Below the pieces are notes generated by a model. That model worked only from the letters and a program-made list of their open reading frames with translations. It was not told the DNA's origin and searched no databases. Below, one piece after another: positions 1 through 45,529 of a stretch of DNA of 45,529 nt. The first letter of the stretch is position 1; every line of letters begins with the position of its first letter. The position numbers and the translations under genes are program-made. Where the stretch lies: the NCBI GenBank assembly GCA_022072255.1, contig JAJVHZ010000033.1, positions 1 through 45,529 on the forward strand, read 5' to 3'. The stretch is from Gammaproteobacteria bacterium. GTDB taxonomy: Bacteria > Pseudomonadota > Gammaproteobacteria > JAJPIJ01.

Positions 1-1521
1 CACGCTCAACTCGACGCTCGGCTCGAGCAGGCGCTTCTGGCGCGCGTTCTCCAGCAGGTTTTCGACCACGCTGTCGAACAGATCCACGGGCACGAGCGGG
101 TCGCGGGTGATGCGTCCCTGCAGCTCCACGCCGGTGCCCTGGTGTCGCGCCTGCAGGGCGTCCCACCACGCGCTCAGGGGCTGCTGTTCCAGGCCCACCC
201 TGGTGGGCGATTGCAGCTTGTCGAGAGCGAGCTGCAGGCGCTGCGTCACCACCGGCAGTTGCTGCTCGATGAAATGCTGCGTGCGTGCCGCGCGCCGGCG
301 CTCGCCATCCTTCAGGCTCGCCTGCTCCTGGCTGATGACCAGGGTCATCGTCTGCAGCGACTGCAGAAGGTTCTTGATGTCGTGCGTCACCCGCGCCCCG
401 GTCTCGTAGATTGCCTGCAGATGCGCCTGCCGCGAGAGCTCCTGCTCGCGCTGCTTGGCGATGTGGAAGTGCCCCAGCAACTGCACCAGCAGCCTGCCGT
501 GCAGCAGCAGCGTCGGGCTGGGTTCGCGCTGCACGTAAAGGCGCATCGAGATCCCGGGGGTGTTCAGATCCATGGCGTGGCGCGTGCGCTGGCCGGCCAG
601 GCCCTCGCTCTCCTCGGCCTCCCACTCCACGCCGCTCACCCACGGCAGCCCGACCAGCGCGCGCATCGCCGCCGTGAGGAATTGCGCGGGCGTGCGTTGC
701 TCGTCGGCGATGTCGGCCAGGTCCGTGAGCCACTCCTCGAACGGCGTGCCGATGTTCAGCAGCGACCGCTCCCAGAGGGCCGCCAGCCCGCCCGCGCCCG
801 TCCCGGGGGTGAGCAGCCAGCTGATCGCGAACAGGAAGGCGCCCAGTGCCAGGGTGGCCGCTATCAGGGCGTCGGCGTAATCGGCGTCGTTACGATACAT
901 GGTGACGACGCTGCCGAGCGCAACCAGCGCCGCCATCAGCGAGGCCGTCACCCCGCGGAAGAGATCCACGGAGTGAGAGCTGCGCATTCTCGCCGGCCCC
1001 GACGGCACGACGGCGATCACCAGCGGCAGCGCGAGCAGTCCGTAGAGGAAAATCGAGATGACGGTCTCCGGCATGCTGCGCGCGGGGAACAGCAGCGGCA
1101 CCACGACGACCAGCAGCTTGGAGATGAGGAACAGCAGCGTCAGCATGTAGACGATGCGTTCGGACTGCGAGGTGAGCGTGCGGCCGCCGACCAGTCCGAT
1201 GATGAGGATCAGCCAGCAGGCCAGCAGCCAGCCGTTCAACAGCACGACGAAGCCCGTGGTGAAGGCCATGAACACGGCCGCGTCCATGACGTCGAGCCGG
1301 CGATCTCCCCGCCAGATGGGCTGCCACAGCATGAACAGGCCCAGATGAACCAGCATCAGGGAGCGTGAGAGCGGGCTGGCAAAACCCCAGGAGGTGGCGA
1401 CGTGCAGGAACAGCAGCATCGCCCCGAGCAGCACGTTCTCGTAGCGGGCCACGAAGCGCAGCACCAGGCTGGTGGCCGGACGCTGCCGTTTACGCCAGTG
1501 CGATTCCCGGACCGATTCCAT
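1..1521 (-). CDS. Membrane sensor histidine kinase, 3' end outside window
   Basis: An open frame without stop runs from an ATG at 1521 to the left edge (about 507 codons). The first ~240 residues form several hydrophobic segments, so the sensor part is buried in the membrane. A soluble GAF-like linker follows, then an H-box reading GARVTHDIKN with the phospho-acceptor His at about residue 380 and an N-box (VVENLLENAR) close to the edge. The ATPase glycine boxes lie outside. The plan (multi-span sensor, linker, HDIKN-type H-box) recalls PrsK kinases of exosortase systems, but I cannot assign it to that family. A GTG at 1542 is in frame and could be the true start. It diverges from an ABC-2 permease gene. 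A response regulator would be expected further left. Kinase call is firm; signal unknown. Confidence 0.8.
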   Translation of the reverse strand, partial: MESVRESHWRKRQRPATSLVLRFVARYENVLLGAMLLFLHVATSWGFASPLSRSLMLVHLGLFMLWQPIWRGDRRLDVMDAAVFMAFTTGFVVLLNGWLLACWLILIIGLVGGRTLTSQSERIVYMLTLLFLISKLLVVVVPLLFPARSMPETVISIFLYGLLALPLVIAVVPSGPARMRSSHSVDLFRGVTASLMAALVALGSVVTMYRNDADYADALIAATLALGAFLFAISWLLTPGTGAGGLAALWERSLLNIGTPFEEWLTDLADIADEQRTPAQFLTAAMRALVGLPWVSGVEWEAEESEGLAGQRTRHAMDLNTPGISMRLYVQREPSPTLLLHGRLLVQLLGHFHIAKQREQELSRQAHLQAIYETGARVTHDIKNLLQSLQTMTLVISQEQASLKDGERRRAARTQHFIEQQLPVVTQRLQLALDKLQSPTRVGLEQQPLSAWWDALQARHQGTGVELQGRITRDPLVPVDLFDSVVENLLENARQKRLLEPSVELSV

Positions 1522-1635
1522 GAGCGTGGCGACGATCCGCACCCGCGGGCCGGGCGTCCCGGGGGCGGGTTGCGCGTCCGGCGCTACGGCGCGTATGCGC
1601 CATGAACGGCGTCCGGCGGCCGGAATGAATTGCGG

Positions 1636-1641
1636 TATGAT
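1636..1641 (+). promoter_or_regulatory. Possible -10 box of the ABC permease gene
   Basis: TATGAT lies 24 nt before the ATG at 1666. Transcription from it would begin near 1648, which excludes the upstream in-frame TTG at 1630 and favours the ATG. No good -35 box is visible. Confidence 0.3.
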
Positions 1642-1665
1642 TCATCGCAGAGGCCAGCCTACCGT

Positions 1666-2436
1666 ATGTGGAGACAAACCAAAACCATCGCCTGGTTCAC
1701 GGCGCTGGAGGCCAGCCGCGGCCGCCTGCTGCGCCTGATGGCGGCAACTCTTCTTGCCGCCTTTCTGCTCAGCGAGATCGCCGCCGCGGCCGCCGTCACC
1801 GAGAGCAACGCCATCAGGCTGGCGTTCCTCGCCGCGACACTGCGCGTGGCGGCGGTGTTTCTGATCGCTTCGTTCATCGCCGGGAGCATCGCCAGGGAGC
1901 AGGCCGACAAGGGCAGCGAGATGGTCCTCTCCCTGCCGCTGCCGCGCTACGTGTACTACCTGGGCAAGCTCGCCGGCTTCGCCGTCATCGCGGTGGTCAT
2001 CGTCGTCCTGTACGCGGCCATGGTGGCGCTGCATTCGCCTTTCATGCAGACGTTGCTGTGGGCATCCTCCCTGCTGTGCGAACTGCTCATCATCGTTGCG
2101 CTCACGCTGCTGTGCAGCTTCACCTTCGCGCAGGTGCCGGTGGTCCTGAGCGCCGTCGCCGCGTTCTACCTGCTCTCGCGGACCATGGAGGCGATCCGCC
2201 TGATGAGCCGCGGCCCGCTGGTGGACACCACGGAACCGTCGTCCCGGTTGATAGCAGGCATCGTCGACGGGATCGCCTACGTTCTGCCCGATATCGGCAG
2301 TTTCACGCCCACCGACTGGCTGATCTACCATTCCGGCGGCATCGGCGAGCTCGCCGGCATCGCGGCGCAGACCGTCATCTACATCGCGCTGCTCGGCGCC
2401 GCGGGCCTGTTCGACCTTTACCGGCGCAACTTCTGA
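1666..2436 (+). CDS. ABC-2 type transporter permease subunit
   Basis: A 256-residue integral membrane protein with about six hydrophobic segments. Near residue 80 it has the soluble loop typical of ABC-2 permeases (AREQADKGSEM followed by LPLPRYVYYLGKL), where the protein would meet its ATPase. It probably belongs to an exporter or a membrane-remodelling ABC system in the inner membrane. The ATG at 1666 is chosen over the TTG at 1630 because a TATGAT box lies between them. The stop overlaps the next gene's ATG (TGATG), so the two are translationally coupled. No ATP-binding subunit gene is in the window, neither downstream nor on the divergent side. Substrate unknown. Confidence 0.75.
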   Translation: MWRQTKTIAWFTALEASRGRLLRLMAATLLAAFLLSEIAAAAAVTESNAIRLAFLAATLRVAAVFLIASFIAGSIAREQADKGSEMVLSLPLPRYVYYLGKLAGFAVIAVVIVVLYAAMVALHSPFMQTLLWASSLLCELLIIVALTLLCSFTFAQVPVVLSAVAAFYLLSRTMEAIRLMSRGPLVDTTEPSSRLIAGIVDGIAYVLPDIGSFTPTDWLIYHSGGIGELAGIAAQTVIYIALLGAAGLFDLYRRNF

Positions 2437-3149
2437 TGGGCGCGCGGGAGCGGTCAATCGCGGCCGTGCCAATATCCGCGCTGGCGCTGCTGCCGGCGGC
2501 ACTGGCGGCGCAACTGTACTGGCATCATCGGCTGCCGCCGCCCAGCGCCGCCGCGACCGGGCTCGCGGCACCGCCGCCGCAGCCGGTGCTCGAGGTCGCC
2601 GCCGCCGGCGACCCGACTTCATTCGCGAAGGTGCTGATGCTGCGCCTGCAGGCCTTCGACAATCAGCCGGGCATCAGCATTCCGTTCCGCGCCCTCGACT
2701 ACGGCCGTGTCATCGCATGGCTGAGTGCGATACTGCGGCTCGACGAGCGGGCCTCCTACCCGTTGCTCGCGGCCGCCCGGCTTTATGGCGAAGTGTCCGA
2801 TCCCGCGCGACAGCGCCTGATGCTGGAGTTCGTGCGCGAGGAGTTCCTGAAGGATCCGAACCGGCGCTGGCCGTGGATGGCGCATGCGGTATTCGTTGCC
2901 CGCCACCGGCTCCATGACATGCCGCTGGCATTGCGATACGCCGACGCACTGGCCGCGCACGTGACCGACCCGGGCGTTCCACCCTGGGTGACGCAGATGA
3001 ACATCTTCGTGCGGGTCGATATGGGTGAGACCGAGGCCGCGAAGGTCCTGCTCGGCGGCCTGCTCGAGAGCGGCCGGATCACCGACCCCGCCGAGCAGCG
3101 CTTCCTGATGCGTCGCCTGCAAGAGCTGGAAGACTCCCGGGGCAAATGA
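2436..3149 (+). CDS. Membrane-anchored helical protein coupled to the ABC permease
   Basis: A 237-residue protein whose ATG shares one base with the permease stop codon. One hydrophobic segment lies at residues ~8-26, so it is an inner-membrane protein with a single anchor. A Pro/Ala-rich linker follows, then an alpha-helical domain with TPR-like spacing (repeated L-A-A-R and Y-A-D-A-L-A motifs). I do not recognise a named family. The tight coupling suggests it works with the permease, perhaps as a periplasmic or accessory subunit; this is inference from position only. It ends 6 bp from the convergent Dabb gene. Confidence 0.65.
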   Translation: MGARERSIAAVPISALALLPAALAAQLYWHHRLPPPSAAATGLAAPPPQPVLEVAAAGDPTSFAKVLMLRLQAFDNQPGISIPFRALDYGRVIAWLSAILRLDERASYPLLAAARLYGEVSDPARQRLMLEFVREEFLKDPNRRWPWMAHAVFVARHRLHDMPLALRYADALAAHVTDPGVPPWVTQMNIFVRVDMGETEAAKVLLGGLLESGRITDPAEQRFLMRRLQELEDSRGK

Positions 3150-3155
3150 CCGCGC

Positions 3156-3455
3156 TCAGGCCTCGTAGTCGACCACGCGGCGCTCCACGCGCACTTCCTT
3201 CACGAACTCCGCCACGGGCTCGTGCTCCGGGTGTTTCTGGTAGGCGGCGAGCGCCTCCCGGTCGGCGAATTCGGAGTAAAGCACCACGTCGCTGGCGTCA
3301 CCGCCGGGAATGGCGTTGATGCCGACCTCGATGGCGAGCAGCCCCGGTATGCGGCCGCGCAGCGCCTCCAGGGCGCGCTTCATCCCCGCGGCGTTCTCCT
3401 CCCGGGTTCGTTCCGCGGTGGCGCGCACGCGCCACATGACGATGTGCTTGAGCAT
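3156..3455 (-). CDS. Dabb (stress-responsive A/B barrel) domain protein
   Basis: A 99-residue protein beginning MLKHIVMWRV and containing a conserved Dabb-type core (ALRGRIPGL, D-V-V-L-Y-S-E-F, YQKHPEHEPV). Dabb proteins are small dimeric ferredoxin-like barrels; bacterial members mostly lack a known reaction. The start at 3455 is preceded by GGAGACC. It lies 2 bp downstream of the S51 peptidase-like gene on the same strand, so the two form an operon. The His-Pro-Glu-His stretch near residue 75 is typical of the family. Confidence 0.85.
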   Translation of the reverse strand: MLKHIVMWRVRATAERTREENAAGMKRALEALRGRIPGLLAIEVGINAIPGGDASDVVLYSEFADREALAAYQKHPEHEPVAEFVKEVRVERRVVDYEA

Positions 3456-3457
3456 GC

Positions 3458-4240
3458 TCAGGTCTCCTGATCGGTGTTCTTGTCGAGCAGATCGGCCAGC
3501 CGCCGGAAATCCTCGTGCGGCGGCAGTTCGTCGTTGTGATAAAGCCCGCCGCGCCAGTAGGCGCGATACGCCCGCGCGCCGCGCCTCGAGGCGAGGATGC
3601 GGTATCGATCGTCCACGATCTCGATCGCCGCGCAATCCTCCAGGGCAATGGCCACGCCCGCGGTGGTCCGCATCATGGCCTTCAGCGCCGCGCGCCGGTG
3701 ATGCTCCGAGTCGTAATGGGGACAGGCCGTGGCGTCGATGTAACCCAGCCCGCGAACCCGGATGAGCGTCCTGTCCCCCGGATTGCTGAACTTGCGCGCA
3801 TCGCTGTTGCCGGCGCGAAACCAGCAGATGGCGCCGGCGCTGAGTCCGCTCAGTACGGCGCCGCGGCGCCGTGCCGCGTCGAGCAGACGGTCGACGCCGA
3901 GCTGCCGCCACAATCGCATCATCCGCAGGGTGTTGCCGCCGCCGACGTAGACGACATCGGCCGCGGCGATGCGCGCGGCGAGCTCGCGCGGTCCCGGGCG
4001 ATCACGGTAGAGCAGCAGGGGGTCCACGCGGCAGCCCAGCGTGCCGCCGAAATGCCGGATAATGGCGGCGCAGTAGTCGGCGGCGTCCAGGCTGGCCGTC
4101 GGCAGGAAGAGCAGGCGCGGCCACCGCCGGCCGGCGAGCCGGACTATCTCCCGGTCGATCTCGGTGGTCTGCGGCGTCGCGGTGCGCACGCGACCGCCGC
4201 CGATGGCGACGAGGCGGGGTGCGGAGCTTTTGACCGGCAT
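3458..4240 (-). CDS. S51-family peptidase (peptidase E/cyanophycinase-like)
   Basis: A 260-residue soluble protein with a class I glutamine-amidotransferase-like fold. The strand-loop YVGGGNT (residues ~98-104) and the nucleophile elbow GLSAGA with Ser134 are diagnostic of family S51, whose members are dipeptidase E and cyanophycinase. CPHYD near residue 175 supplies a conserved His. Peptidase E cleaves Asp-X dipeptides in the cytoplasm; cyanophycinases cut multi-Asp-Arg polymers. No cyanophycin synthetase is nearby and the length matches short peptidase E-like proteins such as Bacillus YgaJ, so the dipeptidase-like role is more likely. First gene of an operon with the Dabb gene; divergent from glnE across 65 bp. 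Confidence 0.8.
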   Translation of the reverse strand: MPVKSSAPRLVAIGGGRVRTATPQTTEIDREIVRLAGRRWPRLLFLPTASLDAADYCAAIIRHFGGTLGCRVDPLLLYRDRPGPRELAARIAAADVVYVGGGNTLRMMRLWRQLGVDRLLDAARRRGAVLSGLSAGAICWFRAGNSDARKFSNPGDRTLIRVRGLGYIDATACPHYDSEHHRRAALKAMMRTTAGVAIALEDCAAIEIVDDRYRILASRRGARAYRAYWRGGLYHNDELPPHEDFRRLADLLDKNTDQET

Positions 4241-4305
4241 GGGCTGAAGAGACGATCTCTTTATGAGTTGTACGAGGGAGCGCGGCGAACCGCGCGCATT
4301 CTGCC

Positions 4306-7233
4306 ATGAATGAGGGCGTGTCTGACGCGCTGGCGGGCATCCCGCCGATCCTGCGCGCCGAGGTCGGGCGGAACTGGGAGGAGATTGCCCGCCGGGGCCT
4401 GCCGGCGGGCGCCTCTTCCGCCGCCATCGTGGCGCTGCCGAAAGTCCTGGGCGCGAGCCGGTATGTCGCCGGACAGTGCCTGCGGGATGCGCAGCTCATT
4501 CACGACCTGACCGGCAGCGGGGACCTCGAGCGCGCCTACGGGGAAGGCGAGTCGCGGGAGCGCATACGGGCCGCGCTCGCCACCGTCGGGGAGGAGCGCG
4601 CGCTCGCCGTCGCTCTGCGGCGATTCCGTCACCGGGAGATGGTGCGGATCGCATGGCGGGACATCGGCGGCCTGGCCGATCTCGATGCGACCCTGCGCGA
4701 GACGTCCTGGCTCGCGGACGCGCTCACGGACGCGACGCTCGACTGGCTGTATCGCGAACAGGCGGCCAGCCACGGCGAACCGCGCGACGATCGGGGCGTG
4801 CCGCAGCGGCTGTTCGTCATCGCGATGGGCAAGCTCGGCGGGGAGGAGCTGAATTTCTCCTCCGACATCGATCTCATCTACGGCTATCCGCGCGGCGGCG
4901 AGACCAGCGGCGGCGCGCGCAGCGTCTCCAACCAGGAGTTCTTCGATCGGCTGGGACGCCGGCTGGGCAGGCTGCTGGAGGAGCCGGGCGAGGAGGGTTT
5001 CGTGTTCCGGGTCGACATGCGCCTGCGTCCGTTCGGCGACAGCGGCGCCCTCACCCAGAGCGTGGCGGCGATGGAGAGCTACTACACCACCCACGCGCGC
5101 GACTGGGAGCGCTACGCGATGATCAAGGCGCGCATCTGCGCCGGCGACCGCGACGCCGGCGAGGCCTTCCTGAAGGGCCTGCGTCCGTTCGTCTTCCGGC
5201 GTTACATCGATTTCGGGGCGCTGCAGGCCCTGCGCGAGATGAAGGCGCTGATCGACACCGAGGTTGCGCGCGCGGACCTGCACGACGACGTGAAGCGCGG
5301 TCGCGGCGGCATACGCGAGATCGAATTCATCGCCCAGATGTTCCAGTTGATCCGCGGCGGCCGCGAGCCGGCGCTGAGGGTGCGGCCGACCTGCGAGGTC
5401 CTCCTTGCTCTCGAGGGCCTGAACGAGCTGCCGGCGCAGACGGTGGCAGCACTCCTCGATGCCTACCGCTTCCTGCGCAACACCGAGCACCGGTTGCAGC
5501 AGATCGACGACCAGCAGACGCAGACCCTGCCGGAGACGGAGGAAGACCGGGCGCGTGTGGCCCTGGGCATGGGGTTTGACTCCTGGGAGGCCTTCGCCGG
5601 CGAGCTGGCGCGGCATCGCGCCAACGTGCAGAACCACTTCTCGCGGCTGCTGGAGGTGGCGGATTCGGCGAAGGGCGCGAACGCGCCGTCGGCCGAGGAC
5701 AGCGGCGTGGGTGCGATCTGGTCCGGGCAGTTGAGCGGCGATGAGGCCGGGAGGGTGCTCGCCGCCATCGGCTTCAGCGATCCCGCCGGGGTGCTGCAGG
5801 ACATCGACGGATTGCGCGCCGCGCCGGATATCGGCCGATTGAGCAGGCATGGCCAGGAGCGTCTGCAGCGTCTGCTGCCCATGATCCTGAAGACCGTTGC
5901 CGGGCATGCCGGCGAGCGGGTCGCGCTCCAGCGCATCTTTCAACTGCTCGAGACGGTCGCCCGCCGCAGTGTCTACCTGGCGCTGCTGGCCGAACAGCCG
6001 CAGGCGTTGCGGCAGTTGGCGCGGCTGGTGGCCGCCAGCCCCTGGATATCCGGCTGCATAGTCCGCCAGCCGGTACTGCTCGATGAGCTGCTCGACCCGC
6101 GCGCGCTCTATGCGCCACCGTCGGCAGCCCAGCTCGAACAGACGCTGCGCAACGAGATCGCCAAGCATCCGCCGGGGGATCTAGAGCGCCAGATGGAGGT
6201 GCTGCGGCATTTCCGGCAGGCGGAGGTACTGCGCGTGGCGGCATCCGACCTGACCGGACATCTGCCGCTTCCTGAGGTCAGCAACCACCTCTCGTGGATC
6301 GCCGAGACGGTGCTGCGCGTGGCCCTGGAGCTGGCCTGGGGGTATCTCGTGGATCGTCACGGGCAGCCGCTCTGTGGCCCGACCGAGGCGCGGCGGGCGG
6401 CCGGTTTCGCCATCGTCGCCTACGGCAAGCTGGGGGGGCTGGAGCTCGGTTACGGGTCGGACCTCGACCTGGTCTTCCTGCACGACAGCGCCGGTGAAGA
6501 CCAGAGTACCGATGGCGAGCGTCCGCTCGACAACGCCACCTTTTTCACCCGCCTGGGACAGCGCATCATCCACCTCATCTCGACGCTGACGCCGGCCGGC
6601 GTTGCCTACGAGGTAGACACCCGCCTGCGTCCGAGCGGCGCGGCCGGCCTGCTCGTGAGCAGCATCGAGGCCTACGGCAAGTACCAGCGCGAGCAGGCGT
6701 GGACGTGGGAGCACCAGGCCCTCGTAAGGGCGCGCTTCGTGGGCGGACACGCGGCGGTGGGCGATCAGTTCGAGACGGTTCGGCGCGAGGTGCTCGGTCG
6801 ACGCCGCGAACGCGCAGCCCTGAGGCAGGAGATCATCGAGATGCGCGCGCGCATGCGCGGCGAACACGCCTCGACGGAGGCGGGCGTGTTCGACCTGAAG
6901 CAGGATCCGGGCGGTATCACGGATATCGAATTTATGGTGCAATATGGCGTGCTCGCCCACGCGGCGGATCAGCCCGCCCTGCTCACGTGGACGGACAACA
7001 AGCGGCTGCTCGAGGTCTTCAGCGATTGTGGGGTACTGCCGGCGACGGCCTGTGCGGAACTGCGCGAGGCCTATTTCGCGATGCGCCACTGCATCCACCG
7101 CTGCGCGCTGCAGGAACAGCCGGCACGCGTGCCCGACAGCGAGTTCCGGGAGCAGCGTCGCCTGGTGATCGGGCTTTGGCGCGGAATTCTGCTGGATGAC
7201 GTTTCGAAAGGTTCCGAAGATGGGGATGGATGA
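4306..7233 (+). CDS. glnE: Bifunctional glutamine synthetase adenylyltransferase/adenylyl-removing enzyme
   Basis: A 975-residue protein (E. coli GlnE is 946). It controls glutamine synthetase by adding AMP to, or removing it from, a Tyr of GlnA, in response to PII and glutamine. Two nucleotidyltransferase halves are visible. The N-terminal deadenylylase half has GKLGGEELNFSSDIDLIY near residue 175, and the C-terminal adenylylase half has GKLGGLELGYGSDLDLVF near residue 705. Each carries the catalytic SDxDL pair. The ATG at 4306 has no obvious Shine-Dalgarno sequence. It overlaps the ilvE start by 14 bp, giving a glnE-ilvE operon as in many gammaproteobacteria. Complete and intact. Confidence 0.97.
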   Translation: MNEGVSDALAGIPPILRAEVGRNWEEIARRGLPAGASSAAIVALPKVLGASRYVAGQCLRDAQLIHDLTGSGDLERAYGEGESRERIRAALATVGEERALAVALRRFRHREMVRIAWRDIGGLADLDATLRETSWLADALTDATLDWLYREQAASHGEPRDDRGVPQRLFVIAMGKLGGEELNFSSDIDLIYGYPRGGETSGGARSVSNQEFFDRLGRRLGRLLEEPGEEGFVFRVDMRLRPFGDSGALTQSVAAMESYYTTHARDWERYAMIKARICAGDRDAGEAFLKGLRPFVFRRYIDFGALQALREMKALIDTEVARADLHDDVKRGRGGIREIEFIAQMFQLIRGGREPALRVRPTCEVLLALEGLNELPAQTVAALLDAYRFLRNTEHRLQQIDDQQTQTLPETEEDRARVALGMGFDSWEAFAGELARHRANVQNHFSRLLEVADSAKGANAPSAEDSGVGAIWSGQLSGDEAGRVLAAIGFSDPAGVLQDIDGLRAAPDIGRLSRHGQERLQRLLPMILKTVAGHAGERVALQRIFQLLETVARRSVYLALLAEQPQALRQLARLVAASPWISGCIVRQPVLLDELLDPRALYAPPSAAQLEQTLRNEIAKHPPGDLERQMEVLRHFRQAEVLRVAASDLTGHLPLPEVSNHLSWIAETVLRVALELAWGYLVDRHGQPLCGPTEARRAAGFAIVAYGKLGGLELGYGSDLDLVFLHDSAGEDQSTDGERPLDNATFFTRLGQRIIHLISTLTPAGVAYEVDTRLRPSGAAGLLVSSIEAYGKYQREQAWTWEHQALVRARFVGGHAAVGDQFETVRREVLGRRRERAALRQEIIEMRARMRGEHASTEAGVFDLKQDPGGITDIEFMVQYGVLAHAADQPALLTWTDNKRLLEVFSDCGVLPATACAELREAYFAMRHCIHRCALQEQPARVPDSEFREQRRLVIGLWRGILLDDVSKGSEDGDG

Positions 7234-8140
7234 TCGTGACGGCGTGATCTGGCTCGACGGCAGGCTGGTGCCGTGGCGCGAGGCCAAGACGCATGTGCTG
7301 ACGCATACGCTGCATTACGGACTGGGGGTGTTCGAGGGCATACGCGCCTACAAGACCGATCGCGGCACGGCCATCTTCCGTCTCCCGGAGCATGTGCAGC
7401 GCCTGTTCAATTCCGCCCACATACTGCGCATGGAGATGCCCTACGACCAGGCGCAGATCACCGAGGCGTGCCGGGCGGCAGTGCGGGAGAACAAGCTTCA
7501 GTCCGCCTACATCCGCCCGATGTGCTTCCTCGGCTCCGAGGGCATGGGTCTGCGCGCCGACAATCTCCGGACGCACGCGATGGTCGCGGCGTGGTCGTGG
7601 GGTTCGTATCTGGGCGAGGACGGCATGCAACAGGGCATACGCATCCGCACCTCCTCGTACACGCGTCACCACGCCAACATCACCATGTGCAAGGCGAAGG
7701 CCAACGGCAACTACATGAACTCGATGCTGGCGCTGCGCGAGGCGATCGAATGCGGCTACGACGAATCGTTGCTGCTCGATACGGAGGGCTACGTTTCCGA
7801 AGGCAGCGGCGAGAACATTTTCATCGTTCGCAACGGCGAGCTGCGGACGCCGGATACGACCTGCGCGCTGGAAGGCATCACGCGCGAGACGATCATGACG
7901 CTGGCCGCCGAAACGGGCCTCGTCGTCAGGGAACGCCGCATCACGCGCGACGAGGTGTACATCGCCGACGAGGCGTTCTTCACCGGCACCGCGGCGGAGG
8001 TGACACCGATCCGCGAGCTCGACGGGCGGCGTATCGGCAGCGGCACGCGCGGGCCGATCACCGCCAGGCTGCAGTCGCTGTACTTCGACGTGGTGCACGG
8101 CCGGCGCCCGGACCGGCAATCCTGGCTCACCTACGTCTAG
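7220..8140 (+). CDS. ilvE: Branched-chain amino acid aminotransferase
   Basis: A 306-residue fold-type IV PLP enzyme (E. coli IlvE is 309) that transfers the amino group between glutamate and the keto acids of Leu, Ile and Val. The PLP lysine is K160 in AKANGNY, and the conserved YVSEGSGEN loop that holds the cofactor phosphate follows. Start: the ATG at 7220 has GAAAGG 8 nt upstream; an ATG at 7196 is longer and one at 7226 shorter. The gene begins inside the last codons of glnE, indicating coupled translation. The following zinc-ribbon and ELM1-like genes match the side of this operon that leads into LPS core genes in related bacteria. Confidence 0.96.
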   Translation: MGMDDRDGVIWLDGRLVPWREAKTHVLTHTLHYGLGVFEGIRAYKTDRGTAIFRLPEHVQRLFNSAHILRMEMPYDQAQITEACRAAVRENKLQSAYIRPMCFLGSEGMGLRADNLRTHAMVAAWSWGSYLGEDGMQQGIRIRTSSYTRHHANITMCKAKANGNYMNSMLALREAIECGYDESLLLDTEGYVSEGSGENIFIVRNGELRTPDTTCALEGITRETIMTLAAETGLVVRERRITRDEVYIADEAFFTGTAAEVTPIRELDGRRIGSGTRGPITARLQSLYFDVVHGRRPDRQSWLTYV

Positions 8141-8225
8141 TGCCGGGCGGCCGGCGCAGCGTGAGAAACAGAACCTAATCCACCACCGGGCGCACGAACT
8201 GCCCGACAGCGAGAGAGACATACAC

Positions 8226-8423
8226 ATGGCGAAGCGGGCATACGGCACGGCACTACCCAACGCGCAAACCGTCCAGCAGGTGACGCGCAAGGATCTGCCC
8301 CTGCACTGCCCGACGTCCGGCACCTCGCTGTGGAACTCGCACCCGCGCGTGTATCTGCCGATCGAGGAGACCGGCAAGGCCATGTGCCCTTATTGCGGCA
8401 CCGAGTTCCTGCTTGTCGAATAG
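8226..8423 (+). CDS. zf-CHCC zinc-ribbon domain protein
   Basis: A 65-residue protein. The zinc-ribbon signature is present: LPLHCP, then the SLWNSHPRVYLPIE stretch and a final CPYCGTEF, giving the Cys-His-Cys-Cys ligand set of the zf-CHCC family, which also includes the mitochondrial complex I accessory subunit NDUFS6. Bacterial members are small cytoplasmic proteins of unknown role, often found between ilvE and LPS-core genes. The start ATG at 8226 follows a GAGAGAGA purine-rich stretch. Its stop codon overlaps the next gene by 11 bp. Confidence 0.9.
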   Translation: MAKRAYGTALPNAQTVQQVTRKDLPLHCPTSGTSLWNSHPRVYLPIEETGKAMCPYCGTEFLLVE

Positions 8424-9342
8424 CGATCCCGCATCGCCCGTCGTCGTCTGGCGTTTCAGCGACGGCAGGCAGGGTCACGACAATCAATCGCTGGGCCTGG
8501 CCGACGCGCTCGCGCGGCGCGTGGCGTTGCAGCTTCACACCCTGGAGGTCCCGTCCGCTGCAGCGGTGGTCCGCGCCCTGCTGACGAGACGATACGCACC
8601 GGGCGCGGCATTGCCGCGACCGACGCTGCTCATGGGCGCGGGCCACGCTACGCATTGGCCCATGCTGGCTGCGCGGCGCGCCTGCGGCGGACGCGTCATC
8701 GTGCTGATGAAGCCCAGCCTGCCGCGCCAATGGTTCGATCTCTGCGTCATCCCGCAGCACGACGCGGTCCCGCCCGGTGACGGCGTGATCCTCACGCAGG
8801 GCGCCCTGAATCGCGTGGTGCGCTCGGCGACGCTCGATGCCGGGCGCGGCCTGATACTCATCGGCGGAGAATCCGCTCACTATCGATGGAATGATGCCGA
8901 GGTGCTGCGACAGCTCACCGACGTGGTGTGCCGGTGCCCGGAGGTCGGCTGGCAGATCGCCGACTCGCGGCGCACCCCGGCCACCATGCGGGACGCATTA
9001 CGCGCACTGAGGCTGCGCAACGCGGAATTCACGCACTTCGAGGACGTCGCCGGAGACTGGCTGCGCGAGGCCCTCTCACGGAGTGCCACGGTGTGGGTCA
9101 CGCCGGACAGCGTGTCCATGCTCTGCGAGGCCCTGACCGCGGGCGCCGCAGTCGGCCTGCTGGAACTGCCGGGGCGCGGGCAGCCGCGGATAGCCCGGGG
9201 TCTCCTCCCGCTCATCGAGCGCGGCGATATCCGGCGTTACTCGCAATGGCGCATTGACCGGAGACTGCAGCCGGCGCGCACGCCCCTGGACGAGGCGTCA
9301 CGCTGCGCGACGTGGATCCTGGAGCACTGGTTGTCGCGATAG
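8413..9342 (+). CDS. ELM1/GtrOC1-like putative glycosyltransferase
   Basis: A 309-residue protein whose N-terminus reads VVVWRFSDGRQGHDNQSLGL, characteristic of the mitochondrial fission ELM1-like family (bacterial members are annotated as putative nucleoside-diphosphate-sugar epimerases or glycosyltransferases). The GT-B-like features are a Gly-rich N-terminal loop, a middle VTPDSVSMLCEAL motif resembling the donor-binding helix of GT-B enzymes, and a GLLELPGRG turn. The start is a TTG at 8413 inside the end of the zinc-ribbon gene; no ATG fits the family's N-terminus. Its position after glnE-ilvE, where LPS-core glycosyltransferases often sit, supports a role in cell-envelope glycans. Function unproven. 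Confidence 0.8.
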   Translation: MSNSDPASPVVVWRFSDGRQGHDNQSLGLADALARRVALQLHTLEVPSAAAVVRALLTRRYAPGAALPRPTLLMGAGHATHWPMLAARRACGGRVIVLMKPSLPRQWFDLCVIPQHDAVPPGDGVILTQGALNRVVRSATLDAGRGLILIGGESAHYRWNDAEVLRQLTDVVCRCPEVGWQIADSRRTPATMRDALRALRLRNAEFTHFEDVAGDWLREALSRSATVWVTPDSVSMLCEALTAGAAVGLLELPGRGQPRIARGLLPLIERGDIRRYSQWRIDRRLQPARTPLDEASRCATWILEHWLSR

Positions 9343-9371
9343 CGGGGGGAGTGGCGAAGCGAACCCCCCGC
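9342..9371. terminator. Hairpin shared by two convergent genes
   Basis: GCGGGGGG at 9342-9349 pairs with CCCCCCGC at 9364-9371 across a 14-nt loop, between the ELM1-like gene and the small secreted-protein gene. There is no U-tract on either strand, so it may be only a transcript end-stabilising hairpin. Confidence 0.4.
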
Positions 9372-9375
9372 CGCG

Positions 9376-9645
9376 TCAGCGACCGCCGGCCTCGTCGACG
9401 ATCTCGCCCATGCGTTTGCCCGGGCGCACCTGGCCCTGGTAGATGAGAAAGCGGCCCGCGGCTCCGCTCGAGGAGGCGCCGACCTCCATCCACGTCCACA
9501 TCTGGCCGTTCTGTGTGTCGAGGATGAAAATCCTGCTCGATCCGTCCGTGGGGTTGTAGACGGGTACGGCCTGATAGCGCCCCTCGGCGGCGGCCAGTGG
9601 CGCGACCAGGGTCAGGCAGAGTGCGAGAATCTTGCGCGACGACAT
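9376..9645 (-). CDS. Small secreted protein of unknown function
   Basis: An 89-residue protein. The ATG at 9645 has a strong AAAGGAG upstream; the open frame extends further but without a ribosome site. A signal peptide spans residues 1 to ~18 (ILALCLTLVAPLAAAE). The mature ~70 residues contain a short beta-rich motif with YQAVPVYNP and RIFILDTQNGQMWTW, a pattern seen in other small proteobacterial exported proteins of unknown role. It is the last gene of the bioA-rsmE-gshA strand, 134 bp after gshA. No lipobox. I do not know its function. Confidence 0.75.
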   Translation of the reverse strand: MSSRKILALCLTLVAPLAAAEGRYQAVPVYNPTDGSSRIFILDTQNGQMWTWMEVGASSSGAAGRFLIYQGQVRPGKRMGEIVDEAGGR

Positions 9646-9779
9646 CGTGAACTCCTTTCGCATGGAAGTGGCAGCCCGTCGGCCGCGACAGCGCGGAAGT
9701 GTAAGGCCGGCCGGCACGGCCTTGGAAGAGCCGGCGGTGGGGAGGTGATGCGACGGCGTGCCGATCGACGGCGCTGCGC

Positions 9780-11069
9780 TCAAACCGCGGCCATCTCGCG
9801 CGCCGCCGCGACCAGCGCCAGGCGCGCCACCACGCCGTAGGTATAGAAGCGATTCGGATGCGCGTCAGGTTCGAGCCTGCGGTCCGGGGAGATGCAGCAT
9901 TCCGCGAATGCCAGCGGTTCGAACCGCATGCCGGGTGAGTTGAGGTTCTCCGCGGCGGACCGTTCCGTGTGCACCCGGTAGAAGCCGCCGACGACGTGCC
10001 GGTCGATCATGTAGACCACCGGCTCGGCCACGGCCGGGGGCATACCCCAGGTCTCGTGCGTGTAGACGCCCTCCTGCACGATGACGTTGCGTATCGCCAT
10101 GCCTCCCTTGGACGTGGACATCCGCGTGCGTTCCTTGCGGCTCAGGCTCATCACCTCTTCCGGGTCGAAGACCGTCATCACGCCCATGCCGTAGGTCCCG
10201 GAGTCGGCCTTGACGATGACGAACGGCTTGCAGCTGATGCCGTGCTCGGCGTATTTCTTCCGGATCGCCTCGAGCAGCTCGCTGGTGTTCTTGCGCAGGC
10301 AGTTCATGCCGCTGCCGTCCATGAAATTCACCTCGCCGCAGTTCCGGAACAGCGGATCGAAACACCACGGGTCGAGATCGACGTAACGGCTGAACTCCTC
10401 GGCCACCGCCTTGTAATGCCGGAAGTGCGAGGATTTCAGGCGCGATGACCATCCCAGCGCCGGCGGCGGCACCACCGGTTGCGCAATCTCCTGCAGGATC
10501 TCCGGTTGCCCGCCGGAGAGGTCGTTGTTGAGCAGGACCAGATCCGGCACGAAATCCCCGATGTGCACGCGATTGCCGGCGCGCTGCAGCGGCTCGAGCA
10601 CGATGTTGCGGCCCGAGGGCAGATCCACCGTCATCGCTTCGCGCAGATCCGGGATGAGCGAGCCGATGCGAACCTCGAACCCGGCCTTCTCGGTGATCGT
10701 GCGCAACACCGCCAGGCTCTCGAGATAGAAGAGATTGCGGGTGTGGCTCTCCGGCACGATGACGATCCGGCTGATATCGCCTTCGAAGCGCTCCACCGCG
10801 CCCTGCACGGCCTGTATGCAAAGCGGCATGAAGGCGGGGTTGAGATTGTTGAACCCGGCCGGGAACAGGTTGGTGTCGACGGGCGCGATCTTGTAGCCGG
10901 CGTGGCGCAGGTCGACCGAGGCGTAGAACGGCGCCGGCGCGTGGCGCCATTGGCCGCGGAACCACGTCTCGATCGAGGACTGGTGATCGAGCAGGTGGCG
11001 CTCGATGTTGTCGAGCGGACGGCTCGAGGCGGTCGTCAGGTTGGGGACCGGGCTGATCTGGGCGGCCAT
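9780..11069 (-). CDS. gshA: Glutamate-cysteine ligase, proteobacterial (Acidithiobacillus) type
   Basis: A 429-residue enzyme for the first step of glutathione synthesis (glutamate + cysteine + ATP to gamma-glutamylcysteine). It matches the GshA class first noted in Acidithiobacillus (TIGR02049), unrelated in sequence to E. coli GshA. Recognisable stretches include SVDLRHAGYKIAPVDTNLFPAGFNNLN near the N-terminus, IVKADSGTYGMGVMT (ATP-grasp-like) and KERTRMSTSKGG. The ATG at 11069 is 53 bp downstream of rsmE. A TAGAAT box lies 9 nt ahead. The glutathione synthetase gene gshB, which often follows, is absent here; a small secreted protein takes its place. Confidence 0.93.
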   Translation of the reverse strand: MAAQISPVPNLTTASSRPLDNIERHLLDHQSSIETWFRGQWRHAPAPFYASVDLRHAGYKIAPVDTNLFPAGFNNLNPAFMPLCIQAVQGAVERFEGDISRIVIVPESHTRNLFYLESLAVLRTITEKAGFEVRIGSLIPDLREAMTVDLPSGRNIVLEPLQRAGNRVHIGDFVPDLVLLNNDLSGGQPEILQEIAQPVVPPPALGWSSRLKSSHFRHYKAVAEEFSRYVDLDPWCFDPLFRNCGEVNFMDGSGMNCLRKNTSELLEAIRKKYAEHGISCKPFVIVKADSGTYGMGVMTVFDPEEVMSLSRKERTRMSTSKGGMAIRNVIVQEGVYTHETWGMPPAVAEPVVYMIDRHVVGGFYRVHTERSAAENLNSPGMRFEPLAFAECCISPDRRLEPDAHPNRFYTYGVVARLALVAAAREMAAV

Positions 11070-11078
11070 GGTCAGCGG

Positions 11079-11084
11079 ATTCTA
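11079..11084 (-). promoter_or_regulatory. Possible internal -10 box ahead of gshA
   Basis: TAGAAT on the minus strand ends 9 nt before the gshA ATG, in the rsmE-gshA gap. If used, the transcript would have a leader of only a few bases. No -35 box is apparent. Confidence 0.25.
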
Positions 11085-11121
11085 CACCATGGACCCTGAC
11101 CGGCGAGGTGCGGTCCGCGGG

Positions 11122-11844
11122 CTACCAGTCCCCGTGGCCGGACTGCAGGGCGGCGATGGCGGCCAGCGCCGCGGTCTCGGTACGAAGTATGCGGGGGCCC
11201 ATGCATACCGCGGTATATCCGACCGCCTCCGCGCGGGCAGCCTCGGCCGGCGCGAGCCCGCCCTCCGGGCCGATGAGCAGGGTCACGCGCGACTGCGGTT
11301 GGATCGTCGACCACCGCCGCCCGGCGTCGCCACGCAGCAGCAGCCTGGCGCCCTCGCGCGCCTGCGGCAGCCAGTCGGTCAATCCCATGACCGGCAACAG
11401 GGCCGGCAGCCGATTGCGTCCGCACTGCTCGCAGGCATTGACGATCACACGGTGCCAATGCTCCGTCCGCCTTGCAGCCCGGGGATCGTCCAGTCTCACG
11501 GTAGTGCGTTCGGTGATGAGCGGGGCGATGGCAGCGACACCCAGTTCGACGGCCTTCTGTATGGTGTAGTCCATGCGATCGCCGCGCGAGATGCCTTGCG
11601 CCAGCGTGATGGCGAGCGGCGACTCGCGACTGACGGACCGCCACTCGCCGAGCCGCACGGTCACGGACCGCCTGCCGACGCTCTCGATCAGCCCCTGGCA
11701 CTCCACACCGTCATGGAACAGGCAGACCGGGTCGTCCGCGCGCAGACGCAGAACCGCCGTCACGTGGTGCGCCGCCTCCGCATCCAGAGTCATCGCTGCG
11801 CCGGCCGCGGGAGGGCTGGCGACGTAGACGCGGGGGATGCGCAT
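11122..11844 (-). CDS. rsmE: 16S rRNA (uracil(1498)-N3)-methyltransferase
   Basis: A 240-residue SPOUT methyltransferase that methylates N3 of U1498 of 16S rRNA in the 30S subunit. An N-terminal PUA-like domain (residues 1-70, with HHVTAVLRLR) precedes the trefoil-knot domain. That domain has KAVELGVAAIAPLITERT, LLIGPEGGL and MGPRILRTETA, all typical RsmE motifs for SAM binding. The start ATG at 11844 opens with MRIPRVYV. It is 4 bp after the bioA stop, so bioA-rsmE-gshA is one operon. The gene pair rsmE-gshA is common in this group. Intact, normal length. Confidence 0.95.
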   Translation of the reverse strand: MRIPRVYVASPPAAGAAMTLDAEAAHHVTAVLRLRADDPVCLFHDGVECQGLIESVGRRSVTVRLGEWRSVSRESPLAITLAQGISRGDRMDYTIQKAVELGVAAIAPLITERTTVRLDDPRAARRTEHWHRVIVNACEQCGRNRLPALLPVMGLTDWLPQAREGARLLLRGDAGRRWSTIQPQSRVTLLIGPEGGLAPAEAARAEAVGYTAVCMGPRILRTETAALAAIAALQSGHGDW

Positions 11845-11848
11845 GCCT

Positions 11849-13204
11849 TCAGTCCGCCACGGCGATGTCGATACCTTCGCCGGCCACCCGTCCCAGGAAA
11901 TCGATCTCCTCCGGGGCGATGACGTACGGAGGCATGAAGTAGACGACGTTGCCCAACGGGCGCAGCAGCGCGCCTCGCACCAGCCCATGGCGGTAGACCT
12001 TCAGTCCGCGCCGTTCCTGCCACGGGAACGGGGTACGGGTTGCCTTGTCGCGGACCATCTCGATGGCGAGGATCATGCCCGTCTGGCGCACCTCGGCCAC
12101 GTGCGGGTGATCGGCAAGGTGCGCGACCGCCTTGCCCATGCGGATGGCGAGCTGCCGGTTGCGCTCGATCACCGGTTCCTCCTCGAAGATGTCGAGCGTG
12201 GCGAGCGCGGCGGCGCAGGCCAGCGGGTTGCCGGTATAGCTGTGAGAATGCAGGAACGCCTTGAGCGTGGCGTACTGGTCGTAGAACGCCGAGTAGACGT
12301 TCTCGGTCGTAAGCACGGCGGACAGCGGCAGGTAGCCGCCGGTCAGACCCTTGCCGAGACAAAGGAAGTCCGGCGAGATCCCGGCCTGTTCGCACGCGAA
12401 CAAGGTGCCGGTGCGGCCAAATCCGACGGCGATCTCATCGGCGATCAGATGGACCTGGTGTCGGTCGCATTGCTCGCGCAGCAGGCGCAGGTAGACGGGG
12501 TGGTACATGCGCATGCTGCCCGCGCACTGCACCAGAGGCTCGAGGATGACGGCGCAGGTCTCGTGCGCGTGCGCGGCGATGAGCTGGGCCATGGACTCGA
12601 AGCTGCGGCGCGTATAGTCCATCGACGTCTCGCCGGCCGCGCGCGGGTAGCTGTCCGGCGACGGCGCAACCAGCGCTTGCAAGAGCAGAGGCCCGTACAC
12701 CTCCTTGTATAGCGGCACATTGCCGACGGCCAGCGCGCCCAGGGTTTCGCCGTGATAGCTGTTCTCGAGGCAGATGAACCGCGTCTTTGCAGTGCGGCCG
12801 CTGTTGCGCCAGTAGTGAAAGCTCATCTTCAGGGCGACTTCCACGGCCGAGGAACCGTTGTCGGCGTAGAAGCAGCGGCTGAGTCCCGGCGGCGCGAGCG
12901 CGGTGAGGCGTTCGGCAAGCTCGATCGCAGGCTCGTGGGTGAACCCGGCGAGGAGCACGTGTTCCAGGCGTCGCGCCTGCTCGGCGACGGCCGCGCCGAT
13001 GCGTGGATTGGCGTGTCCGAACAGGTTCACCCACCACGAGCTGATGGCGTCGAGATAGCGCCGTCCGTCGTGGTCTTCGAGCCATACGCCCTCGCCGCGC
13101 CGTATGGGCACGAGCGGCAGCCACTCGTGGTCCTGCATCTGTGTGCACGGATGCCACAGCACCGCGCGATCGCGGTCCGCGAGCAGCTGATTGATGGAAC
13201 TCAT
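11849..13204 (-). CDS. bioA: Adenosylmethionine-8-amino-7-oxononanoate aminotransferase
   Basis: A 451-residue fold-type I PLP aminotransferase of biotin synthesis, which converts KAPA to DAPA with SAM as amino donor. HPCTQMQDHEW near residue 18 and the WWVNLFGHANPRI stretch distinguish BioA from other class III enzymes. The PLP lysine is K285 in LGKGLTGGYLPLS, with the DEIAVGFGRTG motif before it. The ATG at 13204 starts MSSINQLL; the open frame continues upstream but that part does not resemble BioA. No other biotin genes are nearby. It heads an operon with rsmE and gshA. No clear Shine-Dalgarno sequence. Confidence 0.96.
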   Translation of the reverse strand: MSSINQLLADRDRAVLWHPCTQMQDHEWLPLVPIRRGEGVWLEDHDGRRYLDAISSWWVNLFGHANPRIGAAVAEQARRLEHVLLAGFTHEPAIELAERLTALAPPGLSRCFYADNGSSAVEVALKMSFHYWRNSGRTAKTRFICLENSYHGETLGALAVGNVPLYKEVYGPLLLQALVAPSPDSYPRAAGETSMDYTRRSFESMAQLIAAHAHETCAVILEPLVQCAGSMRMYHPVYLRLLREQCDRHQVHLIADEIAVGFGRTGTLFACEQAGISPDFLCLGKGLTGGYLPLSAVLTTENVYSAFYDQYATLKAFLHSHSYTGNPLACAAALATLDIFEEEPVIERNRQLAIRMGKAVAHLADHPHVAEVRQTGMILAIEMVRDKATRTPFPWQERRGLKVYRHGLVRGALLRPLGNVVYFMPPYVIAPEEIDFLGRVAGEGIDIAVAD

Positions 13205-13322
13205 GTCAGGAACGCGCCGGGAGAAGGGACGGATCGCGGCTTGCCGGGTTGCTGCCGAGGGTACGCGAAAACAACGCCTGCGGAAAGACCGCGGCGGCCG
13301 GGGGATGCGACGATGAAGCGGG

Positions 13323-13820
13323 TTATTTCGCCTGGGCGCGGATCCGCGGTGCGGGGGCGGCCTCCCGCAGTACGTCCTCGCCGAGCATCGCGGCGATGAC
13401 GCGATCCTCGAGTTCGATGCGGGTGGCGAGTTTCTCGCCGAGCTTCGAAAGATCGTCGGCGAGCGTGTCCATGAAGTGGAAGTTCCACTCGCCACCGTAC
13501 TTGTCGTTGAAATCCACGGCGGCGTCGGTGGAGGCGGCGATGCGCGGGTACGCCTTGCTGGCGGTGGCGACGACTGCCTGACGGCGTTCCGTACCCTCGA
13601 TGATGCGGTGATACAGTCCGAAGTGACCCGCCGCGATGTAGTCGACCAGTACCGAGTTGAACTCCCCGAGCAGGTCCTTCACCGGCTTGTCGGCGGTGAA
13701 TGGCTTCAGGCCCAGGACCTCGCACATCAACACCAGCACGCGCTGCCTTTCCGCAAGCAGTTTGTCGATGAGCTGGCGGGAACCTTTGCGGCGGCGCAGG
13801 GCTTCGTTTTTCTCTTTCAT
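13323..13820 (-). CDS. rsd: Rsd/AlgQ anti-sigma-70 regulator
   Basis: A 165-residue helical protein (E. coli Rsd is 158) that binds sigma-70 region 4 and favours alternative sigma factors in stationary phase; the Pseudomonas homologue is AlgQ. It begins with the family's basic start (RRRKGSRQLIDKLLAERQRVLVLMCEV) and contains FTADKPVKDLLGEFNSVLVDYIAAGHFGLY and VDFNDKYGG. The ATG at 13820 has AAGGA 11 nt upstream. It is transcribed toward bioA with a 118-bp gap, so probably a separate unit. Confidence 0.93.
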   Translation of the reverse strand: MKEKNEALRRRKGSRQLIDKLLAERQRVLVLMCEVLGLKPFTADKPVKDLLGEFNSVLVDYIAAGHFGLYHRIIEGTERRQAVVATASKAYPRIAASTDAAVDFNDKYGGEWNFHFMDTLADDLSKLGEKLATRIELEDRVIAAMLGEDVLREAAPAPRIRAQAK

Positions 13821-14030
13821 GATGTCTTGTCCTTGTAGGTCGACCCGGGGCAGGTCCGGTCAGTCTCCCGCTGCTGGCCACATTCGGCCACGATCTCGTC
13901 GAGACGCTGTGCAATTCTAGTGCCTGCCACCAACGGGGTCATCCGCACGAACGCGAACTGGTGCACGGGCCACAACAGGCGGGAAAAACCGGTGCGGAAT
14001 CTCGCGCGGGCGTGTACCGGCCGGGGCCGC

Positions 14031-14723
14031 TCACAGTCCCGGGGCACGCCAGCCCCGCCACCATTCCGACATCGGCACGATATAGGGCGGCTCTCCGTTC
14101 GCCAGGAACCAGGAGTCCACCGCGTATTCCGTGCCGGACTGCGTGTCCCGTATGACGGAGGTCGCATGCGGCCACTGTGTCAGCAGCCCGGTGAACGGTC
14201 CGCGGGTGGCCTGTCCCGCGACGCTGTGAAACCGGAGCAGACCGTCGTTCTGCAGCATGGTAAGGTAAACCGTTGTGTTGACTGACTCATCGATACAATC
14301 GAGTTGCCCCGGGCGACCCATGCCGTCATCCTTGCCCAGGTCGACATCGGTTCCGGTCATCAATCCGACCATGTTCTCCAGCAGGGCGACGGCCGCGGCG
14401 ATGCTCGTCCGCTCCGTGCTGGCGTCGGGGACCGGTTCCCTCAGGATCGCGCGGACTTGCTCCCAATCGGATTCAGAAAGGCTTATTCTGGCACGCTTCG
14501 CGCAAGTGTTACCGTGACAGACGGAGAAATCGCCCGGTCGCGGGCGCTCGACGAAGGCAGGAAGCTGGATCTGGAAACCCGTTCCGCCCGTCAGGTTATT
14601 GGTTGCCGAGACGGGTGGCGGCGCTTCTCCCGCCGTCCGCACGCCGCTGCAGGCATGCAACGTGGCAAGCAACGCCAAGGCGGTCACACCCACGGGGCCA
14701 CGCCCGTAGCTACGATGTTTCAT
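14031..14723 (-). CDS. Uncharacterised lipoprotein with possible Cys-His-Asp triad
   Basis: A 230-residue exported protein. The N-terminus is a lipoprotein-type signal with TLHAC, lipid-modified Cys25 (His at -2 is unusual). The mature part has C69 and C74 in CHGNTC. The C-terminal half reads LDCIDESVNTT (C143), WPHATSVIRD (H186) and YAVDSWF (D203), an order and spacing reminiscent of transglutaminase or papain-like folds. I recall similar uncharacterised proteins in other proteobacteria. The triad is my inference. There is no Shine-Dalgarno sequence; a perfect TATAAT ends 8 nt before the ATG. It diverges from the Ser/Thr kinase gene, with 98 bp between the starts. Confidence 0.75.
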   Translation of the reverse strand: MKHRSYGRGPVGVTALALLATLHACSGVRTAGEAPPPVSATNNLTGGTGFQIQLPAFVERPRPGDFSVCHGNTCAKRARISLSESDWEQVRAILREPVPDASTERTSIAAAVALLENMVGLMTGTDVDLGKDDGMGRPGQLDCIDESVNTTVYLTMLQNDGLLRFHSVAGQATRGPFTGLLTQWPHATSVIRDTQSGTEYAVDSWFLANGEPPYIVPMSEWWRGWRAPGL

Positions 14724-14731
14724 TCAGCGCA

Positions 14732-14737
14732 ATTATA
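14732..14737 (-). promoter_or_regulatory. -10 box of the lipoprotein gene (leaderless candidate)
   Basis: Perfect TATAAT on the minus strand with 8 nt between it and the ATG at 14723. Transcription starting about 7 nt downstream would begin at or next to the A of the ATG. The -35 region is weak. Confidence 0.5.
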
Positions 14738-14808
14738 TCGACCGTCCGTGCAGGAAGGCAGCCCTGCTGGACGGCCCGGCCGCCTCGGGAGCGCGCGCAG
14801 GGCGCCGC

Positions 14809-14814
14809 TATAAT
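14809..14814 (+). promoter_or_regulatory. -10 box of the Ser/Thr kinase gene (leaderless candidate)
   Basis: Perfect TATAAT with 7 nt (CAAGAAC) between it and the ATG at 14822, and no Shine-Dalgarno sequence. The expected start of transcription coincides with the start codon. The -35 region is GC-rich and does not resemble TTGACA. Confidence 0.5.
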
Positions 14815-14821
14815 CAAGAAC

Positions 14822-16276
14822 ATGGAAATCCCAGGATACGAAATCATTCGTGCGATCGGCGTCGGCGGGATGGCTACTGCCTATCTCGCCACCCAGGCGT
14901 CGCTCGGCAGACAGGTCGTCCTGAAGGTGCTGGACACCACGAATGACGTCACCTCCAAGAACGTCGAGCGCTTCATGAACGAGGCGCGCATCGTTGCCTC
15001 CCTGCGCCACCCCAACATCATCACCATCTACGACGTCGGTCGCCACAGCGACCTCATCTACATCTCGATGGAATACATCGAGGGTGGCGACCTGAAGGCT
15101 CGCATGGCCGATGGCGTCGCGCCGCAGGAGGCCCTCGATATCGTCGCGCGGATCGCCAGCGCGCTCGACTGCGCGCACAAGAGCGGCGTCATACACCGCG
15201 ACGTGAAACCGGCCAACATCCTCTTCCGCAAGGACGGCACGCCGCTGCTGACGGATTTCGGCATCGCCAAGAAGCTCACCATCGATCACGACCTGACGTC
15301 GACGGGGATCTTTCTCGGCAGTCCCAATTACATGGCGCCGGAGCAGGCCGAGGACGTGCCCATCGACGGCCGTGCCGACATCTATTCCCTCGGCATCATC
15401 CTTTACGAGATGCTGACGGGGAACAAACCGTACCAGGCCGATTCGGTGGTGGACATCATCCTGAAGCATCGCCAGGGGGCGCTGCCGCGGCTTCCGAATG
15501 ACCTGCGCATGTTCGAGCCGCTGTTGTACCTGATGATCGCGAAGAAACCGAAGGATCGGTTTCGCGATGCCGAAAGCCTGTTGCATTACATCCGCGACAT
15601 GGAACAGCGCGCTGCGTTGCACCCCGCGGGGCCGGGCAGGGCCGCGGCGATCGGCGAGACCACCGGCAGCACAACGCGCATGCCGACGTGGACCAGCGCC
15701 CGGCCGGTCGCGCCCAAGAAGACGCGCATACACTCCGCGCTGCTGCTGCTCTTGGTGGTCGCGGCCACCGGCTTCGGCATGCTGCAGTACTACGCGCGGC
15801 GTCTGGCCGATGCGCCGATTCGTCCAGTGGAGGGTCTGTTGCCGCGGGTGTACGTCGATGCGACGCTCGATGCGCAGCCAGGCACGCGCGGCGCGGCGCC
15901 GTTGACGCCGGCCAGTGACGACGTGCGCAAGGCGCTCATCTGGCTCGCGCAGAAGTCTCTGGATGACTATCGGCTGGTCGCGCCGCCGAACGACAACGCT
16001 TACTTCTACTACTCCCGGCTGCGGGACATCGATCCGGAGAGCCGGCTCGCGGAGGACGGTTTCAAGCGCATCGCCGAGCGCTTTGCCGTCCTCGCCGAGA
16101 AGGAGATGGCCCGCAGCGACGAGCGGGCGGCAAGGAACTACGTGACGATCGGTCTGCAGCTCGATCCGAACAACGAGGCGCTACGGGAACTGCGCGAGCT
16201 CACCAGGCCGCGCATGGAGGGTCTGTTCGATACCATCATTCGCGCACTGGCGCGTAACGAAAAGGGCGCCTCCTAG
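14822..16276 (+). CDS. Transmembrane Ser/Thr protein kinase (Hanks type)
   Basis: A 484-residue protein. The cytoplasmic kinase domain (~5-265) is complete: Gly loop IGVGGMATAY (11-21), Lys35 in VVLKVL, catalytic HRDVKPAN with Asp127, DFG with Asp145, and APE at 172-174. A Pro/Ala-rich linker and one membrane span (~305-323) follow. The ~160-residue periplasmic tail is helical and TPR-like (VAPPNDNAYFYY, then RNYVTIGLQLDPNNEAL). It probably senses an envelope signal and phosphorylates cytoplasmic targets on Ser/Thr. The start at 14822 gives the usual kinase N-terminus; the open frame extends upstream over the promoter. It diverges from the lipoprotein gene; no phosphatase gene is adjacent. 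Confidence 0.93.
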   Translation: MEIPGYEIIRAIGVGGMATAYLATQASLGRQVVLKVLDTTNDVTSKNVERFMNEARIVASLRHPNIITIYDVGRHSDLIYISMEYIEGGDLKARMADGVAPQEALDIVARIASALDCAHKSGVIHRDVKPANILFRKDGTPLLTDFGIAKKLTIDHDLTSTGIFLGSPNYMAPEQAEDVPIDGRADIYSLGIILYEMLTGNKPYQADSVVDIILKHRQGALPRLPNDLRMFEPLLYLMIAKKPKDRFRDAESLLHYIRDMEQRAALHPAGPGRAAAIGETTGSTTRMPTWTSARPVAPKKTRIHSALLLLLVVAATGFGMLQYYARRLADAPIRPVEGLLPRVYVDATLDAQPGTRGAAPLTPASDDVRKALIWLAQKSLDDYRLVAPPNDNAYFYYSRLRDIDPESRLAEDGFKRIAERFAVLAEKEMARSDERAARNYVTIGLQLDPNNEALRELRELTRPRMEGLFDTIIRALARNEKGAS

Positions 16277-16319
16277 CGTGCTGCTCCGCACCCCTGCCCT
16301 GGCCCTCGCGCGCGGCGGG

Positions 16320-16901
16320 CTACCGGGGCGTTGTGACGGGCGCCGGCGCGGTGCCTTCCTCGGTGGCGGCGGTACCGGCCGCAGGCGGCGAGATCGGGGC
16401 GACAACGGATTTCTGCTCGAGCAGGCGCCTGGCCTCGGTGGTCTGCTGCTGCTCCCATGCATCGATGATGCTTTTCAGCCTGGCGATCGTGGCATCCGGC
16501 GGTTCCGCCGGGGCGGTCGACGCGGCGCTTTCGGATTCGCCGAAGCCGCGCTCCAGTACGCTCGTGCCCGGTTTGGCCTCTGTAGTCTCCGGCGTTGCCG
16601 GCTCGCCCCCGGGTGCCGCGGTCTGCGGGCCTGATGCGGCCGGCGTCTCGGCGAAAGCGGTCGCGCGCAGGGCCGCGCGCTCCTCGATAGCCACCGCCCG
16701 GGCCGTGTCATCGATCAGGCGGCCGTTCTCGAAGACGAAGACGCGGGGGCCGGGTTTGTCGCTGCGGTACCAGGCGGGCGGCTTGCCGGACATGTGCGTG
16801 CGCCCGGTCTGCGGATTGACCCACTGGTACATGCGCGCCTGCGCAGGCAGGGCGGCGCATGCGGCCACGAGCAACACCAGGATGGGGTATCGTGATTTCA
16901 T
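16320..16901 (-). CDS. DUF4124 domain exported protein
   Basis: A 193-residue protein with a signal peptide (1 to ~22, LVLLVAACAALPAQA) and an N-terminal DUF4124 domain with the family motif MYQWVNPQTGRTHMSGKPP (23-60). The rest is Pro/Ala/Thr/Glu-rich and of low complexity with one helical stretch (DATIARLKSIIDAWEQQQ). DUF4124 proteins are small periplasmic proteins of unknown function common in gammaproteobacteria. An extended -10 box lies 23 nt upstream. The gene converges on the Ser/Thr kinase with a 43-bp gap. Confidence 0.85.
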   Translation of the reverse strand: MKSRYPILVLLVAACAALPAQARMYQWVNPQTGRTHMSGKPPAWYRSDKPGPRVFVFENGRLIDDTARAVAIEERAALRATAFAETPAASGPQTAAPGGEPATPETTEAKPGTSVLERGFGESESAASTAPAEPPDATIARLKSIIDAWEQQQTTEARRLLEQKSVVAPISPPAAGTAATEEGTAPAPVTTPR

Positions 16902-16924
16902 CACACTGGGCGTCCGTAGGGCCG

Positions 16925-16933
16925 AGTATAGCA
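16925..16933 (-). promoter_or_regulatory. Extended -10 promoter of the DUF4124 gene
   Basis: TGCTATACT on the minus strand is an extended -10 (TGn plus TATACT). It would start a ~17-nt leader before the ATG at 16901. Confidence 0.45.
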
Positions 16934-17026
16934 TCAACGTCCTCGGCGCCGCCGGGGCGAAACGTGCGTGCTCTTCGGCGTTGCGCACGATTCACCCCGG
17001 CTGAATTGCGTTCGCGGCCGGGAGGA

Positions 17027-17902
17027 TTATTCCGCCCGCCGTCTTAAGAGTGCCATGCCGATCATGGCCGAGCCCAGCATCAGCACCGGCGCCGGCAACG
17101 GGACGGGAGCCGTCGCGATACTGACGTTGTCCAGGCCGACGGCCGACTGGGTGCCTTCACCACCCTCCAGCAGCTCGAATTCGAGCCACCAGGTCACGCC
17201 GGTCTGTTCCGCGGTGGGAGACCAGACCGGCAGGTCGCCGGCGAGAAACCGCCGTGACTGGAATCCCGAGTCGCTGCCCAGCGAGGCGAGCTGCAGGGGG
17301 GACGCTGTCCCGGCGGCATTGGTCAGCTTCACGTTGACGACGTCCTGCGCCGTGCCGCTGGTATCGATGCCGTTGAAGGCCATGTCGAAGGCGAACCGGA
17401 CCGTGGCGGTCCCGCCCGGGACGAGAAACGGCAGGCGCACGAAGGACTGTCCGGTTCCGGGTGAGACGGTCCCGGTGCCGAAGACAGGACCATCGTTGTC
17501 GCCGAGGACGAGAAAATTGTTCGGCAGGGGGGCGTCCGGTGCGCCGAAATGGCCATTGAAAGTCGCGTCGTCCGCGACCGCCTCGCTGCCGTTGATCGGA
17601 TTGGCCGCGTTGCGCACGTTGACGCGCGCGGCGGTGGTCGACCCGGAGCTGGCGCGCACGCCGTCGTCACCGCCGGGAAGCCCGGCGACAACGTCGAGCG
17701 GACAACTCGGCTGGCAGACATCGACGGTATCGCTCGCGCCCGGGACGCCGACCGAGTCGAAGTCATAGGTAATCGGTGCGGCGCGGGCGTCGTTGCTCGT
17801 GACCGATGCTGCCACGATGCAAATGGCGGCCAGCGCCAGGCGGCCACCGTGGCCGCGGCGCGAGTGCCGATTGCTGGAAAACAAAGCGTAGGAAAGTGAC
17901 AT
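17027..17902 (-). CDS. VPLPA/PEP-CTERM sorting-signal envelope protein
   Basis: A 291-residue exported protein. The N-terminus has a long signal peptide ending near ARAAP (residue ~42). The body is beta-rich and Gly/Asp/Thr-rich, a lectin-like sequence of the kind common in exosortase substrates. The C-terminus reads VPLPAPVLMLGSAMIGMAL followed by RRRAE: the sorting motif, a membrane span and a basic tail, as recognised by exosortase enzymes. After processing it would be released to or anchored in the outer envelope or exopolysaccharide. The ATG at 17902 has a very strong AAAGGAGG. A sigma-54-like element lies ~70 bp upstream. No exosortase gene is in the window. Confidence 0.88.
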   Translation of the reverse strand: MSLSYALFSSNRHSRRGHGGRLALAAICIVAASVTSNDARAAPITYDFDSVGVPGASDTVDVCQPSCPLDVVAGLPGGDDGVRASSGSTTAARVNVRNAANPINGSEAVADDATFNGHFGAPDAPLPNNFLVLGDNDGPVFGTGTVSPGTGQSFVRLPFLVPGGTATVRFAFDMAFNGIDTSGTAQDVVNVKLTNAAGTASPLQLASLGSDSGFQSRRFLAGDLPVWSPTAEQTGVTWWLEFELLEGGEGTQSAVGLDNVSIATAPVPLPAPVLMLGSAMIGMALLRRRAE

Positions 17903-18286
17903 GGCGGACCTCCTTTGTCCGAGATTTTGAAACGCTGTCCTTGCTGCCGTCCCGGGTGGATTCCGCCTTCAGGCAGAGCCGGTGCCGGCGTGGCGAAGTT
18001 TACAACGATCACACCCGTCGATGGCAAGACGCGCAGAACACCGCGAAGCTACAGCGCCGTTGCCGAGCGGGACACATCGGCTGGCGTCGATCGACATTTT
18101 TTTGACACTCGGTGCTCTGGCTGTGATGCAGGTCTCATCACGGGTGTGGTATTGCCCGCCCCTGTTGTGGAGAAATTCACGTTGCTCAACGGATTAGGGC
18201 GGGTCGCCGGCTGGCCTCGGGGGAAGGGCCCGGCCCGGCTTCAGGGGAACGGAGAGACTGAACGCGATCAGGGGCGCGTGCCGACC
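17903..18286. other. Divergent intergenic region between sorting-signal gene and HDOD gene
   Basis: About 384 bp without a supported gene. It holds the sigma-54-like site toward the sorting-signal gene. Toward the HDOD gene there is a TTGACA at 18102-18107 preceded by a T-run, but the -10 position (GATGCA) is poor. The in-frame extension of the HDOD reading frame through here has no family resemblance. Confidence 0.5.
17972..17986 (-). promoter_or_regulatory. Sigma-54-like promoter of the sorting-signal gene
   Basis: The minus strand reads GGCACCGGCTCTGCC: a -24 GG within GGCAC, ten bases, then the -12 GC within TGC. This matches the core of the RpoN consensus except for C in place of the first T of each half. 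It lies 70 bp before the ATG, giving a leader of ~60 nt. Exosortase substrates in PrsK/PrsR systems are known to use sigma-54. Such a core match can also arise by chance in GC-rich DNA. Confidence 0.35.
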
Positions 18287-19150
18287 ATGCCATCCACCGC
18301 AGCACAACTCGTCGACGGGGTCGAAACCCTGAAGTCGCTGCCCGCCGCCTATCTGCACATCAAGCGCGTGATCGACGATCCGCGTTCCTCCACCAGCGAT
18401 CTCGCCAACGCCATCAGCTCCGATCCCGCATTGACGGCCCGGGTGCTGCGGCTGGTGAACAGCCCGCTATACGGCTTCAACTCGAAGATCGAAACCGTCT
18501 CGCGGGCGCTCGTGATCCTCGGGATCCAGCAGATCCACGATCTCGCGCTGGCGACATCGGTGGCCGCTGTTTTCAAGTCTGCCCGGCCGCAGCGGCTGGA
18601 CATGGCGCGGTTCTGGCGCGAGAGCGTCTACTGCGCACTGGCAGCGCGCTCCGTGGCCAAGCTCTGCAACGTCCTGGACAGCGAACGGTTGTTCGTGGCG
18701 GGGCTGCTGCACGGGCTCGGCACGCTGGTGATGTTCGACCGGGCGCCCCAGGAAGCGGCCGAGGCAGCGCGTCAGGCGGCGCAGGGTGAGCGGCCCATCG
18801 TCGACGCACAACGCGCGCTGATAGGCTGCAATTACGCGGAGGTAGGCGCCCTGCTTGCGCGTCGATGGAACCTGCCCGTGAATCTGTGCTCGGCGATCGC
18901 CCATCACCTGCAGCCCGAGGCGGCCGAGCCGCCGGCGGTGATCGAGTCGATTGTGCATATCGGATACTGGGTGATGCGCGCCGTGCAGGACGAGCGCGCG
19001 CAGGATTCCTGGGCGCGCCGCCTCAGTCCCGCCGCGTGGGAGGCCACCGGTCTGACGGTGGAGTGCTTCTCGCTGGTGCGCATGCAGGCCGACGCACAGT
19101 TCGCCGAGACACTTGCAATGCTCGCCGACGGGGCATCCAGGGCCGCCTGA
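18287..19150 (+). CDS. HDOD domain protein
   Basis: A 287-residue cytoplasmic regulator with an HDOD domain at about 12-215. Typical motifs are SLPAAYLHIKRVIDDP, ISSDPALTARVLRLVNSPLYGF and TVSRALVILGIQQIHDLALATS. The HD pair of true phosphohydrolases is replaced by His-Gly (142-143, LLHGLG), which marks it as a non-catalytic signalling domain. HDOD proteins link stress, motility and cyclic-di-GMP signalling. The ATG at 18287 gives the family's length; a GTG at 18278 with AGGGG close upstream is an alternative. It converges on the PilZ/DUF1631-like gene with 8 bp between stops. Confidence 0.9.
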   Translation: MPSTAAQLVDGVETLKSLPAAYLHIKRVIDDPRSSTSDLANAISSDPALTARVLRLVNSPLYGFNSKIETVSRALVILGIQQIHDLALATSVAAVFKSARPQRLDMARFWRESVYCALAARSVAKLCNVLDSERLFVAGLLHGLGTLVMFDRAPQEAAEAARQAAQGERPIVDAQRALIGCNYAEVGALLARRWNLPVNLCSAIAHHLQPEAAEPPAVIESIVHIGYWVMRAVQDERAQDSWARRLSPAAWEATGLTVECFSLVRMQADAQFAETLAMLADGASRAA

Positions 19151-19158
19151 GACGCTCC

Positions 19159-20193
19159 TCAGGGTTTCAGCACGTCGTTGAGACGGTCGTAGAGTTCGGG
19201 CAGCGCCATCCCCAGGCCGTCGCGCAAGGCGTCCCGCAGGACGTCGGCATTGGGCTTGTTCGGCCAGATCGAGGTCAGCAGATCGAAGACGACGCGGCAG
19301 ACGTTCTCGGCGCTCAAGGGGTTGTTCTGGTGACTGACCCTGCGACCGAGCAATTGTCCCAGCGCGCCTTCGAGCGCCACCGACCTGCCCTGAAGCTGCA
19401 CCTCGAGGTGCGCGATGACCTCGCCCAGGGCGAGAAAGACGCTCAGGTCCGCCGCCTCCGGCCCGCCCGCATCGCCGCCCTCGACGGCAGGTGCCGCGCC
19501 GTTCGGCTCCGCTGCGGACTGCGTGAATGTGAAGAACTCCCCGAGCAACAGCACCTGCAGCTGGGTCGCCACATTCGCGCGCGACTGCTTCAGGGCGCTG
19601 ATGGCGAGCACGTGCTGGTTGCGATCGAAGGCGCGGTCGGTGCGATCCAGCGCGTCGGCCATCTTCTCGTCGAGCACGTTGAGCAGCGTATTGGCCAGCG
19701 TCCCGGCCTCGCGGTCGAGCGTCTCGCTGCACAGCGACAGCCGCCGTTCATATTCGTTCTTCGCGGCGCTGGAGAGGGTGCGCACCGGCTCCGTGCCTGC
19801 GCGCAGGCGCTGCTCGGCGATGGCGGAAAGCACGATGGTGCGCAACGCGGCAATCACCTTCGGCGTGACGTCGAGCAGTTCGACGCCCAACCCGTTGCTG
19901 AACACGCGCGCGATCCGGCCATGCAGGTCGATGTGCCTCATCTTCTCGTCGACGGGCACCAGGAAATGCACGCCGACGCGGATGTCGTGTTCGAGCTCGG
20001 CCGGGCGGGAGTCGAGCATGGAAGGGCCGAAGGCCAGGCGCAGCCCGCGGCTGCAGCAGTCGCGTATCGTGCAGGCATAGGCACGCTGACCCAGGCCGGT
20101 CAGCAGGGCGTCGACATGTATTGCGTGCCGCCGGCGGGCGCGCCGATCGCTCTGTGCCGTCTGCTCGTCGCGGGTGATCTCGTGCGGGCTCAT
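19159..20193 (-). CDS. PilZ-like/DUF1631-like protein
   Basis: A 344-residue protein. The N-terminal ~110 residues look like a PilZ domain of the kind fused to DUF1631: an Arg-rich RRARRRH, then CTIRDCCSRGLRLAFG, a variant of the cyclic-di-GMP-binding second motif, then a beta-barrel with IARVFSNGLGVEL. The remainder is helical and resembles the start of DUF1631 (YERRLSLCSETL, KMADALDRTDRAFDRNQHVLAISALK). It is much shorter than full DUF1631 proteins (~700 residues or more). It may therefore be a natural short form. The ATG at 20193 is preceded by GGAGGAG at a long spacing. Role: likely cyclic-di-GMP-linked or stress-related. Confidence 0.7.
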   Translation of the reverse strand: MSPHEITRDEQTAQSDRRARRRHAIHVDALLTGLGQRAYACTIRDCCSRGLRLAFGPSMLDSRPAELEHDIRVGVHFLVPVDEKMRHIDLHGRIARVFSNGLGVELLDVTPKVIAALRTIVLSAIAEQRLRAGTEPVRTLSSAAKNEYERRLSLCSETLDREAGTLANTLLNVLDEKMADALDRTDRAFDRNQHVLAISALKQSRANVATQLQVLLLGEFFTFTQSAAEPNGAAPAVEGGDAGGPEAADLSVFLALGEVIAHLEVQLQGRSVALEGALGQLLGRRVSHQNNPLSAENVCRVVFDLLTSIWPNKPNADVLRDALRDGLGMALPELYDRLNDVLKP

Positions 20194-20397
20194 GGGGTTA
20201 AGTGGTCGCTCCTCCAGACCGTGGTATCGGCGGGAGACCGGACGGACTTGAGCGGGGCGGGCAGGCGGCGACCGGAGTCGCGGTGCGCGGCCTGCAACCA
20301 TGCGGCGCGGCTCACACCGTGCCGCGGATAGGATCCCCTGCCCGGTGGCGCGTTGCGTCCTGCCGGCGATGTTCGCCGCCCGGAGCGGCCGGGCGCC

Positions 20398-21255
20398 TCA
20401 TTGCCGCGATGTCAGCAGTTGATCGAGCGCCAGGCGCACATCGCGATAGCGAGGCTGCCAGCGTGTGCGCGCACAGGTCGGATCGATGCGGCACGCGCGC
20501 GCGCCGCCGGGCCGTCCTGCGATCGCGGCCGTATCGTCGGCCCGCTCGAACTGGCACGGCACGCCAAGACGCGCCGCGAGGTGTTGGTAGTAATCCCGTC
20601 GTCGCAGGGGGAGGCCGTCGGCGCCCAGCTCGATGGTGGCGGCGCCATCCTCTTCCGCCACCGCCTGCAGCAGCGCGGCGGCGTCCTCCACGTGAATGAG
20701 GTTCAGGAGATCCTCGGGGTCGCCGGCCACGCTCTGCGCCTGCAGCAGCGTGGTCATGCCGACGATGCGGCCGGGTCCGTAGAGGCCGGCCAGCCGCACG
20801 ATGCGGGCACTCCCGCCCAGCGACAGCCAGGCGTCCTCGATGTCCTTCAGGCACCGAGCGCGCCCGTCGGCCGGCGCCGCCGGGATGTCGGCATCCACCG
20901 CATCAACGCCCCGATCGCCGTACACGGCCATCGAGGAGGCCAGCACCGCGCGCCGCGGGCCGTGCTCCGCCAGCACGGCGGCGAGCCGTGCGACGTCGCC
21001 CGGGGGGTTCGGCCCGGTGCCGGGCGGCACACAGTAATACAGGTGCCAGGGCCCATGCCCGTGCAGCGTGGCGCGCAGCGGGCCGTAGCTGTGCGGATCG
21101 CCCACCTGCAGCGTCAGCGGTGATACGCCCAGCGCGCGCAGGCGCTCGACGCCGGCCGGCTGGCGCGCGGTCCCGTGCACCGGGTAGCCGGCCGCCAGCA
21201 ACCGCGCCGCCAGGGCCCGGCCGAGATAACCACAGCCGATGATCAGGCTGTTCAC
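20398..21255 (-). CDS. NAD(P)-dependent SDR epimerase-like protein (YeeZ-type)
   Basis: A 285-residue extended/atypical SDR with the N-terminal nucleotide loop GCGYLGRALA (residues 7-16) and a conserved SSMAVYGDRG stretch where the epimerase catalytic Ser and Tyr lie. The usual Lys of the YxxxK pair is not evident. Other family stretches are RIVRLAGLYGPGR and LLNLIHVEDAA. These match E. coli YeeZ, whose substrate is unknown. The ATG at 21255 overlaps the end of hrpB by 4 bp, so it is co-translated with the helicase. Confidence 0.88.
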   Translation of the reverse strand: MNSLIIGCGYLGRALAARLLAAGYPVHGTARQPAGVERLRALGVSPLTLQVGDPHSYGPLRATLHGHGPWHLYYCVPPGTGPNPPGDVARLAAVLAEHGPRRAVLASSMAVYGDRGVDAVDADIPAAPADGRARCLKDIEDAWLSLGGSARIVRLAGLYGPGRIVGMTTLLQAQSVAGDPEDLLNLIHVEDAAALLQAVAEEDGAATIELGADGLPLRRRDYYQHLAARLGVPCQFERADDTAAIAGRPGGARACRIDPTCARTRWQPRYRDVRLALDQLLTSRQ

Positions 21256-23783
21256 GGTCGCGGCGCGGGAGGTTTCACCCTGCGCGTGGCGACGGCGGTG
21301 AGCGGATCCTCCGGCCAGTAGTGCTTCGGATAGCGTCCCTTGAGTTCCTTGCGGACCTCCTGGTAGCCGGATGCCCAGAAACTGGCCAGGTCGCGGGTCA
21401 CCTGCACGGGCCGGCCGGCAGGCGACAACAGGTGTATGACGACCGCTGCGCGGCCACGGGCGAGGCGTGGCGTCTCGCGCAGCCCGAACATCTCCTGCAG
21501 CCGCGCCGCGAGCACCGGCGCCTCCCCGGCGCTGTAATCGAGCGTGACGCGCGAGCCACTCGGGACGGCGATGTGCGTCGGAGCCTGCTCATCGAGGTCG
21601 CGTTGCTGCCGCCAGGTCAGCAGGGCGCCAAGGACGGCAGGCAGATCCAGGCGCGCGAGGTGTTCGCGGCGGGTCATCCCGGCGAGGAACGGCGCGAGCC
21701 AGTGCTCCACGGTGGCGAAGAGGTGATGGTCGGAGACATCCGGCCAGGCCGCGGGTTCGTGCCGGCGCATGAACGCCACGCGTGCCTGCCAGGCGCGGGC
21801 CGCGTCGTTCCACGGCAGTGCGCCGATGCCGAGGGCGCGTACGCCGTCGAGCATCGCATCGCCGGCGACCCGGGGGTCCACCGAATCCAGGGCCGACTCG
21901 GCGATGACGAGGCTGCCGAGGCGCTGCTCGCGGCGGGCGACCACCGCCTCGGCGCGCCGGTCCCACGCGACGGTGTCGCTCGTGGTGATCTGTCCGGCGA
22001 AAACGCTCTGCGCCTGCGCGAGCTCCAGCGGTGCAGCCAGGAATACGCGGGCCTCCCGTTCGCCGGCGTCGAGATCCGCGATTGCGAGAAAATCCGCGCG
22101 CGCGAGCAGATCCGTCTCCGCGAAGGCCGCACCGCGGCCGTTGCTCAGCTGAAAGCGTCCCGCCTGGCTGCCCCGCCGGCGGGCGATGCGGTCGGGATAG
22201 GCGAGCGCGAGCAGGATCCCGGTGTGCGAGTCGATGGCGTCGCGCTTCCCGTCGCCGCGGCCCACGCCCAGCTGTGCGCGCCAGCCGTCGGCCAGCCTGC
22301 GAACGCGTTCGCGCACTCCCCGGTCGACCTCCGCGCCCGCGGGCAGGTGCTCCCGGATGCCGCGCAGCGCCTCCACGCGCATGCGCATGTCGACCTCGCG
22401 GGCCGGTGCCGGCCCGCGCAACAGGTCGCGCTCGCCGAGCAGCGCCGCCAGCTCGCAGGCCAGTGCCACCGCACCGAGCTCGCGCGCGCACAGCAGCATG
22501 TGCGCAAGCCTGGGGTGCGTGCCCAGTTCGCTCATGGCGCGGCCGTGAGCGGTGATGAGGCCCGAGCCGTCGACCGCGCCGAGCGCCTGCAGCAGTGCTC
22601 CTGCCTGCGCATGGGCCGCGAGCGGGAGTGCGGACAGCCAGCGCAGTTGCGAGGGATCGCGCACCCCCCAGCGCGCGAGCTCCAGGGCAAGCGGACACAG
22701 GTCCGCCTCCAGGATCTCGGGCGGCGTGTAGGCGTCGAGCGATCGGCCCGCCTCCTCGCTCCACAGCCGGTAGCAGATGCCGGGCGCCACGCGTCCGGCG
22801 CGGCCGCGTCTCTGATCCGCGGCCGCCCGCGAGACGCGCATCGTCACCAGCCGGGTCATGCCGCTGCGCGGATCGAAGCGCGCGCGGCGCGCGAGCCCGC
22901 TGTCGACGACGATGCGCACCCCCTCGATGGTGAGGCTGGTCTCGGCGATCGAGGTGGCCAGCACGACCTTGCGCTGGCCGGGCCCGCCCGGGGCGATCGC
23001 CCGCTCCTGCTCCGCCGGCGGCAGATCGCCGAACAGGGGCAGCACCTCGGCGTCGGCGCCGGGCTGTTCCTCCAGCAACTGTTTCACCCTGCGGATCTCC
23101 CCGGCGCCCGGGAGGAACACGAGCATGTCGCCCGCCTCCGCGCGCAAGGCGCGCCGCACCGTCTCGGCAATCTCGGCCTCGATACGGATCCCGGCGCGGC
23201 GCGCGAGGTGGCGGGTCTCGACCGGGAAACTGCGCCCCGGCGCGGTGATGATCGGCGCGCCGCCCAGCCAGGCCGCGATCGGCTCGGCGTCCAGGGTCGC
23301 GGACATCACCACGAGGCGCAGATCGTCGCGCAACTGGGCCTGCGCATCCAGGCAGAGGGCCAGGCCCAGGTCCGCGTGCAGGCTGCGCTCATGGAATTCA
23401 TCGAAGATGACGCAGGCGGTGTCCTCGAGCCCGGGGTCGTTCTGCAGCATGCGCGTCAGCACGCCCTCGGTGACCACCTCGATACACGTGGCCGCGCTGA
23501 CGCGATTCTCCAGCCGCATGCGGTAGCCGACGGTCTGGCCGGGTTCCTCGCCCAGCAGCCGTGCCATCCAGAAGGCCACCGATCGCGCAGCGAGTCGCCT
23601 TGGCTCGAGCATCAGGATCTTCCGATCCTCGCGCCACGGCGCCGCGTGCAGCGCCAGCGGAATGCGTGTGCTCTTGCCGGCGCCCGGAGGCGCCTGCACC
23701 ACGGCGACACGCACCCGCGACAGGGCCTCCAGCAGTGCCGGCAGCGCGGCATCGATGGGCAGCGCGGGTGCGGAGATCGTCAA
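21252..23783 (-). CDS. hrpB: ATP-dependent RNA helicase HrpB
   Basis: An 843-residue DEAH-type RNA helicase. Walker A is PPGAGKST (32-39), motif II is DEFH (128-131), motif III is SAT, and motif VI is QRRGRAGR. The HrpB-specific C-terminal domain (LLSPAGRPVQVTRDLASFW, ELKGRYPKHYWPEDP) is intact. HrpB has no settled role in most bacteria; a homologue in Borrelia affects mRNA expression. The start is a TTG at 23783, because the family's N-terminus begins with LPIDAALPALLEAL and no ATG or GTG precedes it. A TAAGAT box is ~40 bp upstream. It overlaps the downstream SDR gene. Confidence 0.95.
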   Translation of the reverse strand: MTISAPALPIDAALPALLEALSRVRVAVVQAPPGAGKSTRIPLALHAAPWREDRKILMLEPRRLAARSVAFWMARLLGEEPGQTVGYRMRLENRVSAATCIEVVTEGVLTRMLQNDPGLEDTACVIFDEFHERSLHADLGLALCLDAQAQLRDDLRLVVMSATLDAEPIAAWLGGAPIITAPGRSFPVETRHLARRAGIRIEAEIAETVRRALRAEAGDMLVFLPGAGEIRRVKQLLEEQPGADAEVLPLFGDLPPAEQERAIAPGGPGQRKVVLATSIAETSLTIEGVRIVVDSGLARRARFDPRSGMTRLVTMRVSRAAADQRRGRAGRVAPGICYRLWSEEAGRSLDAYTPPEILEADLCPLALELARWGVRDPSQLRWLSALPLAAHAQAGALLQALGAVDGSGLITAHGRAMSELGTHPRLAHMLLCARELGAVALACELAALLGERDLLRGPAPAREVDMRMRVEALRGIREHLPAGAEVDRGVRERVRRLADGWRAQLGVGRGDGKRDAIDSHTGILLALAYPDRIARRRGSQAGRFQLSNGRGAAFAETDLLARADFLAIADLDAGEREARVFLAAPLELAQAQSVFAGQITTSDTVAWDRRAEAVVARREQRLGSLVIAESALDSVDPRVAGDAMLDGVRALGIGALPWNDAARAWQARVAFMRRHEPAAWPDVSDHHLFATVEHWLAPFLAGMTRREHLARLDLPAVLGALLTWRQQRDLDEQAPTHIAVPSGSRVTLDYSAGEAPVLAARLQEMFGLRETPRLARGRAAVVIHLLSPAGRPVQVTRDLASFWASGYQEVRKELKGRYPKHYWPEDPLTAVATRRVKPPAPRP

Positions 23784-23821
23784 GATCGCGAGGCGATGGA
23801 ACCGGGTCGGAGGATGCGTGG

Positions 23822-23827
23822 ATCTTA
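23822..23827 (-). promoter_or_regulatory. Possible -10 box of hrpB
   Basis: TAAGAT on the minus strand within GCGTTAAGAT, 38 nt upstream of the TTG start. The same ten bases occur ahead of pepN (30573-30582). Confidence 0.35.
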
Positions 23828-23885
23828 ACGCATGGCCGCGGACGGGCCCTGCGCCGGCGTCAAGCCAGCCCCGTGCAAGTGAAGA

Positions 23886-23901
23886 ATGCCTCGCGAGGCA
23901 T
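23886..23901. repeat. 16-bp perfect palindrome downstream of the BI-1 gene
   Basis: ATGCCTCGCGAGGCAT is a perfect palindrome between hrpB and the BI-1 terminator. With no loop it is more like a protein-binding site than a hairpin; function unknown. Confidence 0.4.
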
Positions 23902-23916
23902 GGCGCACGGCGGCGG

Positions 23917-23944
23917 AAAAAAAAGGCCGGCGCGATGGCCGGCC
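23917..23944 (-). terminator. Rho-independent terminator of the BI-1 gene
   Basis: On the minus strand a 7-bp GC stem (GGCCGGC with GCCGGCC) closes a 6-nt loop and is followed by eight T residues, about 33 bp after the BI-1 stop codon. A textbook intrinsic terminator. Confidence 0.92.
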
Positions 23945-23976
23945 GTTCACTACTGGAGAGAAGACACTGCTACTGC

Positions 23977-24660
23977 TTACTCGTCGCCGCCGAAGATGCC
24001 GAACAGGTGCAGCAGGCTGGTGAAAATGTTGTAGATGGCCACGTACAGGCTCACCGTGGCCATGATGTAGTTGGTCTCGCCGCCGTGCACGATGGCGCTG
24101 GTCTCGAAGAGGATGAGACCGGCCATCAGCATCACGAACAGCGCGGAGACCGCCAGCGACAGGCCCGGCATCTCGAGGAAATACGCGGCCAGACCGGCGA
24201 GGAAGGCAACGAGTATGCCCGCGAACAGCATGCCGCCCATGAAGCTGAAGTCACGGCGGGTGGTCAGGGCGTAGGCCGAGAGGCCGACAAACACCGCGGC
24301 GGTGCCGCCGAGGGCCGTCGCGACGAGCTGCGGGCCGTTGGCGAACGCGCCCATGTACGCGTTGAGCAGGGGGCCCAGGGTCAGTCCCATGAAGCCCGTC
24401 AGGGCGAACACGGCCAGCAGTCCCCAGGCGCTGTTGCGCAGGTACTGGGTGAGGAACAGCAGGCCGAAATAGCCGATCAGGGTGGGCAGCAGGCCGAGCG
24501 ACGTCATGTTGGTCGACACCGCCACCCCGGCGGTCACGGCGCTGAAGCCGAGCGTCAGTGCCAGCAGAAGGTAGGTGTTGCGCAGCACCCGGTTGGTGCT
24601 GAGGACGGATGGCGCCGGGGCGGCAATGACCTGCCCGGTCGCGCGATAAGGCGTCGCCAT
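23977..24660 (-). CDS. Bax inhibitor-1/YccA family membrane protein
   Basis: A 227-residue protein with seven hydrophobic segments in the inner membrane and the family stretches VLRNTYLLLALTLGFSA, LALTGF-like FALTGFMGLTLGPLLN and YIMATVSLYVAIYNIFTSLL. The final loop ends in an acidic FGGDE. E. coli YccA interacts with the FtsH protease and protects the SecY translocon; other BI-1 proteins are pH-sensitive calcium channels. The ATG at 24660 has AGGAGG nine bases upstream. It is a single-gene unit ended by a strong terminator. Confidence 0.93.
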   Translation of the reverse strand: MATPYRATGQVIAAPAPSVLSTNRVLRNTYLLLALTLGFSAVTAGVAVSTNMTSLGLLPTLIGYFGLLFLTQYLRNSAWGLLAVFALTGFMGLTLGPLLNAYMGAFANGPQLVATALGGTAAVFVGLSAYALTTRRDFSFMGGMLFAGILVAFLAGLAAYFLEMPGLSLAVSALFVMLMAGLILFETSAIVHGGETNYIMATVSLYVAIYNIFTSLLHLFGIFGGDE

Positions 24661-25033
24661 GGATGCTGGCCTCCTGGAAGTGGACTATGTGGAGTATGAC
24701 CGTCCGGGACGTCGACTGCCATCGCCGCGAGCCTCGAAATCGACTCCCGGGATTTCGAAAATTTCGATGAATGATGCGGCGAGCATTCGAAATCGATGGA
24801 TCTTCAGGCTGCCTGCCGGCCGCCGGCCCCCCGCCTTTCCGGCGGGCAATCAATGAGTCACGCAGAAAATGGTGTGGAACTGCGCTGTCAAGTGGTGTAT
24901 CTTTTTTCCAGCAGTGCGTCCTTGCGGTCATGTTCGGAAGTCCCTCCGTTGTAACGGCAGCCACTCCCGGTCATTGCTCTAGTCAGGTACGACCTGCCGT
25001 TTCAGTTCAGTTCACCAACGTGAGGTAAGTTTC
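24661..25033. promoter_or_regulatory. Long divergent control region of the BI-1 and cold-shock genes
   Basis: About 373 bp with no supported gene. It is visibly less GC-rich than its neighbours. Near the BI-1 side are several TTTCGA/TCGAAA boxes (24734-24797). The cold-shock side probably provides a long mRNA leader, as in cspA-type genes, whose folding responds to temperature. It ends with GAGGTAAG as the ribosome site. I could not fix the -10 of the cold-shock gene. Confidence 0.55.
24734..24797. repeat. Cluster of TTTCGA/TCGAAA boxes
   Basis: TCGAAATCGA at 24734-24743, GATTTCGAAAATTTCGAT at 24751-24768 and ATTCGAAATCGAT at 24785-24797 repeat one short motif in both orientations. CGAAATC at 24735-24741 and GATTTCG at 24751-24757 form a 7-bp inverted repeat. 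It looks like an operator array. Confidence 0.5.
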
Positions 25034-25237
25034 ATGCTGACAGGCACCGTGAAGTGGTTCAATGACGCAAAGGGCTTCGGTTTCATCACTCCGTCCAATG
25101 GTGGCAAGGATGTGTTCGTGCATCACACCGCCATCAAGGGCACCGGTTTCCGGACGTTGAGTGAGGGCCAGCAGGTCACTTTCGAACTCAAGCAAACCCC
25201 GAAGGGGCCCTCTGCCGAGAACGTCCAAGCTGCCTAA
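25034..25237 (+). CDS. Cold-shock domain protein (CspA family)
   Basis: A 67-residue single-stranded nucleic acid binding OB-fold protein. RNP1 (KGFGFIT) and RNP2 (VFVHHTAI) are both intact after the usual GTVKWFNDA start. It acts as an RNA chaperone that melts secondary structure, in the cold or constitutively. GAGGT stands eight bases before the ATG. The long upstream leader and a strong downstream terminator make it a monocistronic unit typical of the family. The Gly-Gly-Lys after RNP1 is as in other gammaproteobacterial copies. Confidence 0.97.
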
Positions 25238-25285
25238 CACAGAAAATCAGCGCAAACAGGTTCAAACGCAGAGAGTCAAGTTGAG

Positions 25286-25313
25286 ACCCCGCCGCATGGC
25301 GGGGTTTTTGTTT
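25286..25313 (+). terminator. Rho-independent terminator of the cold-shock gene
   Basis: ACCCCGCC and GGCGGGGT form an 8-bp stem with a GCAT loop, followed by TTTTTGTTT, about 50 bp after the stop codon. Confidence 0.93.
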
Positions 25314-25414
25314 GTGCCGGCGGAGGCCGCGAGTTCGCCGCGCGCGCCTTGGCCAGGATTCCGAGCGCTGGCCGTGGCACCGGCAGCGCATAACCGCACC
25401 CGGAGTGTCGCGGC

Positions 25415-26071
25415 ATGAATCACGATTTCTGGCTGGAGCGATGGCAGCGCGACGAGATCGGCTTCCATCAGCAGGCGGTGCATCGCTACCTTCCCCGTCA
25501 TTGGCCGTCGCTGGCCTTGCCTCCGGGCGCGCGCGTCTTCGTACCGCTCTGCGGCAAGAGCCGCGACATGCTCTGGCTGCGCGATGCCGGCTTCGAGGTC
25601 ATCGGCGTCGAACTCTCCCTCAAGGCGGCGCACGCCTTCTGCGGGGAGAACGAACTGTCGATGTCACGTCGGCGCGACGGCCCCTTCGAGTGTTTCCACG
25701 GCGGCGGGATCGCGCTGCTCGTCGGCGACTTCTTCGATCTGCGGCCGGGCCACATCGCCGGCGTGGCGGCGGCCTTCGATCGCGCTGCCCTGGTTGCGCT
25801 GCCGCCGTCGGCGCGCGCCCGCTACGCGGCGCACATGGCGGCATTGCTGCCGGCGGGCACGCAGACCCTGCTGGTGACGCTCGAGTACGACCAGAGGCAG
25901 ATGGAGGGGCCGCCGTTTTCGGTCGCCGCCGAGGAGGTGCGCGAGTTGTATGCGGGCTCGAACCGGATGGAGCCGCTGCAGCGCGAGGAGATCATCCAGG
26001 ACGAACCGAAATTTCGCGGCCGCGGCCTGACCGCCCTCGCCGAGACCGCGTGGCGGCTCGACCGCGTGTAA
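25415..26071 (+). CDS. tpm: Thiopurine S-methyltransferase family protein
   Basis: A 218-residue class I SAM-dependent methyltransferase. The N-terminus FWLERWQRDEIGFHQ and the SAM site VFVPLCGKSRDMLWL are diagnostic of TPMT. FDRAALVALPPSARARYA and LEYDQRQMEGPPFSV complete the fold. In bacteria this enzyme methylates thiopurines and also selenium and tellurium oxyanions, making volatile methylated forms. The ATG at 25415 has GGAG upstream. It precedes the BT1-type transporter by 115 bp on the same strand; a link is not obvious. Confidence 0.95.
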   Translation: MNHDFWLERWQRDEIGFHQQAVHRYLPRHWPSLALPPGARVFVPLCGKSRDMLWLRDAGFEVIGVELSLKAAHAFCGENELSMSRRRDGPFECFHGGGIALLVGDFFDLRPGHIAGVAAAFDRAALVALPPSARARYAAHMAALLPAGTQTLLVTLEYDQRQMEGPPFSVAAEEVRELYAGSNRMEPLQREEIIQDEPKFRGRGLTALAETAWRLDRV

Positions 26072-26186
26072 ACCCCCGCCGTCGCCCGCCGGCCGGTTGC
26101 AGGGCGCGTTGGAAGAGCCCGGGCGGCGCCCCGCCGCGCCCTGGTGCCGTGGGTTACACTCGGGCCGCCAACAACGGGAAGGCCGC

Positions 26187-27812
26187 ATGTTCCGCGCAGC
26201 GTACCACTGGATAGACCGCAACATACTCTCCCTCGGGCGCGACCTGCGCCTGTCGTATCTGCCACCGTTGATGGTCTACATGGCGGCAGGCGTGTCGGGG
26301 CTGACCGGTATCGTCACCGGGTTCTTCGTCAAGGATTACCTGAGTCTCTCGGCGGAATTCCTGGCGGCGCTGGGGTTCTGGGCCGGCATCCCCTGGGCGC
26401 TGAAGATGCCGCTCGGGCACCTGGTCGATCTCATCTGGCGCTGGAAGGGCCTGCTCGTCTACCTCGGGGCGGGACTCATCGCCTGCAGCCTGCTCGTCAT
26501 GGTGGGGCTGATCGGCCACCGCGAGGCGATGACGGCCGTCCTCCCTGCCAACGTCTGGTACGTCATCGGCGCGCTGCTCTCGCCGGTCGGCTACGTGATC
26601 CAGGACGCGGTGGCTGATGCGATGACGGTCGAGGCGGTGCCGTTCGTCGACGAGCAGGGGCATCCGGTGGAGGCGGGCGCCCGCAAACTCATGCACACCA
26701 CCATGCAGACGCTGGGTCGCGTCGCCATCATCGGCGGCAGCGTGCTGGTGTCGTTCATCAACTTGTGGATGTTCTCCGGAGTTGCCGAGAAGCCCGTCGA
26801 GGAGGTCGTGAAGATCTACGAGCGCGTGTACTGGATGGCGATGGTGATCCCGCTCATCTCGGTGCTCGGCGTCCTCGTCGCCGGCGTGCTGAAACGGCGC
26901 CAACGCGCGCGGCTGCGGACATTGGGATTCGACGAGCGGCAGGTGGAGGCGAAGCTGAGCGATCGCGGCGAACCCACGAGGCCCAACTGGATGATCCTCG
27001 GCGGCAGCCTCGTGTTCGTGGTCTTCACGCTGGTGACCGGCCTCGGCGGCAATGCCTACAAGGAGGAGATCGTGTTCGTCGGTTCACTCGCGATCGTGAT
27101 GTTTCTCATCGTCCGGCTCACCCGCGCGCTCGCGCCCGAGGCGCGGGCCACGCTCATCGGCACCGCGGTGGTCATTTTCATGTTCCGCGCCACGCCGGGG
27201 GTCGGTCCGGGAGTGAGCTGGTGGATGATCGACAAGCTGAAGTTTGATCAGCACTTCTTCTCGGTGCTCGATCTCATAGGCAGCACGTTGACGCTCGCGG
27301 GCATGTTCATCTTCCGCCGCTTCATGGCCGAGCGCTCCATCGCCTACGTCGTCGGCTTTCTCACGCTGCTGGGCTTCCTGCTCTCGCTGCCCATGGTTGC
27401 CATGTATTACGGCCTGCACGAGTGGACTGCCGCCCATACCGGCGGGGTGGTGGACGCGAGGTTCATCGCGCTGGTGAACACGGCGCTGGAATCGCCGCTT
27501 GGTCAGATCTCCATGATCCCGATGCTGGCCTGGATCGCCAACTCCGCGCCCGCCAATCTCAAGGCGACCTACTTCGCGGTGATGGCGTCATTCACCAACC
27601 TTGCGCTGTCGGCGAGCCAGCTCGGCACCAAGTACCTCAACCAGATCTTCGTCATCAACCGCGAGATCACCGATCCGGCAACCGGCGCCGTGCAGGTGCC
27701 GGAGGACTACAGCCGGCTCGGGGAGCTGATGCTGGTGCAGATGGGTATCTATCTGCTGGTGCCGTTCGCCGCGATCCTGTTCTCGCGCCTCACTCGCTTC
27801 CGCAGCGCCTGA
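26187..27812 (+). CDS. BT1-like major facilitator transporter
   Basis: A 541-residue protein with about 12 hydrophobic segments of the BT1 (folate-biopterin) transporter family within the MFS. Supporting features are the N-terminal LSYLPPLMVYMAAGVSGLTGI, the WALKMPLGHLVDLIWRWKG loop after the second span, and SPVGYVIQDAVADAMTVE. BT1 carriers in protozoa and plants import folates and biopterin; bacterial substrates are mostly untested. The ATG at 26187 follows GGGAAGG; the open frame extends upstream without family resemblance. A TACACT box ~25 bp upstream may be its -10. It converges on pepN with a 30-bp gap. Confidence 0.82.
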   Translation: MFRAAYHWIDRNILSLGRDLRLSYLPPLMVYMAAGVSGLTGIVTGFFVKDYLSLSAEFLAALGFWAGIPWALKMPLGHLVDLIWRWKGLLVYLGAGLIACSLLVMVGLIGHREAMTAVLPANVWYVIGALLSPVGYVIQDAVADAMTVEAVPFVDEQGHPVEAGARKLMHTTMQTLGRVAIIGGSVLVSFINLWMFSGVAEKPVEEVVKIYERVYWMAMVIPLISVLGVLVAGVLKRRQRARLRTLGFDERQVEAKLSDRGEPTRPNWMILGGSLVFVVFTLVTGLGGNAYKEEIVFVGSLAIVMFLIVRLTRALAPEARATLIGTAVVIFMFRATPGVGPGVSWWMIDKLKFDQHFFSVLDLIGSTLTLAGMFIFRRFMAERSIAYVVGFLTLLGFLLSLPMVAMYYGLHEWTAAHTGGVVDARFIALVNTALESPLGQISMIPMLAWIANSAPANLKATYFAVMASFTNLALSASQLGTKYLNQIFVINREITDPATGAVQVPEDYSRLGELMLVQMGIYLLVPFAAILFSRLTRFRSA

Positions 27813-27842
27813 GGCAGCCGGCGGCGATCGACCGCCCGCGGC

Positions 27843-30488
27843 TCAGGCGAGCGCGCGTGTGACGACCTCCTCGACGTCGCGGGACAGGCCGGGGACCGCG
27901 CGGATGCGCTCGAGCTGCGCGCGCGCGGCGGCCTGGCGTGCGTCGTCGAAGCGCTTCCAGCGATCGAAGCAGCGCGCGATGCGTGCGGCCACCTGGGGGT
28001 TGATCTGGTCCAGGGCGATGATCTGGTCGGCGGCGAAGGCGTAACCGCGGCCGTCCCGCGCGTGAAATCGCACGTGATTTGCGCCGGTGAAGCCGCGGAT
28101 CAGCGAGTAGACCTTGTTGGGATTGCGCAGATCGAAGGCCGGATGCGACAGCAGCTGCCTGACGCGATCGATCGTGTCGGGCAGCCGCGAGGTCGCCTGC
28201 ACCGACAGCCACTTGTCCACGATCAGCGCCTCCTCCTTCCAGCGTTCATGGAATGCGCCCAGCGCGTGGACACGCTCGGTACAGTCATGGTTGGCGAGGA
28301 TCGACAGCGCCGCCATCGTGTCGGTCATGTTGTCGGCCTCGTTGAACTGCTTCAGGCAGAGCGCGTAGATCGACGGATCGTGAAGCTCCGCCAGGTAGCC
28401 GAGGCAGGTGTTGCGCAGGGCACGCCGCCCGGCGGACGCGGCGTCCGGACTGTACGCACCCGTGAGCCGGCAGGCTTCGTAGGTCGCCAGCCACTCCGCG
28501 CGCAGCGAGCGCGCGAGCGCCTCGCGCACCTGGTTGCGCGCCGTGTGCAGCGCATCCGGGTCGACCGCCTGCATCTGTTCGGCGAGCACGCTCTCGGCCG
28601 GCAAGGAGATCGCCTCGGCGGCGAACGCGGGATCGGCCTCACCGTCGGCGAGCACCCGACGGAAGGCGTCGATGACCCGATCCGGCACCACGACCTCGCC
28701 GCCGTCGCGCACCGACTCCGCGCCGCGCAACAGCATGCCGGTGGCGAGCCGCTGCCCGGCCTCCCAGCGGCTGAACGGGTCGCTGTCGTGACTCATCAGC
28801 GCCGTGAGCTGTCCGTCGGTGTATTCATACTCGAGCTTGACCGGCGCCGAGAAACGCCGCAGCAGCGACGGCACCGGCCGCTCCGGGACATTCTCGAACA
28901 CGAACGCCTGCTCGGCCTGCGTCACCGACAACACCCGCTCCCGGTCCGCGGCAGGAGTTTCGTCCGCGAGCTGCAGCGGCAGCGGCGCGCCATTGCCGCC
29001 CAGCAGCGCGATGGTGAAAGGAATGTGGAGCGGCAGCTTGTCGGTCTGACCGGCCGTGGGCGGGCAGGACTGCCGCACCCGCAGCGCGTAGCGCCGGGCT
29101 GCCGGGTCGTATTCGTCGGTCACGCGCAGCGTCGGTGTGCCGGCCTGGTCGTACCAGCGCATGAACTGTCTCAGATCCACGCCCGAGGCATCCTGCATCG
29201 CGCCCACGAACTCCTCGCAGGTGACGGCCTGGCCGTCGTGACGCCGGAAGTACAGGCCCATGCCGTCGCGGAAGCGCGCCGCTCCGATGAGCGTGTGGAT
29301 CATGCGGACCAGCTCCGCGCCCTTCTCGTAGACGGTCGGCGTATAGAAGTTGTTGATCTCCATGTAGGAGGCCGGGCGCACCGGGTGCGCCATCGTGCCG
29401 GCATCCTCCGGGAACTGCACCGCGCGCAGTCCGCGCACCTGCTGGATGCGGGCCACGCCGCGCGAATACAGGTCGGCACCGAACTCCTGGTCGCGAAACA
29501 CGGTCAGACCTTCCTTTAGCGAGAGCTGGAACCAGTCGCGACAGGTGACCCGGTTGCCGGTCCAGTTGTGGAAGTACTCGTGCCCCACGACGCGGTCGAT
29601 CTTGTGGTAGTCGAGATCCGTGGCGACGTCGGGCCGGGCCAGCACGTACCGGGTGTTGAAGATGTTGAGTCCCTTGTTCTCCATCGCCCCCATGTTGAAG
29701 TCGCCGACCGCCACGATCATGTACTGGTCGAGATCCACCTCCAGGCCGAAGACCTCCTCGTCCCATTTCATCGCCTTCTTCAGGGCCTGCATCGCCCAAC
29801 TGCATTGATCGAGCTTGCCGGGTTCCACGTATATGGCCAGCCGCACCGAGCGTCCGGAAGCGGTGCGGTAGGTGTCCTCCAGCACCTCGAGGTTCGCCGC
29901 CACCATCGCGAACAGGTAGCTCGGCTTCGGATGCGGGTCGACCCAGCGCGCCCAGTGCCGGCCCGCGCCCTCCTCGCCGCTGTCGACGAGGTTGCCGTTG
30001 GAAAGCAGCAGCGGATAGCGGCGGCGATCGGCGTGGATGGTGGTCGTGTAGCGGGCCATCACGTCCGGGCGATCGACGAAATAGGTGATCCGGCGGAAGC
30101 CCTCGGCCTCGCACTGCGTGAAGTAGCCGTCTTTCGAGCAGTACAGACCGCTCAGCGTGGTGTTGGTCCTGGGGTTGATGCGTACCGTGGTCTCCATGGT
30201 GAACTGATCGGGCGCACCGGGCAGGATGAAGCGCTGCGCGGTCACCTGGTATTCCTGCGCCGAAAGCGGCCTGCCGTCGAGGGCGGCCGATTCGAACTGC
30301 AGATCCTCACCGTCCAGCACCAGCGGCGCCGGGCCGCCGGCGCACGCGCGGTTGCGGCGCACGGTCAGCACCGCGCGCACGATCGCCTGATCCTCGAGCA
30401 GGGCGATGTCCAGATCGACCGTGTCGATCAGAAACGCCGGCGGCTGGTAGTCCTTGAGGAAAACGGTCCGAGGTGTGCCTTCACGCAT
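27843..30488 (-). CDS. pepN: Aminopeptidase N (M1 metallopeptidase)
   Basis: An 881-residue zinc peptidase (E. coli PepN is 870) that removes N-terminal residues from peptides in the final steps of cytoplasmic protein turnover. The substrate-binding GAMEN motif is at 267-271, and the zinc site HEYFH at 303-307 has its third ligand Glu326 in KEGLTVFRDQEF. The long C-terminal helical domain is full length. No signal peptide, so it is cytoplasmic. The ATG at 30488 has AAGGGA upstream. A TAAGAT box lies ~85 bp before the start. Confidence 0.97.
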   Translation of the reverse strand: MREGTPRTVFLKDYQPPAFLIDTVDLDIALLEDQAIVRAVLTVRRNRACAGGPAPLVLDGEDLQFESAALDGRPLSAQEYQVTAQRFILPGAPDQFTMETTVRINPRTNTTLSGLYCSKDGYFTQCEAEGFRRITYFVDRPDVMARYTTTIHADRRRYPLLLSNGNLVDSGEEGAGRHWARWVDPHPKPSYLFAMVAANLEVLEDTYRTASGRSVRLAIYVEPGKLDQCSWAMQALKKAMKWDEEVFGLEVDLDQYMIVAVGDFNMGAMENKGLNIFNTRYVLARPDVATDLDYHKIDRVVGHEYFHNWTGNRVTCRDWFQLSLKEGLTVFRDQEFGADLYSRGVARIQQVRGLRAVQFPEDAGTMAHPVRPASYMEINNFYTPTVYEKGAELVRMIHTLIGAARFRDGMGLYFRRHDGQAVTCEEFVGAMQDASGVDLRQFMRWYDQAGTPTLRVTDEYDPAARRYALRVRQSCPPTAGQTDKLPLHIPFTIALLGGNGAPLPLQLADETPAADRERVLSVTQAEQAFVFENVPERPVPSLLRRFSAPVKLEYEYTDGQLTALMSHDSDPFSRWEAGQRLATGMLLRGAESVRDGGEVVVPDRVIDAFRRVLADGEADPAFAAEAISLPAESVLAEQMQAVDPDALHTARNQVREALARSLRAEWLATYEACRLTGAYSPDAASAGRRALRNTCLGYLAELHDPSIYALCLKQFNEADNMTDTMAALSILANHDCTERVHALGAFHERWKEEALIVDKWLSVQATSRLPDTIDRVRQLLSHPAFDLRNPNKVYSLIRGFTGANHVRFHARDGRGYAFAADQIIALDQINPQVAARIARCFDRWKRFDDARQAAARAQLERIRAVPGLSRDVEEVVTRALA

Positions 30489-30572
30489 GACAGGGTCCCT
30501 TCATCTCGATTGCCGGCGCGGGTGCCGGAGCAGCCACGGGGCGTCTCGTAGCGGCGCGGGCCGCGGATTCGC

Positions 30573-30578
30573 ATCTTA
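30573..30578 (-). promoter_or_regulatory. Possible -10 box of pepN
   Basis: TAAGAT on the minus strand within GCGTTAAGAT, the same ten bases as ahead of hrpB. It predicts a leader of ~78 nt. Confidence 0.35.
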
Positions 30579-30665
30579 ACGCCTCCCCAGGCGGCAGCGG
30601 CGTTCCTCGCCCTTGAGACCATGCCCGCGGAGCGGGGTTGCAGGCGGGCCGGGCTCCCGCGGCCG

Positions 30666-30671
30666 TATAAT
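30666..30671 (+). promoter_or_regulatory. -10 box toward the DUF938 gene
   Basis: Perfect TATAAT. The nearest -35-like sequence, TTGCAG at 30638-30643, is 22 nt away, which is too far for a standard promoter. Transcription would start near 30678, at the first of the repeated hairpin arms. Confidence 0.4.
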
Positions 30672-30677
30672 CCGCGG

Positions 30678-30711
30678 GCGACCGCCCGGCGGTGAGGCGG
30701 TCGCGACCGCC
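30678..30711 (+). repeat. Competing inverted repeats in the DUF938 leader
   Basis: GCGACCGCC occurs at 30678-30686 and again at 30703-30711, with its exact complement GGCGGTCGC at 30696-30704. The middle arm can pair with the first copy (9-nt loop). The middle arm and last copy also form a 16-bp perfect palindrome. An RNA starting after the TATAAT at 30666 would begin with this element. Confidence 0.5.
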
Positions 30712-30792
30712 CCCGGCGCCGGCAATCGGCGCGGCGCGGCGGCCGGGGATGGTCGGCGACGCCGGCGATCACGCCGCAGGCGGTCAGAGCAC

Positions 30793-31389
30793 GTGCACAA
30801 ACCCTACTCGCCATCATGCGAGCGCAATCGCGGTCCGATACTGGATCTGCTGAAAGCGCACTTCACCGCCTGTCGCCGGGTCCTGGAGGTGGGCTCCGGT
30901 ACCGGCCAGCATGCGGTGCATTTCGCCGCCGCCATGCCGCACGTGCTATGGCAGACCTCGGATCTGCGGGAGAACCTGCCCGGCATCAGCGCCTGGCTGA
31001 GCGAGGCGAACCTGCCGAATACGCCGCCGCCGGTCGAACTGGATGTCGGCGGCGCCTGGCCTGCCGGGGAGTATGACGCGCTCTTCTCGGCCAACACCCT
31101 GCACATCATGGGCTGGGAGTGCGTGCGCGCCCTGTTCGCGACGATGCCGACCGTACTCGCCGATCGCGCCGTGGTCGCCGTCTACGGACCCTTCAATTAC
31201 GAGGGGCGCTACACGAGCGACAGCAACGCGGCCTTCGATCGCTGCCTCAAGGGACAGGGCGAGCATATGGGCGTGCGCGACTTCGAGGCCGTCGACGCAC
31301 TGGCGCGTGCCGCCGGCCTGATACTCGTTCAGGATTGCACCATGCCCGCCAACAACCGTACGTTGATCTGGCGTCATGCGCGAGGCTGA
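30793..31389 (+). CDS. DUF938 class I SAM-dependent methyltransferase
   Basis: A 198-residue protein. The start KPYSPSCERNRGPIL and the SAM loop LEVGSGTGQHAVHFA (31-45) are typical of DUF938. Further family stretches are SANTLHIMGWECV, YGPFNYEGRYTSDSNAAFD and MPANNRTLIWRH. The substrate is unknown. A GTG at 30793 gives the correct family start; the frame is open for a further 180 bp upstream. No good Shine-Dalgarno sequence. It precedes folE by 138 bp on the same strand. Confidence 0.9.
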   Translation: MHKPYSPSCERNRGPILDLLKAHFTACRRVLEVGSGTGQHAVHFAAAMPHVLWQTSDLRENLPGISAWLSEANLPNTPPPVELDVGGAWPAGEYDALFSANTLHIMGWECVRALFATMPTVLADRAVVAVYGPFNYEGRYTSDSNAAFDRCLKGQGEHMGVRDFEAVDALARAAGLILVQDCTMPANNRTLIWRHARG

Positions 31390-31527
31390 CTCCGGCACCG
31401 CTTCCGCCTGCTGCGCGGCGTTCGATCCCCGCCCGGGTACCGGCTTGCCGGCGGAGGGCGCGCCCTGGCAGCGGCGCCTCCGCGCACGCCGGCACCGAGG
31501 TCGATCTCGCCGGCGAATGGCTCTAAC

Positions 31528-32304
31528 ATGCTCGCTCGGCGCGGCGACATGGCAGGCGAGATGAGGCAGACACCGGCGAGCCCGCTGGCGGGCGAGCAGA
31601 CGGGCAGCGACATTGCAGGCGCGGACGCACCGGTGTCCCGCCGCATCCGCGAGCGGCTGCGCGCGGCGCAGGCGCGCTTCCACGCCAACGACAACATCGC
31701 CGATTACATCGAGGCCGGGGAGCTCGAGCTCCTGCAGTCGGAGGTCGAGAAAATGGTGGTCGCGCTGCTCGACAGCCTCGTCATCGATACCGACAACGAT
31801 CACAACACGCAGGAGACGGCGCGCCGCGTGGCCAGGATGTATCTCCGGGAGGTGTTCCGCGGCCGCTACACGCCGCCGCCGGACGTCACCGCCTTTCCCA
31901 ACGTCGAGCATCTCAACGAGCTGATGATCGTGGGACCGCTGGCCGTGCGCAGCGCCTGCTCGCACCACCTCTGCCCCATCATCGGCAAGCTGTGGGTCGG
32001 CGTCATGCCGAACGAGCACTCCAATCTCATCGGTCTGTCGAAGTACGCGCGGCTCGCGGATTGGGTGATGAGCCGGCCGCAGATCCAGGAGGAGGCGGTG
32101 GCGCGTCTCGCCGACCTGCTTCAGGAACACCTGCAGCCTGACGGGCTGGCGATCGTCATGGAAGCCGATCACTTCTGCATGCAGTGGCGCGGCGTGAAGG
32201 ACAACGGTGCGCAGATGACCAACAGCGTGATGCGCGGATCGTTCCTCAAGGACGCCGTCCTGCGCCGGGAGTTTCTCGCGCTGCTCAACAATACCCGCGC
32301 CTGA
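31528..32304 (+). CDS. folE: GTP cyclohydrolase I
   Basis: A 258-residue enzyme that converts GTP to dihydroneopterin triphosphate, the first step of folate and pterin synthesis. Zinc ligands are C144 and H147 in SACSHHLCP, and C217 in DHFCMQWRGV; His215 matches the catalytic His. The ~50-residue N-terminal extension is Ala/Gly-rich and poorly conserved. ATGs at 31528, 31549 and 31561 are all possible; none has a good ribosome site. E. coli FolE is 222 residues, so an internal start would fit. The BLUF gene follows after 12 bp, so the two are co-transcribed. Confidence 0.93.
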   Translation: MLARRGDMAGEMRQTPASPLAGEQTGSDIAGADAPVSRRIRERLRAAQARFHANDNIADYIEAGELELLQSEVEKMVVALLDSLVIDTDNDHNTQETARRVARMYLREVFRGRYTPPPDVTAFPNVEHLNELMIVGPLAVRSACSHHLCPIIGKLWVGVMPNEHSNLIGLSKYARLADWVMSRPQIQEEAVARLADLLQEHLQPDGLAIVMEADHFCMQWRGVKDNGAQMTNSVMRGSFLKDAVLRREFLALLNNTRA

Positions 32305-32316
32305 CAGGGGGAGCTC

Positions 32317-32745
32317 ATGCTCGTGCGCCTGCTCTACGCCAGCCGTCTCGCCAAGGGCGCAGCCGTCAATGTAGTCGACTCGATCCTGCAGCAATCCAGG
32401 GTCAGGAACCCGACGCTCGGCATCACCGGCCTGCTCTGCCATGACGGGTCGGTCTTCATGCAGGCTCTCGAGGGCGGGCGCGAGCCCGTCAGCGCGCTCT
32501 ACAACCGGATCGCCGCCGATCCCCGCCATGAGCGCGTGACCATACTGAGCTTCGAGGACATCTCCGAGCGGTGCTTTGCGGGCTGGACCATGGGGCTGGT
32601 CGATCTCGCCAGGGTCAATCCCGGCATGCTGCTGAAGTATTCCGAGAAGGCGGTGCTCGATCCCTATGCCGTGCCGGGCGGGGCGTCGCTGTCGCTGCTG
32701 AAGGAGATGATAGCCACCGCGCAGATCATAGGACGCGCCTGCTGA
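32317..32745 (+). CDS. BLUF-domain blue-light photoreceptor
   Basis: A 142-residue protein made of one BLUF domain (1 to ~95) with a short helical C-terminal cap. All photocycle residues are visible: Tyr7 in RLLYAS, Asn31 in RNPTLGITG, Gln49 in VFMQALEG, and a Trp in GWTMG. BLUF domains bind FAD and shift hydrogen bonding on blue light. No output domain is attached, so it must act through a partner, as in other short BLUF proteins. The start ATG at 32317 has GGGGAG upstream and directly follows folE, suggesting co-regulation of a light sensor with pterin synthesis. Confidence 0.95.
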   Translation: MLVRLLYASRLAKGAAVNVVDSILQQSRVRNPTLGITGLLCHDGSVFMQALEGGREPVSALYNRIAADPRHERVTILSFEDISERCFAGWTMGLVDLARVNPGMLLKYSEKAVLDPYAVPGGASLSLLKEMIATAQIIGRAC

Positions 32746-32776
32746 CGGCGCGCGCTGACCGCACGGAGCATCGCCC

Positions 32777-33355
32777 ATGGCGCCACTGATTCTCGGGCTC
32801 ATCGTCTTTCTGGGCGCGCACTCGGTGCGCATCTTCGCGGAGGACTGGCGCGGCCGGCAGATCGCGCGCCTGGGAGCCGGCGGCTGGAGGGCGGCCTACT
32901 CGCTGGTGTCCGCCGCGGGACTGGCGTTGATCGTCTACGGCTATGCCATGGCGCGCGCGGAGCCCGTGCAATTGTGGATGCCGCCGCCGTGGACGCGCCC
33001 CGCTGCCGGCGTGTTGATGCTGCCGGCCATGATCCTGATCGCCGCCGCCTACGTCCCCGCCAATCACTTCAAGTCGGCACTCGGCCATCCGATGCTGGCG
33101 GGGGTGAAGCTATGGGCGTTCGCCCACCTGCTCGCCAACGGCACGCTCGCTGATCTGCTGCTGTTCGGGGGCGTCCTGGCGTGGGCGGTGGTCGACTTCC
33201 GCGCGTCGCGCCGGCGCGAACCCGCCGCCGGAGTCGCCAGCGCTCCGGCCACTGCATCTGGCAGTGCACTCGCGGGCGTGATCGGGATTGCGGGCTGGGC
33301 GCTCTTCCTCCTCTATCTCCATGGCCCCCTGATCGGAGTGCCGCTGCGGGCGTGA
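32777..33355 (+). CDS. NnrU family membrane protein
   Basis: A 192-residue inner-membrane protein with about five hydrophobic segments. The signature NHFKSALGHPMLAGVKLWAFAHLLANG defines the NnrU family, named from a nitrite/nitric-oxide reduction cluster and related to MAPEG-like and isoprenylcysteine methyltransferase-like membrane proteins. No denitrification genes are near. The ATG at 32777 has GGAG upstream. It follows the BLUF gene by 31 bp and could be part of the same transcript. Confidence 0.92.
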   Translation: MAPLILGLIVFLGAHSVRIFAEDWRGRQIARLGAGGWRAAYSLVSAAGLALIVYGYAMARAEPVQLWMPPPWTRPAAGVLMLPAMILIAAAYVPANHFKSALGHPMLAGVKLWAFAHLLANGTLADLLLFGGVLAWAVVDFRASRRREPAAGVASAPATASGSALAGVIGIAGWALFLLYLHGPLIGVPLRA

Positions 33356-33400
33356 CGAAGGGCGGAACACCGCGGTTGGCGAAGGTGGAGCGACGGGCAC

Positions 33401-34147
33401 ATGAATAGTCCGAGAGAGTTCCCGCGGGAACACGCGCAGCGGCTGCTCCGGTTTCTGTCCCTTCCGGAGAATCCCGACGGAACGATGACCTATCCGGAGC
33501 TCGCCGGCTTTCTGTTCGCCGTCTGCTGCGCCCCGGAGCTCGTCATGCCGTCGGAATGGCTGCCGTTGGTCTTCAATGACGGCGAGCCCGAGTATGCGAC
33601 CGAGAGCGAGGCCAACGCCATCGTCGAATCGATGATGGCCCTTTACAGCCACATCAACGACGGTGTCGTCGCGGGCACGCCGGATCTGCCGACCGGATGC
33701 GAGCCCTGCGCCGAGGCGGTGGCCAACCTCGAGGAGGCCGCGCCGCTGCGGCAATGGGCGAGCGGATTCGCCGAGGGCTATCACTACCTGCTGGAGCTCT
33801 GGGATCCGTTCGTGAAGGAGGGCAGCGAACTGGACAAGGAGCTCGGGGCGCTGACGATGATGCTGATGTTCTTCTCGAGCCGCGAGTTCGCCGAGGCGCT
33901 GGTGAAGGAGTCGGTGCGTCCGGACAGCAGCATCGAGAGCTTCGCCGGCAGCATCCTGCTGGCGCTGCCGGAGGCCATGCGCGCCTATGCCCGTGTCGGC
34001 CGTGCGCTGCAGGGGGCGCAGGCCGAGGGCGAGATGTTCACCGACGCGGATCCGCAGGCCATCCGGGTCGGCCGCGACGCGCCGTGTCCCTGCGGCAGCG
34101 GGAGGAAGTTCAAGCACTGTTGCGGCGGCCCGGCGACGCTGCATTGA
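33401..34147 (+). CDS. YecA/UPF0149 family protein with SEC-C zinc motif
   Basis: A 248-residue protein. The N-terminal ~185 residues are the helical UPF0149/YecA domain ([43 protein letters not shown]). A SEC-C motif with ligands in [13 protein letters not shown] (229-241) ends the protein. SEC-C modules bind zinc and, in SecA, contact SecB and ribosomes; YecA proteins associate with ribosomes in E. coli. The ATG at 33401 has GGAG 10 nt upstream. Its stop overlaps the recQ start (TTGA), coupling translation. Confidence 0.92.
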
Positions 34148-35964
34148 ACGCCCCGGCCACAGAGGATGCGGCGCTCGAAATATTACGGCGCGTGTTCGGG
34201 CACGCCGCATTCCGGGGCGCGCAGCGCGAGATCCTCGCGCATGTCGCCGGCGGCGGCGACGCGCTGGTGCTGATGCCCACGGGCGGCGGCAAGTCGCTGT
34301 GCTACCAGTTGCCGGCGTTGCTGCGGCCGGGAACCGCGATCGTGGTCTCGCCGCTCATCGCCCTGATGCAGGACCAGGTGGCCGCGCTGCGACAGCTCGG
34401 GGTGCGGGCGGCGTTCCTGAACTCCTCCCAGGATGCCAGCGAGTCGTCGATGACGGAGCGCGCCTTCGTTCATGGCGAGCTCGACCTGCTCTACGTCGCG
34501 CCCGAGCGCCTGCTCACTCCGCGCATGCTGGAACTCGTTGCGCAGGCGCGGATCGCCCTGTTCGCGATCGACGAGGCGCACTGCGTCTCGCAATGGGGTC
34601 ACGACTTCCGCCCCGAGTACCTGCAGTTGTCGATGCTGCACGAGCGCTTCCCGGAGGTGCCGAGGGTCGCGCTCACCGCGACGGCCGATCCGCAGACCCG
34701 CGAGGAGATCGTCACCCGGCTCGCGCTGGGGCAGGCGCGCGTGTTCATCTCGAGTTTCGATCGGCCGAACATCCGCTACACCATCGTCGAGAAGAGGGAC
34801 GCGCGTGCCCAGCTGCTGCGTTTCGTGCGTGAGGAGCATCCCGGCGAGGCGGGCATCGTCTATTGCCTCTCGCGACGCAAGGTCGAGGCGATCTCCGCCT
34901 GGCTCGCCGCCGCGGGAGTGCGCTCGCTCCCTTACCACGCCGGCATGGACAGCGCTACGCGCGCGGCGCATCAGGCGCGGTTCCAGGACGAGGAGGGCGT
35001 GGTCATGGTCGCCACCATCGCCTTCGGCATGGGTATCGACAAACCCGACGTGCGCTTCGTCGCGCACCTGGATCTGCCGCGCAGCATCGAGGCCTACTAC
35101 CAGGAGACCGGCCGGGCCGGTCGCGATGGCGCGCCGGCGGATGCCTGGATGATCTACGGGCTCGGTGACGCCGTGCAACAGCGGCGTCTGATCGACGCCT
35201 CGGAGGGCGACGAGGCCTTTCGCCGCATCGCCGCCGCGAAGCTCGACGCGCTGCTCGGGCTGTGCGAGACGGCCGGCTGCCGCCGCATTCGCCTGCTGGA
35301 GTACTTCGGCGAGACCGCGTCTGCCTGCGGCAACTGCGATACCTGTCTCGCTCCGCCCGCGACCTGGGACGCGACCGAGGCGGCGCGCATGGCGCTGTCG
35401 GCCATCTACCGGACGGGCCAGCGCTTCGGGGCCATGCACCTCATCGACGTGCTGCGCGGTCGCGACACCGAGCGCGTGCAGCGGTGGGGGCACCGGTCCG
35501 TGTCGGTGTTCGGCATCGGCGCCGGCCTCGATGAGGCGGCGTGGCGTGGCGTGTTTCGCCAGCTGGTGGCCCTGGGACTGGCGCGGCCGGATCACCGTCG
35601 CCACGGCGCGCTGCAGCTCACGGAGTCGAGCCGGCCGGTGCTGAAAGGCGAGCAGCGCGTCGCGCTGCGCCCGGCCGCCCCGCGCCGCGACGCCCGCGAG
35701 CGCAAGCGCGTGGACTTCACGCCGGACCCGGCCGCGGGCGGGGCCGGGGATCTGCTGACGCGGCTGAGGGCATGGCGCGCCGCGCAGGCCAGGACGCAGG
35801 CCGTTCCGGCCTACGTCATCTTCCACGACAGCACGCTCGCCGCGATCGCGGCCACCGCGCCGCGGGATCTCGACGCGCTGGCGGAGCTTCCGGGCATCGG
35901 CGCCAAGAAGCTGGAACGCTACGGGCAGGAACTGCTGCGGATCGTCGGGGAAGCGGCCGGCTGA
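34144..35964 (+). CDS. recQ: ATP-dependent DNA helicase RecQ
   Basis: A 606-residue 3'-5' DNA helicase (E. coli RecQ is 609) for recombination and replication-fork repair. Walker A is TGGGKS (46-51), DEAH is at 143-146 with the aromatic-rich loop [14 protein letters not shown], and motif VI contains [10 protein letters not shown]. The zinc-binding segment has its cysteines in CETAGC and CGNCDTC. A winged-helix RQC region and a C-terminal HRDC domain (~525-606) complete it. The start is a TTG at 34144 overlapping the YecA stop; no ATG is available early enough. Intact. Confidence 0.96.
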
Positions 35965-35982
35965 GGGCCGCCGCGGGCGCTC

Positions 35983-36474
35983 TCAGTCGAGGGCGCCGCG
36001 TTCGGCCAGCGCGCGGATGTGGCGTATGGTGTCGATGTCCGAGAGCTCGTAGGCCTTGCGGCGCGCGCCGTCGGTCATCGCGTCGAGCCCGTCCTCGCGT
36101 CGGTCGCCGTCCATCTCGTAGACGAAACGCACGAACAGCACGTCGCTGTTGGGTTCCTCGATCTGCATGGTGAGGCGGCCGGCGGGAAAGGTGTCGCCCG
36201 CCTGCGCGCGCACCTCGATGTGATCCAGGGTCGTGAGGGTCACCTGGTCGTGAACCTCGAATCTGCCGAAATCCAGCGTGCGATCGAAGGTGATGGTAGC
36301 GCCGTGCACGGCGCGCTTGCCGATGGAGCAATGGAGCAGGCCGGGCAGGAACTGGACCGGATCGGCGACCCGCAGCACCAGTCCGCGCCAGACCTGGGCG
36401 CGCGACAAGGGGTCGAGGAGCGGCATCAGCGGGTCGTTGACCTGGACCAGGTGTTCGAAACGCATGCGCGGCAT
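35983..36474 (-). CDS. SRPBCC/DUF1857 family protein
   Basis: A 163-residue soluble protein with the helix-grip fold expected of DUF1857 (AtaL-like SRPBCC). Recognisable stretches are FEHLVQVNDPLMPLLDPLSRAQVWRGLVLR, FLPGLLHC and FVRFVYEMDG. These proteins have a deep hydrophobic pocket; bacterial members have no known ligand. The start is ATG at 36474; an ATG three codons later is possible. It converges on recQ with an 18-bp gap. Confidence 0.85.
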   Translation of the reverse strand: MPRMRFEHLVQVNDPLMPLLDPLSRAQVWRGLVLRVADPVQFLPGLLHCSIGKRAVHGATITFDRTLDFGRFEVHDQVTLTTLDHIEVRAQAGDTFPAGRLTMQIEEPNSDVLFVRFVYEMDGDRREDGLDAMTDGARRKAYELSDIDTIRHIRALAERGALD

Positions 36475-36543
36475 TGTGCCTGTTTTTGCCGTCGTTGCCG
36501 ACCGTCTCTTCGGGCCGGGTCGCGCGCGTGTGCGTGCGGCGAA

Positions 36544-37275
36544 TCACCGCCGGCGACGTGCGCGCGGCCGCTTCCGCGCCGAATCACCCGCGCCCGAGCG
36601 ACCGGCCGCATGCATGGCGTAGGCGTCCTCCGGCTCATCGGTGCCGGCGCCTGCGGGCACCCGCCGGCCCCTCGTCGCGGCCGGTGCCGGCGGCATCAGG
36701 CCGCGAGCCCGCAATGCATCGATGACGGCCATGGCGATGGCCTCGCCGAGGCGCGAGACGTAGGCCGGGTCGCGCAGCCTGTTTTCCTCCGCCGGGTCGG
36801 TCAGAAAGCTCACCTCGGCGAGCGTGGCGGCGGTGGAGGGGTCGTGCCGATCACTGCGGATGACGCCGAAGCGTTCCTGCTTCACGCCGCGCCCCTTCAG
36901 ACCGGTGGCGACCACCAGGCGCTCGTGCAACAGGCGGGCGAGTGTCCGCGAGTGCTCCGCGGCGAGCGTGTCGTGGTAGGTCTCCGTGCCCTGGGTGCGG
37001 GGATCGGTCCAGCCGTTGAAGTGGATCGATACGAAGGCGGCCGCCGTGGCCTCGCGCGCGACGCCGGCGCGCGCGAGCAGGCCGAGATTGACGTCGCGTT
37101 CGCGGGTGAGGATCACGCCGAGGCCGGCCGCACGCAACGCCGTACGCGCGGCGCGCGCGACCCGCAGCGTGACCGTCTTCTCCAGCAGCCCGCAGGGTCC
37201 CGCAGCGTTGTTGGGGCTGGAGCCGCCGATCTTTTCACTGCCGCCGTGTCCCGGATCGATCACTACGATGGGCAT
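36544..37275 (-). CDS. N-acetylmuramoyl-L-alanine amidase without a signal peptide
   Basis: A 243-residue Amidase_3 domain enzyme that cleaves the amide between MurNAc and L-Ala of peptidoglycan. Zinc ligands are His10 (DPGHGG), Glu32 (LLEKTV) and His85 (SIHFNG); the catalytic Glu154 is in AEVSFLT. Unlike AmiA/B/C there is no signal peptide or AMIN domain: the protein starts directly at the first strand (MPIVVID), and the ATG has GGGGAGAC upstream. The ~35-residue tail is Arg-rich. It may act on turnover fragments in the cytoplasm or leave the cell by another route. Confidence 0.9.
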   Translation of the reverse strand: MPIVVIDPGHGGSEKIGGSSPNNAAGPCGLLEKTVTLRVARAARTALRAAGLGVILTRERDVNLGLLARAGVAREATAAAFVSIHFNGWTDPRTQGTETYHDTLAAEHSRTLARLLHERLVVATGLKGRGVKQERFGVIRSDRHDPSTAATLAEVSFLTDPAEENRLRDPAYVSRLGEAIAMAVIDALRARGLMPPAPAATRGRRVPAGAGTDEPEDAYAMHAAGRSGAGDSARKRPRARRRR

Positions 37276-37367
37276 GCCCGTGTCTCCCCTGAAGACCGGC
37301 CATCATCGATCACGCCGCGGCGAGGCGGCAACATCCGCGCGTGTGATGCCGTCGCGTTCTCCGGGCG

Positions 37368-38015
37368 TCAGTCCTGCGCGCCGGATGGCGCGTAGGCCCG
37401 CATGAAGACGGCGACGACGTCCTCGAGGTGTTCCTTCAGCGCGCTGGCCCGCGGCGGCCCCGGCTCCACGTTCAGCAGCGCGCGCTGGTGCATGCAGCCC
37501 TGCAGCATCGCGAGCAGGTGCTCGGCCGCCCGCTGCGGATCGCCGACGCGCAACTGGCCGCGAGCATGAAAACCGGCCAGCAACCGGGCAAGGGCTTCGA
37601 TGGTGGGGCGCGGCCCGGAATCGTAGAACGCGCGGTTCTGCGACGCATGCTCCGAGGCGCCTCCGATCAGCAGCCGGTACAGTGACAGCACGTCGCCCTG
37701 ATAGATGAGCCCAAGGAAGCCGCTGGCCACTCGCGTCAGGGCCTGCTTCGGCGGCAGCGTGCCGAGATGCTCGAAGTCCTTGCCGTCGAAGTACTCCTGA
37801 CACTTGTGCGCGATCAGCGCGCGGAACAACCCTTCCTTGTCGTGATAATGATTGTAGACGGTGAGCTTGGATACGCCCGCGGCGGCCGCGACGGTGTCCA
37901 TGGTGGTGCGCTCGAAGCCATGCTCGAGGAACAGTCTGCCCGCCGCCTCCAGGATCGCCTCCCGCTTCGCCAAGTCCATGGGTCGCCCGCGAGGCCTGGG
38001 CGCGTAGTCGCTCAT
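37368..38015 (-). CDS. TetR/AcrR family transcriptional regulator
   Basis: A 215-residue repressor-type protein. The N-terminal helix-turn-helix (about 15-65) contains REAILEAAGRLFLEHGFERTT and VSKLTVYNHYHDKEGLF, which are classic TetR motifs. The C-terminal ligand domain has a typical TetR_C helical pattern. It probably represses itself and the divergent SDR gene from sites in the 77-bp gap. Ligand unknown. The start is the ATG at 38015. Confidence 0.93.
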   Translation of the reverse strand: MSDYAPRPRGRPMDLAKREAILEAAGRLFLEHGFERTTMDTVAAAAGVSKLTVYNHYHDKEGLFRALIAHKCQEYFDGKDFEHLGTLPPKQALTRVASGFLGLIYQGDVLSLYRLLIGGASEHASQNRAFYDSGPRPTIEALARLLAGFHARGQLRVGDPQRAAEHLLAMLQGCMHQRALLNVEPGPPRASALKEHLEDVVAVFMRAYAPSGAQD

Positions 38016-38092
38016 TTGTGTACTTGACGGTATAGGAATATGGGATTACCTTACTACGTGGTTCAGTATATTAATGTCCGGACGGGCAGTCC
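38016..38092. promoter_or_regulatory. Divergent TetR/SDR promoter region
   Basis: A 77-bp AT-rich gap, in contrast to the GC-rich flanks. It holds TTGACG (38032-38037) on the plus strand and a TATATT stretch ~30 bp later. TACT and AGTA arms flank a short spacer in the middle. The TetR operator probably lies here, but I cannot define it. Confidence 0.5.
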
Positions 38093-38890
38093 ATGCGCGA
38101 CAAGTCGAACACCCACCCCCTCGCATTGATCACCGGCGCCTCGAGCGGCATCGGCGCGGAGATCGCGCGCGCGCTCGCGGTGCGCCGATACGACCTCGTC
38201 CTGGCGGCACGGCGGACCGAAAGACTGGAGCGGCTGGCCGAGGAGCTGCGGCGCGCGCATTTGGCCTCCGTCATGGTCATCGCCGCGGACCTGAGTGCGG
38301 CGGGCGCTGCGCGGGAGCTCTGGACCTCGACGGGGCAGGGCGGGCGCGAGGTCGACGTGCTGGTGAACAACGCCGGCGTGGGTCTGGCGGGCAGGGTCGC
38401 GGACGCCGACGTCGAGTCCGTCGCCCGGATGATGCGGCTCAACATGGAGGTGCTCACCTCGCTGACCCAGCTCGCGCTGCCCGGCATGCTGCAACGACGC
38501 CGCGGACGCATCCTGAACGTCGCCTCGCTCGCGGGTTTTCAACCGGCGGGGCCCGGCATGGCGGTGTATTACGCGACCAAGGGCTTCGTGCTCTCCCTGA
38601 CCCGTGCGCTGGCGGTCGAATTGCGCGGCACCGGTGTCACGGTCACCGCCCTCTGCCCGGGGCCGACGCGGACAGAATTCGACGCCGTGGGCGGCGCGGC
38701 CCGGACCCGCCTGTTCCGCTGGCTGCCGCTGATGGAGGCGGAGACGGCGGCGGCGGCCGGCGTGCGCGGGATGCTCACGGGCCGCACCACCGTCGTGCCG
38801 GGTTGGTTCAACAAGCTGCTCGCCATCGGCGGCGAACTGCCTCCGCGAGCTCTCGCAACCGCCCTGAACGGCCTGCTGCTGCGGGAATGA
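38093..38890 (+). CDS. Short-chain dehydrogenase/reductase
   Basis: A 265-residue classical SDR of the DltE-like oxidoreductase type. The NAD(P) loop is TGASSGIG (14-21), NNAGVG follows, and the catalytic Ser (NVASLAG) and Tyr-Lys pair (YYATK, near residue 160) are present. The Arg pair after the second strand (AARRTERL) suggests preference for NADPH. The C-terminus (VPGWFNKLLAIGG) is typical of membrane-associated SDRs of this type. Divergent from a TetR gene that likely controls it. Substrate unknown. Confidence 0.93.
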   Translation: MRDKSNTHPLALITGASSGIGAEIARALAVRRYDLVLAARRTERLERLAEELRRAHLASVMVIAADLSAAGAARELWTSTGQGGREVDVLVNNAGVGLAGRVADADVESVARMMRLNMEVLTSLTQLALPGMLQRRRGRILNVASLAGFQPAGPGMAVYYATKGFVLSLTRALAVELRGTGVTVTALCPGPTRTEFDAVGGAARTRLFRWLPLMEAETAAAAGVRGMLTGRTTVVPGWFNKLLAIGGELPPRALATALNGLLLRE

Positions 38891-38911
38891 TCGCGCACGG
38901 GTCGTCGCGTG

Positions 38912-38929
38912 CGGCGCATTCCTGCGCCG
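38912..38929. terminator. Hairpin between the SDR and K+ channel genes
   Basis: CGGCGCA and TGCGCCG form a 7-bp stem with a TTCC loop between the two convergent genes. No U-tract follows, so termination is uncertain. Confidence 0.3.
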
Positions 38930-38957
38930 GAGGGTCTGTCCGGGCGAGCGCGGCCCT

Positions 38958-40703
38958 TCAGGCGCCGCTGCCCGACGTGGTCGCCCCGCCGCCGCGGGCG
39001 CGCCCGCGTCCGCGCCGCTGCCAGACCCAGCCGCCGGGGACGTCGCGCCCGGTCTGCACGTAGCTCAATACGTTCGCGTCCTGCAGGATCATCCGCTGCA
39101 GCCTGCGCGCGCCCGTGGCGCCGGCAAACAGCAACTGGTCGCCCTCGGCAAGGGTGGTCTCGTGCGCCGGCAGGACCGTCTCCTTGCCGGCGCGCAGCAG
39201 CAGCAGGGCCTCGCATTGCAGGGATTCGCGCCGCTGACGCGGGTCGTGGAGCAGGTCGGCCAGGCGCACCGATGCCGGTTGCGAGCGCAGCCACGGTACG
39301 ACGGCCTCCGCCTCGGCCACGTCCACGCGCACGTCCCAGATGTGCGGCGTCGCCTCGCCGACGCGCTCGCGCAGGCGCAGGATGACGTTGTCCGCCCAGT
39401 GATCGCGCTGTCGCTTCACGTGCTGCAGAAAGCGCATGAGCAACGGCGTCGTCAGCTGCGCCAGGCATGCCCGCGCGATGATCTCGCTCGGTTGCATGAC
39501 CAGATCGGCATCGAAGGCATCGAACAGCACCTGGTTGGCCGCCGAGTTCTGGCGGATGACGACGAAGAGATCGGGATTGACCTCACGGGCGGTGACCGCA
39601 ATGGCGAGATTGGCGACGTCGTCGACCGTTGCGGCGACCAGTCCCGCCGCGAGATGGATACCGGCGCCTTCCAGGATCTCCCGCTCCGTGCCGGCACCGA
39701 CGGTCACCTCCCCTTTTCCGGTCGCGTCCGTTCGCGGCTCGACGACGCGCACGGATACCTTTTCCTCGCGCAGCCGTGACTCGATGGCGCGGCCGAAGCG
39801 GCCATGGCCGCATATCACCCAGTCGCCGCGCGGGGGCGTCTGCTCCTGCTTCAGCCGGGTGCCGGGCACGCCGATCAGCCAGTCGATCAGGCGGTAGCAG
39901 CCGGGTTCGCGCATCGCCAGCACCAGGTAGTCGGCAAATCTCTCGAACGGATTGATGATCTGCTCGATGCCGATCGAGACGAGATTTTCCGTCACGCGCA
40001 CGGTCGCCGTCCGCGCGAGCACGCGCGCCTGCGGACTGAGCAGGTGCGCCGTCATCGCCACGGCGAGATTGGCCTGGTCGTCGTTGGTCACCGCGATCAC
40101 GCCGCGGCACTGCGGGTGGCCGATGCCGGCCTGCTGAAGCACCGCCGGCGACCGCGCGTCGGCGGCCAGGGCGAGCACGTCGCGGCGGAAGTCCATCAGT
40201 TCCAGCTCGTGGACACGGCCTTCCTGCAGATCCAGGGCGACGGCGGGACGGTCGAGGCGATCGAGCGCCGTCAGTATTTGCATGCCGGTGTCGCCGCAGC
40301 CGCAGACGAGGTAGAACGGTTCGCGCAGCTCGCGCACCTTCTCCCGGAAACGTATCGCGCGCAGGGCATCCTGGAATCCGCGATCCTGGATCAGCGCCAG
40401 CAGGGTGACGACCGTGTAGGTCCAGCCGACCACCGCCAGATAGATGATGACGATCGTCCACAGCCGCTGCGCCTCGCTGAAGGCGAAAGGGATCTCTCCG
40501 AAGCCGATCGTGGTTGCCGTGTAGCTGACGAAGTACAAGGCATGGAAGAAGCCCATCGGCGGCGCCGGCGCACCGTCGGCACCGACGCCGGGGATGAACA
40601 CCAGTCCCAGAATCGACACGGCGTAGATGAGCACCAGGGCGATGAGCGGCGCGCGCATGCGCCGCAGGATGAGGAAGGGAATGGTGTGCCCCGGTCCGAT
40701 CAT
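38958..40703 (-). CDS. Potassium channel with two RCK/TrkA-N domains
   Basis: A 581-residue inner-membrane protein. The N-terminal pore module has two spans around the selectivity filter TIGFG (65-69) and a third hydrophobic segment after it. Two nucleotide-binding RCK domains follow, with GCGDTG (135-140) and GHGRFG (299-304), then a TrkA-C-like domain. It gates K+ flow in response to nucleotides or ions. The tail is Arg/Gly-rich. The ATG at 40703 has GGGAGGG upstream. It follows the small DUF6394-like membrane protein gene by 27 bp, in one operon. Confidence 0.93.
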   Translation of the reverse strand: MIGPGHTIPFLILRRMRAPLIALVLIYAVSILGLVFIPGVGADGAPAPPMGFFHALYFVSYTATTIGFGEIPFAFSEAQRLWTIVIIYLAVVGWTYTVVTLLALIQDRGFQDALRAIRFREKVRELREPFYLVCGCGDTGMQILTALDRLDRPAVALDLQEGRVHELELMDFRRDVLALAADARSPAVLQQAGIGHPQCRGVIAVTNDDQANLAVAMTAHLLSPQARVLARTATVRVTENLVSIGIEQIINPFERFADYLVLAMREPGCYRLIDWLIGVPGTRLKQEQTPPRGDWVICGHGRFGRAIESRLREEKVSVRVVEPRTDATGKGEVTVGAGTEREILEGAGIHLAAGLVAATVDDVANLAIAVTAREVNPDLFVVIRQNSAANQVLFDAFDADLVMQPSEIIARACLAQLTTPLLMRFLQHVKRQRDHWADNVILRLRERVGEATPHIWDVRVDVAEAEAVVPWLRSQPASVRLADLLHDPRQRRESLQCEALLLLRAGKETVLPAHETTLAEGDQLLFAGATGARRLQRMILQDANVLSYVQTGRDVPGGWVWQRRGRGRARGGGATTSGSGA

Positions 40704-40730
40704 GGTTGTCCCTCCCGCCGGCGGGGCGGG

Positions 40731-41114
40731 CTAGCGGCGCAGCATCAGGGTCTCGCCGATGAGCAGGATGACGGAAACCGCGTTGGCAAGCAGCGCGCCG
40801 GCGGCCAGCGACACGACCGAGGCCATCTGCAGCGGCGTGATCCCCCCGCCGGCGAGGTGATTGGCATAGGCCCACACCATCGCCGCGGCGATGAGCTGCA
40901 GGTCCGCGACCAGGCTGGTCGCCAGGTGCAGCGCGCCGACCTGCGTGCGATCGCCGAACTTCAGTATGGTGGCGATGAGGTTGACGACGATGGCCGCAAA
41001 CAGCTCGTAGACCATGTGATGCTCGGGGTTGTCGATCTCGCCGATCACGAAGCCGAAGTTCAGCGTGGCGGCGAACACGATGAAGAAGCCGAAGACGACC
41101 TTCTCGAGGTTCAT
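40731..41114 (-). CDS. Small membrane protein paired with the K+ channel (DUF6394-like)
   Basis: A 127-residue protein with four hydrophobic segments. Stretches such as MNLEKVVFGFFIVFAATLNFGF, HHMVYELFAAIVVNLIATILKFGDRTQ and HLATSLVADLQLI resemble what I recall as the DUF6394 family, found next to K+ channel genes. It is upstream of and co-oriented with the channel. A structural partner of the channel is a reasonable inference. The open frame extends 5' of 41114, but only this start gives the family's N-terminus. A TACACT box lies ~40 bp upstream. Confidence 0.8.
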   Translation of the reverse strand: MNLEKVVFGFFIVFAATLNFGFVIGEIDNPEHHMVYELFAAIVVNLIATILKFGDRTQVGALHLATSLVADLQLIAAAMVWAYANHLAGGGITPLQMASVVSLAAGALLANAVSVILLIGETLMLRR

Positions 41115-41152
41115 GGTGGCAGCGCTCTCGTCTGCTCGTGGGCGGTGGCTGC

Positions 41153-41158
41153 AGTGTA
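41153..41158 (-). promoter_or_regulatory. Possible -10 box of the membrane protein-K+ channel operon
   Basis: TACACT on the minus strand, ~38 nt before the ATG at 41114. A second TACACT faces the other way 43 bp further right. Confidence 0.35.
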
Positions 41159-41200
41159 ACGGCGATGCCGATCGGGTGGCCAGAGGCCGCCGCGGCAACA

Positions 41201-41206
41201 TACACT
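41201..41206 (+). promoter_or_regulatory. Possible -10 box of the nucleoside transporter gene
   Basis: TACACT on the plus strand, 47 nt before the ATG at 41254. It mirrors the divergent box at 41153-41158. Confidence 0.35.
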
Positions 41207-41253
41207 CGCGCCTGCGAGATGGTGGCCGGCAGGCAGACGCGGGAGGGCGGGAC

Positions 41254-42498
41254 ATGCAGGTGGCGCAGGGCGTCTTGGGCATCGCGGCCATACTGGGGTT
41301 CGCGTGGATGGTGAGCGAGGATCGGCGGGCGTTTCCCTGGCGCACGGTGATCGCCGGCATGCTGCTGCAGCTCCTCATCGCCGCCGTGCTGCTCAAGGTT
41401 CCGCAGGCCAAGGGCGTGTTCCTCGCGTTGAACGAGGCGCTGATGTCGCTGGAGCAGGCGACGGCGGCGGGCACGACCTTCGTGTTCGGTTTTCTCGGCG
41501 GCGGCGAGCTTCCCTATGCCGAGACCGCGCCGGGGCGCAGCTTCGTGCTGGCATTCCGCGCGCTGCCGCTGGTGCTGGTGGTCAGCGCGCTGTCCTCGCT
41601 GCTGTTCCACTGGCGGGTGCTGCCGGCGATCGTGCGGGCGATCTCGCGTGTGCTGCAGCGGGTCATGGGGGTGGGCGGGGCGGTCGGGCTCTCGGCCGCC
41701 GCCGACGTGTTCGTCGGCATGATCGAGGCGCCGCTGCTCATCCGGCCCTACCTGCAGGTAATGACGCGCGGGGAACTCTTCTCGGTCATGACCTGCGGCA
41801 TGGCGACCATCGCCGGCACCGTGATGTTCCTCTACGCGAGCTTCCTCGCCAGGACGATGCCGGACGCGATGGGCCACATCATCACCGCCTCGCTGGTCAG
41901 CACCCCGGGCGCGATACTGCTCGCGGCGGTGATGGTGCCGGCCGGCGAGCGCGTGACCACCGGCGAGCTCACGCCGCCGCAGCCGGCGAGCTCCGGCGTG
42001 GATGCGATCACGAAGGGCGCCATCGCCGGCGTGGAGCTGCTCATCAACATCGTGGCGATGCTGGTGGTGTTTGTGGCCCTGGTGCATCTGGCCAATCTCG
42101 TGCTCGGACTGCTGCCGCCGTGGGCAGGCGCGCCGGTCACGCTGCAGCGCACGCTCGGCGTGCTGATGGCGCCGGTGATGTGGCTGATCGGCATCCCCTG
42201 GCAGGAGGCGGGTGCGGCCGGCGCGCTCATGGGGACGAAGACGATACTGAACGAGTTCATCGCCTACCTGGACATGGCTGCCCTGCCGGAGGGCACGCTC
42301 GGTGCCCGCAGCCAGACGATCATGCTCTACGCCCTGTGCGGATTCGCCAACTTCGGCAGCCTCGGGATCCTGATCGGCGGGCTCGGCACGATGGCGCCGG
42401 ATCGGCGCGAGGAGATCGTGCAGCTGGGCCTGCGCTCCGTGCTCTCGGGTACGCTCGCCACGCTGTTGACGGCGGCGATCGTGGGGCTCCTGATCTGA
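41254..42498 (+). CDS. Concentrative nucleoside transporter (NupC/CNT family)
   Basis: A 414-residue symporter with about ten spans. Family motifs are FVFGFLGGGELPY, FRALPLVLVVSALSSLLFHW, GLSAAADVFVGMIEAPLLIRPYL, MTCGMATIAGTVMFLY, GTKTILNEFIAYLDM and CGFANFGSLGILIGGLG. It imports nucleosides with Na+ or H+. The ATG at 41254 has GGGAGGGCGG upstream; the open frame extends further left but that part is not CNT-like. It ends 10 bp from the convergent greB gene. Confidence 0.95.
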   Translation: MQVAQGVLGIAAILGFAWMVSEDRRAFPWRTVIAGMLLQLLIAAVLLKVPQAKGVFLALNEALMSLEQATAAGTTFVFGFLGGGELPYAETAPGRSFVLAFRALPLVLVVSALSSLLFHWRVLPAIVRAISRVLQRVMGVGGAVGLSAAADVFVGMIEAPLLIRPYLQVMTRGELFSVMTCGMATIAGTVMFLYASFLARTMPDAMGHIITASLVSTPGAILLAAVMVPAGERVTTGELTPPQPASSGVDAITKGAIAGVELLINIVAMLVVFVALVHLANLVLGLLPPWAGAPVTLQRTLGVLMAPVMWLIGIPWQEAGAAGALMGTKTILNEFIAYLDMAALPEGTLGARSQTIMLYALCGFANFGSLGILIGGLGTMAPDRREEIVQLGLRSVLSGTLATLLTAAIVGLLI

Positions 42499-42508
42499 AC
42501 CGGCGTCG

Positions 42509-43003
42509 CTATTCGTAGCGGATGTCGACGATGACGTAGCGGCTCGTCGTCGCTCCGGTTCGCAGCAGAACCTCCTCGTCGATGGCGCGTTTCAGCAGCG
42601 CGCGGGCCATGGGCGAGTCGACGCTGATGCGGCCGTGCTCGGGACCGGCTTCGTCGGGGCCCACGATCCGGTAGGCGCTGAGGGTTCCATCCTCGGCTTC
42701 CAGTGCGACCGTGGCGCCGAAATAGACCCGATCGGGATCCGCGGGCGCCTGCGTGACCACCTTCAGCGTCGGCAGCCGCCGCTGCAGATAGCCGATGCGG
42801 CGGTCGATCTCGCGCAGCTCCTTCTTGCGATAGATGTATTCGGCGTTCTCCGAGCGGTCGCCCTCGGCGGCCGCGGCGGCGAGGTGCCTGACGACGTCGT
42901 TGCGCCGCCCCCAGAGCCTGCGCAGCTCCTCCTGCAAGGCAGCGAACCCCTTCGCCGTCACGTAGGGCGAGGATTTCGGCGGCGGCGGACGCCAGCGCGA
43001 CAT
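42509..43003 (-). CDS. greB: Transcription elongation factor GreB
   Basis: A 164-residue transcript cleavage factor that rescues backtracked RNA polymerase. The N-terminal coiled coil carries the tip acidic pair in GDRSENAEYIYRKKELREIDRRIGYL, a GreB-type sequence with the adjacent basic patch. The C-terminal globular domain has the FGATVALEAEDG and GPDEAGPEHGRISVDSPMARALL stretches. Starts at ATG 43003, 6 bp after the radical SAM gene stop. Co-transcription with the upstream radical SAM gene is likely. Confidence 0.94.
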   Translation of the reverse strand: MSRWRPPPPKSSPYVTAKGFAALQEELRRLWGRRNDVVRHLAAAAAEGDRSENAEYIYRKKELREIDRRIGYLQRRLPTLKVVTQAPADPDRVYFGATVALEAEDGTLSAYRIVGPDEAGPEHGRISVDSPMARALLKRAIDEEVLLRTGATTSRYVIVDIRYE

Positions 43004-43009
43004 GCCGAC

Positions 43010-44581
43010 TCAGTCCCGGAGGTGCCGGTCCTGGCGCGCGACGGTGGCGGCGCGCCGCGTGCGCCGCATCGGCACGGGCAGGCCGGGTGCGCGCGCGAGG
43101 AACGCCGGGCTGCCCCGCTGGCCGCTCCCGAGGTAATCGCGCGCCAGCGGCGCCAGCGCTTCGGCCTCCGGGATCCGCCGCTCCGCGGTCAGGAACTCCG
43201 CGATCAGATCGAAGAGGCGATCGACGGCGAACTGATGCGTCTGGCCGGTGCGTTCGTACAGCCAGTCGGCGAGCTGCATGAAACCCGCGAACGGGGTGTC
43301 GCCGAGCAGGCTCGTCATGGAATGCACGAAGCGTCCGGAGTTGCCGATGAGATCCCAGTAGCGCGCGAAACGGCCGATGCGCTGCATGGTCGCGAAGTCG
43401 ATGCGATCGGTGGCGATGACGTTGTAGGGCGGATGCGGGTTGTAGCGCATCCGGAAGGCGTCGGTGTGACGGGTGATGGGCGCGCCGCGCAGCCGCTTCA
43501 GGATCCCGACCTGGATCTCGTGCGGCCGCCGGGCGTACAGCATGTCGAAGCCGCGCGCGAAACTCCCGATGTCTTCGCCCGGCAGGCCGGCGATGAGATC
43601 GGCGTGGATGTGGGCGTGCGTGTGCTCGCGCAGCCAGCGCAGGTTCTCGAGGGCCTTTTCGTTGTCCTGGCGGCGGCTGAGCAGGGCCTGCACCTCGGCA
43701 TTGAGGGTCTGGATGCCGATCTCGAACTGCAGCGAACCGGGAGGAAAGCGCGCGATGGCGGACTTCAGGGTCTCGGGCAGGTGATCGGGCACCAGCTCGA
43801 AGTGCAGGAACAGCCGATCGTCCATGCGCGCGAGGAAGAACTCGAGTATCCGCAGGCTGCTCCTCACGCTCAGGTTGAAGGTGCGGTCGACGAACTTGAA
43901 ATGCCGCGCCCCGCGATCGTGCAGCGACCGCATCTCGGCGAGAAAGCGCCCCGGATCGAACGGCCAGGCGGTCTTGTCCAGCGCCGAGAGGCAGAACTCG
44001 CACCTGAACGGGCAGCCGCGTGATGCCTCCACGTAGACGAGGCGATGGGCGATGTCGGCATCCGTGTAATGCCGGTAGGGCAAGGCGAGCGAGTCCAGCG
44101 GCGGCTGCTCCCCCGCGATGACGCGCGCCGCCGGCCGCTCGCCCAGCAGCAGCGACCGGCAGAGCTGCGGGAAGCTGACGTCGCCCCAGCCGGTAACGAC
44201 GTAATCGGCCAGCGCCGCGATCGGCGATGCATCGAGCTCGTGGCTCACCTCGGGGCCGCCCAGTGCCACGATCACCTCCGGAGCGATCTCCCTGATGAGC
44301 GCGACCACCCTGGCCGTCTCCTCCACGTTCCAGATGTACACGCCCAGGCCGATGATCCGGGGCCGGCCCGCGAGCAGGTCCTCGACGATGTCGAGCGGCC
44401 GCTGGCCGATGACGTACTCGCGCAGCGCCGTGTGCGCGCCGAGCTCTGCCATGTTGGCCAGCAGGTAGCGCAGGCCGAGCGAGGCGTGGATGTACCTGGC
44501 GTTCAACGTCGCCAGCACGATCGCGTCCGCGCCGCTGTCCTCCGTCCGGTTCATCGTCGCGTGCCGCGGGGTCTCATGCAC
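43010..44581 (-). CDS. B12-binding domain radical SAM protein (DUF4080 type)
   Basis: A 523-residue protein. An N-terminal cobalamin-binding Rossmann domain (residues ~18-160, with GLGVYIWNVEET, VALGGPEVSHE and VTGWGDVSFP) precedes a radical SAM domain. Its cluster motif is RGCPFRCEFC (C190, C194, C197). Beyond it are LQFEIGIQTLN and ADLIAGLPGED, the usual coproporphyrinogen-oxidase-like strands. A C-terminal DUF4080-like region follows. Homologues have no proven reaction. A GTG at 44581 has AGGAAGG five bases upstream and overlaps tcdA by 8 bp; an ATG at 44554 is the alternative. Confidence 0.9.
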   Translation of the reverse strand: MHETPRHATMNRTEDSGADAIVLATLNARYIHASLGLRYLLANMAELGAHTALREYVIGQRPLDIVEDLLAGRPRIIGLGVYIWNVEETARVVALIREIAPEVIVALGGPEVSHELDASPIAALADYVVTGWGDVSFPQLCRSLLLGERPAARVIAGEQPPLDSLALPYRHYTDADIAHRLVYVEASRGCPFRCEFCLSALDKTAWPFDPGRFLAEMRSLHDRGARHFKFVDRTFNLSVRSSLRILEFFLARMDDRLFLHFELVPDHLPETLKSAIARFPPGSLQFEIGIQTLNAEVQALLSRRQDNEKALENLRWLREHTHAHIHADLIAGLPGEDIGSFARGFDMLYARRPHEIQVGILKRLRGAPITRHTDAFRMRYNPHPPYNVIATDRIDFATMQRIGRFARYWDLIGNSGRFVHSMTSLLGDTPFAGFMQLADWLYERTGQTHQFAVDRLFDLIAEFLTAERRIPEAEALAPLARDYLGSGQRGSPAFLARAPGLPVPMRRTRRAATVARQDRHLRD

Positions 44582-45407
44582 ATGCGCCTTCCTGGCGCGG
44601 GACGGCGGTCTCGCCCGGGGCCGCGGCCAGCCGCTTCAACACGTGCGATACGGCGACCAGGCCGAAGGTGGCGGTCACGGTCATCGCCGATCCCATGCCG
44701 CCCGCGCAGCCGAGCGCCGGGCTCGACGCGCCGCGGCGAGAGGGTTTCCTGCGAGTGACGCCGCCGTCGGGCGCGTAATAGGCGGGCTGCGCCTCGGAGC
44801 AGACGCAGGGTATGTCGAAGCGGCGCTTGAGATTGCGCGTGAAGCCGTGCCGCGCCCGCAGCTGCCGGCGCGTGCGCGCCAGCAGCGGGTCCTGCACGGT
44901 CCTGCTCAGATCGGCGATCTTCACGCCCAGCGGATCGTCCAGACCGCCGGCCGCCCCGACGGTGATGATCCGGATCTTGCGGCGCTTGCAGTGGGCGATG
45001 ATCGCTGCCTTGACGCGGAAGTTGTCGGCGCAGTCGATGACCCAGTCGAAGTCGCGCTCCAGCATGTCCTCGAGATTCTCCGCCGTGACGAAATCCTCGA
45101 CCGCCGTGACGCCGCATTCGGGATTGATCGCGCGCAGCCGTTCCGCCATGGCGATCACCTTCGCCCTGCCGAAGGCGCCGTCGAGCGCGTGCAGCTGGCG
45201 GTTGACGTTAGATTCGGCGATGTGGTCCATGTCGAACAGTGTCACCCGTCCGATGGCGCTGCGCGCCAGCGCCTCGGCGGCCCAGGAGCCGACGCCGCCG
45301 ACGCCGATCACGCCGACGTGCGCCCGTCTGAAAGCCGAACAGGCGGCATCGCCGAACAGGCGGCGTACGCCGCCAAAGCGGCGATCAGGGTCGTGCGCAG
45401 TGGTCAT
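44574..45407 (-). CDS. tcdA: tRNA threonylcarbamoyladenosine dehydratase
   Basis: A 277-residue E1/ThiF-like enzyme (E. coli TcdA, CsdL, is 268) that cyclises t6A37 of tRNAs to ct6A using ATP. The nucleotide loop GVGGVGSWAAEAL (35-47) is followed by DMDHIAESNVNRQ, D-W-V-I-D-C-A-D-N and the family-specific CVCSEAQP stretch. The second half has a typical ALGCAGGMGSAMTVTATFG motif. Starts at ATG 45407. A TAGAAT box lies ~70 bp upstream. Translationally coupled to the radical SAM gene. Confidence 0.95.
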   Translation of the reverse strand: MTTAHDPDRRFGGVRRLFGDAACSAFRRAHVGVIGVGGVGSWAAEALARSAIGRVTLFDMDHIAESNVNRQLHALDGAFGRAKVIAMAERLRAINPECGVTAVEDFVTAENLEDMLERDFDWVIDCADNFRVKAAIIAHCKRRKIRIITVGAAGGLDDPLGVKIADLSRTVQDPLLARTRRQLRARHGFTRNLKRRFDIPCVCSEAQPAYYAPDGGVTRRKPSRRGASSPALGCAGGMGSAMTVTATFGLVAVSHVLKRLAAAPGETAVPRQEGACA

Positions 45408-45478
45408 TGCACCGTCAGGCCGCGGGTATCGGGCCGCATGTGACCGCGCGGCGCGCAGAGGGACGTGTCATGCCATGG

Positions 45479-45484
45479 ATTCTA
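45479..45484 (-). promoter_or_regulatory. Possible -10 box of the tcdA operon
   Basis: TAGAAT on the minus strand, 71 nt upstream of the tcdA ATG. The remaining bases to the right edge hold GC-rich inverted repeats (45497-45513) and no supported gene. Confidence 0.35.
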
Positions 45485-45529
45485 GCGCAGGGCGCCGGCG
45501 GCGCGGCGCCGCCGCTCAGCTCGCGGTCG

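Follow-up and report, generated by a model that had tools for sequence, protein, structure and literature searches.

Divergent TATAAT-to-ATG arrangements at a kinase gene and a lipoprotein gene of a gammaproteobacterium suggest two independent leaderless genes

A genome of a Gammaproteobacteria bacterium (JAJPIJ01; GCA_022072255.1) encodes, on contig JAJVHZ010000033.1, two divergent genes that each have a perfect TATAAT almost adjacent to the start codon. The window analysed here is a 45,529 nt stretch of this contig. The locus raises two questions: whether both genes are expressed from leaderless mRNAs and, if so, whether they form a pair under shared control or are two genes that are leaderless independently of each other. 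The features of the region are as follows.

13323..13820, minus strand: rsd/algQ, regulator of sigma-70 (Pfam Rsd_AlgQ, E 2e-36)
13914..13942, minus strand: possible separate rsd promoter, ATGACC-17-TAGAAT, a consensus match only, downstream of the lipoprotein gene
14031..14723, minus strand: lipoprotein-like gene, 230 aa, with a signal peptide ending LHAC and no Pfam or NCBIfam family
14724..14821, no strand: divergent intergenic region, 98 bp, compared by alignment with the sibling locus L031
14732..14737, minus strand: TATAAT, presumed −10 box of the lipoprotein gene, from the sequence and its identity in the sibling (L031/L172)
14809..14814, plus strand: TATAAT, presumed sigma-70 −10 box of the kinase, from the sequence and family conservation
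14821..14822, plus strand: predicted kinase transcription start, at the A of the ATG or 1 nt before, from the −10 spacing
14822..16276, plus strand: Ser/Thr protein kinase, 484 aa (Pfam Pkinase, E 7e-52)

On the plus strand, the kinase box (14809-14814) is followed by seven nucleotides (CAAGAAC) and the ATG at 14822. On the minus strand, eight nucleotides (TGCGCTGA) separate the lipoprotein box (14737-14732) from the ATG at 14723. The usual distance from a −10 box to the transcription start is 7-9 nt. By this distance, the kinase RNA would begin at 14821/14822 with a leader of 0-1 nt, and the lipoprotein RNA at 14725-14723 with a leader of 0-2 nt. No Shine-Dalgarno (SD) match was found at either start. 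The anti-SD duplex energy is +0.5 for the kinase and −2.2 for the lipoprotein gene, compared with a mean over 325 genes sampled from the genome of −4.3 when the start closest to the coding boundary is used and −5.9 when the best candidate in the vicinity is used. The sequence-only reading, which had reported boxes 7 and 8 nt before the two ATGs and no SD sequence, was correct on these points.

The box-start arrangement at both genes is not due to chance, because TATAAT is rare in this genome. Genome statistics were drawn from a 445-kb sample and from pattern searches; the sample (445,529 bp, 67% G+C) contains 18 copies, counting both strands. The whole window holds three, two of which are this pair, and the pair likewise provides two of the three sampled genes with exact TATAAT 6-8 nt before ATG. 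Divergent pairs with both boxes are expected 1.7e-6 times in random sequence and ~0.01 times if about 15 such genes are randomly scattered. Genome-wide, TATAAT-N4-10-ATG gave 37 matches versus 18 for the reversed control pattern, and roughly 15 of the N6-8 matches open long reading frames. SD sequences peak 5-10 nt before starts in the 445-kb sample, so the organism is mainly SD-led.

Alignment of the 98-bp region with that of the sibling L031 revealed 11 substitutions. None is in either box, and the 22 nt directly 5′ of the kinase ATG are unchanged. In the gap sequence, neither TATAAT has a −35 hexamer at the 16-18 nt of a classical sigma-70 promoter, no other promoter match was found, and no operator or activator site was identified for either promoter.

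We collected kinase orthologues from genome contigs and from whole genomes, those of relatives as well as others of the class. Removal of duplicates left 35 members, including that of the window. A box was defined as a hexamer with at least 5 of 6 matches to TATAAT, located 4-8 nt before the start codon. Such a box occurs in 25 of the 35 members, from many gammaproteobacterial families, and is perfect in 20; variants include TATACT and GATAAT. The spacer is 7 nt in 12 of the boxed members, 6 nt in nine, 8 nt in three and 4 nt in one, and any other 5-nt offset class includes at most 4/35 members. We regard the 4-nt case (L191), an AATAAT from an A+T-rich genome, as doubtful and scored it as leadered in the tree. 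One further member, L123, was counted as near-leaderless, its perfect box being 10 nt from the start. The L033 gene begins six bases upstream of the aligned start codon, yet its spacer also measures 7 nt. Given that the proteins share ~41-63% identity over their aligned parts and that sequences further upstream show no recognisable relationship, except among close siblings, the box is apparently under selection at its position.

Among the 22 non-redundant leaderless members, hexamer positions 2, 3, 4 and 6 do not vary, and the information content at upstream positions is low. Their alignment contains neither a conserved −35 element nor a TG extended −10, so the strength of the kinase promoter is uncertain, and it may need an activator. 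In the leadered members L183, L184 and L197 a perfect TATAAT lies 44-47 nt upstream, which would be expected were TATAAT the real promoter in both states. The mean anti-SD energy is −0.8 for leaderless and −3.2 for leadered members of the family. As controls, we checked genes in the same loci, and none has the box arrangement (rsd 0/27, rsmE 0/17). In the kinase tree, leaderless members fall on both sides of the midpoint-root split, and the state changes five times, versus 9.3 with shuffled labels. An old leaderless state followed by several losses is the simplest reading of this tree, which is rooted only at its midpoint. We take the kinase to be very probably leaderless, and to have been so for a long time. 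The proposal that both genes are leaderless thus has sequence support, and for the kinase the comparative support is strong as well.

The lipoprotein gene has a different history. The copy in the sibling genome (G001, L031/L172) is 89% identical and has an identical box. Besides that of the window, this is the only genome in which the gene is intact at the locus, and conservation across two such closely related copies says little. The expectation of the sequence-only reading that the boxes would be conserved in close relatives therefore held class-wide for the kinase, and for the lipoprotein gene in that single genome. Distant homologues (30-48% identity, other families) have no box at the start and are encoded far from the kinase or on contigs other than that with the best kinase match. 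In the sister genus (G002, L032:2751-2858), the gap between rsd and the kinase contains the intact kinase box and a decayed lipoprotein fragment corresponding to residues 42-77. An intact gene separates rsd from the kinase in this genus alone. Taken with the fragment and the location of the distant homologues elsewhere, this makes the lipoprotein gene a local resident that was present in the ancestor of the family and lost in one branch. It is probably leaderless, in a lineage-specific way. Cys (LDC), His (HxT) and Asp (VDSW) residues are invariant in its family and call to mind the triad of transglutaminase-like cysteine enzymes. Comparison of the family with PDB and Pfam returned weak, unconvincing matches only, and a structure predicted from one sequence had a mean pLDDT of 34 and was not used for a fold search.

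The gene that more commonly faces the kinase is rsd/algQ (Rsd_AlgQ match of 125.7 bits; cut-off, 35). Leaving aside the window and its sibling, it is divergent from the kinase at 25 of 33 loci, with 109-443 nt between the two starts in relatives. In the window and in G001, rsd is one gene further away, with the lipoprotein gene between. We considered the lipoprotein gene as a standing partner of the kinase and rejected this, given that rsd is the usual divergent neighbor and the lipoprotein gene is confined to the genus. The 25 orthologous loci with the kinase-rsd/algQ pairing, often with rsmE (and bioA) nearby, are mostly from uncultured gammaproteobacterial lineages. In E. coli, Rsd/AlgQ is reported to bind sigma-70 (PMC3089606). 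The conserved pairing is a first functional lead for this uncharacterised kinase.

We favour, with a probability of about 0.82, the reading that these are two independent leaderless genes, the kinase in an old state maintained by selection and the lipoprotein gene probably leaderless too. A sigma-70-type promoter with its −10 box jammed near the kinase ATG would yield RNA from the A of the ATG or one base before it, and this mRNA, having no SD sequence, would be translated by leaderless initiation on its 5′-terminal AUG. In the kinase family this state would be old and kept by selection, with several independent reversions to leadered transcripts. The lipoprotein gene would have its own close-set −10 box and make RNA from within two bases of its ATG. 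An additional upstream promoter may also supply leadered kinase mRNA. The pair is read as two independent genes because the promoters are back to back without overlap (71 bp between the two boxes) and nothing points to a common operator.

Shared control through the 98-bp region, as the sequence-only reading suggested, would make the pair one functional and regulatory unit with a common operator. In its favour, each of the two genomes with the pair has both boxes, two such genes would be placed together by chance with an expectation of only ~0.01 under random labels, and there are short inverted repeats between the boxes, for example with 6-bp arms CCGTCC/GGACGG. However, these arms lose one match in the sibling, and in the search for inverted repeats that could form a common operator within the gap nothing stood out after the sibling comparison. 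The pair is also limited to one genus, and elsewhere the kinase retains its box in the absence of the lipoprotein gene, next to rsd or, at L198, L039 and L043, where rsd was not found alongside the kinase, next to other genes. Decay has reduced the lipoprotein gene to a fragment in the sister genus but left the kinase box, and rsd itself has no box. Because the kinase box persists without the lipoprotein gene, shared control is not supported, and we consider it unlikely.

The start-proximal boxes could instead be secondary, with transcripts that begin further upstream and are leadered but SD-less (e.g., S1-dependent). The lack of a −35 element would fit this, as would the atypical SD-less genes known in many bacteria (PMC3160421), but a perfect box locked in position in 20 of 35 members with unrelated upstream DNA would be hard to explain, and the gap has no other promoter match; we give this explanation little credence. 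It is very improbable that the arrangement reflects chance or mis-called starts, with the true start codons elsewhere. The kinase frame is indeed open upstream to 14603, but MEIPGY opens the conserved protein in nearly all members and the upstream DNA is not conserved, and an in-frame TGA lies immediately before the lipoprotein ATG, which opens a normal lipoprotein signal peptide.

The kinase has a Pkinase domain (residues 6-248), a likely transmembrane helix read from the sequence (~303-325), and a C-terminal domain with a weak TPR resemblance (Fis1_TPR_C, E 0.015, below the cut-off) and no family above the cut-off. The alignment of orthologues shows conservation of GGMA, K35, HRDVKP, DFG and the N-terminal MEIPGY. 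With a Pkinase domain containing the Lys, HRD and DFG motifs, it is a Hanks-type Ser/Thr kinase. It resembles the membrane-anchored PknB-like kinases of this type in the Pkinase domain, full catalytic motifs, hydrophobic segment and presence of a C-terminal domain. Unlike the PASTA-domain kinases (PknB/Stk1), it scores 283 bits versus a family cut-off of 450, and its C-terminal domain has no family match above the cut-off. The genome has 26 kinase-domain matches, five of them on one 24.5-kb contig (G000:C51:2361-21881). A contig labelled as from a Klebsiella pneumoniae MAG (L035, CAMCBY010000415.1) bears this kinase locus in a form closely related to L038, and is probably mis-binned.

Six other boxed genes were followed through the same genome set, allowing any nearby candidate start, which makes some of the non-perfect matches loose. 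From sequence recognition, we take them to be lolC, sco1, ppx, rarA, nudix and lysR. For lolC, encoding a lipoprotein-release permease (L004, G000:C3:10936-12192, minus strand; relatives L250-L274), a box 4-8 nt before the ATG was found in 19 of 25 genomes and is perfect in 16. This is as deep as the conservation of the kinase box, and makes lolC a second deeply conserved candidate leaderless gene. The SCO1/SenC-like gene sco1 (L007, G000:C6:63924-64553, plus strand; L289-L316) has a box at 8 of 13 placeable starts (6 perfect) and may be conserved to the same depth. The counts are 7/19 for ppx (4 perfect), 5/25 for rarA (2 perfect), 2/11 for nudix and 2/6 for lysR. The idea that all leaderless genes of the genome are deeply conserved was rejected, as the perfect box is found only in the genus for rarA, nudix and lysR and mainly in the family for ppx. 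Deep conservation of the box thus appears to be a property of particular genes, namely the kinase, lolC and perhaps sco1. The Nudix protein (231 aa, leaderless in the genus) has relatives (L280-L286) whose genes carry a TTAGTGT...ACACTAA-like palindrome immediately before the start, which may serve as an operator for the protein itself, as in NrtR regulators.

The usual view of leaderless genes in proteobacteria is that they are scattered and readily gained or lost in evolution. In bacterial genomes, TA-like signals ~10 bp before the start have been taken to indicate leaderless genes, and 15 of 239 gammaproteobacterial genomes have 3.0-5.7% TA-led genes (Zheng et al. 2011, PMC3160421). The window kinase fits this class, which has a −10 box ~10-12 bp before the start and no SD sequence. 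That study reported genome proportions and a signal turnover that rises with 16S distance, whereas here one kinase gene is constant across many families. Leaderless mRNAs of Epsilonproteobacteria, recognised by the same type of criterion (gnTAnaAT-N5-9-ATG), are similarly gained and lost between orthologues, but are poorly conserved, with only 1 of 23 genes predicted to be leaderless in every species that has it (PMC3847290); in contrast, the box is kept in 25 of 35 kinases and 19 of 25 lolC genes. Two reports give 33 mapped leaderless mRNAs in Salmonella (leaders 0-6 nt) and 18 in E. coli, small sets that, like ours, include membrane proteins and regulators, although those starts were mapped by RNA-seq and ours are predicted from spacing (PMC3293720, PMC3415461). 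A search of open-licence full texts yielded no account of leaderless lolC or of this kinase. Leaderless genes are thus a known kind, also in Gammaproteobacteria, and the depth at which the kinase and lolC appear to be conserved is less usual. The mechanism is ordinary and the conservation pattern is the notable part. The same box-start spacing in the kinase (and lolC) over many families suggests selection for leaderlessness as such in certain genes, and makes the purpose of leaderless initiation in otherwise SD-using bacteria a testable question.

The products of the kinase, lolC and sco1 genes all look like inner-membrane proteins. It is conceivable, though we regard it as rather doubtful, that this set (sco1 with less assurance) has been leaderless since early Gammaproteobacteria under selection and forms a translational group, with the kinase and Rsd as one growth-arrest signalling module. 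If so, the output of the group would rise when leaderless initiation is favored. The sequence-only reading also suggested that leaderless mRNAs may escape normal control under stress. On this point, a review describes a (p)ppGpp-dependent increase of leaderless translation under oxidative stress, and notes that the MazF model was not reproduced by other laboratories (PMC9031893). Close to the kinase gene, the protein encoded at 17027-17902 on the minus strand has a borderline match to the VPLPA-CTERM sorting signal (25.2 bits; cut-off, 25.35).
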